Source: Antedon mediterranea
Taxonomy: Eukaryota; Echinodermata; Crinoidea; Comatulida; Antedonidae
Length of the DNA: 64,000 nt
Assembly (NCBI RefSeq): GCF_964355755.1
Contig: NC_092674.1
Location: forward strand, 26,214,001-26,278,000
Direction: 5' to 3'
The translations under genes were made by a program, and so were the position numbers. Within the stretch, counting starts at the first letter, position 1. The number at the start of each line of letters is the position of its first letter. This document shows positions 1-64,000 of the stretch, piece after piece. The notes below the pieces were generated by a model. It was not told the DNA's origin, made no database searches, and worked only from the letters and a program-made list of their open reading frames with translations.

Positions 1-367
1 TAGGCCTACGTTAACTCAAAAGTTAAAAGAAATAGTGTACAGACCATTGAGCAATATTTACGAATGTGTCCAAACGACTGTCGACTGATCAAGCCACAAC
101 TAAAGAGCTTCATGTTTGTTGAGATGAGCGACTAAAAACGGACGTTGTCCAAATAACTTCCTTTGTAAATAATAACAGTTTGTCTTGCTTCCCGACGGCT
201 AAAATAACTTTTTTTTCCCGGCAGGTATTAGAATGCCTTGTTCTGGATTCACAGGTTCACAAACTTTTATCACGGTCATCATAAAACCGAATAACAGTAA
301 ATTTCAGAATTTATTAATATATTCAAAATCAAGAAAATAAAATCTGATGAACAAAACTTGGAAAATG

Positions 368-389
368 CATGGATTAAGCTTAATCCATG
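368..389. repeat. 22-bp perfect palindrome
   Basis: CATGGATTAAG is followed directly by its reverse complement CTTAATCCATG, with a HindIII-type AAGCTT at the centre. No gene is adjacent. It may be a remnant of a short inverted-repeat element. Confidence 0.8.
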
Positions 390-762
390 GAATATGCTAT
401 TAATTCGTCAATGAGGTATGAGAGGTCTAACTGTATGCTATTATAGCTGATCGGTACTTATTTTTTACATTTTCTCTACAGCTCACTATGCCGGTCGGTT
501 CGTCGGTCGGTCGGCAAACACTAACTCAAATTTTTGCACGCGACTGCAGCCATGTATATGGCCTTGTTTTCAGTTTCATGACAAATTCTGTAATAAAATG
601 TCTTACCACATTAGACACCTGTATCATAGACAAAAATAATACATACGCCGATTATACATTAGACACCTCAGGCAAAAATAATACATGCACCGATAGGCGT
701 CATATGTGTCACTGTATATAGAATTTGCCTGATACTGTGCAAAATGTGGAGATACACCATAG

Positions 763-793
763 TACCATGGAGAAATAAGATTTCTCCATGGTA
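763..793. repeat. 14-bp stem, 3-base loop hairpin
   Basis: TACCATGGAGAAAT and its perfect reverse complement are separated by AAG. The CCATGG core recurs in other palindromes of this window (368-389, 58464-58484), so the hairpins may derive from one dispersed repeat. No function is inferred. Confidence 0.75.
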
Positions 794-1139
794 GTTCAGA
801 GAATCGGCCGACATGTAATTTAATTAAATAAACTTGAGGTTATAAAAATATGGCATACAAAATATTTAAGGAGGCAAATTAATTTATTATGTAAATAAAA
901 AATACTCTGAATTTAGCTTAAACTTGTGCAGTTATAATACAGTAGGCCTACCATTTAATTAAATAACTTAACTAGAAATATAGCATAAAATAATAAATGT
1001 AGACATTTAGAATAGCATTTTAGTAATGCAAATGTTGTATAGAATTATAATAATTGCCATATTATATTATTACACAGAACTAAATCACATCTTATGTAAA
1101 CAAATATTTATCACAGCATCATTAATAATGTAAACAAAT

Positions 1140-1980
1140 ATATAGCAAAAAAATGTAGCATGAAATCATAATGTAAATGTAGCACAGATCCTAATAATGC
1201 AAAATATATATCATGACATCATAATGTACACAAAAAACATGTAACATGATATAATATAAACAATAAATGTAACATGATATAATGTAAACAATAAATGTAA
1301 CATGACATAATGTAAACAAAAATGTAGCATAAAATCATAATTTGAAAAAAATGTAGCATGAAATCATAATGTAAATGTAGCAGAGATCCTAATAATGTAA
1401 AAAAAAATATAACATGAAATCATAATGCAAACAAAACTTAACATGACATCATAATGTAACACAAATTTAGCATGAAATCATAATGTAAACAAAAATTTAG
1501 TATGAAATCATAATGTAAACAAAAATATAGCATGAAATCATAATGTAAACAAAAATGTAGCATGAAATCATAATGTAAAGGTAGCAGGGATCCTAATAAT
1601 GCAAAATATATAGCATGAAATCATAATGTAAACAAAAATGTAGCATGACATCATAATGCAACCAAAATATAGCATGACATAATGCAAACAAAATTTAGCA
1701 TGACATAATGTAATAAAAAAAATGACAATATGTAAAGAAAAATGTTTCATTACATCATTGTATAATAATTTAAACAAAATGTAGCATGAACAGTAGTATT
1801 ACTTACATTCTAATAAAACAAATGTAGCATAACATCATATTAAGTAAACAAAATAGAAATATATCTACAGTACTATCCGAATATGATCACAAGCCTCAAG
1901 TTTATCAACAAAAATGTAGCGCCATGTCAATCAAACACAAAATGTAAAAAATGTAGCAGAAATCATAATATAGTATACTA
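1140..1980. repeat. tandem array, unit about 30 bp
   Basis: A degenerate unit close to CATGAAATCATAATGTAAAC plus AAAAATGTAG recurs more than twenty times with small insertions and deletions. Frames through it (for example 1568-1777 on the minus strand) are by-products of the repeat. The array ends about 100 bp before the 3' end of the lengsin-like gene. Confidence 0.85.
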
Positions 1981-2096
1981 GTCTAGAAATATAGGATAAA
2001 ATATTGAAAAAATATATCTATTTCATTTCAATCTTTTTATATTCAGCAAAATGGAATTATGAATAATTAAGTAACATAATCTATAGACTCAATATT

Positions 2097-3443
2097 TTAC
2101 ATGTATTTAAAGTACTGTTGGAATTCCCATTTGTGTACGTTCTCGATACCAACACCAGCTTGCTGATTGGCTAGCCTTATTTCATGTTCTTTAATAGCGA
2201 CGAAACACTTGGTGAATTCTTCACCGAAAGCATTCCGAATGACCTCATCGTTTAAGAACGCTTCAATCGCGGTTTCCATGGTTATCGGTATCTCTTGCGT
2301 AGATGCAGGAACATCATCCTTCACATATGCAGATCCTGCGACATCATTCGGGAGCGGTAGTTTATTTTTGACACCATCCATTCCTGCAACAATTGTGGCA
2401 GCTAGTACTAAATACGGATTTGAACCTGCACCTCCCATACGATTCTCGATGTACGTACCGCTTTCTCCATTGACCTTCACGCGGAATGCGCATGACCTGT
2501 TGTCAAAACCCCAAGTAGAATTAATTGGCGCGAACGTGTAAGGTGTGTATCTCTTTCTACAGTTTGTGGTAGGTCCCATAAAAAGACTCAGTGCTGGTGT
2601 GTGATGGATCAACCCTGCTAACCAGTGCTTCATAACATCGGATAGGCCATCAGACGAGTTGGCATCATATGAAACACCTTTTTTACACGCTACATCCCAT
2701 AACGAATGATTATAATGGCACGAAGAGCCACTTTTACCCCAATATGGTTTACTCATAAAGGAAGCCATTAAACCATGTTGCTTTGCGATCTCTTTAATTG
2801 AACATCTGTAAGTAAAAGCGTCATCTGCAGCTTTGATTCCAAACGATGGTTTGTACGTTATCTCGTGTTGTCCAGGTCCATATTCGTTTTCTAGACATTC
2901 AAGATCGATGCCAACTTTAGGCAGATCTCGAACTAATTGATGGATGAAGGGAGCACATTCATACATCCTAGTTGTCGATCGTATGTTATAATCATCAGTC
3001 ACTGGCTTCATTGTGGCTGCATCAACGACATAAAATTCATATTCATGAGATGAAAGCAGACTATAACCCAACTTCTTTAGTTCTTCTACTTGTTTCCTGG
3101 CAAGAGTTCTTGGATGTGCAGTCACTTCTTTTCCTTCAAATGTTGGTTCCGTCAAAACTCTAGCAGTATTATCCCACCACGGGATAACTCTAAAAGTGTC
3201 GAGTCCTGGAAACATAACGGCATCAGGGTAGCCCTTTTCTTCATTGTAGCCGGATCCTTTGACTACGTTGGCCAAGGAATCCATACCTAGATGCCCAAGA
3301 TAGAAGTTGAGACCCTTCTCTGCCTTTGACTTAAAGTGACGAGCTGCTATCATTTTTGAGCGAGATATACCAAACATATCGGTTTGTTCAAATCGAACTA
3401 TCTCAATTTGTTTATCTTCAATTTCTTTTAAAATATCTTCCAT
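2097..3443 (-). CDS. LGSN: lengsin-like glutamine synthetase homologue
   Basis: One uninterrupted frame of 448 codons encodes a protein of the glutamine synthetase class I fold, closest in my memory to lengsin (glutamate-ammonia ligase domain containing 1). The beta-grasp N-terminal part covers about residues 5-100 and the catalytic barrel about 105-440. Positions used for metal and substrate binding in true glutamine synthetases are present: HEYEF with E134 and E136, EYGPGQHE with E187 and E194, SCHYN with H243 and N245, KRYTP with R298, NRSCAFR with R316 and R321, and ENR with E333 and R335. Vertebrate lengsin is a lens protein regarded as catalytically inactive; here activity on a glutamate-like substrate cannot be excluded. 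The ATG at 3441-3443 follows a splice-acceptor-like sequence (TTTTTAAATAG), so an upstream non-coding exon is likely. Family assignment is firm; function is inference. Confidence 0.9.
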   Translation of the reverse strand: MEDILKEIEDKQIEIVRFEQTDMFGISRSKMIAARHFKSKAEKGLNFYLGHLGMDSLANVVKGSGYNEEKGYPDAVMFPGLDTFRVIPWWDNTARVLTEPTFEGKEVTAHPRTLARKQVEELKKLGYSLLSSHEYEFYVVDAATMKPVTDDYNIRSTTRMYECAPFIHQLVRDLPKVGIDLECLENEYGPGQHEITYKPSFGIKAADDAFTYRCSIKEIAKQHGLMASFMSKPYWGKSGSSCHYNHSLWDVACKKGVSYDANSSDGLSDVMKHWLAGLIHHTPALSLFMGPTTNCRKRYTPYTFAPINSTWGFDNRSCAFRVKVNGESGTYIENRMGGAGSNPYLVLAATIVAGMDGVKNKLPLPNDVAGSAYVKDDVPASTQEIPITMETAIEAFLNDEVIRNAFGEEFTKCFVAIKEHEIRLANQQAGVGIENVHKWEFQQYFKYM

Positions 3444-3512
3444 CCTTACAATCTATTTAAAAACAATATTATACGGAGCGTTCAATGTTTTTTAATTTGG
3501 TGATATAGAAGA

Positions 3513-3962
3513 TTAAAGGCCAGGTGCGGGCAAAAAATTTCTATTGATCATACATTCCAATAATTGTCGATCTATAGTTTCACCTATGTTTCATAATTTT
3601 TGGAATTTTATTTATGTTACACAAGCTTGTTGAAAATAAGCACTTTCTTATCAGTGGGGGGATAGTTCAAATTACACAGTAAAATCTCTATTCTTTTGTA
3701 CACAAATTTTGTAAATAGAGAGGCATTTTAAAAAGCTATAAAAAATAAACGGTGTGGTAAAAAACGTTATCAGATGACTAAATATAGGTAATATAACTTG
3801 AATATTACATTTCTGATATTTTTATTCAACTTCAGATTTTTATTTTCATGCTATAGCAAAAATTATCCACCGTATATCCACCATCTTTTTTCACCTTCTA
3901 GGGAGTCACCAGACATGTTATTGCATTAGGTTAACAACCTAACTACTGAAAAAAAGTCTTCT
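3513..3962 (+). mobile_element. MITE-like element A, copy 1
   Basis: About 450 bp beginning TTAA then AGGCCAGGTGCGGGC is repeated in inverse orientation at 6428-6855 with high similarity. The far end (near 3950) carries a weaker version of the terminal sequence, so this is probably a non-autonomous inverted-repeat element. It contains no ORF. It lies just upstream of the lengsin-like start. Confidence 0.75.
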
Positions 3963-4339
3963 TGGTTTTTATAGAAGAATTTAGCCAAATTTTGTATTTG
4001 ACCATATTAAGGGAAATTCATATTTTTTCGTATTGATTTCTGTTACTAACATTTTATTTATGTACAATTAACCAAATATTATATTTAAATTCATGCCTGT
4101 ACCTGAGCTTTAAAGGTTAGTAGTAATAGTATTATAGTACTACTCTAATGATTATGCACCCACCAATATCCTTTTATAAAAGAGAAGTGATTTTTGTATT
4201 TTTGTATTTGTGCAGCGAGGCCTGTATTTTTTGTAAGGAAGTAATGAAGGAAAAACATGATATGCCTTTAAAGTACTCAGTACATTATTCACAATTAATA
4301 AATAATAGAGTGCAGTGATGCAACAATAACATACTGCTT

Positions 4340-4727
4340 TTGTTGGATGATGCAATTATAGTCTGCAGCCAGAAATCCAGGTGTTCTGTTCACACGATAA
4401 ATCAGGTTGTATACGAGTCGTAGCAAAATGGATTCGTCTTTTAAAGTTGCAGGCGGAAAAATATGGAATAACTTGCCAGCAGATATAAAACATTCACCCA
4501 CGATTATGTCCTTTAAAGCTAGATACAGATCTCATTTCTTTTCATAACATTTAACTTCCAGTTTTTATTTTTTGTTGCTATTATTATTAATTGTAATTGT
4601 ATAAGATTTAAATTTGTATCCGTTTTTGTCGACAGGACCACAATGTAAAACAAGTTTATTTCTACTTGATTGTGTATTATCCTGTATAAATATGTTGTTA
4701 AATAAATAAATAAATAAATAAAAAAAG
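4340..4727 (+). mobile_element. 5'-truncated LINE 3' end
   Basis: The frame 4428-4547 ends in a peptide containing FKVAGGKIWNNLPADIK, then SFKARYRSHFFS and a stop. This is the typical C-terminus of reverse transcriptases encoded by jockey/CR1/L2-like non-LTR retrotransposons. A roughly 170-bp 3' UTR follows and ends in an (AAAT)n tail at about 4696-4722, the usual 3' signature of such elements. Only the last part of the element is present, so it is a dead copy. Confidence 0.8.
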
Positions 4728-5858
4728 AGGTCTAATTTACTCAATAGGACAGAATTTAATAGTCTATATTTTATTATTAATTAGCTTGCGAGACGTTACA
4801 ACTAATAATAGGTCGCACACACTACTGTACAGCCAGCAGGACACTCTCCTAAACACACATGAAATGGAGGGCCTTGCCTACTATGAACATGGAGGAAAAA
4901 TGTGAACGAGATGAAGAAACCTTAAAAAAAATTAACATACCTTTTTTAATGTTGCTTTCGTCGGTCGGTGTTCTGAAGAAACACAAAATGGTACTACCGT
5001 CTGATCTTTCGCGCACTTTTAAAATACAAACATTTAAACATAACATCAGTGAGTGTGCAAGTATTGTTTAGTGGTTTTGGATCTAATGTACTTGTATACC
5101 ACCCTCAAGAGTCAAGTCAGTCCCTTTATTGATGATTTATAAACCGTATGGTTTTACCGTTATAATATCAATTGAAATATATCTCGACAATGCCGTAATA
5201 ACTCTTGCAATAACAACTGATATTAGGGTATTTTTTTATAGCACAAACCTTTCTGTGTGAACTTCTATTGAAAACTTATGTAAACAAACAAAGAGTGTTC
5301 TCTGTTTTAAGTAAAAAAAATGTAAAAACTAAACGATGTAATGATAATATGATATTAAAAAACAGTCTAAGAGAGATAAAATGTTTTATACTGTATAATT
5401 AATTTATTATTTCTCTAACATCTTTAAATAATTACATAATTTTATAACATTCTTTGTCCATATATTAATGTATTTTTTAAACAATTTGTTAACTATTTTA
5501 TTACAAACACGCATAACCGACTTTACTAATGCCGAACATTTTGCATGTACATATATTATATATTAACATAACATTTGCGTGATTAAAATAAAAGACATTT
5601 AAAATATTGAAAAATATAAAGAGCAAACATTTCTAGAAAAACACAACATGAGTGATCCCAAGGTCGAAGTTCAAATCAGATGTCAGGATTTATTTATAAA
5701 GTTAACTTATAAAAGTCTTTAGTATGAATTTGTGTAGAGCATGGGTGTATCCAGGGGGTTGCTTTTGTGCACACGCTCCCTTTTTGACGATAAGTTAAAA
5801 TTATGACCTACATTTTGATATCTATATCAAACTAGGTTAGCACTTCCCCATTAGGCCT

Positions 5859-6036
5859 TTATGTGACAAATAAAATATTATGTCATATCACTACCATATT
5901 TGGGCAAATCACTACCATATTTGGGCAAATCACTACCATATTTGGGCATATCACTACCATATTTGGGCATATCACTACCATATTTGGGCACATCACACTT
6001 TTTTTGTCAAACCAATTTGATTAGTCTGTTTAGGCT
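5859..6036. mobile_element. R1 element, degenerate, with expanded core
   Basis: The flanks (CTTTATGTGACA on the left, TTTTTTGTCAAACC on the right) match the subterminal parts of the R1 family, but the outer ends have decayed. The core unit ATCACTACCATATTTGGGC is repeated five times in a row, more than in most other copies. Confidence 0.75.
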
Positions 6037-6190
6037 AAGACAATATTAATTTTCTTATTTTTATGCCAAATAAATATCATTATTATGGTTATCATAGCAT
6101 TCTGTGAAAAAAAAAGTCAGCAAAAAAGTAAACTAAAAATTACTAAGAGCAGAACAAACCCTTACCCAATACTTTACCCGCCACCAATTT

Positions 6191-6948
6191 TTAAAGATGT
6201 ATTGTCTCTTGAAACACAAAAAATGAAAAAAAAAAAAAAAAATTCTAATTTTAAATGGACCATATCAAAGTAATATTAAAGTTATTCACTTTAAGTCGAA
6301 AATTCGAGTCAAAAACAACAAGTTTACATAATTAACAGGTAAATTAATTTGATTACATTTCGTCTCTAAAATCGTCACGAGTGAAAGTAAATAAAGATTT
6401 CAAACCATTAGTATGCATTATGCATGACCAGGACGACCTTTTTTCAGTAGTTAGGTAATTAACCTAATGTAATAACATGTCTGATGACTCCCTTGACGGT
6501 GAAAAAAATACAGTGGATAATTTTTGCTATAGCATGAAAATAAAAATCTGAAATTGAATAAAAATATCAGAAATGTAATATTCAAGTTATATTACCTATA
6601 TTTAGTCATCTGATAACATTTTTTACCACACCGTTTATTTTTCATAGCTTTTTAAAATGCCTCTATTTAAAAAATTTGTGTACAAAAGAATAGAAATTTT
6701 ACTGTGTAATTTGAACTAAGAAAGTGCTTATTTTCAACAAGCTCGTGTAACACAAATAAAATCCCAAAAATTATGAAACATAGGGGAAACTAAAGATCGA
6801 TAATTATTGGAATGTATGATCAATAGAAATGTTTTGCCCGCACCTGGCCTTTAATAACTATTATGATACTTTCAAATAACCCACTTTTTTTCAAAATATT
6901 AAACAAAATTTTTTTGTTTAATTAGTCAAAGGGACAATACATCTTTAA
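6191..6948. mobile_element. TTAA-flanked element B with nested element A
   Basis: The outer ends are TTAA-AGATGTATTGTC and its reverse complement GACAATACATCT-TTAA. The same ends and internal sequence recur at 63539-63990. The copy here is interrupted at 6428-6855 by an inverse copy of element A, so B inserted first and A later. No transposase is encoded. TTAA flanks suggest mobilisation by a piggyBac-type transposase (inference). Confidence 0.8.
6428..6855 (-). mobile_element. MITE-like element A, copy 2
   Basis: This is the inverse copy of 3513-3962, nested inside element B. The outer end reads GCCCGCACCTGGCCT-TTAA. Comparison with the uninterrupted B copy at 63.5-64.0 kb shows the insertion point lies between a GCATTAT-like motif and a CATAATAGT-like motif. 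Confidence 0.75.
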
Positions 6949-7374
6949 CAAAACAAGACAAATTATACAAGACAAATATTGAATAAAAATGAAAGAGAGG
7001 GGTATGAATGTTGGATATGAGTAAAATTGTTTAAAAACACCATTTCCTTCCCACTACAAAATTTGTCTCTGAAGATACGGAGACTACTTAATTTGAATAC
7101 AGATTAATTATATCAGTTTTAGTTATAACAGAAACACAAAGGTAAAATATAAGATATATTTACACCAAAAGAAGAACTATGAGTCTCGAAAACATGGCTT
7201 CTAAATTATTTACAAACCAATTCATTTTTTAAATGACTCCTAAAACAATGGCAGTAAAGTAGCACTTTCATAGTTAGATAACTTGTGCTTTTTATACTAT
7301 TAGTATTAGTTATACTGGCTATGGTATAAATATACATTTATATTATTATTATTTAGTTGAGAGCAGAGTCTAGT

Positions 7375-8600
7375 CTCAACAATGTTAAGTGTAGCTTCCA
7401 CAATGATCGAGATAAGTGTAGCCTCCACAATGATCGAGATAAGTCTACCCTCAACATTTATCGAAATAAGTCAGGCCTCAACAATTATTGAGATAAGTCT
7501 AGTCTCAACAATGATTGAGATAAGTCTAACCTCCACAATGATCAAGATAAGCCTAGTCTCAACAATGATCGAGATAAGTCTAACCCCACAATAATCAAGA
7601 TAAGTCTAGCCTCCACAATGATCGAGATAAGTCTAGTCTCAACAATGATCGAGACAAGTCTAGTCCCAACAATGATCGAGATAAGTCTAACCTCAACAAT
7701 GGTTGAGATAAGTCTAGCCTCAACAATGATTGAGACAAGTCTAGCCTCAACAATGATCAAGAAAAGTCTAGCTTCAACAATGATCAAGAAAAGTCTAGCC
7801 TCAACAATGATTGAGATAAGTCTAGCCTCAACAATTATCGAGATAAGTCTAGTCTCAACAATGATCAAGATAAGTCTAACCTCCACAATGATCAAGATAA
7901 GTCTAGCCTCCACAATGATCGAGATAAGTGTAGTCTTAACAATGATCGAGACAAGTCTAGCCTTCACAATGATCGAGATAAGTCTAGTCTCAACAATGAT
8001 CGAGATAAGTCTAACCTCAACAATGGTTGAGATAAGTCTAGCCTCAACAATGATTGAGACAAGTCTAGCCTCAACAATGATCAAGAAAAGTCTAGCCTCA
8101 ACAATGATCGAGATAAGTCTAGCCTCAACAATTATCGAGATAAGTCTAGTCTCAACAATGATCAAGATAAGTCTAACCTCCACAATGATCAAGATAAGTC
8201 TAGCCTCCACATGATCGAGATAAGTGTAGTCTCAACAATGATCGAGACAAGTCTAGTCTCAACAATGATCGAGACAAGTTTAGCCTCCACAATGATTGAG
8301 ATAAGTCTAGCCTCCACAATGATTGAGATAAGTCTAGCTTCAACAATGATCAAGATAAGTCTAGCCTCAACAATGATCAAGAAAAGCCTCAACAATGATC
8401 AAGAAAAGCCTCAACAATGATCGAGATAAGTCTAGTCTCAACAATGATCGAGATAAGTGTAACCTAAAAAATTATCGAGATAAGTGCAGTCTCAACAATG
8501 ATCGAGATAAGTCTAATCTCAACAATGGTCGAGATAAGTCTAGACTAAAGAATGACGCTATAAGTGTAGCCTCAACAAATTACCACACTAATGGAGTCGA
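7375..8600. repeat. 27-bp minisatellite, about 45 units
   Basis: The unit is near CTCAACAATGATCGAGATAA followed by GTCTAGC. Because 27 is divisible by three, both strands stay open for long stretches: 198 codons at 7618-8214 plus, and 222 codons at 7542-8210 minus. The predicted peptides are monotonous nine-residue repeats (TMIEISLAS and its antisense) with no start context or flanking exons, so I treat them as non-coding. The array ends about 170 bp before the 3' end of the MTMR gene. Confidence 0.9.
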
Positions 8601-8769
8601 GTTACTGTAAGTGTACCCTAAAAAATGACCAGAGGTAAGTGAACCTCAATGAAGTGTTCCTTCAATAACAAAGGTAATTGTGAAGTTATGTAATTATTTT
8701 ATTATTTGGCCAAGTGTGGCCAAAACAATAACCAAGCCTCTCATGAAAGGCAACCGAGCTGCACATGGC

Positions 8770-11700
8770 CTATGTTGAATTACCCACAAATGTGTCTTCA
8801 TAACTAAACGTTGAAGACACTGAGACAGGTGACATGGGCGGAGTTGTAGGCGAGGAGGAACCGGTCTTTAATTGTTTGTAACAGGGCCGGCAAACCGGTG
8901 TGGGTCGTTGAGAATAGTGACCAGGTAGTGATGTCTGCTTGTCGATGCAACGTATACAAAAAACATGACCACAACGCCAGCAATGGTACTGAAAAACAAT
9001 CGGAAAGAAATTCGCAAGAATGAAAACTACTCATGAAATTACATAAGCTTAAGTTTAAAAAACACAATTATTACGTAAAAATATTCCAACACTTACCTTT
9101 CTGCTGAAATGATCAAAAGGCGTTGCGCACGAACACTGCCGTATATTTCTGATCCTTTTCCAATCAATGCAAACCGACTCCATCGCTAAGTTTAATAAAT
9201 TTGCCGATAAAATGTCATCGCTATCTGTACTATATCTCGTATTTTCTGTCTGTACTTCTTGCGTCGGTATATGCACTCCATTTTGTGTCATTGTATTTTC
9301 TTTATTTAATTGTTCATCACTTCTTTCATGATTTAATACAGTTCTTTCATCTTCCGTTTCTTCTGTTACGTTCTCTTTAACAAGTTTTACCGGTTTTGTT
9401 TCAGTTTTCTTTCCTAATAACTTCTTAAGTTGTCCTATTTTCTGCAAAACATGATATTATTTTGATTACAGATGTATTGTCTTCCAAAACATGAAAAATG
9501 AAGATTAAAAAACATTAAATCTACTATATTGTAGTTTTAACAAAGTTAATCACTTCCATAGAAAAAAAAAAATAAAAAAAATTATGTTATCACTTATTAA
9601 ATAACAAAAACAGTTAATTTCAAACAAAAATCCATTGGCAGGATAAGTTTTTTCAGGTAAATAATTTTTTTTTCTGATTTTTTGGTCAAAGTGAGTAACT
9701 ACAGTATTATGGGACATTAAAATGCCATATTAAAAAAATAAATATAAAAAATTGTTTTTCAGGGGGACAATATATCTTTAATTGTTATTGCTCTTCTTGT
9801 AAAGAATATACTTATATTCCACATAATTAACATTTGTATGGAAATTCAATGCAGAAACAATTTATATACCCTCACATTTAGAATGGCCACATGGTAAGGA
9901 GAGATGAAATAAATTTATTTTTTATTTAAAAACAATAATACGTACATCTTCAAGAAATTTTTTATGGTCAGAAAGTGATGATGAGCGGTCCTTCATGGCA
10001 CTTAGCACGTCTTGTACAGATTCTCGCGGGTGAAGACCATTCTCAAAGCGGTTGTACATCCCACGCCAAAGTCTAAAATATATGTAAAATAATTTGAGCA
10101 AAAAGTTGACATTCCTTGAGCCCTAAACTCTGTCTACACTATCAAACATTATGTGACAAAAAAGTGTGATGTGCCCATATATGGACATGATGATGTCATA
10201 TAACTACCATATTTAGGTATATCATCACCATATTTGGGCACAAATCGTGTATTAAACAATTAAGCCAATCAAGGTGTTACAGCTAAAGCCTAGATCAGTT
10301 CTAGACAAATCCAGAATTGTACAGATCGACTTATAAACTAATCAGTATAAGAGATTGACTGGTAGGGCATTATTGAAGAAATAGGGCATTATTGAAGAAA
10401 TAATGCCCTAGAAAATATATACAAATTTTGTTTGTTTTGGTGTGTGCATATTACAATACACTTACTTGAACATTTGTGGACTTGTATTTGGTTTCAGAAT
10501 TCCCTTGGTGACTGGATGGTCTCTACGATACAATGGGTTCACATAGTCTGACAAACGATTTTTCATGTAACCCCATAATGAATATGTTCGTTCTGACAAT
10601 CTGCAATAACACAAGATTTAGGTTCATTCATTCATCAGTGGAAAATTACTTCAAATATACAAAAACAATTACAAAGTGTCACATCACTTTCGTACTGTAT
10701 ACTGACAATCATTCAGTGCCCGAACGGCAGATGGGTATGACCAACTAGCCATCCATTCATAGAAGTACTTATGTAGCACCTATCTGTACGGCAACTACAG
10801 AATGTGACCCAAGACATGACCACGACTTTTAGTTGATAGAAGATTGAAAAAATTATTAAGAGTAGTTGTACAGTACGTGGATGAAATATATAAATATTTC
10901 AATAATGTTTACATTCTAGGCATACTAACATTAATGTTAGTATAAAAAATGTTGAGTTAATTTAGATATAAGGACGAAAACCAGGTAAAATTATGTAATA
11001 AAAATTATATATTTCTATGCAAAAATTTGGGCTTCTTTTGTAAGATGAAAAGTTTAGTGTAAAAATATGGACACAAGATTTGAAGTAAAAGCGATGAATT
11101 ACCTAGACTCGCCTCTCTTTTTCTCACAATTGCCAAGAAACGTCCCAAACTGACACGAGTACACATGGTCATGCACTTCCAGTAGGAATCGTTCGTTAAA
11201 CTGGAATGCGCATGGAAACTGCTCCATCAAATGCCAGACGCCCTCTATGAACTGCGTGAACACAGGTGATTGCTCTTTTGAATCAAAATTAATGAGACCG
11301 CATCGATCAAGAAATTTGTGACCAAATGCTAGCCATTCTTTTTCTACTAGTACCTGTAATAAAAGGAAAATATGTTTTTAACCAATCATATGGCAAAGAC
11401 ACACTTAGGCACACCATGGAGATCTATTTTTATACCTCCATGGGCACACAATACAAAATCAACCAATCAAATTGCAAGGATACACTTAGGCACACAATAC
11501 AAAATCAACCAATCAAATTGCAAGGATACACTTAGGCACACAATACAAAATCAACCAATCAAATGGCAAAGATACACTTAGGCACACAATACAAGATCAA
11601 CCAATCAAATGGCAAAGATACACTTAGGCACACAATACAAAATCAACCAATCAAATGGCAAAGATACACTTAGACACAAAATACAAGATCAACCAATCAA

Positions 11701-14700
11701 ATGGCAAAGATACACTTAGACACAAAATACACAATCAACCAATCAAATAGCATGGATACACTTAGGCACCCAATACAAGATCAACTAATTAAATGGCAAA
11801 TTGTACACTCACCTGAAAACCTTGAATCGTTCTATAGTATGGGTCTAGTATCATTCCTGCAAGGGAACATGTCTGTGCTGTACGGTCCCAACCATCTGAG
11901 CAATGTACTAAAACACTAACAGCCTCTTCAGACACAGCCTACAAACAGACACAGATTCTTTTGGTAAAAAAACATTATAACCTCTATTATTTCGACACAA
12001 GGAAGTGTTCTTTTGATATAGGTGTGTCCCTTGAATAGGGTTGTTTGTAGTGTTGAAACATATATTTCCCTTCATTTGGTATTGTCCCCTTAATAGCGGT
12101 GTCCCCTGGATAGGGATGTCCTAGAAGAGGGGTTGAACTATAAAAAGCAGTATTGATATTAAAAACTACAATTTAGTCAGAATAATCTTAGAGACCATTT
12201 ATCTTCACAGGCTAGTAGAGTATATCCAGTTTGAATTTATATTACAATATATGCCGCTACGATCAAGGGTTAAAGGTCAGTTTTTATAATTTTTGATTCT
12301 TAATCCCGAGGATGATTAAAGCATATTGATCGAAACGTTTGGAAACTCAACAGTTCTTTTATTTTGCTCTGAAATATTCATACAATAAATTTTAAAAAGC
12401 AAACTTAAATCTTTGAATAATATGTAATGCGAGTGAATGCATATCTAAAAGACATCTGTTGATGCATTTATTTTTCATACTTATTTAACTGTTCATAAGC
12501 TAATAATCCATGTAACTGATGGTTTACATATCTGTACCATTTTATAGCATTAGTAGAGATTTTATGACGATTCACAATGAAAAAAAAATCATATTCAAGA
12601 ATCAATTAAACCAAATCTGATAATGGATATGGGTTCTGCTATATTTTAAAATTCTTATTTGAAGTGTTTTGTATTTGTTGTCTTTTTTTTGTCCTCTAAG
12701 CTGGGATGTTTGTTACATTCTTATATTTTATATTTGAAATAAAGGATGATTTTATATATACCTTAGCTATAAATAATGATGTGTCCATGACTGCTTTGAT
12801 ATGCTTTAACCAACCACTGTTTTCAATTCCACTTACTAATGCTTCCATACTTGGGTTTTTCAATTCACATACTAAAAAAATGATATAATTAGATATTCTC
12901 ACATTCTTTATTTTTCAATACCAAAGAATACAAATTTTGTTGTTTCTGTTTTCACTCGTAAGTCAGAATTTACTAGTCTTATCTAGTACATCTAGAAGAG
13001 ATTGAATAAAGAAATGAGTTTAGGCAGAGGTCCCAACTTGGGAAAGTCCATTCGCAGGAGATTTTGTCGTGAACCACATTCAATTCGTCGGGGCGTCGAA
13101 AGTCAACGCGCGGGGAATCAAAAATCAACACGCGTGTCGTTTACGTCTCCTAATTAACTAAATATGTTACATATACAGTATATACAATATTTACACATAA
13201 GTTGGTTTAATTTTTACATAGGTTTATCCATCATTATTTTTACATTCTTATTTTTTTTATGGACACATCCTCAGTACAAAGAATTTAAAAAATATATACT
13301 GTATTTTAACTAAAATTCAGTATATAAAATAATTTAACTTAATTACATAATGTACAATATTTACACATGATAGTATTGCCCAATAGAATTTACTCATTTT
13401 TTTTAGGCACAGGCCTAGCATAGGGCTTCTACTATACTAGGCCCTAGCTAGCTACCATTTTAAAACCCAAAAACAATCGAAATAAACTATTCCGAATCCG
13501 TCTTATGCTACATTACGCGAGTTAACATATTATTTCAGATGAAAAACATTGAGTTTTATATTGTTTTATCCATACGTAATTACACTGGCATTAAAGATAT
13601 AACATTAAAATGTAGGCCGTTTATGAGCTATTTCGCCGATTTCTTATCGCTGGGAAATTCCCCACCATCGACATCGATCGATCGAGGAGTAGGCCTAGGC
13701 TAGAATAGAATAGAGGCCTAGCGTGCATGCCGGAACGGGTGGATTATTGCAATATAAATAACAAGTTTGAACAAAAGAGCTTACGACAGTCTTAGGTAAA
13801 TTTTTATTAAACGTAGGCCTACTTGCTTGGCGAATCCATATGCCTTTTAAATCATTTGAACATGTTCGTATTATCGGATCGTACAGTAAAACCAAATAAA
13901 ACACCGTCTCAACAACCTCGTGCGATGTGCGATCTGTTGTTCTTTGCAGCGGATCAACATTGGTAGAGTCCATTAATTATGAGGGTGTTTAAAAATGTAA
14001 TAACTATTAAAAACGTGTCTCAACCACTGTGTAATCAAAGCGTTTATTTAGTTAAAACTTGAATCCTCCCAAAATTGATAATCGCGTATTCCGGTTACCA
14101 CGTGATTGATTCACGGTTGGTTGCACGCTTCTTTTTTTTTCTACGTCCGGCGTGTAGTACCGTGCATGTTTATATTATTGTTAAGGCAGTGCATACAAAT
14201 AAAAATACAATAATAGACCACGGAGACTGCATGAATAGACATTGTTTCAACATCCTGCCTCACTTTTGTATTGACTATTGTTGACCTGGGCTGAGCCTGG
14301 GTGTAACCGTAAATCAATTTGGCCAAAAATATGGGAAAATTTGAAAATGTGGACTTAGTACATTTTTCAAGACGAGTAGGGTTTTAGACGAACTAGCACC
14401 GTGGTTGGCAGAATCAACATGATGTGACCATAAAGCGTGGTTCCCACTAGCGACGCAGCGCAGCGACGTATTAATGCAAAGTGCTGTATTGCGTAATCAC
14501 GTGGGAACAGATGACGCAACAGTGCTGCAAACATCGCAGGTTTGATTTCGTGCAGACCACGCAAACACAATTATTGGAAGGGCATTTTCTTGAGTAGGTT
14601 GCGTCGCTAGTCGGAACCATGCTTTAGTGAAGAAGCATGTACTTGAAAAGTGTAACATCTAAGAGACAACATTGGTTATGGAATACTCTATATAAATACA

Positions 14701-17700
14701 TTAACATTAGGAAAAGCAAATAATATAAGAAAAAACATTAGTGTATTATGTATTGGTTTCAATTTCCATGTATATAATATTTTTTTTTTTATTTATTTAT
14801 TTATTTATAAACTTATTTACATGGATGACATTTTCATTAAAAATAATGTTCTTACAAATGGTCCATGATAAAAGAAATGTATGCATATAGTGAATAGTCA
14901 TAAGTTACAAAACATTTTTTTGTTGTTTTAGATTATAGAAAGATATACAAGAACATTTTAAATACAGATACAGAATTAATAATTATAATAATTATAAACA
15001 GTAGTAAGTAAGTACATCGCAATTACACAGGTTCTCAAGTTGAGGTTTCTATATAAATACATCATTTTTGTTGTGTTTCACCAATGACACACATTCTCAT
15101 AATGACAGACTTACCTTCAATAAGCTTTTGTAGACTGTTTCTCATAACATGAATGTTTTCAATTCCTATGAATTTAAACTTAATATTTGAATAAAAATCT
15201 GTGTTTTCGTAACCTTTCCCGGAGGCTTTGTTTACCATTGCATTAATCTGAAAATAAAAAATAAAAAATCAACAATCAGTCAAGAGTCGTATTATTGTGT
15301 ATTTAAAAAATGTTTGATTTTTTTTAGATCATAATTTTACAAATGACACTCAATTTGTATTCCACTTTTAAAAAATACAGATGTCTATGGAAGGCAATAC
15401 CTGCCAAAATAATGTGTATATGATGCATATGAAAGGCAATCTCTGCCAAAATAATCCGTATATGATGCATATGAAAGGCAATCTCTGCCAAAATAATCCG
15501 TAGTGCTTTATCTTTTTTGTTTTTATTGATAATTGATCGATGCCAATTTTTAATTGTCATTTGGTCCCATTTTCACATATTTAGTAGTTTTGTTGTATGT
15601 ACTAAAGGGTCTTTCGAAACAGGTGTAAAAGCCTCATAACACAAGATGTATGTAAACGTACCTTAGGCCTAGTATCAACAACATACATGAATGTACTCTT
15701 AGGGTTTGATTTAAGTATAGCTTGTAGCATCTGTTCATCTTCTAAGCACCTTGCACTGAATCCAGCAAGTGGTTGGCTGCACCGTGTTATAGTAGCCTAA
15801 AAACACAAAAACAATAGGGTACTCAAGTGAAAAAAAACAACATGGTTACTGAATAGAGTAGCCTTCAGAACAGATTTGAGCATGGTGGTAATAAGTATTT
15901 ATCACAAAGAAAATAATTTTGTCCTTTGATGTGTGTTTGATTAACACTACAGTATATACATTCAGTATCATATTCTTGTACAAAAGAGGAAGAACTTAAA
16001 TTAAATCATCTTTTGTATCTAATAACTCCTTACTTATCTTGATGAAGAATAACTGTACTACATACTTTGATATTAAGATCATTATTTAGTTTCAGAAAAG
16101 AACTAGATGAAAATAAATTCACAAGTCAAATAAATTGATTAGAATTAGTAAAGCTCTGTCTCAATATCGAACTGTTTTGGGTTTAAAAAAAAAAGTGTGA
16201 TGTGCCCAAATATGGTAGTGATATGCCCAAGTATGGTACTGACATCATGTCCATATATGGGCACATCACATTTGTTGTCACATAAAGTTTGATAGTGTAG
16301 AGAGCTTAAGTAATATTAGAAAATGTAAGTTAAATGAGAAAAACACTGAAACAATCCCCACCAAGTTCATACTATATGTTACAGACATTAATAAGCTCCC
16401 AATAACAATAACAAAAAATGAATAAAATATGAGCATACATAGTTGTCTCGATGGAGATACGACAAAACTGGCAGTCGCCCTCTACTTCTAAAACTTGCGC
16501 TACCGACAAGCACAGGAGTTGTTGCCGATGTGGGAACATAAATCTGTCTTGGATACGTGTCACAAATCTTTAAAAAAAGAAACACATTCGGTTAACACTC
16601 TTAAAAATTAATTAGAGGCCATTTCTGTCAAAATTACTGTGAGAACTATGGAAGGCAATCAATGACAAATAATTTGTAGATAACATAGATGGAAGTGATT
16701 CATGGCAAAATATAACATTTAGGTAACACTCTTAAAAATTGACGATGGCCATTTCTGTCAAAATGATGTACTTGTATGTGAGAACTATGGAAGGCAATCA
16801 ATGCCAAATAGTTTGAAGATAGCATAGATGGAAGGCGATTCATGGCAAAATATAACATTTAGGTAACACTCTTAAAAATTGATGATGGCTATTTCCGTCA
16901 AAATGATGTACTTGTATGTGAGAACTATGGAAGGCAATCAATGCCAAATAGTTTGAAGATAACATCTATGTGAGGCAATTCATATCAAAATAATGTGTAG
17001 ATGATGGGTTATATTTACATGATAGTTATCGTTGATGCCTGAACGATGCCAATTCTCGTTTGGTATTCCCATACGTGCATACTCCATCTCCATATCCATT
17101 ATCCCCCACCCTTCTGATATCGGTGTATCAATGCTGGCCGACTTATAGTGGAAAGCATACAAATCTCCAAGACGACCTGTAAGTTAAAAGTTTGCATAAA
17201 TTAATATCTTCTTTAAATGCTCAAACGCAGGAAAAGGGCTGATGTTGCTCTGTAAGTTAAGCTCTGTCTACACTATCAAACTAGTTTCACAAAAAAATGC
17301 CCATTTGGACATGATGGATGATGTCACATCACTACCATGTTTGGGCATATCCATACCATATTTGGGCACATCACACATTTTTGGTCAGACTAGTTTGATA
17401 GTGCAGACAAAGCTTAAAGCTTGAATTAAATATTTACCTGGCCTAGATAATTTTAGCAGTGACTTGTAAAGAGATTGGCAGTCTTTTTCTCTTGGTATTA
17501 TGAAGGTCGCCAACTGGAAGGTCTTACAGCGTATCTGGAGAGGGGATCCTGCCGTCGTTAGAGCAAGCTTCTCCACAGATGCAATGTGCATGTGTAATAT
17601 CTATAAACAAATATTAATTTAATACAATTATTTAATGGCTTTGGGTTATAGGTCTAATGATAATGTACTAGATTATGAAATAGTAACAGTGGCATAACAC

Positions 17701-20700
17701 AGAGGCCTGAGGTCCCGTAAGTGGCCCTCCAATGCTGGAGGCCTCTGGCATTTTAGCAAGTTAGCAAGTGAGCACTCATAGCCGTTACACCACTAAATTC
17801 ATTCAATTCATTCAAAGTAACATTTATTTTCTTCAAAATAAAACAGTCAACAAAATGGTGTAAAGAAAGGTAATATGATTGAAGAAGGCATGATCAAAAA
17901 AGTAAAAAGCTTGTGACAGACATGCCTAAACAAAGATTAGATAAAAACAACACGAAAAAAGAAAATAAATAAATAAATTAATTAATTAAAAAAATAAAGA
18001 AATAACAATATAAAAAATTTACATAACATGGGTTAAACTAAATAAGTAAAATAACAAAAAAAAAAAAAACAATTTTGGTATAAATAAAGAATTGATTCGT
18101 CTTTTTCTTGTTACTCTAATCTAATAAATACTAAAGAATCAATACAGTATATCCTGTGTATTATATAATAATAAAAATTCAATTTAATATAGCACAAAAT
18201 GCAGTGTGCCTCTAATCAACAGAAAAATAAATAAATTATTAAACTGGTGTATTTTCCAATATTTATCTATTTTGCTCTATTACTGTATCAATTTTATGTA
18301 CAAAACTACTTCTTTTTTTATATTATGAATTCTTTCTTTTTCTTATGTGGTTTAAATTCAAATTCCTTACAATAGATCTTGGATTTACATTCCATTAAAT
18401 TAATAACAGGAAGGAAGATCTACCAATTTACATTACAGGATATCATTATAAGGAAACTTAATACTTTATTTATTTTACTATTATTAAAATGCAGATAAGA
18501 AAATTATTTGTACATCTTAATACAAGATATTTTTTTATAGTTTTTACTACAACATTCTGTTCAATGGCTTACAATATTGTCACTGCAGGTGAAGTAAAAT
18601 CATTTTAATATAAAGGAATATGTTTTTTTATCCGGTTTAAAAATATGCCACTTAGCTATGAGTAAAGATCCTGTTACGTCAGAACTAATCGGTGTAATAC
18701 ACAGTTCTAATTATAACACTCCAACATCCTTTAATTATGACTTTTCAAAATAGCATGCCTCTTAATAGAGAACATTCTATCTACACTACTATAAAACTAG
18801 TTTAAAAAAATAGGTAATGTGCCCAAATATGGTAGTGATGCACAAATGATATTGATATGACATTGACATCATCATGTCCATATAGGGACATCATCATATC
18901 CATATGGGCACATCACATAAAGTTTCATAGTGTAGATACAGCTTAGTAAAGTAATTATATTGAGACAGTCACACAGGTCAGTAACAATGTTCTTATAAAA
19001 ACTCACCAACACAAGGAGACTGTTAATATAACTAAAGCTAGATTGAAGATACATATTTTGCTTTAAAAGTTTTCTGTTAAATGTCAGATGACAGTTCTCA
19101 ATGACAACATAAACTAAAAGTGTGAACAAGCAGGGTGAGTGACAAACTGACTTAATTAACTTAATTAGTTCTTGTGTGCTATTTCAAGTGTTAAGGTCTG
19201 TCTACACTATCAAACTTTATGTGACAAAAAAATGTGATGTGCCCATATGGACACAATGATGTCATATCACTACCATATTTGGGCATATCGCTATTAATTA
19301 TTATATTTGGGCATATCACACTTTTTGTCACATAAACTTTGATAGTGCAGACACAGCTTTAAGCTAAGTGGTCAATATCAACAAAATAAGTACAGTATAT
19401 AATTATTATTAATTATTCACATTTACTAGCCCAATAGACACAATAAGTGTTGGCAGTGATAAGCCAAGTCTTGCTTTAATGAAATAACTAAATCACAAAT
19501 TAACAAACATAGGCCCTAACCCAACACTTGTGAAAACAGGGAATTTTTAATTACAGGTCAAATTTTGGTCACAAACTTACGTCATAACTTCCTGTTCCCT
19601 TGTTGAAGGTTTAGTTTTTTTTTCAAAATGATATCATCAATTTGGGATGCAGAGACGTCGTAAGCAATAATCACATACATCTTGACGATACCCTACGTCA
19701 CATGACCACCGAGTCACTAATTAACGCGATAGATCTAAGCGGTACGATCTGTGTCCAAGGCACTAAATTTATCATCAGTCATCCTTGAATTTTTGGTATG
19801 TCATAAAATGTGTACATATAATTAATACTACAGCACTGGTTAAATTACAAAGCAAAAAACTTTACCCAGGTCTCCTTCTTGCCAGCTGGATCAGAGAATA
19901 TTAAGTGTGTTGCCGTTAAGTACAAAGCCCCCATTGCTGGCTTCCGTGAATGAAACCGATCAACAAGTCGAACATTATCAATCTTTAAAATAAAATATGT
20001 TAAAAGTTTACAGGCAAATATTGGAGGTTAACATCTAATAATTTTTTTTTTCCAATAAAAAAAAAAGAAATAGTACTTAATTACATTTTTTTGTTCTTAT
20101 GAAATTTTAAACAAACTAGTGATCAGATTTGTTTTCAAATGTAAATTTTTTTTTGTGATATAACGTTTCATAAAACTGAAATAAATTGGCATCAATGTAA
20201 TTATAATGACATTTGTCAATGTCATTTTAATAATATTAATAGAGTGCAAAATGAGGCCTAGGCCTACATCAGCCACCTAATTTCCTGCCATGAAGATGAA
20301 TCATGTATAAAAATACATGCAATGTTAATTTACAGAATGATATATTACTAATACACTACCCAATTCCATAACAAGAACAAAGAAATTACAGGTCAGATAT
20401 TGACAATAATTTTGTAGCCACATGTTTTTGTAAAATCTTGGAACCTACTGCACTTTCACACCTAATCTTCACTATCACTGCTGCACTGTTTTAAAATTGG
20501 GTTATTTGTATGTAAAGAGATTGAGGTGTGAAAGTTCAGAACAGTAGAGTTAGTAGTACTCCAAAAATATATCATTAAAATATTAATTTCATGTTTCTTA
20601 AACATCATTATTTATTTAATATTATTAATATAATTATAAACTAAAAATGTGCAGGCCTATTATTATATAATTCAGGTTTAGCCTAGGAGCTATAGTAATT

Positions 20701-22808
20701 ATAATAATATTTTATATATTAAAAATAAACAATTTCCATACATCAATTTTAAAATAATAACACATGTTTTGTTAATTATCCCAGGCCCAAACATCCAGCA
20801 CTCTAGGCCCTATCTCCTAGGCAAGGGCTTATCAATCAATCATGACTGTCACTGTCAGTCTCAAGTTCAACAATTCTAAATAAAACACACACACACAGTA
20901 ATCTCTAGACCTAGCCTGCTGGTGGTAGGAAGCTCTATATAGCCTACTCTCTAGGTAGGCTAGGCGGCGCTAATGCAGTTTCGTACCCACCCCTTAAAAT
21001 TACTCAAAATGATTTCAATACTTCATCTAGCCTACTCACGAGTTGTCTACAGCATTCAGCAAGCATAAAATGGTAAAATATCGATAATTTCTTATTTATA
21101 ACTATTTTTAATCAATTAATAATTGAGCACCCTTCAGAAATCCATCGCCAGCTTTAGCTTCGCGAAAATCATCGCTAGGCCTGCCGATGAAAGTACGGAG
21201 GCCTCATAGGGCATCGATCTATAGAGGACGCTGTTATGATCATATGGCGATAATAAAATATTTTTTACATGTTCCTCGTGAAACGGATTTTAAGTTTTTT
21301 TCATAAAGAAATATTTTGTGTTTAATTATGTTGTTAATTTTTAGAAATTCTATTTATTTTGAATGTTGTGTGTTATTGTCTTGTCAAATTATATTTTTTG
21401 TAAGGGTCCCTAATGATCAGCTTCGACTGGATGGACCACCCTCATAAAATATTGTTGAAATAAATTAATGAATAGTTGCTTCATTATTTAATGTTTAATT
21501 TGATTTTATTTTAATAAACACAACAGGAAAGAAGATAAAAAAGAAGAAATGAAAGACATGAAATGATGTATTCAGTGTCAGCAGAAGTAAAATAAATTCT
21601 AGTAATTAATTGATAGGAAACATTTTTATTATAATTATTGTATTACTGTACATTACATTTCAATAAATTATATCTTTCTGTTTTTGTTCCCTTTCTGTTT
21701 TTGTTGCATTTCCTATTTCCATGTATTGGAAGAGGTCTTTCATAGGTGAATAAAAAATGTTAATTAACAATAATATACTTCTATAAAATCTTAAAACAGG
21801 GAAACCATTAGCGTTTCTAGTATAGCTAGTGATAACAAATACTAAAACAATTAATTCGTTATAGCTTGATTATTGTGTTATAACATTAACAATGTAACTC
21901 AGGAATGAAGTACTGTAATTCTTTTTATTCATTTCATTTATTTATTTGACTTACAAACCATAATGTAAAATAAACTAAAACAGAGGAAAATTGGTCAGTA
22001 CTTATATCTTCAAGAGTCAGCAGTTCCATATTTATCTTCTTTTCTGTGTGAAATTTTACTAGTAAAATGAAAGAACAAATTAAAAACATGATGATACCCA
22101 CAATGATGAATACAGCAATTGTATAGTACAATATTTCTTTTCTTTATTAAAAATACGAAACGCATGTCGGAAATAATGAATATAATTATTTGGTGCGTGC
22201 TTTAAACGTTAGTAAATACGCCCTCTATAGAACGCAACTGTTTACTCTATTAATAGAGTTAATGTCCTGTGAGGCCTCCGTACTTTTATCGGCAGGCCTA
22301 GCGATGATTTTCGCGAAGCTAAGCTGGCGATGTATTTCCGAAGGGTGCTCAGTATTAATTGATTAAAAATAGTTTTAAATAAAAAATTATCGATTTTTTA
22401 CAATTTTATGATTGCAGAATGTTGTAGACAACTCGTGAGTAGGTTGGATGAAGATTTTGAATAATTTTAAGGGGTGGGTACGAAACTGCATTAGCGCCGG
22501 CTAGGCCTACGTACCTAGTCGCTATTATTAGGCTAAGGCACTAGCTAGGCCTATATGTAGGTCTACTATTATTCCATTTTAGGCCTAGGTAGGCTAGATC
22601 CTACTCTAGAGGCAACTACTACTGGCCTGGCTAGCTAGGCCTAGTTAGGTAAGGCCTAGTAGTAGAGTTTAGATACTCTGCCACGACTGGCCTGGCTGGT
22701 GGTTCCCTCTGGCTGGCCTGGGTAACTTTATAGGCCTAAATTTCGCCAGTTCTAGTTATAACGTTATCAAAAGTACATTCTTACCTTTGGAGTGGTAATG
22801 TGCTCCAT
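8770..22808 (-). CDS. MTMR6/7/8: myotubularin-related phosphatase (MTMR6/7/8 group) with FYVE finger
   Basis: Fourteen coding exons join in frame to 723 codons: 22785-22808, 19866-19982, 17438-17600, 17019-17176, 16439-16567, 15662-15796, 15115-15247, 12762-12871, 11813-11938, 11103-11353, 10466-10600, 9946-10072, 9097-9441, 8770-8988. Domain order is PH-GRAM (about 1-115), phosphatase (about 130-510), a polar linker, then a C-terminal FYVE-type zinc finger (about 637-690). The active-site loop HCSDGWDRT carries the Cys336-x5-Arg342 pair, so the enzyme should be active on PtdIns3P and PtdIns(3,5)P2 at endosomes, as known for this family. The FYVE part shows [16 protein letters not shown] and VCRPC; its first cysteine pair is spaced CxC rather than CxxC. 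A polyadenylation signal (TTTATT, minus) lies at 8698-8703. The upstream neighbour NUDCD2 is divergent. Exon 1 encodes only eight residues. Confidence 0.93.
9470..9780. mobile_element. element C (AGATGTATTGTC ends), copy 1
   Basis: The ends read CAGATGTATTGTC and GACAATATATCTTTAA, giving imperfect terminal inverted repeats related to element B. The interior is shared with 29917-30358 (phrases such as TAGTTTTAACAAAGTTAATCA). It sits in an MTMR intron. Confidence 0.65.
10127..10242 (+). mobile_element. R1 element, right end missing
   Basis: Begins CTCTGTCTACACTATCAAAC, then TTATGTGACAAAAAAG, the ATGGACATGATGATGTCAT core and two CACCATATTTGGGC units. It stops before the right inverted repeat. 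Located in an MTMR intron. Confidence 0.8.
11385..11800. repeat. 46-bp tandem array in MTMR intron
   Basis: About nine units built on AATGGCAAAGATACACTTAG and CACACAATACAAAATCAACC lie between MTMR exons 9 and 10. The open frames 11326-11919 are repeat by-products. Confidence 0.85.
11985..12135. repeat. dispersed repeat with GTGTCCCTTGAATAG phrases
   Basis: Short phrases such as GTGTCCCTTGAATAGGG and GTCCCCTTAATAGCGG recur near 36205-36300, 37130-37270, 38695-38730, 46385-46515 and 47890-48025, always in introns. This suggests one interspersed family; ends are not defined. Confidence 0.5.
13695..13973 (-). CDS. unidentified small ORF nested in MTMR intron
   Basis: From the ATG at 13971-13973 a frame of 92 codons opens. 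The first 63 codons (13785-13973) look compositionally like real protein, with a mixed hydrophilic start [10 protein letters not shown], a hydrophobic [17 protein letters not shown] stretch and a basic end near [14 protein letters not shown]. Directly after codon 63 there is a splice-donor-like GTAAGC, so the ORF could be a first coding exon, or an intronless 92-residue frame. The flanking 13.0-14.1 kb is richer in CpG than the surrounding intron, as expected of a promoter. I could not find the next exon or name a family. The phase does not fit use as an alternative first exon of MTMR exon 8. Existence as a gene is uncertain. Confidence 0.3.
   Translation of the reverse strand: MDSTNVDPLQRTTDRTSHEVVETVFYLVLLYDPIIRTCSNDLKGIWIRQASRPTFNKNLPKTVVSSFVQTCYLYCNNPPVPACTLGLYSILA
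14431..14626. mobile_element. MITE with TA flanks and ~25-bp inverted repeats
   Basis: TA-AAGCGTGGTTCCCACTAG at the left is matched by the reverse complement of CTAGTCGGAACCATGCTT-TA at the right. Inner sequence repeats GCGACGCAGCG-like motifs. TA target duplication suggests a Tc1/mariner-type mobiliser. The ORF 14367-14570 is a by-product. Located in an MTMR intron. Confidence 0.8.
14780..15010. other. AT-rich intronic stretch, possible retroelement tail
   Basis: A run of T followed by (ATTT)n at about 14779-14812 resembles the reversed tail of a retroelement, but I found no coding remnant next to it. Otherwise featureless MTMR intron sequence. Confidence 0.3.
15375..15505. repeat. about 42-bp unit, three copies
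   Basis: The unit combines GAAAGGCAATCTCTGCCAAA, ATAATCCGT and ATATGATGCAT and is repeated three times in the intron upstream of the MTMR exon at 15115-15247. The GGCAAT and GCCAAA phrases are shared with the larger repeat at 16.6-17.0 kb. Confidence 0.75.
16151..16307. mobile_element. R1 element
   Basis: Left end AAGCTCTGTCTCAATATC is degenerate; the right end GTTTGATAGTGTAGAGAGCTT is intact. Core units and ATGTCCATATATGGGCACAT are present. MTMR intron. Confidence 0.85.
16591..17000. repeat. tandem repeat, unit 131-140 bp, three copies
   Basis: Each unit starts TAACACTCTTAAAAATT and contains GAACTATGGAAGGCAATCA and TGCCAAATA. Unit starts are near 16591, 16723 and 16863. The last copy runs into the MTMR exon boundary region near 17000. 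Confidence 0.85.
17257..17418. mobile_element. R1 element with TTAA on both sides
   Basis: TTAA-GCTCTGTCTACACTATCAAA at the left, and GTTTGATAGTGCAGACAAAGC-TTAA at the right. This copy shows the element ends and the TTAA flanks most clearly. MTMR intron, about 20 bp from the exon at 17438-17600. Confidence 0.9.
18773..18944. mobile_element. R1 element, degenerate
   Basis: Left end ATTCTATCTACACTACTATA and right end GTTTCATAGTGTAGATACAGCTTA have several mismatches, and the central palindrome is partly duplicated. MTMR intron. Confidence 0.8.
19191..19362. mobile_element. R1 element with TTAA on both sides
   Basis: TTAA-GGTCTGTCTACACTATC at the left and GATAGTGCAGACACAGCT-TTAA at the right enclose TTTATGTGACAAAAAAATG and core units. 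MTMR intron. Confidence 0.85.
20951..21208 (+). repeat. left arm of long inverted repeat
   Basis: About 250 bp recur in reverse complement at 22270-22511, at roughly 85-90 percent identity by eye. Landmarks are GGCGCTAATGCAGTTTCGTA, CACGAGTTGTCTACAGCAT, CACCCTTCAGAAATCCATCG and GTACGGAGGCCTCA. Both arms lie in MTMR intron 1; the right arm lies about 275 bp downstream of the MTMR start codon. Confidence 0.85.
21400..21472 (-). repeat. copy of GGTCCATTCAGC-type retroelement tail
   Basis: Read on the minus strand, GAGGGTGGTCCAT, a GATCATTAGGGACCCT-like phrase and an adjoining A/T-rich end match 39893-40036. This suggests the 3' tail of a dispersed retroelement. No coding part is seen. Confidence 0.45.
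22270..22511 (-). repeat. right arm of long inverted repeat
   Basis: Inverse copy of 20951-21208. The spacer of about 1.06 kb contains a hydrophobic frame at 21934-22131 that lacks an ATG start. It may be an inverted duplication of promoter-proximal sequence, or the two ends of an unrecognised element. Confidence 0.85.
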
Positions 22809-23828
22809 GATTTACTAGTATTAAATACTGACAGCTGTGTAAATTAAGCCAGAGTGCTCCAAAATGATGACAAATGTTGACTTTTCATACGACTCGGTCA
22901 ACGAAAAAACGAATTTACAAGTTACAAATACTTCCGGTGTTTTCACAGCAGCAGCAGTCAGGGGGGTCAGGCTCCTCCTACTTTTCTAAACATCATTTTT
23001 ATTCTTTAGAAAAAAAATTACTAAACACCTCTATAAAAACTGTAAAGTGTAATAAATTATTCTGTTACTTTTTCGTCTTCATTTGTGTGAAAACTGTTGA
23101 GCTCTCACAAGATATTAAAACAAATTTTTCCATATTGACCTTTGACACATAGGCCTATATATTTTGTTTTCTTTTTACAATTTTGTTGTGCATGCAGGGT
23201 TTGTGGTGGTGGGGATCCCCTTGTGATGTGGTAGGTTGGTTAAAATGTATAAAAATAAAATAACCTAGCCTATATATGTTTATGCTATGTATAGATTAAC
23301 AATTTAATAGTTAGTAATGAAGACCATTTGGTGAAATGTACTGCATCAGTGCATGCATTTATGAATTACCAATACCAATTGCCATACCATTGCATTTTTT
23401 TGTGCAGGAGGAGGGTTGTGCATGTTGTTGGAGCAACCTGCTCTGGGAGAGATAGAGGGCTCTTCTCCTTATTTTTTACTTTTTATTTTCCATTTGTTTA
23501 CCTATTATGAAATTGATTTATATTAAAATATAATCACTATTAACCGAACATCTCAAACTACATATATATTACGACGACTGTATGATGTCCAGCCGACTGT
23601 GTACCCATTTTTACTCATATCGTCGTAGGCCTAACTGTGTTGTGGGCGATTTTTACTCAAACTACTCTAGTAACTACAAAATATTACTGTTGTGTGTGAT
23701 TTTTTTACGAAAAAGAGAAAAGCTGTTGCACAATGTCAATATTTATGGACTTTTTTTATTTATAATCAACTCATTTTTTTTTATCACAAAAATATTTATA
23801 TATAAATAGGTAGGTATTAAACTGAAGA
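22809..23828. promoter_or_regulatory. divergent spacer between MTMR and NUDCD2
   Basis: About 1.0 kb separates the two start codons, which point away from each other. Repeated AGGCCTA-type motifs lie just inside the MTMR gene. No TATA box is positioned convincingly. The frames at 22874-23152, 23328-23510 and 23582-23809 resemble no known protein. Shared promoter use is inferred from geometry alone. Confidence 0.45.
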
Positions 23829-25347
23829 ATGTCAACTAGTTTTGCTGAAAAAAGTGGATACATCCCTTGCAATACAGAATGGGGTATGTGGTACCAAACG
23901 CTGGAGGAAGTCATGGTAGAGATAAACGTAGAACCTGGTACCAAACCAAAGGAGATTAGTGTTGTCTTCAAACCAAAACATGTCACGTGTGTTGTAAGGG
24001 GAAAAGATATTATCAAGGTGTGAAATACTGGCCTTTATATAAGGCAATCTAACAACACTGAGCTCGCCTTGCCAAGATAGGAACTCGTAACAGTCCCTTG
24101 ATCTTATGTCTGGCTGCAACAAATACCAACAATACTATGTACAATCTGTATTCTCCATGGTGTCTGTTAAGGGGTGTGGAACTGATCGTGTCGCAGCCAC
24201 AGATAAACCCTTTGATCTCCAGAGCACAGCATCCAGTTGTTAGATTACCTTGGTATAATAGATTATATGCTTGTTTATATATTTATATATTTTATGTTTT
24301 TTAACCCTTTTAATGGCGACTTAATTTTATTTATTTATATTCAGTGAATTATATAACAAACTAAATTTTTTTTTTTTTCAGGGGGAATTATTTGCAACTG
24401 TACACTCGGATGAATGCATTTGGGATCTTGGTAAGATAATCCACTTACACCAAGGCAATCTAACAACAGGATACTGAGCTCCAGAGATCAAAGGGTTTAT
24501 CTGTGGCTGCAACATGATCAGTTTGACACCCCTTAACAGACACAGCGCGCCATGGAGAATATATACATAGTACAGTACTGTTGGTATTTGTCGCAGCCAG
24601 ACCTAAGATCAAAGGACTGTTACAATTTTTATCTTGGCAAGGCGAGCTCAGTGTCCTGTTGTTTGATTGCCTTGCTTAAACTAAACCCAATGAATAGATT
24701 GACATGGTGATATATAAACAATAGTATAATTAATATTCATTTTTTTTAGAGGATAGGAAGTTACTGCGACTGACTTTGACCAAAGGCAATCCATCGGCAG
24801 GCAACTGTTGGCAGTCCTTACTGAAGGGTCAGTACCTTGTTGACCCAATGAAGTTTGACCAGATGGAAAAGAAGCTTACACTGGAAAGATTTCAGAGTGA
24901 GGTCAGTCACCCCTTTTTTTTTCTACACCCCCATCTCTACACCCTGTCCCAGATCCCACTTTCCTACGCCCTGATCACCCTCTTTTCCATACACCCCATC
25001 TCTACAACCTGCACCATCCCTCTTCTCTACACCCTGGGCCAAGGTCTTCTTTACATTCCTGGCCCACCCTCTTCTCTACACCCTTACCTACCCTAACAAT
25101 AAGTAATTCTTTATCAAAATTTAAATATCCTTCTCCAATAGGTTACACAATGTTACATAATGTTGTATGTAATACTGTACAATAAAACTAAAATAACCTT
25201 TGATTTAGCCCTGCATTTATTATTGAAAATTCAGATTTTATTAAATTTAACTACCATTGACTCCCCTTCCAGAATCCTGGATTTGACTTCAGCGGAGCAG
25301 AAATTACTGGGAATTACTCGGGAGGTGGACCTGACCTTCCAAGCTGA
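23829..25347 (+). CDS. NUDCD2: NudC domain-containing protein 2
   Basis: Four exons (23829-24017, 24382-24430, 24750-24901, 25273-25347) join in frame to a 154-residue protein; the human protein is about 157. The CS/p23-like fold covers about residues 14-105, with landmarks WYQTLEEV, the DECIWDLEDRKLLR segment and NCWQSLL. The conserved tail runs LTLERFQSENPGFDFSGAEI then GNYSGGGPD. NUDCD2 is known as an Hsp90-associated co-chaperone that stabilises LIS1 and supports dynein function. Two polyadenylation signals (AATAAA) lie at 25457 and 25498. Exon 2 is only 49 bp and lies between two copies of one MITE in opposite orientation. Intron 3 begins with a pyrimidine-rich repeat. The MTMR gene is divergent upstream, GEMIN5 convergent downstream. 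Confidence 0.95.
24041..24251 (+). mobile_element. MITE in NUDCD2 intron 1
   Basis: About 211 bp with ends AAGGCAATCTAACAACACTG and, in reverse complement, AAGGTAATCTAACAACTGG. The same element appears in opposite orientation at 24452-24673. Inner landmarks are GCCACAGATAAACCCTTTGA and TTGCCAAGATA. Confidence 0.85.
24452..24673 (-). mobile_element. MITE in NUDCD2 intron 2, inverted copy
   Basis: About 222 bp, largely the reverse complement of 24041-24251 over nearly its full length. The pair brackets the 49-bp exon 2, so the pre-mRNA can form a stem of about 200 bp with that exon in the loop. Confidence 0.85.
24905..25100. repeat. pyrimidine-rich imperfect tandem repeat
   Basis: Phrases such as CATCTCTACACCCTG, CTTTCCTACGCCCTGATCAC and CTTCTCTACACCCT recur at 25-30-bp spacing at the start of NUDCD2 intron 3. 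The open frame that runs from exon 3 through it is intronic read-through. Confidence 0.75.
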
Positions 25348-26941
25348 TCATATTAACCGAATCAACATGAAAGAAGAAACTTATCTGAAATTCTTAGAAA
25401 AGGAAATAAAAAATGCAAAATGAAAAAACTCTGCTTTAATTATTCAGTTATCCATGAATAAATATTTAATATTATTTTTGCATATCACTTATTTTGCAAT
25501 AAAAGTTTTTAAAGTAAACTTGTTTTGTTTGTTCTTTTAGTATGTTGATCCATTTTGAGTCTCTTCAGCGTGCCTATCAGATGCAAGTGTAAATTTAGAC
25601 AATTTATCAACGTCACTGCCGTCTACCACTGATGACATTACATCTGTATCTTATACAAAGCCAGACTACACAGTATTTTAGCCTATGGTCTTTTCAATAA
25701 CTACTCACACAAATGAAAAGCCAGGTTCCCTAGCCTAGCTGTGTGTATATCTGTACCCACCATGCTGTAAAATAAAAAAAATTACAAAATGAAAAAAAAA
25801 ATGGGGAAAATTTAAATTTAAGAAGTCACTCTTTCCAGTTTTAAAAATCTTTATGAAGTTTATAATACTATTTAGAAAGAAATCTTCTATTATAGATTAG
25901 GGGCCAGGCCATAAATGCCTATTTATTAAGCTACTGTAATGATGGTTGTATTTATTTGATTTGCACATCGTAGTAGCAACCTATTGTAACTCTGTCCTAG
26001 TCAATTAAATTGTCATGTAAATACCGTACACAATAAATAAAACACAATCACAAATCCTAGTCATGTCCGTCTACGATTTGACAAAAACCAAGAAACAGTC
26101 GTATTGTATATACCACAAACAGTTTACTATGAAAGCTAACAATAATTACTAATAGTATTAATTATCTATTACTGTATGTGCTGTGTACTATGTTAGGTAT
26201 TTGTATAGCTGAATCTAGAAAATCATACAGTTATAGTACAGTAATAGAATTAGTAACAATATTATAACACACCTGCTTGTATTCTTAGCATTTGATTGGT
26301 TAACTATGCATCACATGTCGTTCAGAATTGGAAAAATTGATATCTAATGTTGATTAACACGCTCTAGATGCATGTTCAGCTTTTTGTAAATATTTTGAAA
26401 ATGTTTGCCTGATCTGTGTTTTGAAAATAAACTATAACTGTATTCTGCGTCTAAAGATGCAGCACTGCCCTTTTTAATGGCCTAGCATTCGTCAATTCGT
26501 CGAAAGATAAATTGAATAAAAGTACAGAAGGTGTTGATATAAAATTTGCGGTATATCAACATTTGATTTCGCCATGCAAACCTTCAAACAATACAGAAGG
26601 TGTGTTATAAAACAAATAATGAATGTTTTGTATTCATAAAATATTTCATTCAACGAAAAATTGACTGCTCATTATCCTTACCATCCAACTCAAAAACATT
26701 CATTATTTGCATTAGTATTATTTTAGTATAGTAAAATACATATTTGATAATTTTTAGCATCAACATCAAGTATTAGTCTAACTTGTATAAATAAATAATC
26801 ACAGTACAAATTTTTCATTGAAATTAAATCTTTTTATTTAAAAAAAAAATTAATTTTTTTTGTTATTAGCCTATTTACTTGGGTATGACACGTCACCCCT
26901 ATCATCATCAAATTGTGTTATATGTCCAATACCTACCTACG
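25348..26941. other. convergent intergenic region NUDCD2/GEMIN5
   Basis: Holds the NUDCD2 3' UTR (to about 25.52 kb) and the GEMIN5 3' UTR, with a minus-strand polyadenylation signal at 26833-26838. In between I see AT-rich sequence without exon-like frames or recognised repeats. Confidence 0.6.
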
Positions 26942-29900
26942 TTAGTATGGTACTATGTCTTCATATTCCCTGAAAAAGTCTTCATGTTGTTTTGTGATTG
27001 CATATGTTTCTCCAAATACAAGGGTCATAAGTCGTAGTCTATGTATATCAGGGTGCAAGAGATCTATACGAAGCAGTTGACGCAAAAAGTATAACAACAC
27101 CATAGCACTCTCAATTGGACACGGGAAACTAGAATTCTGGAAAAGAATAATAATGAAAAATAAATAAATTGCTATTAAATCAATTCATCTGGTTTCGAAT
27201 TCAATACAAACTGGAGAATTTACTTTTCATTGACATGCTATCAGTATCAGCTTCCTTAAACTAAATTTAAATCAGAATTTGAATTACAACCAAGTTTTAC
27301 AAACTATGGTTTAGACTTGCATTAAGTCTGAAGTCTTTTTTTTTTATTTATTTGTTTTTATTTTGATTTTTGTCTGAAACAAGCTCAAGTAGTATACGTA
27401 TGAAATGCCATATGTGCCAAAATATTTATCTTTTTACTAATATTACGACAAAACTCTTAAGACTAATTATGGTCATGCTATATAGGGTGCAGTGAACATC
27501 AATACTGTATTTGGGGTTTGTTCTTTTACTAAGATAAATTTAAATAAGATTAAATGGATATTATTCAAAGAATATAACATTCTAAAATTAAAATTGAAAT
27601 TTTATGTTTAAAAATGTGCTATACTTTCAATTTACGATGACCTATGCATTCATGTGTGTCATGGACCTAGAAACAAAACTGTGTTGAAGAAAGCATGTGC
27701 AAATTTCCCTGCATGAGCACATTGAATTTATATGTCCTAACTTGTCGAATAAAAATCTCTCTACTATCTCAAAGTGAATATTGGTTGTAAAAAAACAAGA
27801 ATAAAAAAAACCCGATTTTTGTCACCTTACTGTCTTCTGGTATCCTGACCAGGACATCCATTATTTTGGTTTTTTCTTTTGTTAATATTGCTAATGTAAC
27901 TGCTGGATGTTTAAACTTTTCATACAAAGGATGACAATCCCATGTTTCTGGCAACTTTTTAACCTCAACATCTTTTCCTTTAACACACACATTGGTTGAA
28001 AGTTCATCTTGTAACCCTGTTCCCTGATTGGTTGAAAGTTTACCCTTTAATTTACATTCCACAGTTTGATTGGCTGTCTGGCTTTCTTGATCCTTATTGG
28101 TTCCTCCACAGGGATCTGCTACATCTTCCCTATGCTTAACTAGCAGATTACTAACAGCCTGCTGGATATATTTGAGACTGTCCCTTAATTTCTGGAGCTC
28201 TGCATGATCTTCTGATAGCAACACATTTGAAATAGTTCCTAATTTTGACACCAAAATGTCCATTTTCTGATCTTTCAAGGTCAGGTCGGACTCTCCACCA
28301 GCTCCTTCATCATCAATGTCTTCACATAATAAATGGTGAAAGTAAAAAGGCAGATTTGATTTTTGATGAGCCGTACTGAAGTCCCACCATATATTATAGA
28401 GTAACAAGATAGAATAGTAGCCATAGAGACTCAATTTACTACCTCTAATTGTTACTGTTTGAGAATCGTCATGTAAGTCAACTTCTAACATTTCTAGAAT
28501 ATCACAGAAACAGATTATAAATATTAATCCAAAGGCAAAATTACAATAGTGTATAAGTAATAATTATTCAAAAAGAAAGCATAATAATATGGCAAAAAAT
28601 CTTGGAAGCCAAGTGGTGCTGTGACGCCGAGTGTGACAAGATTACTAATTAACAAAAATGAATATTACGTCACACAAAAAAAACCATTTCTTTCTGTAAA
28701 ACTAAATAGGACACTGAATATGAACATTGCATTTTCTATTTTATACAGTGCTGAAATATAATGTATAGTGTACAATACAACACAAATTTGAGAATATGTA
28801 GCACAAATATATGGAAATTCTATTCAATAAATGCGAACAAAATGTGACTAAATTTAGGTAGGTTTTGACGTTTTTAATAGCCATTCTGTGTCCTATTATG
28901 TGACCAGCAGAATAACTGTACTGTACCTTTGTTTAAAGTAAGGCAAAAGAGAACCTTCTCCATGTCGTAGTAGCCATCATCATGGCATAGCGTAACAGCA
29001 TGTAACCAATGTTCTGATGCTTTATCTTGACTTCCTGTAAGATGACCTAAGGTCAAGTCTATTGCTACTTGAATCAAAACCTATAAGAAAAAGAGGAAAA
29101 GTTTTGTTTGAACTTGAAGTGAATTTTAATTTGATTGAAATGCTAATACACAAAATTCATTATACATAGATACGGAAGGAAAAATTTCAGGCGAGATCAG
29201 TGGCATAATGGTCTGAGTCTTATGGAGTACCTGGCCATCCAAATATGTCGAAAAAAAGGTTAAAAACTCCCAAAGCCTCCAACTTTGGAGGGCATTCCTA
29301 AACCAGTGGCCTCAGACCTCTGTGTAACACTAATAAGGATAGTAGCATGTTTCCTTTTGTAGTCATCCTTGTAACTAACATGCAAATTAGATCCTAATTA
29401 GTTTATTTTATTTATTTATTATTACTTCTTTATACTGGGTAGCCTCTTTAGTCAAAGACTGTTCTCCCGGTTATGACCAGTGGCTGTGTTTGTGTACTAG
29501 TACATGGAGGTAACCATCCTCTACTTGTCTCGAAAAATGTACTAGGTTCTTTAAAGTGCACATGAGCTAGATGTGTACACTGGACCTACGGTTTATAGTC
29601 CTTATCCGAGAAGACTCGTTCTACCACCAGAACCATGGAGCAAGTGAGCCTCGAAGCCTTGCCGACGTTATAGATACGTATTTACAGTTCCATTGTCTTA
29701 ACCGCTCGGCCACTATAACATCAAATTTACCTGTGAAAAAGACATAGTTCCTCCAATGGATTGCCTACACTGTAGAAGACTTTCATACACAGATTTCACA
29801 TCAATGCCTTTCTGGATCTTGGCTTGATACTTGTCAATGATGTATGGTATGCACCGTTTATTTTCAATTTCATAACGTGGCCATGAGGATAAATCATCAA

Positions 29901-32900
29901 TTACTATAAAATAAATGTATTGTCACCAAAAACATGATAAATAAAGATAAATAAAATCAGACCATTTTGTAGTTTTAATCAAGTTATTCACTTCCGTAGA
30001 AAAAAAGAGCAAAAAAAATGGTTTTACTTGTAAAAAGACTACATAAACTGAAAACAGTTTAACCAAAAACCCAATGTTTTTTCAGGAGTAAATTTTTTTT
30101 CTCGATCCAGTTTTTGGTTAAAGTTAATGACTATGCAACATTTTCATTTTATTTATTAATTCGACATCATGTCCTGGACCGGAAAAGCAACAGAGTAACC
30201 AGATAAAACTTAGCTACATAAAATTAATATCAATATACAGTTCAAAATACATTACAAAATTTAAAAACAAGAAAGAGAGGAAAAAGAAAAAGCATTAAAA
30301 TGACATTTAATTTATTAATTTAAAAATGTTCAGGGGGGGGGGGGGTCTTTAAAGATACACTTCATTGGTATCGTATTGTATACATAACAATAACATGCTT
30401 GCACTGTGAAATTGTTACTCAAATTTAATGTTTCTGGTTACGTAGCAGATATAGTATGTACAATTAACTGAAATGTTAATGTTAATCAGTGTTGCATTTC
30501 AGAATTTAGGTTGCATTTGATTTGATCACAAAATCTAAACAAACTTTTTTCAAGAACAGTAATTTTAAACATCCGTAAATTCATAATTTAACACACAAAA
30601 TAATAAAATAATACTGACCATTTTCAGATTTGATATTGAGATCTGTAAAAGTTATTTCCATGTCGCTAAACATTGATTCATTAACATCTTTTAGACAGCT
30701 AACGAGTACCTCATGAACTTCTAATAAAATCTGCAAATGCTAGCAGTAAGAAAGAAAATAAGGATAAGGTTAATCAACTTTACAGTATAGTCACTGTAGT
30801 AAATACAATATAAAGACATACAGGATATCATTATCATACACATAGGGATCTTTCCTTTAATCTCAAATTGTAGCATATCCATATGAAACAATGGTCATGA
30901 AATTTACTTGAAGAACCAAACAGCTGATCTAAGTTTAAAGCCTTGATCGCACCGGACTTAATTTGGTAAAATTTACCAAGTCGCCGTTGTTATCGTCATT
31001 CATGTTATCGGCAATCATAGTTGTTAACCTCACAGTTAACATTTGGTAAAACCATGTTAAAACTAACTGTATACGAACAATGGTTACATTTTCTGATGAT
31101 ATTGCGTAAAGTTACCGCAGGTAAATAAAAAGTCCAGTCCAGTGCAAATCAGGCTTAAGTAGTTTGTGTTCCCATTACATTTACAGGGGACAGGGTAACA
31201 TTTTATTGATAATGGAAAACTAGGTAATGTATGGTGAGGAGGATATCGGATATATGTCTGATTTTAAGTCAATAATACAACAAAATATAAGAACACAAGT
31301 ACATACCATAACATTATCTATATTTTTTATGACTGATTGTGCTTCTTTCCAACTGTAACTTTGTAGGTTTTCAAACACGAACGTAGACACCAGCAAGGAA
31401 GCCGCATCCATCTCTCTGGAAATGGTTGCAACCTTCAGAGCAGTTGTTAAAGACTGTCTGTCACCTTTCCTGGACAGTAGTCGGACAGCTGACACCGGTT
31501 CACCAATTTGCATGCAACTAAAAAACCAGATATATCAATATTACAGAAGTAAATTTCTCTTTATTCATAAAACAAACAAAATACATAACAAAAAAAGAAT
31601 AGAAAAAATGTTATAATGATAAAAAGGAACATCCAGGAAATCCTAAAGGGGCTTGTAATAGGACGCCACTAAAAACTAGTTACATTAAGATACAACAACA
31701 ACAAAATAAATAAATAGACGAATAGACCATTGATCAACAGAGGACGCACATTATTAAGGAATACAATTGCCGGGATAACCACATACCAGGTGAGGTTCAA
31801 ACCTCTATTAACAAGAAACTTAGGGCACCACTGAATAGGTGTGTCATATACTGCCTTTGTAAATTTCACAAGAAAGTGCCATTTTTATAAGAGTGTCCCA
31901 AAGAGGTCTTCTACTGTAGTACAAAAAGTGTAGCATTTAACAAACAGCACTTACCATTTGGCGGCTTGCTCGTAGTTTCCTTCCGATTCCAACACCTTGG
32001 CCCACTTTGTGTACAAGTCCTTCAACACAGGATCCAAAGGTGACAGACGAACACGCGCTAAGCTTATGGCTTCTCTACAAAGATAGTAAAAATACAGCAT
32101 TGTAGCACTACATGTAGCACATGGGATCATCACAATTTCTCGGTGTTACAGCAAGGTTAATCCAAGTATGCATATCTATTATATTCAAACACATTTTTGA
32201 AAATCAGTCATATTGTACCAACATAGAGATATGCTGGGCCCAGATTCTGGTGCCAAGATAAAACATGAATAATGGGTGTTTAAGTACAGAACCATTCATA
32301 CTAACTTATTACATATTAATAGTGTGAATGTGATTGAACATAAGCCAGAGTTTTCTCCTGTCACCTGAATGAATCCAGGCACAGTGTGGACAAAGGTTAA
32401 GTTTTCCTCACCATACCAATCTATGCCTTAGAGGAACCAGCTTTACCTTAATCTTTTGTGCTGACTCAGCACTTCAATGGCCTCATACACCTTATGACAA
32501 GCAAGGTAGTATGTTGCTGCCTTTGAATAAAACTCAAAATGTACAAGCTGGTTAGCATAGGCTTCAGCAGTAGCGAGAAATACATCATGTCCACCTTTGT
32601 TGAAGAAAAAGAATTTTAATCTTTTTTTAAAAATTAAAAAATCATGACATTTAAACTGGCAAAAAACCAAAAAATAAAATGAAGGAAGACTTTTAACAAT
32701 TGTTAACGCTTTGTCTACACTATCAAACTAGTTTGACAAAAAAAGTGTGCCCAAATATGGTAGTGATATAACCAAAATATGGTAGTGATATGACATCATC
32801 ATGTCATATAGGCACATCACATTTTTTTGTCACATAAAGTTTGATAGTGTAGACAGAGCTTTCCTACACTACATTATATATGCTACAAAGAGAGAAAGCT

Positions 32901-35900
32901 TTACCCAACCTTTGCAATTACACGCGTCTGTCCATACATTTTTTAAATGACCGGAATTGTAAACAACATTTGAAACTTAACTAGATGGGGATGCGGGAGT
33001 AAAAAAAAAACCACTATCTTTCCTAATTTTTTCCTACTTACCAAGTGTTGACATGGTAACAAGGTGATCTGTGAGTTGTTGTTTTTCAGTTGCTTCTTTC
33101 AATACTCCTCCAATGTTTCCTTTCCACAACTCCAGACAATAATACGACTCCAAGTTGGCCGACTCCATATGGTGTTTTTCTATTAAGAATTCAAAATTGA
33201 ATCATGATTTGAAGATTAAAGATAAAATTATTTTTTAAACAAATGGAAAAAAACAACTACCTTCTTCTCTGAACATGGCATAGGCTTCTCTTCTAGTTCC
33301 GAACAGTCCTAGGTGAGTTTGGTCACCTGAACCTGCCGACATCTCTGAATTGCCAGTACCTAGAACATACAAATATTTTCATTCACTATACAGAAATCTG
33401 TTATAAAGTTATTACAAATTGACTTTTCATCTCGCACAGGAAGCAATCGTATATTTTTCATTCAAAAACTTTGTGATAAGGTCAAAGGTTATACAAACCA
33501 TATTTCATTTCTGCAATTTTGATACAATCTTCTTGCAAACTTTGTTTGCCTCTGTTATCCAGACTTGCACTTATTGGAAACAACGACTTTACTTTTCTTC
33601 TCTTTTTGCCCTCAGCTAAAAGAAAATAAATTGATTTTAAGTAGAAAGATTAAAGCCAAAGTTCATTAAATTTTTCTAAAAATCAAGGCAAGATTTTTAA
33701 AATCGATATGCATAATTTGTAAATCTTTTGGAAATTTATATAATTAGGCAATATGCCAAGGATAACCATAAGCGAATTCATTCACTATCCTTCTTAAAGG
33801 TAGCAATCCTGTTCACAAGGCAAACATATACACAAGATCCTCTACATAAACAAAGTCTTATTACATTATTCTTTGGGAGTGGAGTTTAAATTTGTCATTA
33901 GAACAAATCCTGACATGACAGGACTTTGGATTGGTAGCCAAGCATCATAACCACCAAGCCACAACTTTATTGGAGATACTACGTATTTAAAAAAATGCAC
34001 TTACATTTTTTTAGTTTACATGTGATGACCTCTACTTGTTCTGAGACATTTCTACCGGCATCTCCAGCATTATTGAGGACTCTTGAGACATCAACTCTTG
34101 CATCTCCTTCTTCATCAATATCTCTTAATTGTTCCAAACCAGCAATTACAGGTGCCTTACCGGAACCTTCTTCTACCGTGTCCGACATCTCTTTGACTGT
34201 TTCTGGCACTGGATCAGTTTCAGCCCTCTCTTTGACTGCCTTCTCCTCTAAAATTTCTTTTTTTCTTTGTTCAAGCAGTTCATCGAATGACATTTCACTT
34301 GGTAGTTTTGAAACTTGGTTATCTTCAATATTCACATCAATTTTGCTGCTGGTTGACTTTTTCTCCTTTTTGTTTTTTGTCTTTCCCCTAGGCCTGGAAT
34401 ATATCATTTGTTGAGCCTCTTTTTTATCTAAACATACAAATATTTTCATATAAATAATCTGTGTAAACAAAAGTAGTATCTATGTATACCATATAGGTCC
34501 AAGAAAATAATAACTATACAGATTTTTTGTCTTAAATTGTTTATCCAATAAAGCTCTTGGTCTACACTATCAAACTAGTTTGACAAAAAATTGTGATGTG
34601 CCCAAATATGGTAGTAATATGACATCATCTTGTCCATATAGGGGCACATAGGGGCCATGTCAAAATTATTATACTACAATAACTGCATTTTGATTATAAC
34701 CTCTTCATGCAATTAATTAGCTAGTGACTGCCTCATAATCTTCTACATTGAAACTAAAATAATACGTTATACATGATTTCTGTAGAAAAAATAAGTGTTT
34801 ACTTTTTGGAGGCTTTGTGTGCTGTTGTTTGGATACATTCCATTTCATCAATGTAAAATCATCACCGCCACTGAAGACAATGTCCTCATCCATAACACTC
34901 CATTCCACCGCAAGGACACGTCCGGAATGACCACGGAAGTTGGCTACGGGATCACCTTTTTTTAGGACATCCCAAACCTTATTTATTAAAACGAGGATTT
35001 TGATAAATTAATATAATATAGATTGCATAGATTGTTGTGTGTATTCAATTCATTCATTTTCTTTATTTTGGATAGTACATCGTGGAGGGCGTGTGGCGCA
35101 GTGTGTTGGACGTTGGACTACCGATCGTCAGACCTAGGTTCGAATCCAACTCTCGCCGCATTGCTTGTATCCGTAGGCAAGATACTTTACTTACGTTGCC
35201 TCTCTCCACCCAGGTGTATAAATGGGTACCCAGTTAGATCTAGACACAACTGCGCTGGTTACCGGCTGCATTATGGGAGTATGTTTCCATACGTGTTTGA
35301 TCCCAAAAAATACTGGGGTAATAATGCTTGTAAAGCGCCTTTGAGCATGATTACTCATGAAAAGGGCGCTATATAAATCTGGTATTATTATTATTATATA
35401 CAAGTCATACAAAACAAAAAGAGAAATAAATTCAGCAGGAAATACCAGACTAGTAACATGAAAGAAAGAACTGGAATGTTTAAAGTAGATAGAACTGGAA
35501 TGAACTGGAATGTTTAAAGTAGATAGAACTGGAATGAACTGGAATGAACTGGAATGTTTAAAGTAGATAGAATTTTGTATCATAATTAGCATTTATTCAT
35601 TTCCATTAAATTCTTTACCTGTACAGTTCCATCATAAGAAGCTGACGCTAGTTTTCCATCTCTAGCAGGATTCCACGACAGATTTGTCACTTTCATCGTA
35701 TGTCCATGAAGCACACAGAAACTAGTGGAAATTTGTTTACTCCCCTGTTGAGATTCATCACCATTGAGAGCATCCTTTAAATCATACACATGTATCATTG
35801 GTTCACTGGATCCAGAGGCTAACCAGTACCTGTGATCTGATTGGTTGTCGGATAGTGATTCTGATTGATCAGAACTTTGAAGATTAGGAAACCATTTAAG

Positions 35901-38900
35901 ACAGTTTATTAACTTGTGTTGAACAAATATATTACATAGATGAAGGAGATTTGGTGCATGAAAGATTTCAATTGATCTGAAAATGAAGAATAAAACAAAA
36001 TGTCAGCAATTATAACCTCTTAGTATTTCATCATTGTGAATTTGATAATATTAAACACTAACTCACCCATCCTCATTGCCAATAGCCACCACATCACCTT
36101 CAGGCTTCCATGATAACTCAGTTCTTTGAGGTATAACATTCTATTGAATAAATGATATATCAATTTAGTTATATAGGTTAAAAGATTATCAGTTTGTTAT
36201 TTCCTAGAGAGCTTAATATTGTAGAACCCTCATTTGGGACACCCTATTCAGGGCTATTTAAGGACAGAGAGACGCTTTCCAGCAAACACAATTTATGAGG
36301 GGACATTATATAATAATGCTATCCACAGAAAACATTAAAAAGACACCTTGTTGGGTCTCAGAGGTATACTCATAATTCTAATATATTTGTTAAAACTCTT
36401 ATTTAAACTACAGGTTCAAGATACTCAAGATCAGACCATTGTTCTGGTGGTAGAACAAGTCTTCTCGGATAAGGACTTAAAACAGGAGGTCCAGTGTACA
36501 CATTTGGCTCATGTGCACTTTAAAGAACACAGTACATCTTTCGGAAGAGTAGGGTTACCCTGGTGTACTGTTCCATTCAGCCCTTGTCGATGTGGACAGA
36601 CGAACAGGCGCCGTTAGGTGGCAGCACTTGACAAGAAGGGACTCTTAGGAGAAATGAAAGTTGTGGTATGTGTCAACCACACCTGTGCTCAATTCAGCCC
36701 AGTAGGCTGCAAGTAGCAAGTTATTCTCCCATTTACATTTACTATACATTTATAGTTGAACATGCTTAGCTGATACTGTACGTTACCTTAACATCATTTG
36801 TAGCTGAAATAATGTGATTAATATTAACTGCATCTGCATCTAGTTTATCAGGATTGTGTTGGAAAATAACACCCTCGCCAGCACAGCTATACAAACAAAA
36901 TGACTGCTTCTCTTCCGAGATTGCTAAAGATAACAAAAAACAATAAAATGCTTAAATTGCCATGTTTGTCATTGTCAGCGTTCAACATGTGACAACACAG
37001 TTGGTATTCAGAAATAGGTCTGTTTGTTGTCAAATTTGATTTAAAAGAATTTACAATACAGTATTAGTGTAGTAATGCATTTACTTTGATTCAATATTGT
37101 ACGGTGGCATGTTTGATAGTCAGTGGCACAATAAGAAGACACTTTCTTAACCCAATAAAGTGTCCCCTTAATAGTGGTTATATTGTGAAAGCATATAACG
37201 CCTATCATTTCACATAAAAATGTCCCTTCAATAGAGTTGTTTGTCTTTCTGTCCCAAGGGCAGGGTTCTACTGGATGTGTAAATAAAGAATAAATTATGT
37301 TAATTAATTTTAACCAATGTTATCTTACAATTGTTAGAACAGACTGGTCCCCAGCAAACACGATACACGGTCCTTTTATGGTAAGTACTTGACAAACGAG
37401 GTGGTCTGTAATAAAGAGGAAACAGTTAACTCTGTATCATTCAAGAAAAGTCTAACTTGTTTATTTTAAAGCTCTGTCTACACTATCTTTATGTGACAAA
37501 AAAATGTGATGTGCCCATATATGGACATGATGATGTCATATCACTACCATATTCAAGCATATCACTACCATATTCAAGCATATCCCTACCATATTCAAGC
37601 ATATCACTACCATATTTAAACATATCACAAGAAAAGTTTAACTTGATTATTTCAAAGCTCTGTCTACACTATCAAACTTTATGTGACAAAAAAGTGTGAT
37701 GTACCCATATATGGACATGATGATGTCATATCACTACCATATTCAAGCATATCACTACCATATTCAAGCATATCACTACCATATTTGGGCACATCAATCT
37801 AGTTTGATAGTGTAGACTGAGCTTTACTCAACATTATAATAAATGCTATTGATGATAATAATGAATGAAGTCACTTACTTATTAGAAAATACACCATATA
37901 TTCCTACTCTACCATCATCTGTTCCGTAAGCTAACCATCCCTCAATCTTTGGGTGCCATGACAACTGTAAACAAATCATTAGAAAGAAACGGTGAATGTC
38001 TCAATCCACAGGTACTATATTTTAACATTGTATGAATGTATAAGCTCTACACTATCAGAATTTCTGTGACAAAAAAATGTGATGTACCTATATATGGACC
38101 ATATTTGGGTATATCACTACCATATTTGGGTATATCACTACCATATTTGGGTATATCACTGCCATGTTTGGGCACATCACACTTTTTTTTGTCAAACTAG
38201 TTCGATATTGTAGCCAGAGCTTTAAAAAATTACTGAAACATTAAAAGGAAGAATATATTGAAAACAACGTACAGCTGTGACCTTTGACTTGATGCCTTGC
38301 CAGAATGTACTGATGTCATGCTGGTTGGCAAGCGAAGAAGTATTCCAGATTCGGATTAGGTTATCTCCTGACCCAATAGCTAGTCGTCCAGGATCATGAG
38401 GTGAAGTGTCCAAACAGTACAAAAAACCACCTAAAGATGGCATGTTCCATTCTGATTGTAGGGTATCCATGTTCCATTTTATTATCTTTGAATAAATACA
38501 TTAAATTAATTTTAATCTACTCTACACTTAACTCCACACATTACTTTTATTTGGGATGATAGAGAAACAGAAGTGAGTTCTGTTTACTTTCCACAATTGT
38601 CACGGTTTGTTTAGTCAATTGATAATTTATTTACCATTTTGAAACAAAAGTTTGCTATTGTTAGAAATGCAAGTTATTGAACAGAATAGTAAATGTAGAA
38701 CCCTCATTTGGGACACCCCTATTCAGGTAGTGGCGTAATAGATATGAGCGCTTGCTGGCTAAACCCAGGGGCCCCAGAACTCATAGGGCCCAAGAGCTCA
38801 TAGGGCCCAAGAGCTCATAGGGCCCCAGAGTAAGTCCAATGCAACTACCCAGCCCTACCGGCTCTTTAGGAGTGCTAAACCAGGGGCCTTTGCTCTGTGC

Positions 38901-41560
38901 GTTAAGCCACTGTATTAAGGGGCCTGCAACTGTACAGCTTAATCTGTTGTCAAGTTTACACCAATACACTTGCCTGTCTGTCCATAGATGTAGTAATGAA
39001 CATTTTGGCGCCAATATCTCCCCCAAAACTAATGTTAAACACAATCCGCGAATGGAAGATGCCATCAGTCTGACCGAACACATCACATTTATTTTTCCCA
39101 GGTCGGCACAAATCCCAGAAAAGCATCTCACCACTGAAAACATAAACAACTATTAACTTAAAAACACAATTATTACAAATACTAAGAATAATACAACTTT
39201 TTTCATCAAATTAAATTGAGAATCCAAATGTTGAAACCTCTAAACTATCCACCAATTTATCATTAGTTTACAATGTCAGAAGAAATGCATTACTCAAATT
39301 GTCTCATTTTTCGTTCTGTGTACAGTACATTTAAAACATACATGTGCGTGGTAGATTGAATACATTATTTAAAAAGGAATAGGAGAATGGATTCTGTCTT
39401 TGTGTGCTAATAATGGTAGTCGCTGTGCTGTACTGTATATACTCTATGACATGATTATGTAGAGGGTCTAATCCAACTATTAAACAAACCGTTTACATTT
39501 ATACAGTAATACTCACGAATGTGAACTCGAAATTAAACGACCTGGAGTATTTTTCGGCCAGTAGAGTGTCAGCCATACTCTACTTCTTCTAGGGTCTTCC
39601 TCACCCTTCTCTTTGGCTCTGAATCCACCCACTCTCGATGGCAGTCTTAGAGTCATCACAGCCTTCCCTTGACTCATGTTCCACAGTCTGACCGTTCTGT
39701 CTCGACTTGAAGTAGCCACAAGGCACCCGTTTGATTTCTCTACATTTTTTTCTTCTTTTTCAACTTAAAGAAATGAATAAATGTCATAAAGATATATTCT
39801 TTACAATAAAATTTAATGACAAAAAACAAGAAGATCGACATTTCGGAACCATCATGGAACCATTTTCAAGATCAAGTGATCAAATTATACAAGATATATT
39901 TATTTATTTTATTTCAATAATATTTTACGAGGGTGGTCCATTCAGCCGAATCTGATCATTGGGACCCTCACAAAAATACATCATGAGACATAAACATGTA
40001 ACAATAAAAATTAAATTAAAATAAATATAATATATAATTCAAGTTTGATAACAACTATACTTAGTGAATATATATTAGAAGCATACCTGTTTCATTTACA
40101 GCATTTTCAACTGTTTGTTGTTTGTTGACTTTTATTTCCTCCCCTGCAACTGGGCACCAGACGACGCTGTGCACTTCGTCATCATGACCACGAAGCTTGT
40201 GAACAATACCACCTCTCTTACCAATGTTAATAACCAAAACAACTCCGCTCTTGTACCTATAAAAATAATAGATACACTTGGTATTTATCTTGAAACATGC
40301 TAACATTTGTAAGAACAGTGGACACATAAGTTGTTGAATCATATGGTTAGAGTATGCAGCACAATAATAAATGAAACAATACATATAAAATTATTAATTG
40401 GTGTGGAATTGCTGTACATTTATCAGAGAATTTAACATTTTTAAACAAGGAATCTATTGTCAAATTTCTTTGTGGTGTCTAATCTGAGCCAACTTTTGAT
40501 ATATGTTAATAAGAAATTAAGCACAAACATTTAAGAAAATGGTAAAGAAATAATTATTATTATTTAAAAAAACTACAATTATGATGTTATATACAAAATT
40601 TGTACTAAAATATTAATGCTAGAAAATACATAGTTTGTTAAAAATATAAAAAATAGACATCTACCCAACAATGACATGAGCAACATTATGTGGACTACAA
40701 GAAAGACAGAATATGTGACCATGTTCTGGAGTGAAGGATTTAACTTTCTTGTCAACAAAGTTCCAACAGAGAACTGTCCCCTTGACATCTCCTGTTACAA
40801 TAAGATCTTTTCCCAGTTCAGACCAATCTATAGCTGTTGGTTTATCCTGAAAAATGGAAATTAAATTATGACATGAATTTACAAGCATTGAAACTTGTTA
40901 TATGTGCCGTGGCACTATAAATACAGGTGGTGCCAATGTAAAGTGTTTTTAAGAAGGTCAAATACACTTGACTTAAAATTAAGGTGATTTCAATTATTAT
41001 TTTACTTTTATATAGGCCTACGGGTTAGTCGCGTTCAATACAAAATATAAATCGTAAAACTCAGCCACTGTATAATTTTCCCTCTCATTTCATTATGCTT
41101 TTATTTTAAATCTAATTAAATTGTATTTCTATTCATTTAAATTAAATTATATTTATTTACATAATCTAGCATAGACTTACTACTACTACTACTACCTAGC
41201 TCTAGGCCTAGTCCTAGCCTCTAAAAAATAACTAAACTTCAAACTAATTATTTGAGTAAACACCTTATGAGAATTGTGACGATGTAGTTCAGAAAGTAAC
41301 TTGATATCCCAAACTCTGACCGACAGGTCTTCACTAACGGAGGCGCAGAGATTTGACTGCCCGTCATACTTGCTAAAAACTACCCCAACCACTCGTTCGG
41401 TGTGACCAATCAAATGGCCTACGAACTCTGCCCGTGGTTTTCGAGCATTAAACAAACAAATGGAGTGTCGAGCAGCAAACAAAAATATCCCTTCTGTATT
41501 TGTATCTGTAGCCCTACTACAATACCAATTTGGTGAAGGTGGGATTATCTCAGAATTCAT
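26942..41560 (-). CDS. GEMIN5: Gemin5, SMN-complex snRNA-binding WD40 protein
   Basis: Twenty-four exons join in frame to 1577 residues (human about 1508): 41264-41560, 40665-40846, 40087-40256, 39517-39763, 38974-39133, 38273-38485, 37879-37964, 37329-37405, 36787-36923, 36067-36140, 35619-35976, 34803-34977, 34005-34427, 33499-33615, 33261-33359, 33042-33179, 32447-32594, 31955-32074, 31307-31517, 30619-30730, 29731-29903, 28927-29080, 27826-28493, 26942-27136. Residues 1-725 form two WD40 propellers; PPSPNWYC near the N-terminus keeps the Trp-Tyr pair that human Gemin5 uses for snRNA and cap recognition. Residues about 726-866 are a charged linker that differs from vertebrates. About 870-1145 is the TPR-like dimerisation region ([15 protein letters not shown]). 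The C-terminal part corresponds to the RNA-binding and ribosome-associated region. Role: delivers pre-snRNAs to the SMN complex and modulates translation. Intron 5 uses a GC donor. MRPL22 is divergent upstream. Confidence 0.96.
29452..29716 (-). mobile_element. tRNA-derived SINE (family S2) beside a splice donor
   Basis: Read on the minus strand it starts GTGGCCGAGCGGTTAAGACA, a tRNA-Leu/Ser-like A-box region. It continues through AGTCTTCTCGGATAAGGACT, TCATGTGCACTTTAAAGAAC and the ACTAGTACAC phrase shared with 36420-36712 and 56683-57015. It lies in sense orientation in a GEMIN5 intron, its head only about 15 bp from the donor of exon 29731-29903. Confidence 0.8.
29917..30358. mobile_element. 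element C copy 2, with internal insertion
   Basis: Begins AAATGTATTGTCACC, shares TAGTTTTAATCAAGTTATTCA with element C at 9.5 kb, and ends in a poly-G run (30331-30345) followed by TCTTTAA. About 170 bp between 30130 and 30300 has no match to the other copy and may be a later insertion. GEMIN5 intron. Confidence 0.6.
32706..32864. mobile_element. R1 element
   Basis: Left end CGCTTTGTCTACACTATCAA, right end TTTGATAGTGTAGACAGAGC, two core units and a shortened central palindrome. GEMIN5 intron. Confidence 0.85.
34551..34650 (+). mobile_element. R1 element, right end missing
   Basis: AAGCTCTTGGTCTACACTAT, ACTAGTTTGACAAAAAA and one core unit are present. The copy breaks off after the GTCCATATAGGGGCACAT region. 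GEMIN5 intron. Confidence 0.75.
35085..35395 (+). mobile_element. tRNA-derived SINE (family S1)
   Basis: The head GGCGTGTGGCGCAGTG with a B-box GGTTCGAATCC at 35137-35147 has the two-part RNA polymerase III promoter of a tRNA. The body carries AGGCAAGATACTTTA, CTCCACCCAGGTGTATAAAT, GCATTATGGGAGTATGTTTC, and a tail GGGCGCTATATAAATCTGG then (ATT)n. A decayed copy is at 58082-58345. Antisense to GEMIN5, in an intron. Confidence 0.85.
36420..36712 (+). mobile_element. SINE S2, 5'-degenerate
   Basis: GGTAGAACAAGTCTTCTCGG, CCAGTGTACA, TCATGTGCACTTTAAAGAAC and GTAGGGTTACCCTGGTGTAC match the body of the S2 family at 56683-57015. The tRNA-like head is not recognisable. Antisense in a GEMIN5 intron. 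Confidence 0.75.
37468..37628. mobile_element. R1 element, part of a tandem duplication
   Basis: AAGCTCTGTCTACACTATC is followed by four ATTCAAGCATATC-type core units; the right inverted repeat is missing. The flank AAGAAAAGTCTAACTTG recurs before the next copy, so about 187 bp were duplicated together with the element's left half. Confidence 0.8.
37654..37824. mobile_element. R1 element, second half of the duplication
   Basis: Complete left end (AAGCTCTGTCTACACTATCA), three core units and right end TTTGATAGTGTAGACTGAGC. GEMIN5 intron. Confidence 0.85.
38041..38224. mobile_element. R1 element
   Basis: TAAGCTCTACACTATCAGAA at the left, four CATATTTGGGTATATCAC-like units, and TTCGATATTGTAGCCAGAGC at the right. 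GEMIN5 intron, about 50 bp from the exon 38273-38485. Confidence 0.8.
38776..38832. repeat. 17-bp unit AGCTCATAGGGCCCAAG, three copies
   Basis: Three near-identical units in a GC-rich island inside a GEMIN5 intron. The minus-strand frame 38781-39149 runs through it and overlaps exon 38974-39133 in another frame, so that frame is not used. Confidence 0.75.
39893..40036 (+). repeat. dispersed repeat, possible retroelement tail
   Basis: TACGAGGGTGGTCCATTCAG and GATCATTGGGACCCTCAC match, in inverse order, 21400-21472. Flanked by A/T-rich simple sequence. GEMIN5 intron. Confidence 0.45.
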
Positions 41561-42114
41561 TTTAAATGAATTTCATTTTTGGCATTAAACTTCTCATGGG
41601 AGCTTCCATGTTGAAAGAATGTTTTACTATTTAACCGACTGCCTGCCAATTAAAATCTACTAAACACGTGGGTTTGTGCAGACACAAAAAACGGACAATA
41701 CGGTTGAATAGAAAAGTAAAAATATCTAATCGTTGGAGGCGCTATTAAATTTTATCAGAGAAGAAAAAAATGTTTTTGTTTGTACTCTAAAAACACTGAT
41801 CTGATGCAAATATGAATGTAATTAAGAAGACAGGTTTGTAAATTCATATATACATATACGTGTATGAGATTTTTTTTCTCTAAGACTTTCTATGACAGAG
41901 GAAAATGCCAAACGAAAGAGCTAGGCCTAGCCTAGATTACTCTTCTTCACATAACACACGGAGGTCGAGAACATCACACGTGCTCGAAGAACGCGGAACG
42001 CGAGCCTAGCCTAGATAAACATAATGAGGATTTTTACTTTTGCCTACTGTATTTATTTAATCAATATGTAATTTTCTTGCAGCCTTTACCTCCTGGACAC
42101 AGAGAGCCATAGCC
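41561..42114. promoter_or_regulatory. bidirectional spacer GEMIN5/MRPL22
   Basis: The two start codons are 554 bp apart and point away from each other. CACGTG E-box palindromes occur at 41665-41670 and 41977-41982, in a locally CpG-richer stretch (about 41930-42010). A splice-acceptor-like TTTTCTTGCAG ends at 42082, suggesting that MRPL22 transcripts begin with an exon further upstream. Confidence 0.5.
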
Positions 42115-44025
42115 ATGATTCAACCAACATCAAAACAAATTCACCAAAACTTGCACAATTATAGGCCTACACAACAAATATGCTGCTTTTGCCACAGGTA
42201 GTGGACCTTCAAATTTGTGTTATTTTTTATTTAAAAAATATTTAAATAAAAATGTAATCAAATTAAATATAAACATAGAAATTGCAATTACTATACAAAA
42301 TTACAGGGATTTATATAATATATACCGTATTAACTATTTATCAACTTGTTATTGTTCATATATTTTGCTTTTTTCAGATATCCCAGTATTGCAAATATAT
42401 CAAGACAAATTCATACATCGACGACTCAAGCAGCAGGAAATTGGGAAAAGAATAACAATATTAAATATCCACCACAACTTCCAGGAGAGCCTCCTAGGAT
42501 GGCTGTAAGAAAGTACTGTATTATAAATAATAGGTGGGGTGATTGGTAGAGTGCAGAAAATTAAATATCTGGGTGGTAAAGTTTTGGAAGGGAAACATGG
42601 ATGGTACCTAGAGTGTGTTAACTATTTGTCTCAAAATAAATGTAATGGTATTTATTTTTACAGGAAGTTTACCATTGTAGAAGACAAATTAAATACAGTA
42701 AAGAGAAGCTGTGGTACATAGCAACTTTTGTAAGTATACCAGTGATGTAGTCACAAGAAATAAAATGGTGCGGTTTTCACAAGAAAAGGGAACAATCTCT
42801 ATTCAAGCCACTGTGTTATCAAAGGCCCCAGTGAAAAATTGGTCATGTTGAAACCTTACCAACCATAACTGGTGGCTATGGCCTAGATTCCTCCTATAAA
42901 AATTAATAGTTATTCCTTGTAAATAACTGCCTACTGTAGCATGCAGACCTATTGTACAGTACATAATCATAGAGACAGAGTATTATCTCTCTGACATAAA
43001 AGGGAACAATCTCTGATAAAGCCACTGGGTTATGAAAAAGCGGTCTGGTTAAAACCTTACCAACCGTACTGGTGGCTACAGCCCTGTATACAGCATCAAT
43101 ATTTAACAATTTGCTTTCAATTTAGGCCTACAGACAAAACTTCATTTAATACAAAAAGTAAAAGATAATATTAGCTGTGGTGTGATTTTTTTTTTTCAGA
43201 TCAAAGGAAGGATGATTGATGATGCTTTAACACAGTTGGACCATATAAACATGAAAGGGGCTAAGATTGTAAAAGAAGTAAGTATTTAATTGTTTTAATT
43301 TTCTATGGACAACAGACCTATTTACTTTACTCCCTTCAGCATTAACATTTTAATGAACCTAATAATCATTCCCTTCACTGTAACTGGATAGGCCAACCTC
43401 ATTAAAAATGGTTAAAAAAAATATTTGCTTTTGTAGATTTTATTGGAGGCGCAGGACATGGCAGTGAAAGACCACAATGTTGAGTTCCGATCAAACCTTC
43501 ACATCTGTAAGTGCACCCATTATTGTACAGGATTTGCCAAAATATGGTAGTGATATGCACAAATATGGTAGTAATATGACATCATCATGTCCATATATGG
43601 GCACATCACATTTTTTTAAACATAAAGTTTGATAGTGTAGACAGAGCTTTACACTTATACACATTTTGTATAGGGTAGTATAGTAATATGCACAAATATG
43701 GTAGTAATATGACATCACATTTTTTGTCACATCAAGTTTGATAGTGTGGACAGAGCTTTACACTCATACACATTTTGTATAGTACCTCTAATAAGTATAT
43801 TTTGTTTTGTTTTCAGCAAGGGCTATTTCAAGTAAAGGTGAACATGACAAAGCCATTCGGATACACGCTAAGGGACGCTACGGAATCATGAATATTAATT
43901 ACAATCACTTCTATGTTTGTCTTAAAGAGGGACCACCCCCCAAGCAGGAAGTGGTCACTGGTTATGACCAAGCCAGGGAATATATTGAAAATCAACGCAA
44001 GAGAACAATTATACGAGGATTGTAA
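42115..44025 (+). CDS. MRPL22: mitochondrial ribosomal protein L22
   Basis: Six exons (42115-42197, 42378-42504, 42664-42729, 43200-43277, 43437-43506, 43817-44025) give 210 residues; human uL22m is about 206. Landmarks are [50 protein letters not shown] and the C-terminal [15 protein letters not shown] then GPPPKQE. The protein is the mitochondrial large-subunit homologue of bacterial L22, lining the peptide exit tunnel. The N-terminal part is basic and poorly conserved, as expected of a mitochondrial targeting sequence. The frame stays open upstream of the chosen ATG to an acceptor-like CAG at 42082, so the true start may lie in an undetected upstream exon. A polyadenylation signal AATAAA lies at 44292. 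GEMIN5 is divergent upstream. Confidence 0.93.
42785..43090. repeat. duplicated 90-bp segment in MRPL22 intron
   Basis: AAAAGGGAACAATCTCT, AAGCCACTG and AAACCTTACCAACC with CTGGTGGCTA occur at about 42785-42890 and again at 43006-43085. Both lie between exons 3 and 4. Confidence 0.75.
43530..43762. mobile_element. R1 right half, duplicated in tandem
   Basis: Two successive right halves end GTTTGATAGTGTAGACAGAGC (near 43649) and GTTTGATAGTGTGGACAGAGC (near 43758). Each is followed by the same TTTACACT-TATACACATTTTG-like flank. The duplication therefore includes host sequence. MRPL22 intron 5. Confidence 0.8.
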
Positions 44026-44065
44026 TCATTGTAGTTAACAGCCAATCATTGTGATTAAACAATCT

Positions 44066-44190
44066 AAAGCTCTGTCTACACATTCAAATATGGTAGTGGT
44101 ATACCCAAATATGGTAGTGATATGACATCATGTCTATATATAGGCACATCACATTTTTTTGTCACATAAAGTTTGATAGTGTAGACAAAT
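44066..44190. mobile_element. R1 element downstream of MRPL22
   Basis: AAAGCTCTGTCTACACATTC at the left, GTTTGATAGTGTAGACAAA at the right, two core units. It lies within the presumed MRPL22 3' UTR, between stop codon and AATAAA. Confidence 0.8.
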
Positions 44191-45083
44191 GTATCGTTTC
44201 AAAACTAATCATAGATCATTATGATTATGACTTTTTTCACAGTGCATAAATTAACACAAAAAGGGTATTTAGAGATCAATTCAGGAATTGAAATAAAGTG
44301 TTAAGAAACATTCAGTTCGTTCGTTTGTACAATTTTAAGCAACTAGGCCTAGTTAAGATCATAAAAATTACCATTTATTCTACATATGCTTATTCACGTA
44401 CCATTCTACAAACATTAATAAAGCAAGAATATATACATTTATTAGACACTTGGGTTAACATATCTTTTATCACACTATTTTGTAAATGGTATAAATCAAA
44501 TATTTGTATTCAGACAATTTATAGGTCTCTGTACTGTGTACATCACTTTGATTTCAAACATGGTATTTATATAAAAATATTACATATTGGCCGAGTGGAT
44601 GAACTGAGGTTTATAAATTGAATATGTTCAACACGCGTAAGCCGAGATTCGAGAAAGCTGTTTGGTAAACCCAAAATACTCATTGCTGTAATGGCATTCA
44701 TTGTTGGATTTTTTATGTGCATGATACAAGCAGGTTAAAATTTACAAGATTTAATATATTTCATTGATGCGTGTAGGATGAAATAAAGGTTATCTGTATG
44801 TCTGGTGTATAAGATCACTATAGTATTTGTATTAACCCGAAATATTTATCGAAATTCATTTACTATATCAAACCATCACATACATTGGTGCGACATCATT
44901 TATTGTTTGATGATGATAACGTTTGTTGTACACAAAATATGCAAGTAACAATTTACAAGTGTACTACACATGAGTTCTTTGTGGATACAGTACTAGGATT
45001 GTGTGTGTTAAATTCATCCACATCCTCACCAGTACACTTTTCCTGCAAAGTTTTTATAAAAAATGAAAATATTATAATTATGT
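44191..45083. other. convergent intergenic region MRPL22/SMU1
   Basis: Contains the MRPL22 polyadenylation signal (44292) and a minus-strand signal for SMU1 (TTTATT at 44899-44904). The open frames at 44298-44621 and 44885-45127 are not recognisable and probably represent UTR sequence. Confidence 0.55.
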
Positions 45084-50217
<5,134 letters not shown>

Positions 50218-50671
50218 TCTAACTTTTTAATTTCAACCCGGCGAGGGGTTGTTCTGCTGTTTTGACGCTGGATGATAAACTATTATTAACTAGATTTCAG
50301 TTTTTTCTTTTATGTTATATTTTTGTTTTAAAATAATAAAGAAGTAAATACTAAATATATTTTAGTAATATTTAAAATTTCATTTTAAAATTAGATTGGA
50401 AAATGTATGACTTTTATATGTTGCTAAATATAATATGCTTGTGTACTATAAACGGGTCAACGAACAGTGAGGTTAACAAGTGAGGGACACGTTAAGCCTA
50501 ACGCTCGAGTTGTCGTAGCAGTAGCAGCAGCAACAACGCAAAAACTAAGAACCTTTTTCTTGGCGGCGAACGAATAGAAGCAGTACAAACCGTTGTCTAG
50601 CCTGGGAATTGAAGTTGATCTCCGAATGATGTAAAAGTTTCTCATACATATTTATAGTATATTGATTTAAA
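50218..50671. promoter_or_regulatory. bidirectional spacer SMU1/WDR61
   Basis: Only 454 bp separate the divergent start codons. The part near WDR61 (50450-50630) is less AT-rich and contains CpGs. No TATA box is obvious near either start. A shared core promoter is inferred from geometry. Confidence 0.55.
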
Positions 50672-53382
<2,711 letters not shown>

Positions 53383-54255
53383 CAACGCATTCTTAGACTT
53401 GAGAGCAAAAATTCCATAAACTTGACTATTTAATTTTTGTTAATGATTAGGGATTGGAATTGTATCTACTAGTACATTACAACAATGGAATGATCTGTGT
53501 AGATATAGAAGTAAAGACTTTCCGAAAAGTATGATTTTCTTCTACAAAACTGGTATCTACAAAGATATTCACCATTCAAATATGATGTGTAATCAGTCTA
53601 AACCAGTTAACAAAACAAGGCTTTAGTTATTTGCCCTGGCTAAAGAGGATTTCATGAGCATATAAAGTTAAATCACTAACTTTTATATTTATTATCTCAA
53701 TTTATACAGACAAGCTGTAATGGTAATAGAAATATAGAATCTGTTGTCATCATATCATGTTATTATCTGTCATTCTCATGACGATTTACATACAATGCGG
53801 ACAGGCGGCTGTAAATACAGATTGTACGTGGGACAAAGCTACACAGCTTTCCACTTACAGTTATCACAACCTCTTCAAAAACAAAGTACTGTACAGTGAA
53901 TGTACTTTTTGTAGCACAAAAAAAATTACAGGATTTCTTTACATAATTGTACTATTCTTCAACTTATTGTAATACAAAAATATACAGTATACATATGGAA
54001 TATTATGTTCTTTTATTTTGCTGTGTATTGTAAGAAGAAACTAAGAATAAAATTGTCACCATATTTGGTGAAGGACTTTTTCCCAGTTTATTTTTGTGGA
54101 ATTTAGTACAGTATTATTATCTATAAATATGGTAAAACATGTTCATTATCTTTTATTTTTAACAATAATTTAAAATGCTGGTTATCATCATACATCGCTG
54201 TGCAAGTTTTGACCAATCAAATGTCAGAATTAAATTATCTAACGATACGCGATGT
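53383..54255. other. WDR61 3' UTR and intergenic sequence
   Basis: AT-rich; the only clear signal is AATAAA near 54047. The frame 53757-53972 begins with a hydrophobic stretch, then cysteine-containing sequence, but has no recognisable family and lies in the expected 3' UTR. Confidence 0.5.
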
Positions 54256-54294
54256 CACGTGCTGCGTGCCTGCAGGCTCTCTGTACTGCACGTG
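54256..54294. promoter_or_regulatory. paired CACGTG E-boxes
   Basis: GTCACGTGC (E-box 54256-54261) and its mirror GCACGTGAC (54289-54294) face each other about 110-150 bp upstream of the LRR gene start. GTCACGTGAC-type sites bind USF/MITF/TFE bHLH-zip factors in animals. The position fits a promoter element. Confidence 0.5.
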
Positions 54295-54401
54295 ACAAAA
54301 ACACTGATTGGGGGTTTCCCCTAGATATGTGCTGCTAGATATTCGAATAGCTCGCGAAGTTACTTAATTATTTCCTTCTAATAAAATAAGAAACATAGAT
54401 C

Positions 54402-57248
54402 ATGGTGGATGAACAAGGTAGGCTAAGTCTCGCCTACCAAGGTATCTCGGAAATACCCGCAAATTTACAAAAGAAGAAACAGGCTATCGGAGTACTTCAG
54501 TTGGATCTAAGCCACAATAAATTCTCGTATCCTTTGTTGCTCTCCCCCTTGACAATCACATTTTTTACTTCAAAATATCAGGTCAACCGAGGTCATAGGC
54601 CTAGGAATAATTACTGTAGATTATTTAAAATCAAATAATTAAGTAACAGTACCGATGTATGTTATTTATGTAAATAAGTTATTGTAGTTGTATTTAACAA
54701 TTTCTTTGAAGAAACGTACAAAATACAAAAGGTTTCTCCATTCACACAATTTAAATAATTGTTGTCTGTCTCCATCTATATTATTACTGTACTAACCTAT
54801 TGGTATTGGCACCTTTCAGGTGTATTATAAACGTTTTATGTATTAGTGAGTAGTAGTAGGCCTCAACTAAAATTAGGGAGCTTTGATTTGACTTTATATG
54901 GAGGTATCGTTTGGTCTTGCAATTTTTGTCAAGTCATCAGAGAATTTGGTTGCTTCTAGTTGAGTTCAGATAAACTTTGTTTTACAAATTTACAGCCATC
55001 ATCAATTGTACAAAAACGAAATCAATTGTACAAATCTAGATCATCACTGTACATTAGTACATATTGTAATGTTTTTTTCTATTTTGATTAACTATTTCTA
55101 GACTTATTGTTACCACCATCCATATAAATATTTAAAGATAAGATGTATTATTTGTTGAATAATTGTGGATCAAACAAACAAAACCTTACCTTTCTTTTCA
55201 ACATTTCAAAGTGACAATTTAATAGCTACAGTTGTTTCTTTAACAACATAAAAACAGAGATTTGCGTTCTTTGGAAGAATTTAAAAACTTACACACATTG
55301 ATCTTGGACAACAATGAGATATCATCGCATGTGGCGTTTCCCGATCTACCAAATATCACCACACTATGGTTAAATCGTAACAAAATTTCAAACTTAAGCG
55401 TAATTGTCGATAAACTTCAGATGCGATTTCCAAAATTAGAGTACCTTAGTTTGATGAATAACCCAGCAGCGCCAAGTTATTTTAATGGTGGAACCTATCA
55501 ACAGTTCCAGGATTACAGGTTTGTTGTACGATACGTACCTGACTGGTCAATTGTATGACTCGCCTTACAACCCTTGGGAGAGGTGTGTCATTTGTCCAAT
55601 GGCGTCATACCTTATAAATACCATGATGCACCATTTTTGTTCATGATATGGTGGGTGGACATTGACACATTCATTGATGTGACTATTTAGGTTTTTTGAT
55701 GCACCCTGCATAAAAGACACATCCATGACACACCTCTATCGGGGGTCGTATAGTGGGTCATAAAATTGACAAACTGTGCATAAAGCCTGGTTTCCATATC
55801 GGGGATCTAGTACGCGAGCGCTAAATATTCTTTGGTACGCGTATACGATTCATCGCCGGCAAAGTTGAACATGGTTGAACTTTGCCGATTTGACTGCGAT
55901 GAATCGCGTGTCACGATTTTAATGGAAACGCTGTAGCGATTTTAATGAAAACCAGGCTTAATAGTCTCATATACAAACTTTTTGTTTTTCAAATTTTTAA
56001 CAAAAGTTAAAAACAGTGCATCCACACATTTGAAGGAAAAATATTTAACAATGAACATTGTTCTGTTATCTACCTTCTCTATGTTATCTATTCATATCAG
56101 ATGATATAATGGAATGGAATACAACAAAAATATAAAAGGAAAAGGTCATACTATATGTCATCTGTCTACCAAAATAAAGGGAACTATTTCTCCTTTTGAA
56201 AGTTTACAATATAAGCTAGACTTGCCCCAAGTCTGTATTTATTGTCTTTTTTTATGTTAGTCCACCAGTCAACCTTTCAATTTTTGTCTGAAAATACAAG
56301 CTCATGTATTATATGTGTGAAATGCCGTATAAGCCAAAATATTTATCTTTGTACTATTTTGGTCTAGAACCTACATTAATAAAAGCCTACAATTCTGTTC
56401 ATTCCAGACAGTACGTGATAAGTCAATTACCCAGCTTACAGACACTGGACGACCAGTTTGTGAACTTAGAAGAACGATTAGAGGCAGTACGAGTTTATAA
56501 ACAGATGCTATCCAAGAAAAAATCTGTGGTAATCATAAAAGTTTTCCAATAATACAGCTGGAACCCTGGGACTCTCCAATTATTAATGGAGAACCCTGAA
56601 TTTCCAACAGACCACTGAGTCTCTAAAATTAATGTCAACTTGTCTGCTATGACCTTCATTAACAACAAAGCATCCAAATGTCGAGTGCGTGTGCCCGAGC
56701 GGTTAAGATAGTGGAACCGTTATCTATAGCCATGACAAGTCTTCTCGCATAAGGACTATAAACAGTAGGTCCAGTGTACATCTAGCTCATGTGCACTTTA
56801 AAGAACCTAGTACATCTTTCGAGACGAGTAGGGGGTTACCCTGGTGTACTAGTTCATACACACACTGTCGTGGACAGACGTAATGGCGCCGTAGTTGCCT
56901 GCCGATGACACGATGAGACCCTTAGGGGAGAAGAATGTTGTTGAAAGCGTATAACATCTTAGTCCACAGCGCCTTTGATCACTTGTTGCTCGAATTGCGC
57001 TTTACAAATTCGTATTATTATTATATTATTATTAAATATGAAACACAATTGAAATTGGACGCCTCATTTGAATCATGGAACTATAGTTCCATGATTCAAG
57101 TTTGTCCCACTATTAAAATTTAATATTCTATTATTATTATTTTAATCTCCTGAATTGTGTTTTTGATTTATAGAAGAAGAAAAGAAAGAAGTCACGGCCA
57201 GGGGAACCAGAAGTTCTCAAAGTTGGCGACAGTGTGGATATTAAGTGA
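54402..57248 (+). CDS. small leucine-rich-repeat protein, LRMDA-like
   Basis: Four exons (54402-54526, 55258-55518, 56408-56528, 57174-57248) give 193 residues. LRR units are LQLDLSHNKFSDLRSLEEF, LHTLILDNNEIS, ITTLWLNRNKISNL and LEYLSLMNNPAAP. They are followed by an LRR cap with QFQDYRQYVISQLPSLQTLD. The arrangement, especially the cap after a YLSLMNNP repeat, resembles LRMDA (C10orf11) and related small cytosolic LRR proteins. The assignment within LRR proteins is uncertain. The C-terminal exon adds a lysine-rich segment (KKKRKKSRP), which could act as a nuclear signal or RNA contact. The acceptor of exon 2 (AAAAACAG) has a weak pyrimidine tract. An AATAAA overlaps the stop codon region (57248-57253), probably too close to be the real polyadenylation signal. 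Confidence 0.8.
55781..55960. mobile_element. MITE with TA flanks, GGTTTCCAT ends
   Basis: TA-AAGCCTGGTTTCCAT at the left and ATGAAAACCAGGCT-TA at the right are inverted repeats. The interior contains TACGCGAGCGC and GATTCATCGC. Ends resemble those at 14431-14626, so both may belong to one superfamily. Intron 2 of the LRR gene. Confidence 0.75.
56683..57015 (+). mobile_element. tRNA-derived SINE (family S2), best copy
   Basis: The head GTGTGCCCGAGCGGTTAAGA looks like a tRNA-Leu/Ser 5' half. The body has ACAAGTCTTCTCGCATAAGG, TCATGTGCACTTTAAAGAAC and GGGGTTACCCTGGTGTACTA. The end GCGCTTTACAAATTCG is followed by (ATT)n. Intron 3 of the LRR gene, sense orientation. Confidence 0.8.
57068..57099. 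repeat. 32-bp perfect palindrome
   Basis: TTGAATCATGGAACTA is followed without spacer by its exact reverse complement. It lies in intron 3 of the LRR gene, about 75 bp upstream of the last exon. Confidence 0.9.
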
Positions 57249-57606
57249 ATAAATTTCTTTCGCAGCTTCTGTTTGTCTCATTCATATTATTCTGTATATA
57301 ATATTTTATTTCTGACTCAGTACTATAGAATTTACTTGAAAAAAGGGAAAGAAATTACAGCATTTTATTTGAATTAAAATGCACGAATGAAATTATTTTG
57401 AATTTTGAAAAATGATGCAATATTATTTGTTAACTGTATGTAAATTTGTTAAAATAGTAGTTAATAATAAAAAATATGCAATTTCCCATTTAATATATTT
57501 GTATATAGATGAAAATAATTTTATAAATGAATGTTATTCTTGTTGGTTTAGGTTCATACCAAGGTCACAAGGTCACAATCATTTTATAGTTACTTTTGTA
57601 CGGCCA

Positions 57607-57790
57607 CAATAATGAGTAGAAATAAAAAATGGATTAGATATACATAATGAAATAGATTTAAATAATGGAGTAGATATACATAATGGAGTAGATAAACAAT
57701 GAAATAAATTTAAATAATGGAGTAGATATACATAATGGAGTAGATATAAACAATGAAATAGATATAAATAATTCAGTAGATACATAGATA
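57607..57790. repeat. tandem repeat, TAATGGAGTAGATATACA unit
   Basis: Units of 18-21 bp (AATGGAGTAGATATACAT and variants AATGAAATAGATTTAAAT) repeat about nine times. Confidence 0.8.
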
Positions 57791-58081
57791 CAGTACTAAT
57801 GGTGTTCTATTTGATTCAGCAATACTCAATACGTATTGTACTGTATCATTGGTCGTTTCGTATTGGTCAATGTAAAGGTTTTCATTGAGTTAGGGTCACA
57901 GCAAGGGTACTAATTATTGTAGTCATACAAAATTGATTACTATGCAATACTCAACAATAGAATTAGATAAAAAATATGTACATTGATATGTAGACATTGC
58001 TGTTAAACCAAATGTTAAAATCAAAGCTTTAAAAATTGATTTCTCCAAAGACTTACTTATTTACTTACTACCTTTGTAAGG

Positions 58082-58345
58082 TTGTATGTGGCGCACGTTG
58101 GACTACTGATTGTGGGTTCGAATCGAACGCTCATCCCATTGTTTGTATTCTTAGGCAAGACACTTTACTCCACCCAGGGGTACAAATGTGTACCTGTAAA
58201 AGGTCAAGACACAACTTTGCACCGATTTCTAGCTGCATTATGAGAGTATGTTTCAATACGTGTTTGATCTAAAAATGACCTAAATTGTATATACAGCACT
58301 TAGAGGTTTCACAACATTAGTCGCTTTATAAATCCAGGATATTAT
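58082..58345 (+). mobile_element. SINE S1, decayed copy
   Basis: GTATGTGGCGCACGTTGGAC, GGGTTCGAATCGAACGC (B-box), AGGCAAGACACTTTACTCCA, GCATTATGAGAGTATGTTTC and TCGCTTTATAAATCCAGG match 35085-35395 with deletions. Confidence 0.8.
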
Positions 58346-60484
58346 TACCATTACTACTTTTTTTTGTTGCAGTATGCGATAACAAATATATAAAACCAGC
58401 GTTGTGATACCTTCCGCGACCATGCCAAAATACGATTTTGATGTTCAGCTGATAATTAAGGCAAATCATGGAGTATATTACTCCATGGTTTTTCAATATT
58501 GTACTGTATTTAAAAAACAGTACTAGATTATAAGATAGATTTTTGTATCTTTTTTTTTTGTTCAGCTAAAATTGTTAATGAAGTATTCAGATTTTATGTT
58601 CATGGTGCTGCTACAATAATACTATTGGTACTTACAAGATACAATACAGTACCAAATTGGTTACCAATAAGGTTCCTTATTTTAATTGTCTTATTATTTT
58701 ATTGTGTGTACTACGGTAAACAATAATTAAGCAAAGATTGTTAGAATTGAGTAAAATACACATGACAAGTATTTATTGTAGCATTGTTTTATTCTAAAGA
58801 ATACCAGTAAGTATGGCCTTTATAAAAACATAAATATTATAAACATATTTACTGTACTACTATGTCAAGTTTAAAGGTCAAAGGTGATCACATCAGCATT
58901 TCATGTCAAGTTTGTTCTATTTCAACATATACAATTTAATATAAAATCTATACAGCATAAAATAAACTATAAAGGTGAGAAAATATTGAGAGGATGCCAC
59001 ACCCCAACTGAGACTTGCTTGCAGCTCTCCTGTCTGTCATGTGACCACTACTAGTAGTCTACAAGAATACTGGGACTGGTAGAGTATGTTAAGGTCAGAT
59101 TGAGGTCAAACTTTCACTCTCAAAAAGGTTTCGATTCATTAGAATAAATTGCCAATGTAATTGTACAAGTAGGCACATTGGAATTGACATTTAAAAAAAC
59201 TAGTTCTCGTGTAGAGTTCAGAGTGAAAAATTTACGAGACAGACAAGAGAAAATTTATAAAAATATTAGGTTTATTGAGGTCATGATTACTTATAAAAAA
59301 AATGTTGTTGTTATATTTTCATTTGTTTGAGAACAACAGCAGAGATTAGTTTTTTTTCTTTAGACAAAAGACTGATCATTCCTAATCACAAGCAGATAAC
59401 TTGTGATTTACACCGTTCAGTGATTAAGAATAAAATAAATTTCAGCGACAGAAGCAAACCAGGATGTAAAAAAACATGACTCAATTTTATGATGAAATTA
59501 AAGCAGTGTTTACATAAAAACAATGAATACCTTGCAAGCTAAAATACTGTAAAATTAAAGAGACATAAAAAATAAACCTATATAAAATATTCAAAAGTTT
59601 AAATACAGTTGTATTATAAAATAAATAGCATGGTGACATTTTACCCTATTTTAAGTTTGTACAGATACAGTAGTATAAAATATATATTATATTGAAACTT
59701 AAATAATAATAAAAACTAACACATCACACTTTTTAATTAACAGCCTCAACAAAACAAATATAATTGTGAGAGTACACTGGTTTCAGATTATCGTATATTA
59801 ATTAATAAATATATAAATTTCTTCATTAACCTGCGAATATTTGGAAGAATTTGATATATGTACAGAGGGTTGGGGGAAAATTAGTACAGTATAAAGGTAG
59901 GATTATGTACTGCTGGAATTGCGTTAACAATTGGCATTAACAAAGTCGTGTGAATAAATTTAGCTCAGACAGGATTTCGATTAGGGATTTAGCTTTACCA
60001 TTGAATAGTACAAACAAATATAACAATATAACCTCTTAACTCCAAGAAACTGAATATTTAAGTTTAGCACCTATATTTAAAATTCAATCAATTCGCCTTA
60101 TTTTTTTTACGGGATCAACAATTTTAAACAGTTAGTTACAGTGTCACAAGGGAGTAAGAGATTTTCCACATTTGATGAGACAAGTTATAAATATTTATGC
60201 AGAACCCTAGACACCACCACCATACCTCCCTTCCACCACCCCCCCTCCACCTTCAACACACACGCACTCCTAACTCTACTGTAATGTATAGGTATAGTAA
60301 TTGGCTTTAACATCAGGATATAAAAACAGCATAAATGCAGTATCGAGGATGGACTGGAAACTGGCCAATTCAAAGTTTGTTGGCAAGAACTATTATTAAA
60401 AAGAAATCTTATTCATTTCCTGAAATATTCTTAGCACTTATTTACCTTCAGTCATAAACACAAATTAATATTGTTATTCATAAT

Positions 60485-60620
60485 CTTAAGCTCTGTCTAC
60501 ACTATCAAACTAGTGTGGTGTGCCCAAATGTGGTAGTGATATACACAAATATGGTAGTGGTATGACATCATCATGTCCATATATGGGCACATCAAATTTT
60601 TATGTCACATAAAGTTTGAG
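60485..60620 (+). mobile_element. R1 element, right end truncated
   Basis: TTAA-GCTCTGTCTACACTATCAAA, two core units, ATGTCCATATATGGGCACAT, then TCACATAAAGTTTGA. The copy stops before the final AGTGTAGACAGAGC. Confidence 0.8.
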
Positions 60621-61197
60621 GTCAAAGGTGCATCAGCATTGCATTTCCAAGTCTGTTCTATCTACAAATGCTTTACTCAGACACTTACTTTACTGTTTAA
60701 ACACTGTTTTTGCAGCCATAATTTATAAAAAAATTAAATCAATACCCAGATAAAATGTTACCACACATAGGAAGTTTGTAATTGCAAGCACAATGCATAC
60801 ATAACTACCAAAGATAGGTTTCATATTTTTTTTTATATAAAAATAGTGAATATTATATTTTTTCTACAAACTAAACTGTCAATAAATATAATCTATAAAT
60901 ATAAAATTTAAATGGGAAAATACAGAATTTTAAATACAAATTCATAAAATGTAGTGCTAATAAATATCTAAAAAAGTTAATCATTAAACCACGATTTTGA
61001 GTGGTACTGAAGTCAGAAATTGGAATTACAGTATGTTGCTTAGGACTGTTTGCCATTTCTTTGAAAAAATATAATATTTTGTTTGTTTTAATTGAAATAC
61101 CAATAAATGAAATATAAAAATAATTTACATAACTGCCCCTTAATGTTAAAATATAATTTATTTAAAGCTTTGTTACCCATTCATTTTTTTTTCTTTG

Positions 61198-63479
61198 TTA
61201 ATACATTGTTCCAAATGCCCACTTCGCTATTTTCTGAAATATATCAACTGACCAACTCGTCTTTTCGACTCTTTTAATCCATGGCGTATTAACGACCGGT
61301 GGCTCTGACGTTCTATTTATATTCCACAAAGGGTAATGGAATGTAATGTTATATAAATACGCCCATCGATTGAACACAGCCTTTTCCGTGAGGAATCGAT
61401 GTCCGCCAAACAACGTGGCATTTTCGTGGCTGTGATAGTAGTCGCATTCTCCTGGGCTATCAAAACTTTGCGAATAGTGATATTTGGTATTCTCATGTGG
61501 ATGTTCTCTACAAAGCAATTTAAATGTACAGTAGATATAATTTATTGTAATACTGCAGCATTTTTCCTATATTATAAAATACACTGTACCTACAGTAATT
61601 TCCCTATCGTATTACTGTACCATGCAGTAATTTTCTTATAATATTTAATAATAATATGCCTACTGTATCTGCAGTACTTTTATTCAATAGGCCTATTGTA
61701 GTTTTTTTATCTTATTCAATAGGCCTACTGTAGGCCTACCTACAATAAATCTCTCTTTCTAAATAGGCCTACTATACCTACAATAAATGCCTATCTGAAT
61801 TATAGGCCTACTCTATCTACAATAAATGCCTGTGAATTATAGGCCTACTGTATCTACAATAAATGCCTATGTGAATTATAGGCCTACTATACCTACAATA
61901 AATGCCTATGTGAATTATAGGCCTACTATACCTACAATAATTGAATAGGCAGGGCTACCTAAGTAATTCCCTACTCATTGAAAAGGCCTATACTGTACCT
62001 TAAGTATTTTTTACTATAGTATCTAATCTACAGTATTTTAACTAGAATTATAAAGTAATTTCTAAACATTTTCCTTCACATTGCAGTAAATTTCATATCT
62101 TATGAATTTGAATCATTCGGACCTATGTAAATAAAATACACTAATTAATATACACTATGTGGTCTAATATCATGGTACTGTGTCATAATATCACAACTAC
62201 GTCTACAGATACAATAAGTATATTAACCTGTTTATGTTATATGCACTATCATGCTAATAAATAGTTTATAATAATATAGTAGTTCTGTAGGTTTCATATG
62301 TAACAATGTACCTGCAATAATTTTCATACACAAAACCATAGATATCAATTTTCTCACACATATCCAAAGCTGTGAGTATTGTGTACCATCCAGTTGATAA
62401 CCAAGTATTGCTTTCCATTCTGAAGGGAAAAACCCAACAAATTTGTATTAATGTTATTTTAAAATACATTTGAGGTAAAATAACACAACATAAGAATCTA
62501 TATTACGTTAGAAAAACACTGAAACTAAAGTGGGCTAATGGTGAAGTGCTTGCATATAATACTGAAGAGTGTGGGTTTAAGCCGTGGTTTGATCATTTTT
62601 TTTACTCTTTCCTGTTTAATCTGTACACAATATTTCATTGATCTTGTAGCGTTACAATTTCATTAATCTAGATATTACATTAAAAATATTAAAGGAAAAA
62701 TTTCAACTTACCTATTTTTACCAGTTTCCAATTCAAATATCACATCTGCCATGAGTTCACCATTTTTATCAAGACTATAGAAATCAATATTTGGAAACTG
62801 TTCCTTAAGAATTTCAGCTTTTAGCTTAGCCCACTTATGATTCTTAGCATTTAGTCCAAATAATATAATCGTCTCAGGAGTTCCTACTCCCTCTAAAATA
62901 TCTATGTTTGCCATCACGTTTGTTGTTGACATGTGACATACAACACGAACTGTCGTCCTGGAACCAACATCATTTTGGTACTGTTTGACAGGAGAATGAT
63001 TCATTCGAATAACGCAGGAGGCATTGTCAATTATTTCACCAGCTCCTGTGTTCAACATTTGACCAGAGGATGAAACAATAGCACAAGATGAACATTTCTT
63101 TTTAAGTTTCTGAAAAAAAAAAATACATTATAGGCAACACCTCTTCCAAAACGGAAAACTACCAGACTACAGTATTCTTCGTGACCAAACTGTCCCAAAT
63201 TCTAAATAAATCAAAACTTACCTCATTGCTCTCCATAGATTTGTAATGTTGAACAATCTCTGGTTTGTATTTTTTTGAAGGAAGTTTAAATATTGCGCTG
63301 TCATTACTAGGTTGTAATGGTGAAATATGTTTCAAGTTACTTCTAATAATGTTGTTACTCAATGCAATAGTAGGTTCTTGTTGAACTGGAGGGACGTATG
63401 AACTGGTAGAGTTTGACGCACTATATATTGCAATGGTAATAGCATAACATGATATAACTACAAGGAAGATTACTTTCAT
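61198..63479 (-). CDS. ST6GALNAC: GT29 sialyltransferase, ST6GALNAC type
   Basis: Four coding exons (63222-63479, 62712-63109, 62312-62419, 61198-61507) give 357 residues. A type II signal anchor occupies about residues 3-21 (VIFLVVISCYAITIAIYSA), then a stem of about 65 residues. The catalytic domain shows sialylmotif L beginning CAIVSSSGQMLNTGAGEIID, motif S with NTWLSTGWYTILTALDMCEK, motif III around KYHYSQSF and motif VS as HRFLTE. These match ST6GALNAC3/5/6, Golgi enzymes that transfer sialic acid in alpha2,6 linkage to GalNAc-containing glycans. Exact acceptor and orthology are not resolved. Several Asn-X-Ser/Thr sites are present. A consensus acceptor (TTTTATTTTACAG) lies directly before the ATG, so a 5' exon lies beyond or near the window end. 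A polyadenylation signal is at 61157-61162. Confidence 0.9.
61670..61945. repeat. 39-bp tandem repeat in sialyltransferase intron
   Basis: Unit TAGGCCTACTATACCTACAA plus TAAATGCCTATGTGAATTA, about six copies with variants. It includes the AGGCCTA heptamer that is common in this genome segment. Confidence 0.85.
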
Positions 63480-63538
63480 CTGTAAAATAAAAGAACAATT
63501 TAATAAGTATGACTTTCAATTAGTATTAGTGTACATTG

Positions 63539-63990
63539 TTAAAGATGTATTGTCCCTTTGACTAATTCCAAAAAAAATAAAAAATATTTCGAAAAAAAGT
63601 GGGTCATTTTGAAGTATCATAATAGTCGAAAAAAAAACTCATTTAACTGAAATACAGACGTTTCTTTGTTTAAAAAATAACTTTGACTTCCAGTTTTCGA
63701 TCAAAACATATCTCATAATGCAACTCGCTTGTTTGGCTACTCTGTATGCATTATCATAAAACTTCTTCGCGATCTGTGTAAAAACACTTGTGGTTTGAAA
63801 TATATGTTTACTTTCGCTTACGACGATTTTCCAGACGAAATGTAATCAAATGAATTTACCTGTTAATTACGTTTTTGGCTCGAATTTTCGCATTAAAATG
63901 AATAACTTTAATTATTACTTTGATGTGGCCAATTTAAATTTAGAATATTTTGACCTTCATTTTTTGTGTTTCAAGGGACATTACATTTAA
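63539..63990. mobile_element. TTAA-flanked element B, uninterrupted copy
   Basis: TTAA-AGATGTATTGTCCCTTTG at the left and CAAGGGACATTACAT-TTAA at the right. The interior matches 6191-6948 without the nested element A (for example GTTTACTTTCGCTTACGACG). It lies just upstream of the first coding exon of the sialyltransferase. Confidence 0.8.
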
Positions 63991-64000
63991 TGCACTATTA

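Follow-up and report, generated by a model that had tools for sequence, protein, structure and literature searches.

A degenerate FYVE-type zinc finger at the C terminus of an MTMR6/7/8-type myotubularin from the crinoid Antedon mediterranea

To judge from sequence, the genome of Antedon mediterranea (Echinodermata; Crinoidea) contains a single MTMR6/7/8-type myotubularin phosphatase gene among the loci that we found, and its predicted product ends in a FYVE-type zinc finger with an unusual CxC first zinc pair. We consider it fairly probable that this lone phosphatase of the MTMR6/7/8 (R6) group retains an ancestral finger that was lost in vertebrates, and that the finger provides a basic docking surface not directed at PI3P. 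The gene lies within a window of 64,000 nt, the whole stretch of DNA analysed (NC_092674.1, assembly GCF_964355755.1, positions 26,214,001–26,278,000, forward strand), and the positions given for its features are numbered from the first letter of this window.

The gene occupies positions 8770..22808 of the minus strand, from ATG to stop codon, and consists of 14 coding exons for 723 aa, in a gene model accompanied by Pfam and PDB matches. The internal junctions all obey the GT-AG rule, with phases that agree from exon to exon. Exon 13 (9097..9441, minus strand; aa 537–651), which is single-copy within the genome, encodes the end of a coiled-coil-like region, an acidic linker and the beginning of the finger. 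The last intron (8989..9096, minus strand), of phase 0, has a GTAAGT donor and the acceptor TTTTTCAG; it separates RK from YHC and joins K651 to Y652, so that the splice from 9097 to 8988 proposed in the first-pass annotation was correct in this model, with canonical sites. The finger is followed by a Ser/Thr/Pro-rich tail (aa 693–723) and the stop codon (together 8770..8865, minus strand), and an AATAAA polyadenylation-like signal (8698..8703, minus strand) is found 67 bases past the stop. The same annotation attributed the finger to the last two exons; it does span both, but most of exon 13 is linker, and the finger comprises only the end of exon 13 and the start of exon 14.

Since an intron splits the finger, whose halves come into a common frame only after splicing, a chance or misjoined FYVE match is very unlikely. 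The FYVE-bearing architecture of this MTMR6/7/8-type protein is therefore confirmed as a genuine feature of the predicted gene model. Reading on into the 5' end of the last intron adds a few residues before a stop codon, which would yield a finger-less form, and it might be argued that the exons of the finger are part of a different gene or are never joined to those of the phosphatase. However, the frame is continuous across canonical splice sites from exon 12 to exon 14, the intron interrupts the finger itself, the polyadenylation-like signal lies just 3' of the stop codon, and a second, independent case exists in Nematostella (discussed below), making such an artefact extremely improbable.

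Several other elements were noted in and around the gene. A 27-bp tandem repeat (about 45 copies of TAAGTCTAGCCTCAACAATGATCGAGA; window positions 7386–8578) begins about 120 bases past the polyadenylation-like signal and, on either strand, gives rise to long open frames that are spurious. At the other end lies a NUDCD2-type gene (window positions 23826–25423, plus strand), in head-to-head orientation to the myotubularin gene and separated from it by about 1 kb; the first exon of this neighbour resembles human NudC domain-containing protein 2 (2rh0, E 2e-14). The intron after the exon of the catalytic loop contains about 8 copies of a 46-bp tandem repeat (window positions 11443–11800). Short repeats resembling palindromes (with segments such as TGTGCCCATATATGGACATGATG and flanks of CTGTCTACACTATCAAACT) were recognised by eye in the myotubularin introns, at window positions of about 10100–10320, 16150–16290, 17250–17430, 18780–18930 and 19210–19350, and at other loci of the genome; they look like a family of miniature inverted-repeat transposons. 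Separately, a match to the vasopressin/neurophysin profile was rejected as a cysteine-rich stretch with no evident hormone peptide.

The assignment of the enzyme part to MTMR6/7/8, already made in the first-pass annotation, is borne out by its domains, its catalytic loop and its closest solved relative. A PH-GRAM domain of the MTMR6–9 type (PF21098, 139.7 bits, cut-off 23.5) covers aa 8–99 and is encoded by exons 1–3 (17445..22787, minus strand), and a myotubularin phosphatase domain (PF06602, 484.9 bits) covers aa 107–445, encoded by exons 4–10 (11114..17162, minus strand). The active-site loop HCSDGWDRT (aa 335–343; 11879..11905, minus strand) has an intact CX5R motif, shared with active paralogues. 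Among solved myotubularins, human MTMR6 (2yf0) gave the highest score, 721 bits, and was collinear over residues 1–508, followed by MTMR8 (562 bits, for a shorter chain), MTMR2 (425 bits) and MTMR1 (378 bits). Members of the R6 group usually have no C-terminal FYVE domain, whereas one was found here at residues 630–692; this absence is a usual trait of the group and not its definition. The enzyme part is conventional; by analogy with the family, it would remove the 3-phosphate from PI3P and PI(3,5)P2 and pair through its coiled coil with an inactive MTMR9-like protein. MTMR6, 7 and 8 are known to pair with MTMR9 (PMC10961392).

Comparisons within this genome were based on searches of 354 Mb in 18 contigs. 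A COX1 search of the assembly gave no match. The first exon of its tektin-2 gene scored 239 bits against chain 8J of 8snb, the sea-urchin sperm doublet, and at most 147 bits against the other tektin-2 chains, as would be likely for an echinoderm or other ambulacrarian; a tektin-3-type query was closest to mammalian chains and carried no information on this point. The myotubularin profile identified six gene loci genome-wide, and PF21098 was detected at only one other locus, on contig C1. The catalytic loop of this second gene (HGSEGLDAT) is dead, and the gene probably corresponds to the expected MTMR9-type partner. Another of the loci, on contig C3 (L029), encodes a myotubularin ending in a canonical FYVE domain (WVPD...CMHC...NRKHHCRACG...RVC), and this gene was therefore assigned to the MTMR3/4 (R3) type. 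Elsewhere in the genome, three near-identical FYVE exons are located within 70 kb (C9:25462575-25531167; L047, L049 and L050), which suggests that a FYVE gene has recently expanded in tandem.

The FYVE profile PF01363 matched residues 630–692 with 49.5 bits in the whole protein (E 4.5e-13, cut-off 27.8) and with 52.0 bits when the C-terminal part was used alone (same cut-off, 27.8). RING models were considered as alternatives, but each remained under its own Pfam cut-off, so the finger proposed from the first reading stood up to profile comparison, with the FYVE match scoring far above them. The last exon was recovered by itself in the genome-wide FYVE search (E 9.9e-9). An NCBIfam search gave nothing relevant and a scan of viral contigs revealed no relatives. 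The NCBI CDD contains a FYVE-related class for uncharacterised myotubularins of eumetazoans.

The finger was aligned with the solved FYVE fingers of Hrs, EEA1 and RUFY1. Its N-terminal part (aa 630–651; 9097..9162, minus strand), delimited by these alignments and by the PF01363 match, has W630xxI633 in place of WxxD, and its C-terminal part (aa 652–692; 8866..8988, minus strand), delimited by the PF01363 match, ends in PVCRPC. All eight zinc-ligand cysteines are present (C639, C641, C654, C657, C662, C665, C684 and C687), as the first-pass annotation had stated, and its numbering of the first two matches the 723-aa model. The first pair, C639-S640-C641 (9127..9135, minus strand), is CxC rather than CxxC, as read directly in the sequence, and HMMER placed a one-residue gap between these cysteines. 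The spacing from Trp630 to Cys639 is that of EEA1, with one residue fewer between Cys639 and Cys641. Wherever a finger of this genome has an RxHHCR core and its first pair could be read, that pair is CxxC, and two divergent fingers have a wider spacing, leaving the CxC pair unique among the fingers read. This spacing may displace the first zinc site or make it weaker; it could also reflect an error of sequencing, or a change confined to this lineage that destroys the site.

FYVE domains that bind PI3P carry the signatures WxxD, R(R/K)HHCR and RVC (PMC8233823), and none of the three is intact in the Antedon finger. WxxD is replaced with W630-K-R-I633, in which the tryptophan is at the normal distance from the first cysteine, R(R/K)HHCR with R650-K-Y-H-C-W655, and RVC with P682-V-C684. 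An arginine after HHC is present in every other finger read from this genome, and an arginine before the seventh cysteine in all the others for which that stretch was read. The earlier proposal that the finger reads the membrane of the enzyme's own substrate or product is weakened, since WxxD, the arginine after HHC and the arginine of RVC have all been replaced; of the departures from a canonical finger, the first-pass annotation had recorded the CxC pair alone. A working PI3P reader, docking the enzyme on PI3P-rich endosomes and coupling the phosphatase to its own substrate, would be consistent with a FYVE score well over the cut-off, and with the retention, from the R+HHC motif, of R650-K651 and H653, as well as of a hydrophobic loop residue, F648. 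By alignment, F648 falls within the loop that EEA1 inserts into membranes. However, these replaced residues make such a reader rather unlikely, and departures from the consensus accompany a loss of PI3P binding in other proteins: protrudin, whose FYVE domain does not conform to the PI3P consensus, uses it to bind other phosphoinositides, and the FYVE domain of PfRbsn5L showed no recruitment by PI3P (PMC11168701).

The net charge of the R6-type finger is +11, and the four fingers set beside it range from +2 to +4, although net charge by itself is a poor predictor of membrane docking. Given the loss of the PI3P-contact signatures together with this strongly basic character, docking driven by charge or by a protein partner appears the most likely function, and a basic membrane or protein anchor resembling that of protrudin seems likelier than a PI3P reader. 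The finger would fold around two zincs, with a phenylalanine kept in the membrane-insertion loop, and would dock weakly, by virtue of its charge, on membranes that are acidic or contain polyphosphoinositides, or on a protein partner. Rather than sensing PI3P, it would thus help to keep the phosphatase where it acts. The main rival to docking is a vestigial finger, an ancestral FYVE domain under relaxed selection and on its way to a loss of the vertebrate type, with its first zinc site broken. The replacement of CxxC with CxC and the loss of all three PI3P motifs speak for such decay; we nevertheless regard it as doubtful, because the eight cysteines, the open frame and the clean splice sites persist, the Pfam score is still high, and the high positive charge looks directional rather than random.

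The combination of an R6-type myotubularin with a FYVE domain is already known, and the new part is the degenerate, basic CxC finger. Kerk and Moorhead assigned the Nematostella sequence N001626810 to the R6 group and observed that it ends in a FYVE domain, although they described this domain as "characteristically absent" from R6, and they did not find it in the R6 member of Trichoplax (PMC2927912). For the Nematostella case they suspected either an exchange with an R3 (MTMR3/4) gene or an error of assembly or annotation (PMC2927912). A literature search for FYVE domains in the MTMR6/7/8 proteins of other animals returned only this study, and passages about the Drosophila orthologue CG3530 contained no description of its domains. 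The Antedon gene is, then, the second case that we can document of a FYVE domain on an R6-type myotubularin, and, as it is independent of that of Nematostella, annotation error is disfavoured.

The possibility that the finger was gained by exchange with an MTMR3/4 gene, as Kerk and Moorhead suggested for Nematostella, draws on the fact that a C-terminal FYVE domain can occur in both subgroups (PMC2927912). However, both genes carry a finger in Antedon, and their introns differ in position and phase. In the MTMR3/4-type finger, a phase 2 intron interrupts the arginine codon after HHC, whereas the intron of the R6 finger is in phase 0 and lies about three codons away. Furthermore, when the R6 finger was used as a genome query, the MTMR3/4-type finger was not among the matches, which included several other fingers at E values of about 1e-4. 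A recent exchange is therefore disfavoured, and we judge the exchange scenario as a whole to be very improbable, even if a very old event of this kind is possible. At the RK/YHC intron site of the R6 finger, an AG acceptor also occurs in six further FYVE genes from this genome, although gain or sliding of an intron could have led to the use of this site. The simplest reading is that the finger was present in the cnidarian–bilaterian ancestor and was lost in vertebrates, as we infer from its presence in two lineages and its reported absence from vertebrates (PMC2927912). The first-pass annotation held that the protein "keeps" its finger, and ancestral retention is indeed favoured by the Nematostella case and by the intron evidence from the Antedon genome.

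The 2010 survey left the Nematostella FYVE domain undecided between domain exchange and assembly error (PMC2927912). The Antedon case, in which the MTMR3/4 finger is still present and has its intron at another site, argues that the finger is real, old and lost in vertebrates. It would be bolder to propose that the R6 finger represents an ancient and separately evolving subclass of FYVE domains (CxC, no PI3P motifs, strongly basic) in the cnidarian–bilaterian ancestor, that it reads a lipid other than PI3P, such as PI5P or PI(3,5)P2, and that its loss rewired the targeting of MTMR6/7/8 in vertebrates. We consider this proposal speculative and improbable as a whole, but, if the finger did read one of these two lipids, it would be reading the product of the enzyme or its other substrate. 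A comparison of MTMR6/7/8 proteins that have the finger with those that lack it could reveal what the finger contributes to targeting.

In comparison with known systems, the Antedon protein shares with human MTMR6/7/8 an MTMR6-like PH-GRAM domain, an active phosphatase motif and a coiled-coil-like segment, but it has a FYVE-type finger, whereas the R6 group is described as characteristically lacking FYVE (PMC2927912). MTMR3 and MTMR4 (R3 group), like the MTMR3/4-type gene of this genome, are active myotubularins with a C-terminal FYVE domain, as is the protein described here. However, the finger of that R3-type gene is canonical (WVPD, CMHC, RKHHCR and RVC) and has its intron elsewhere, whereas the R6 finger has a CxC pair and has lost the PI3P motifs. 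Nematostella N001626810 is likewise an R6-group myotubularin with a C-terminal FYVE domain, the likeness being one of architecture. Finally, protrudin (ZFYVE27) resembles the Antedon finger in being of the FYVE type without the consensus PI3P residues, but protrudin is anchored in the ER and is not a phosphatase, whereas the Antedon protein is a predicted phosphatase with putative lipid binding.
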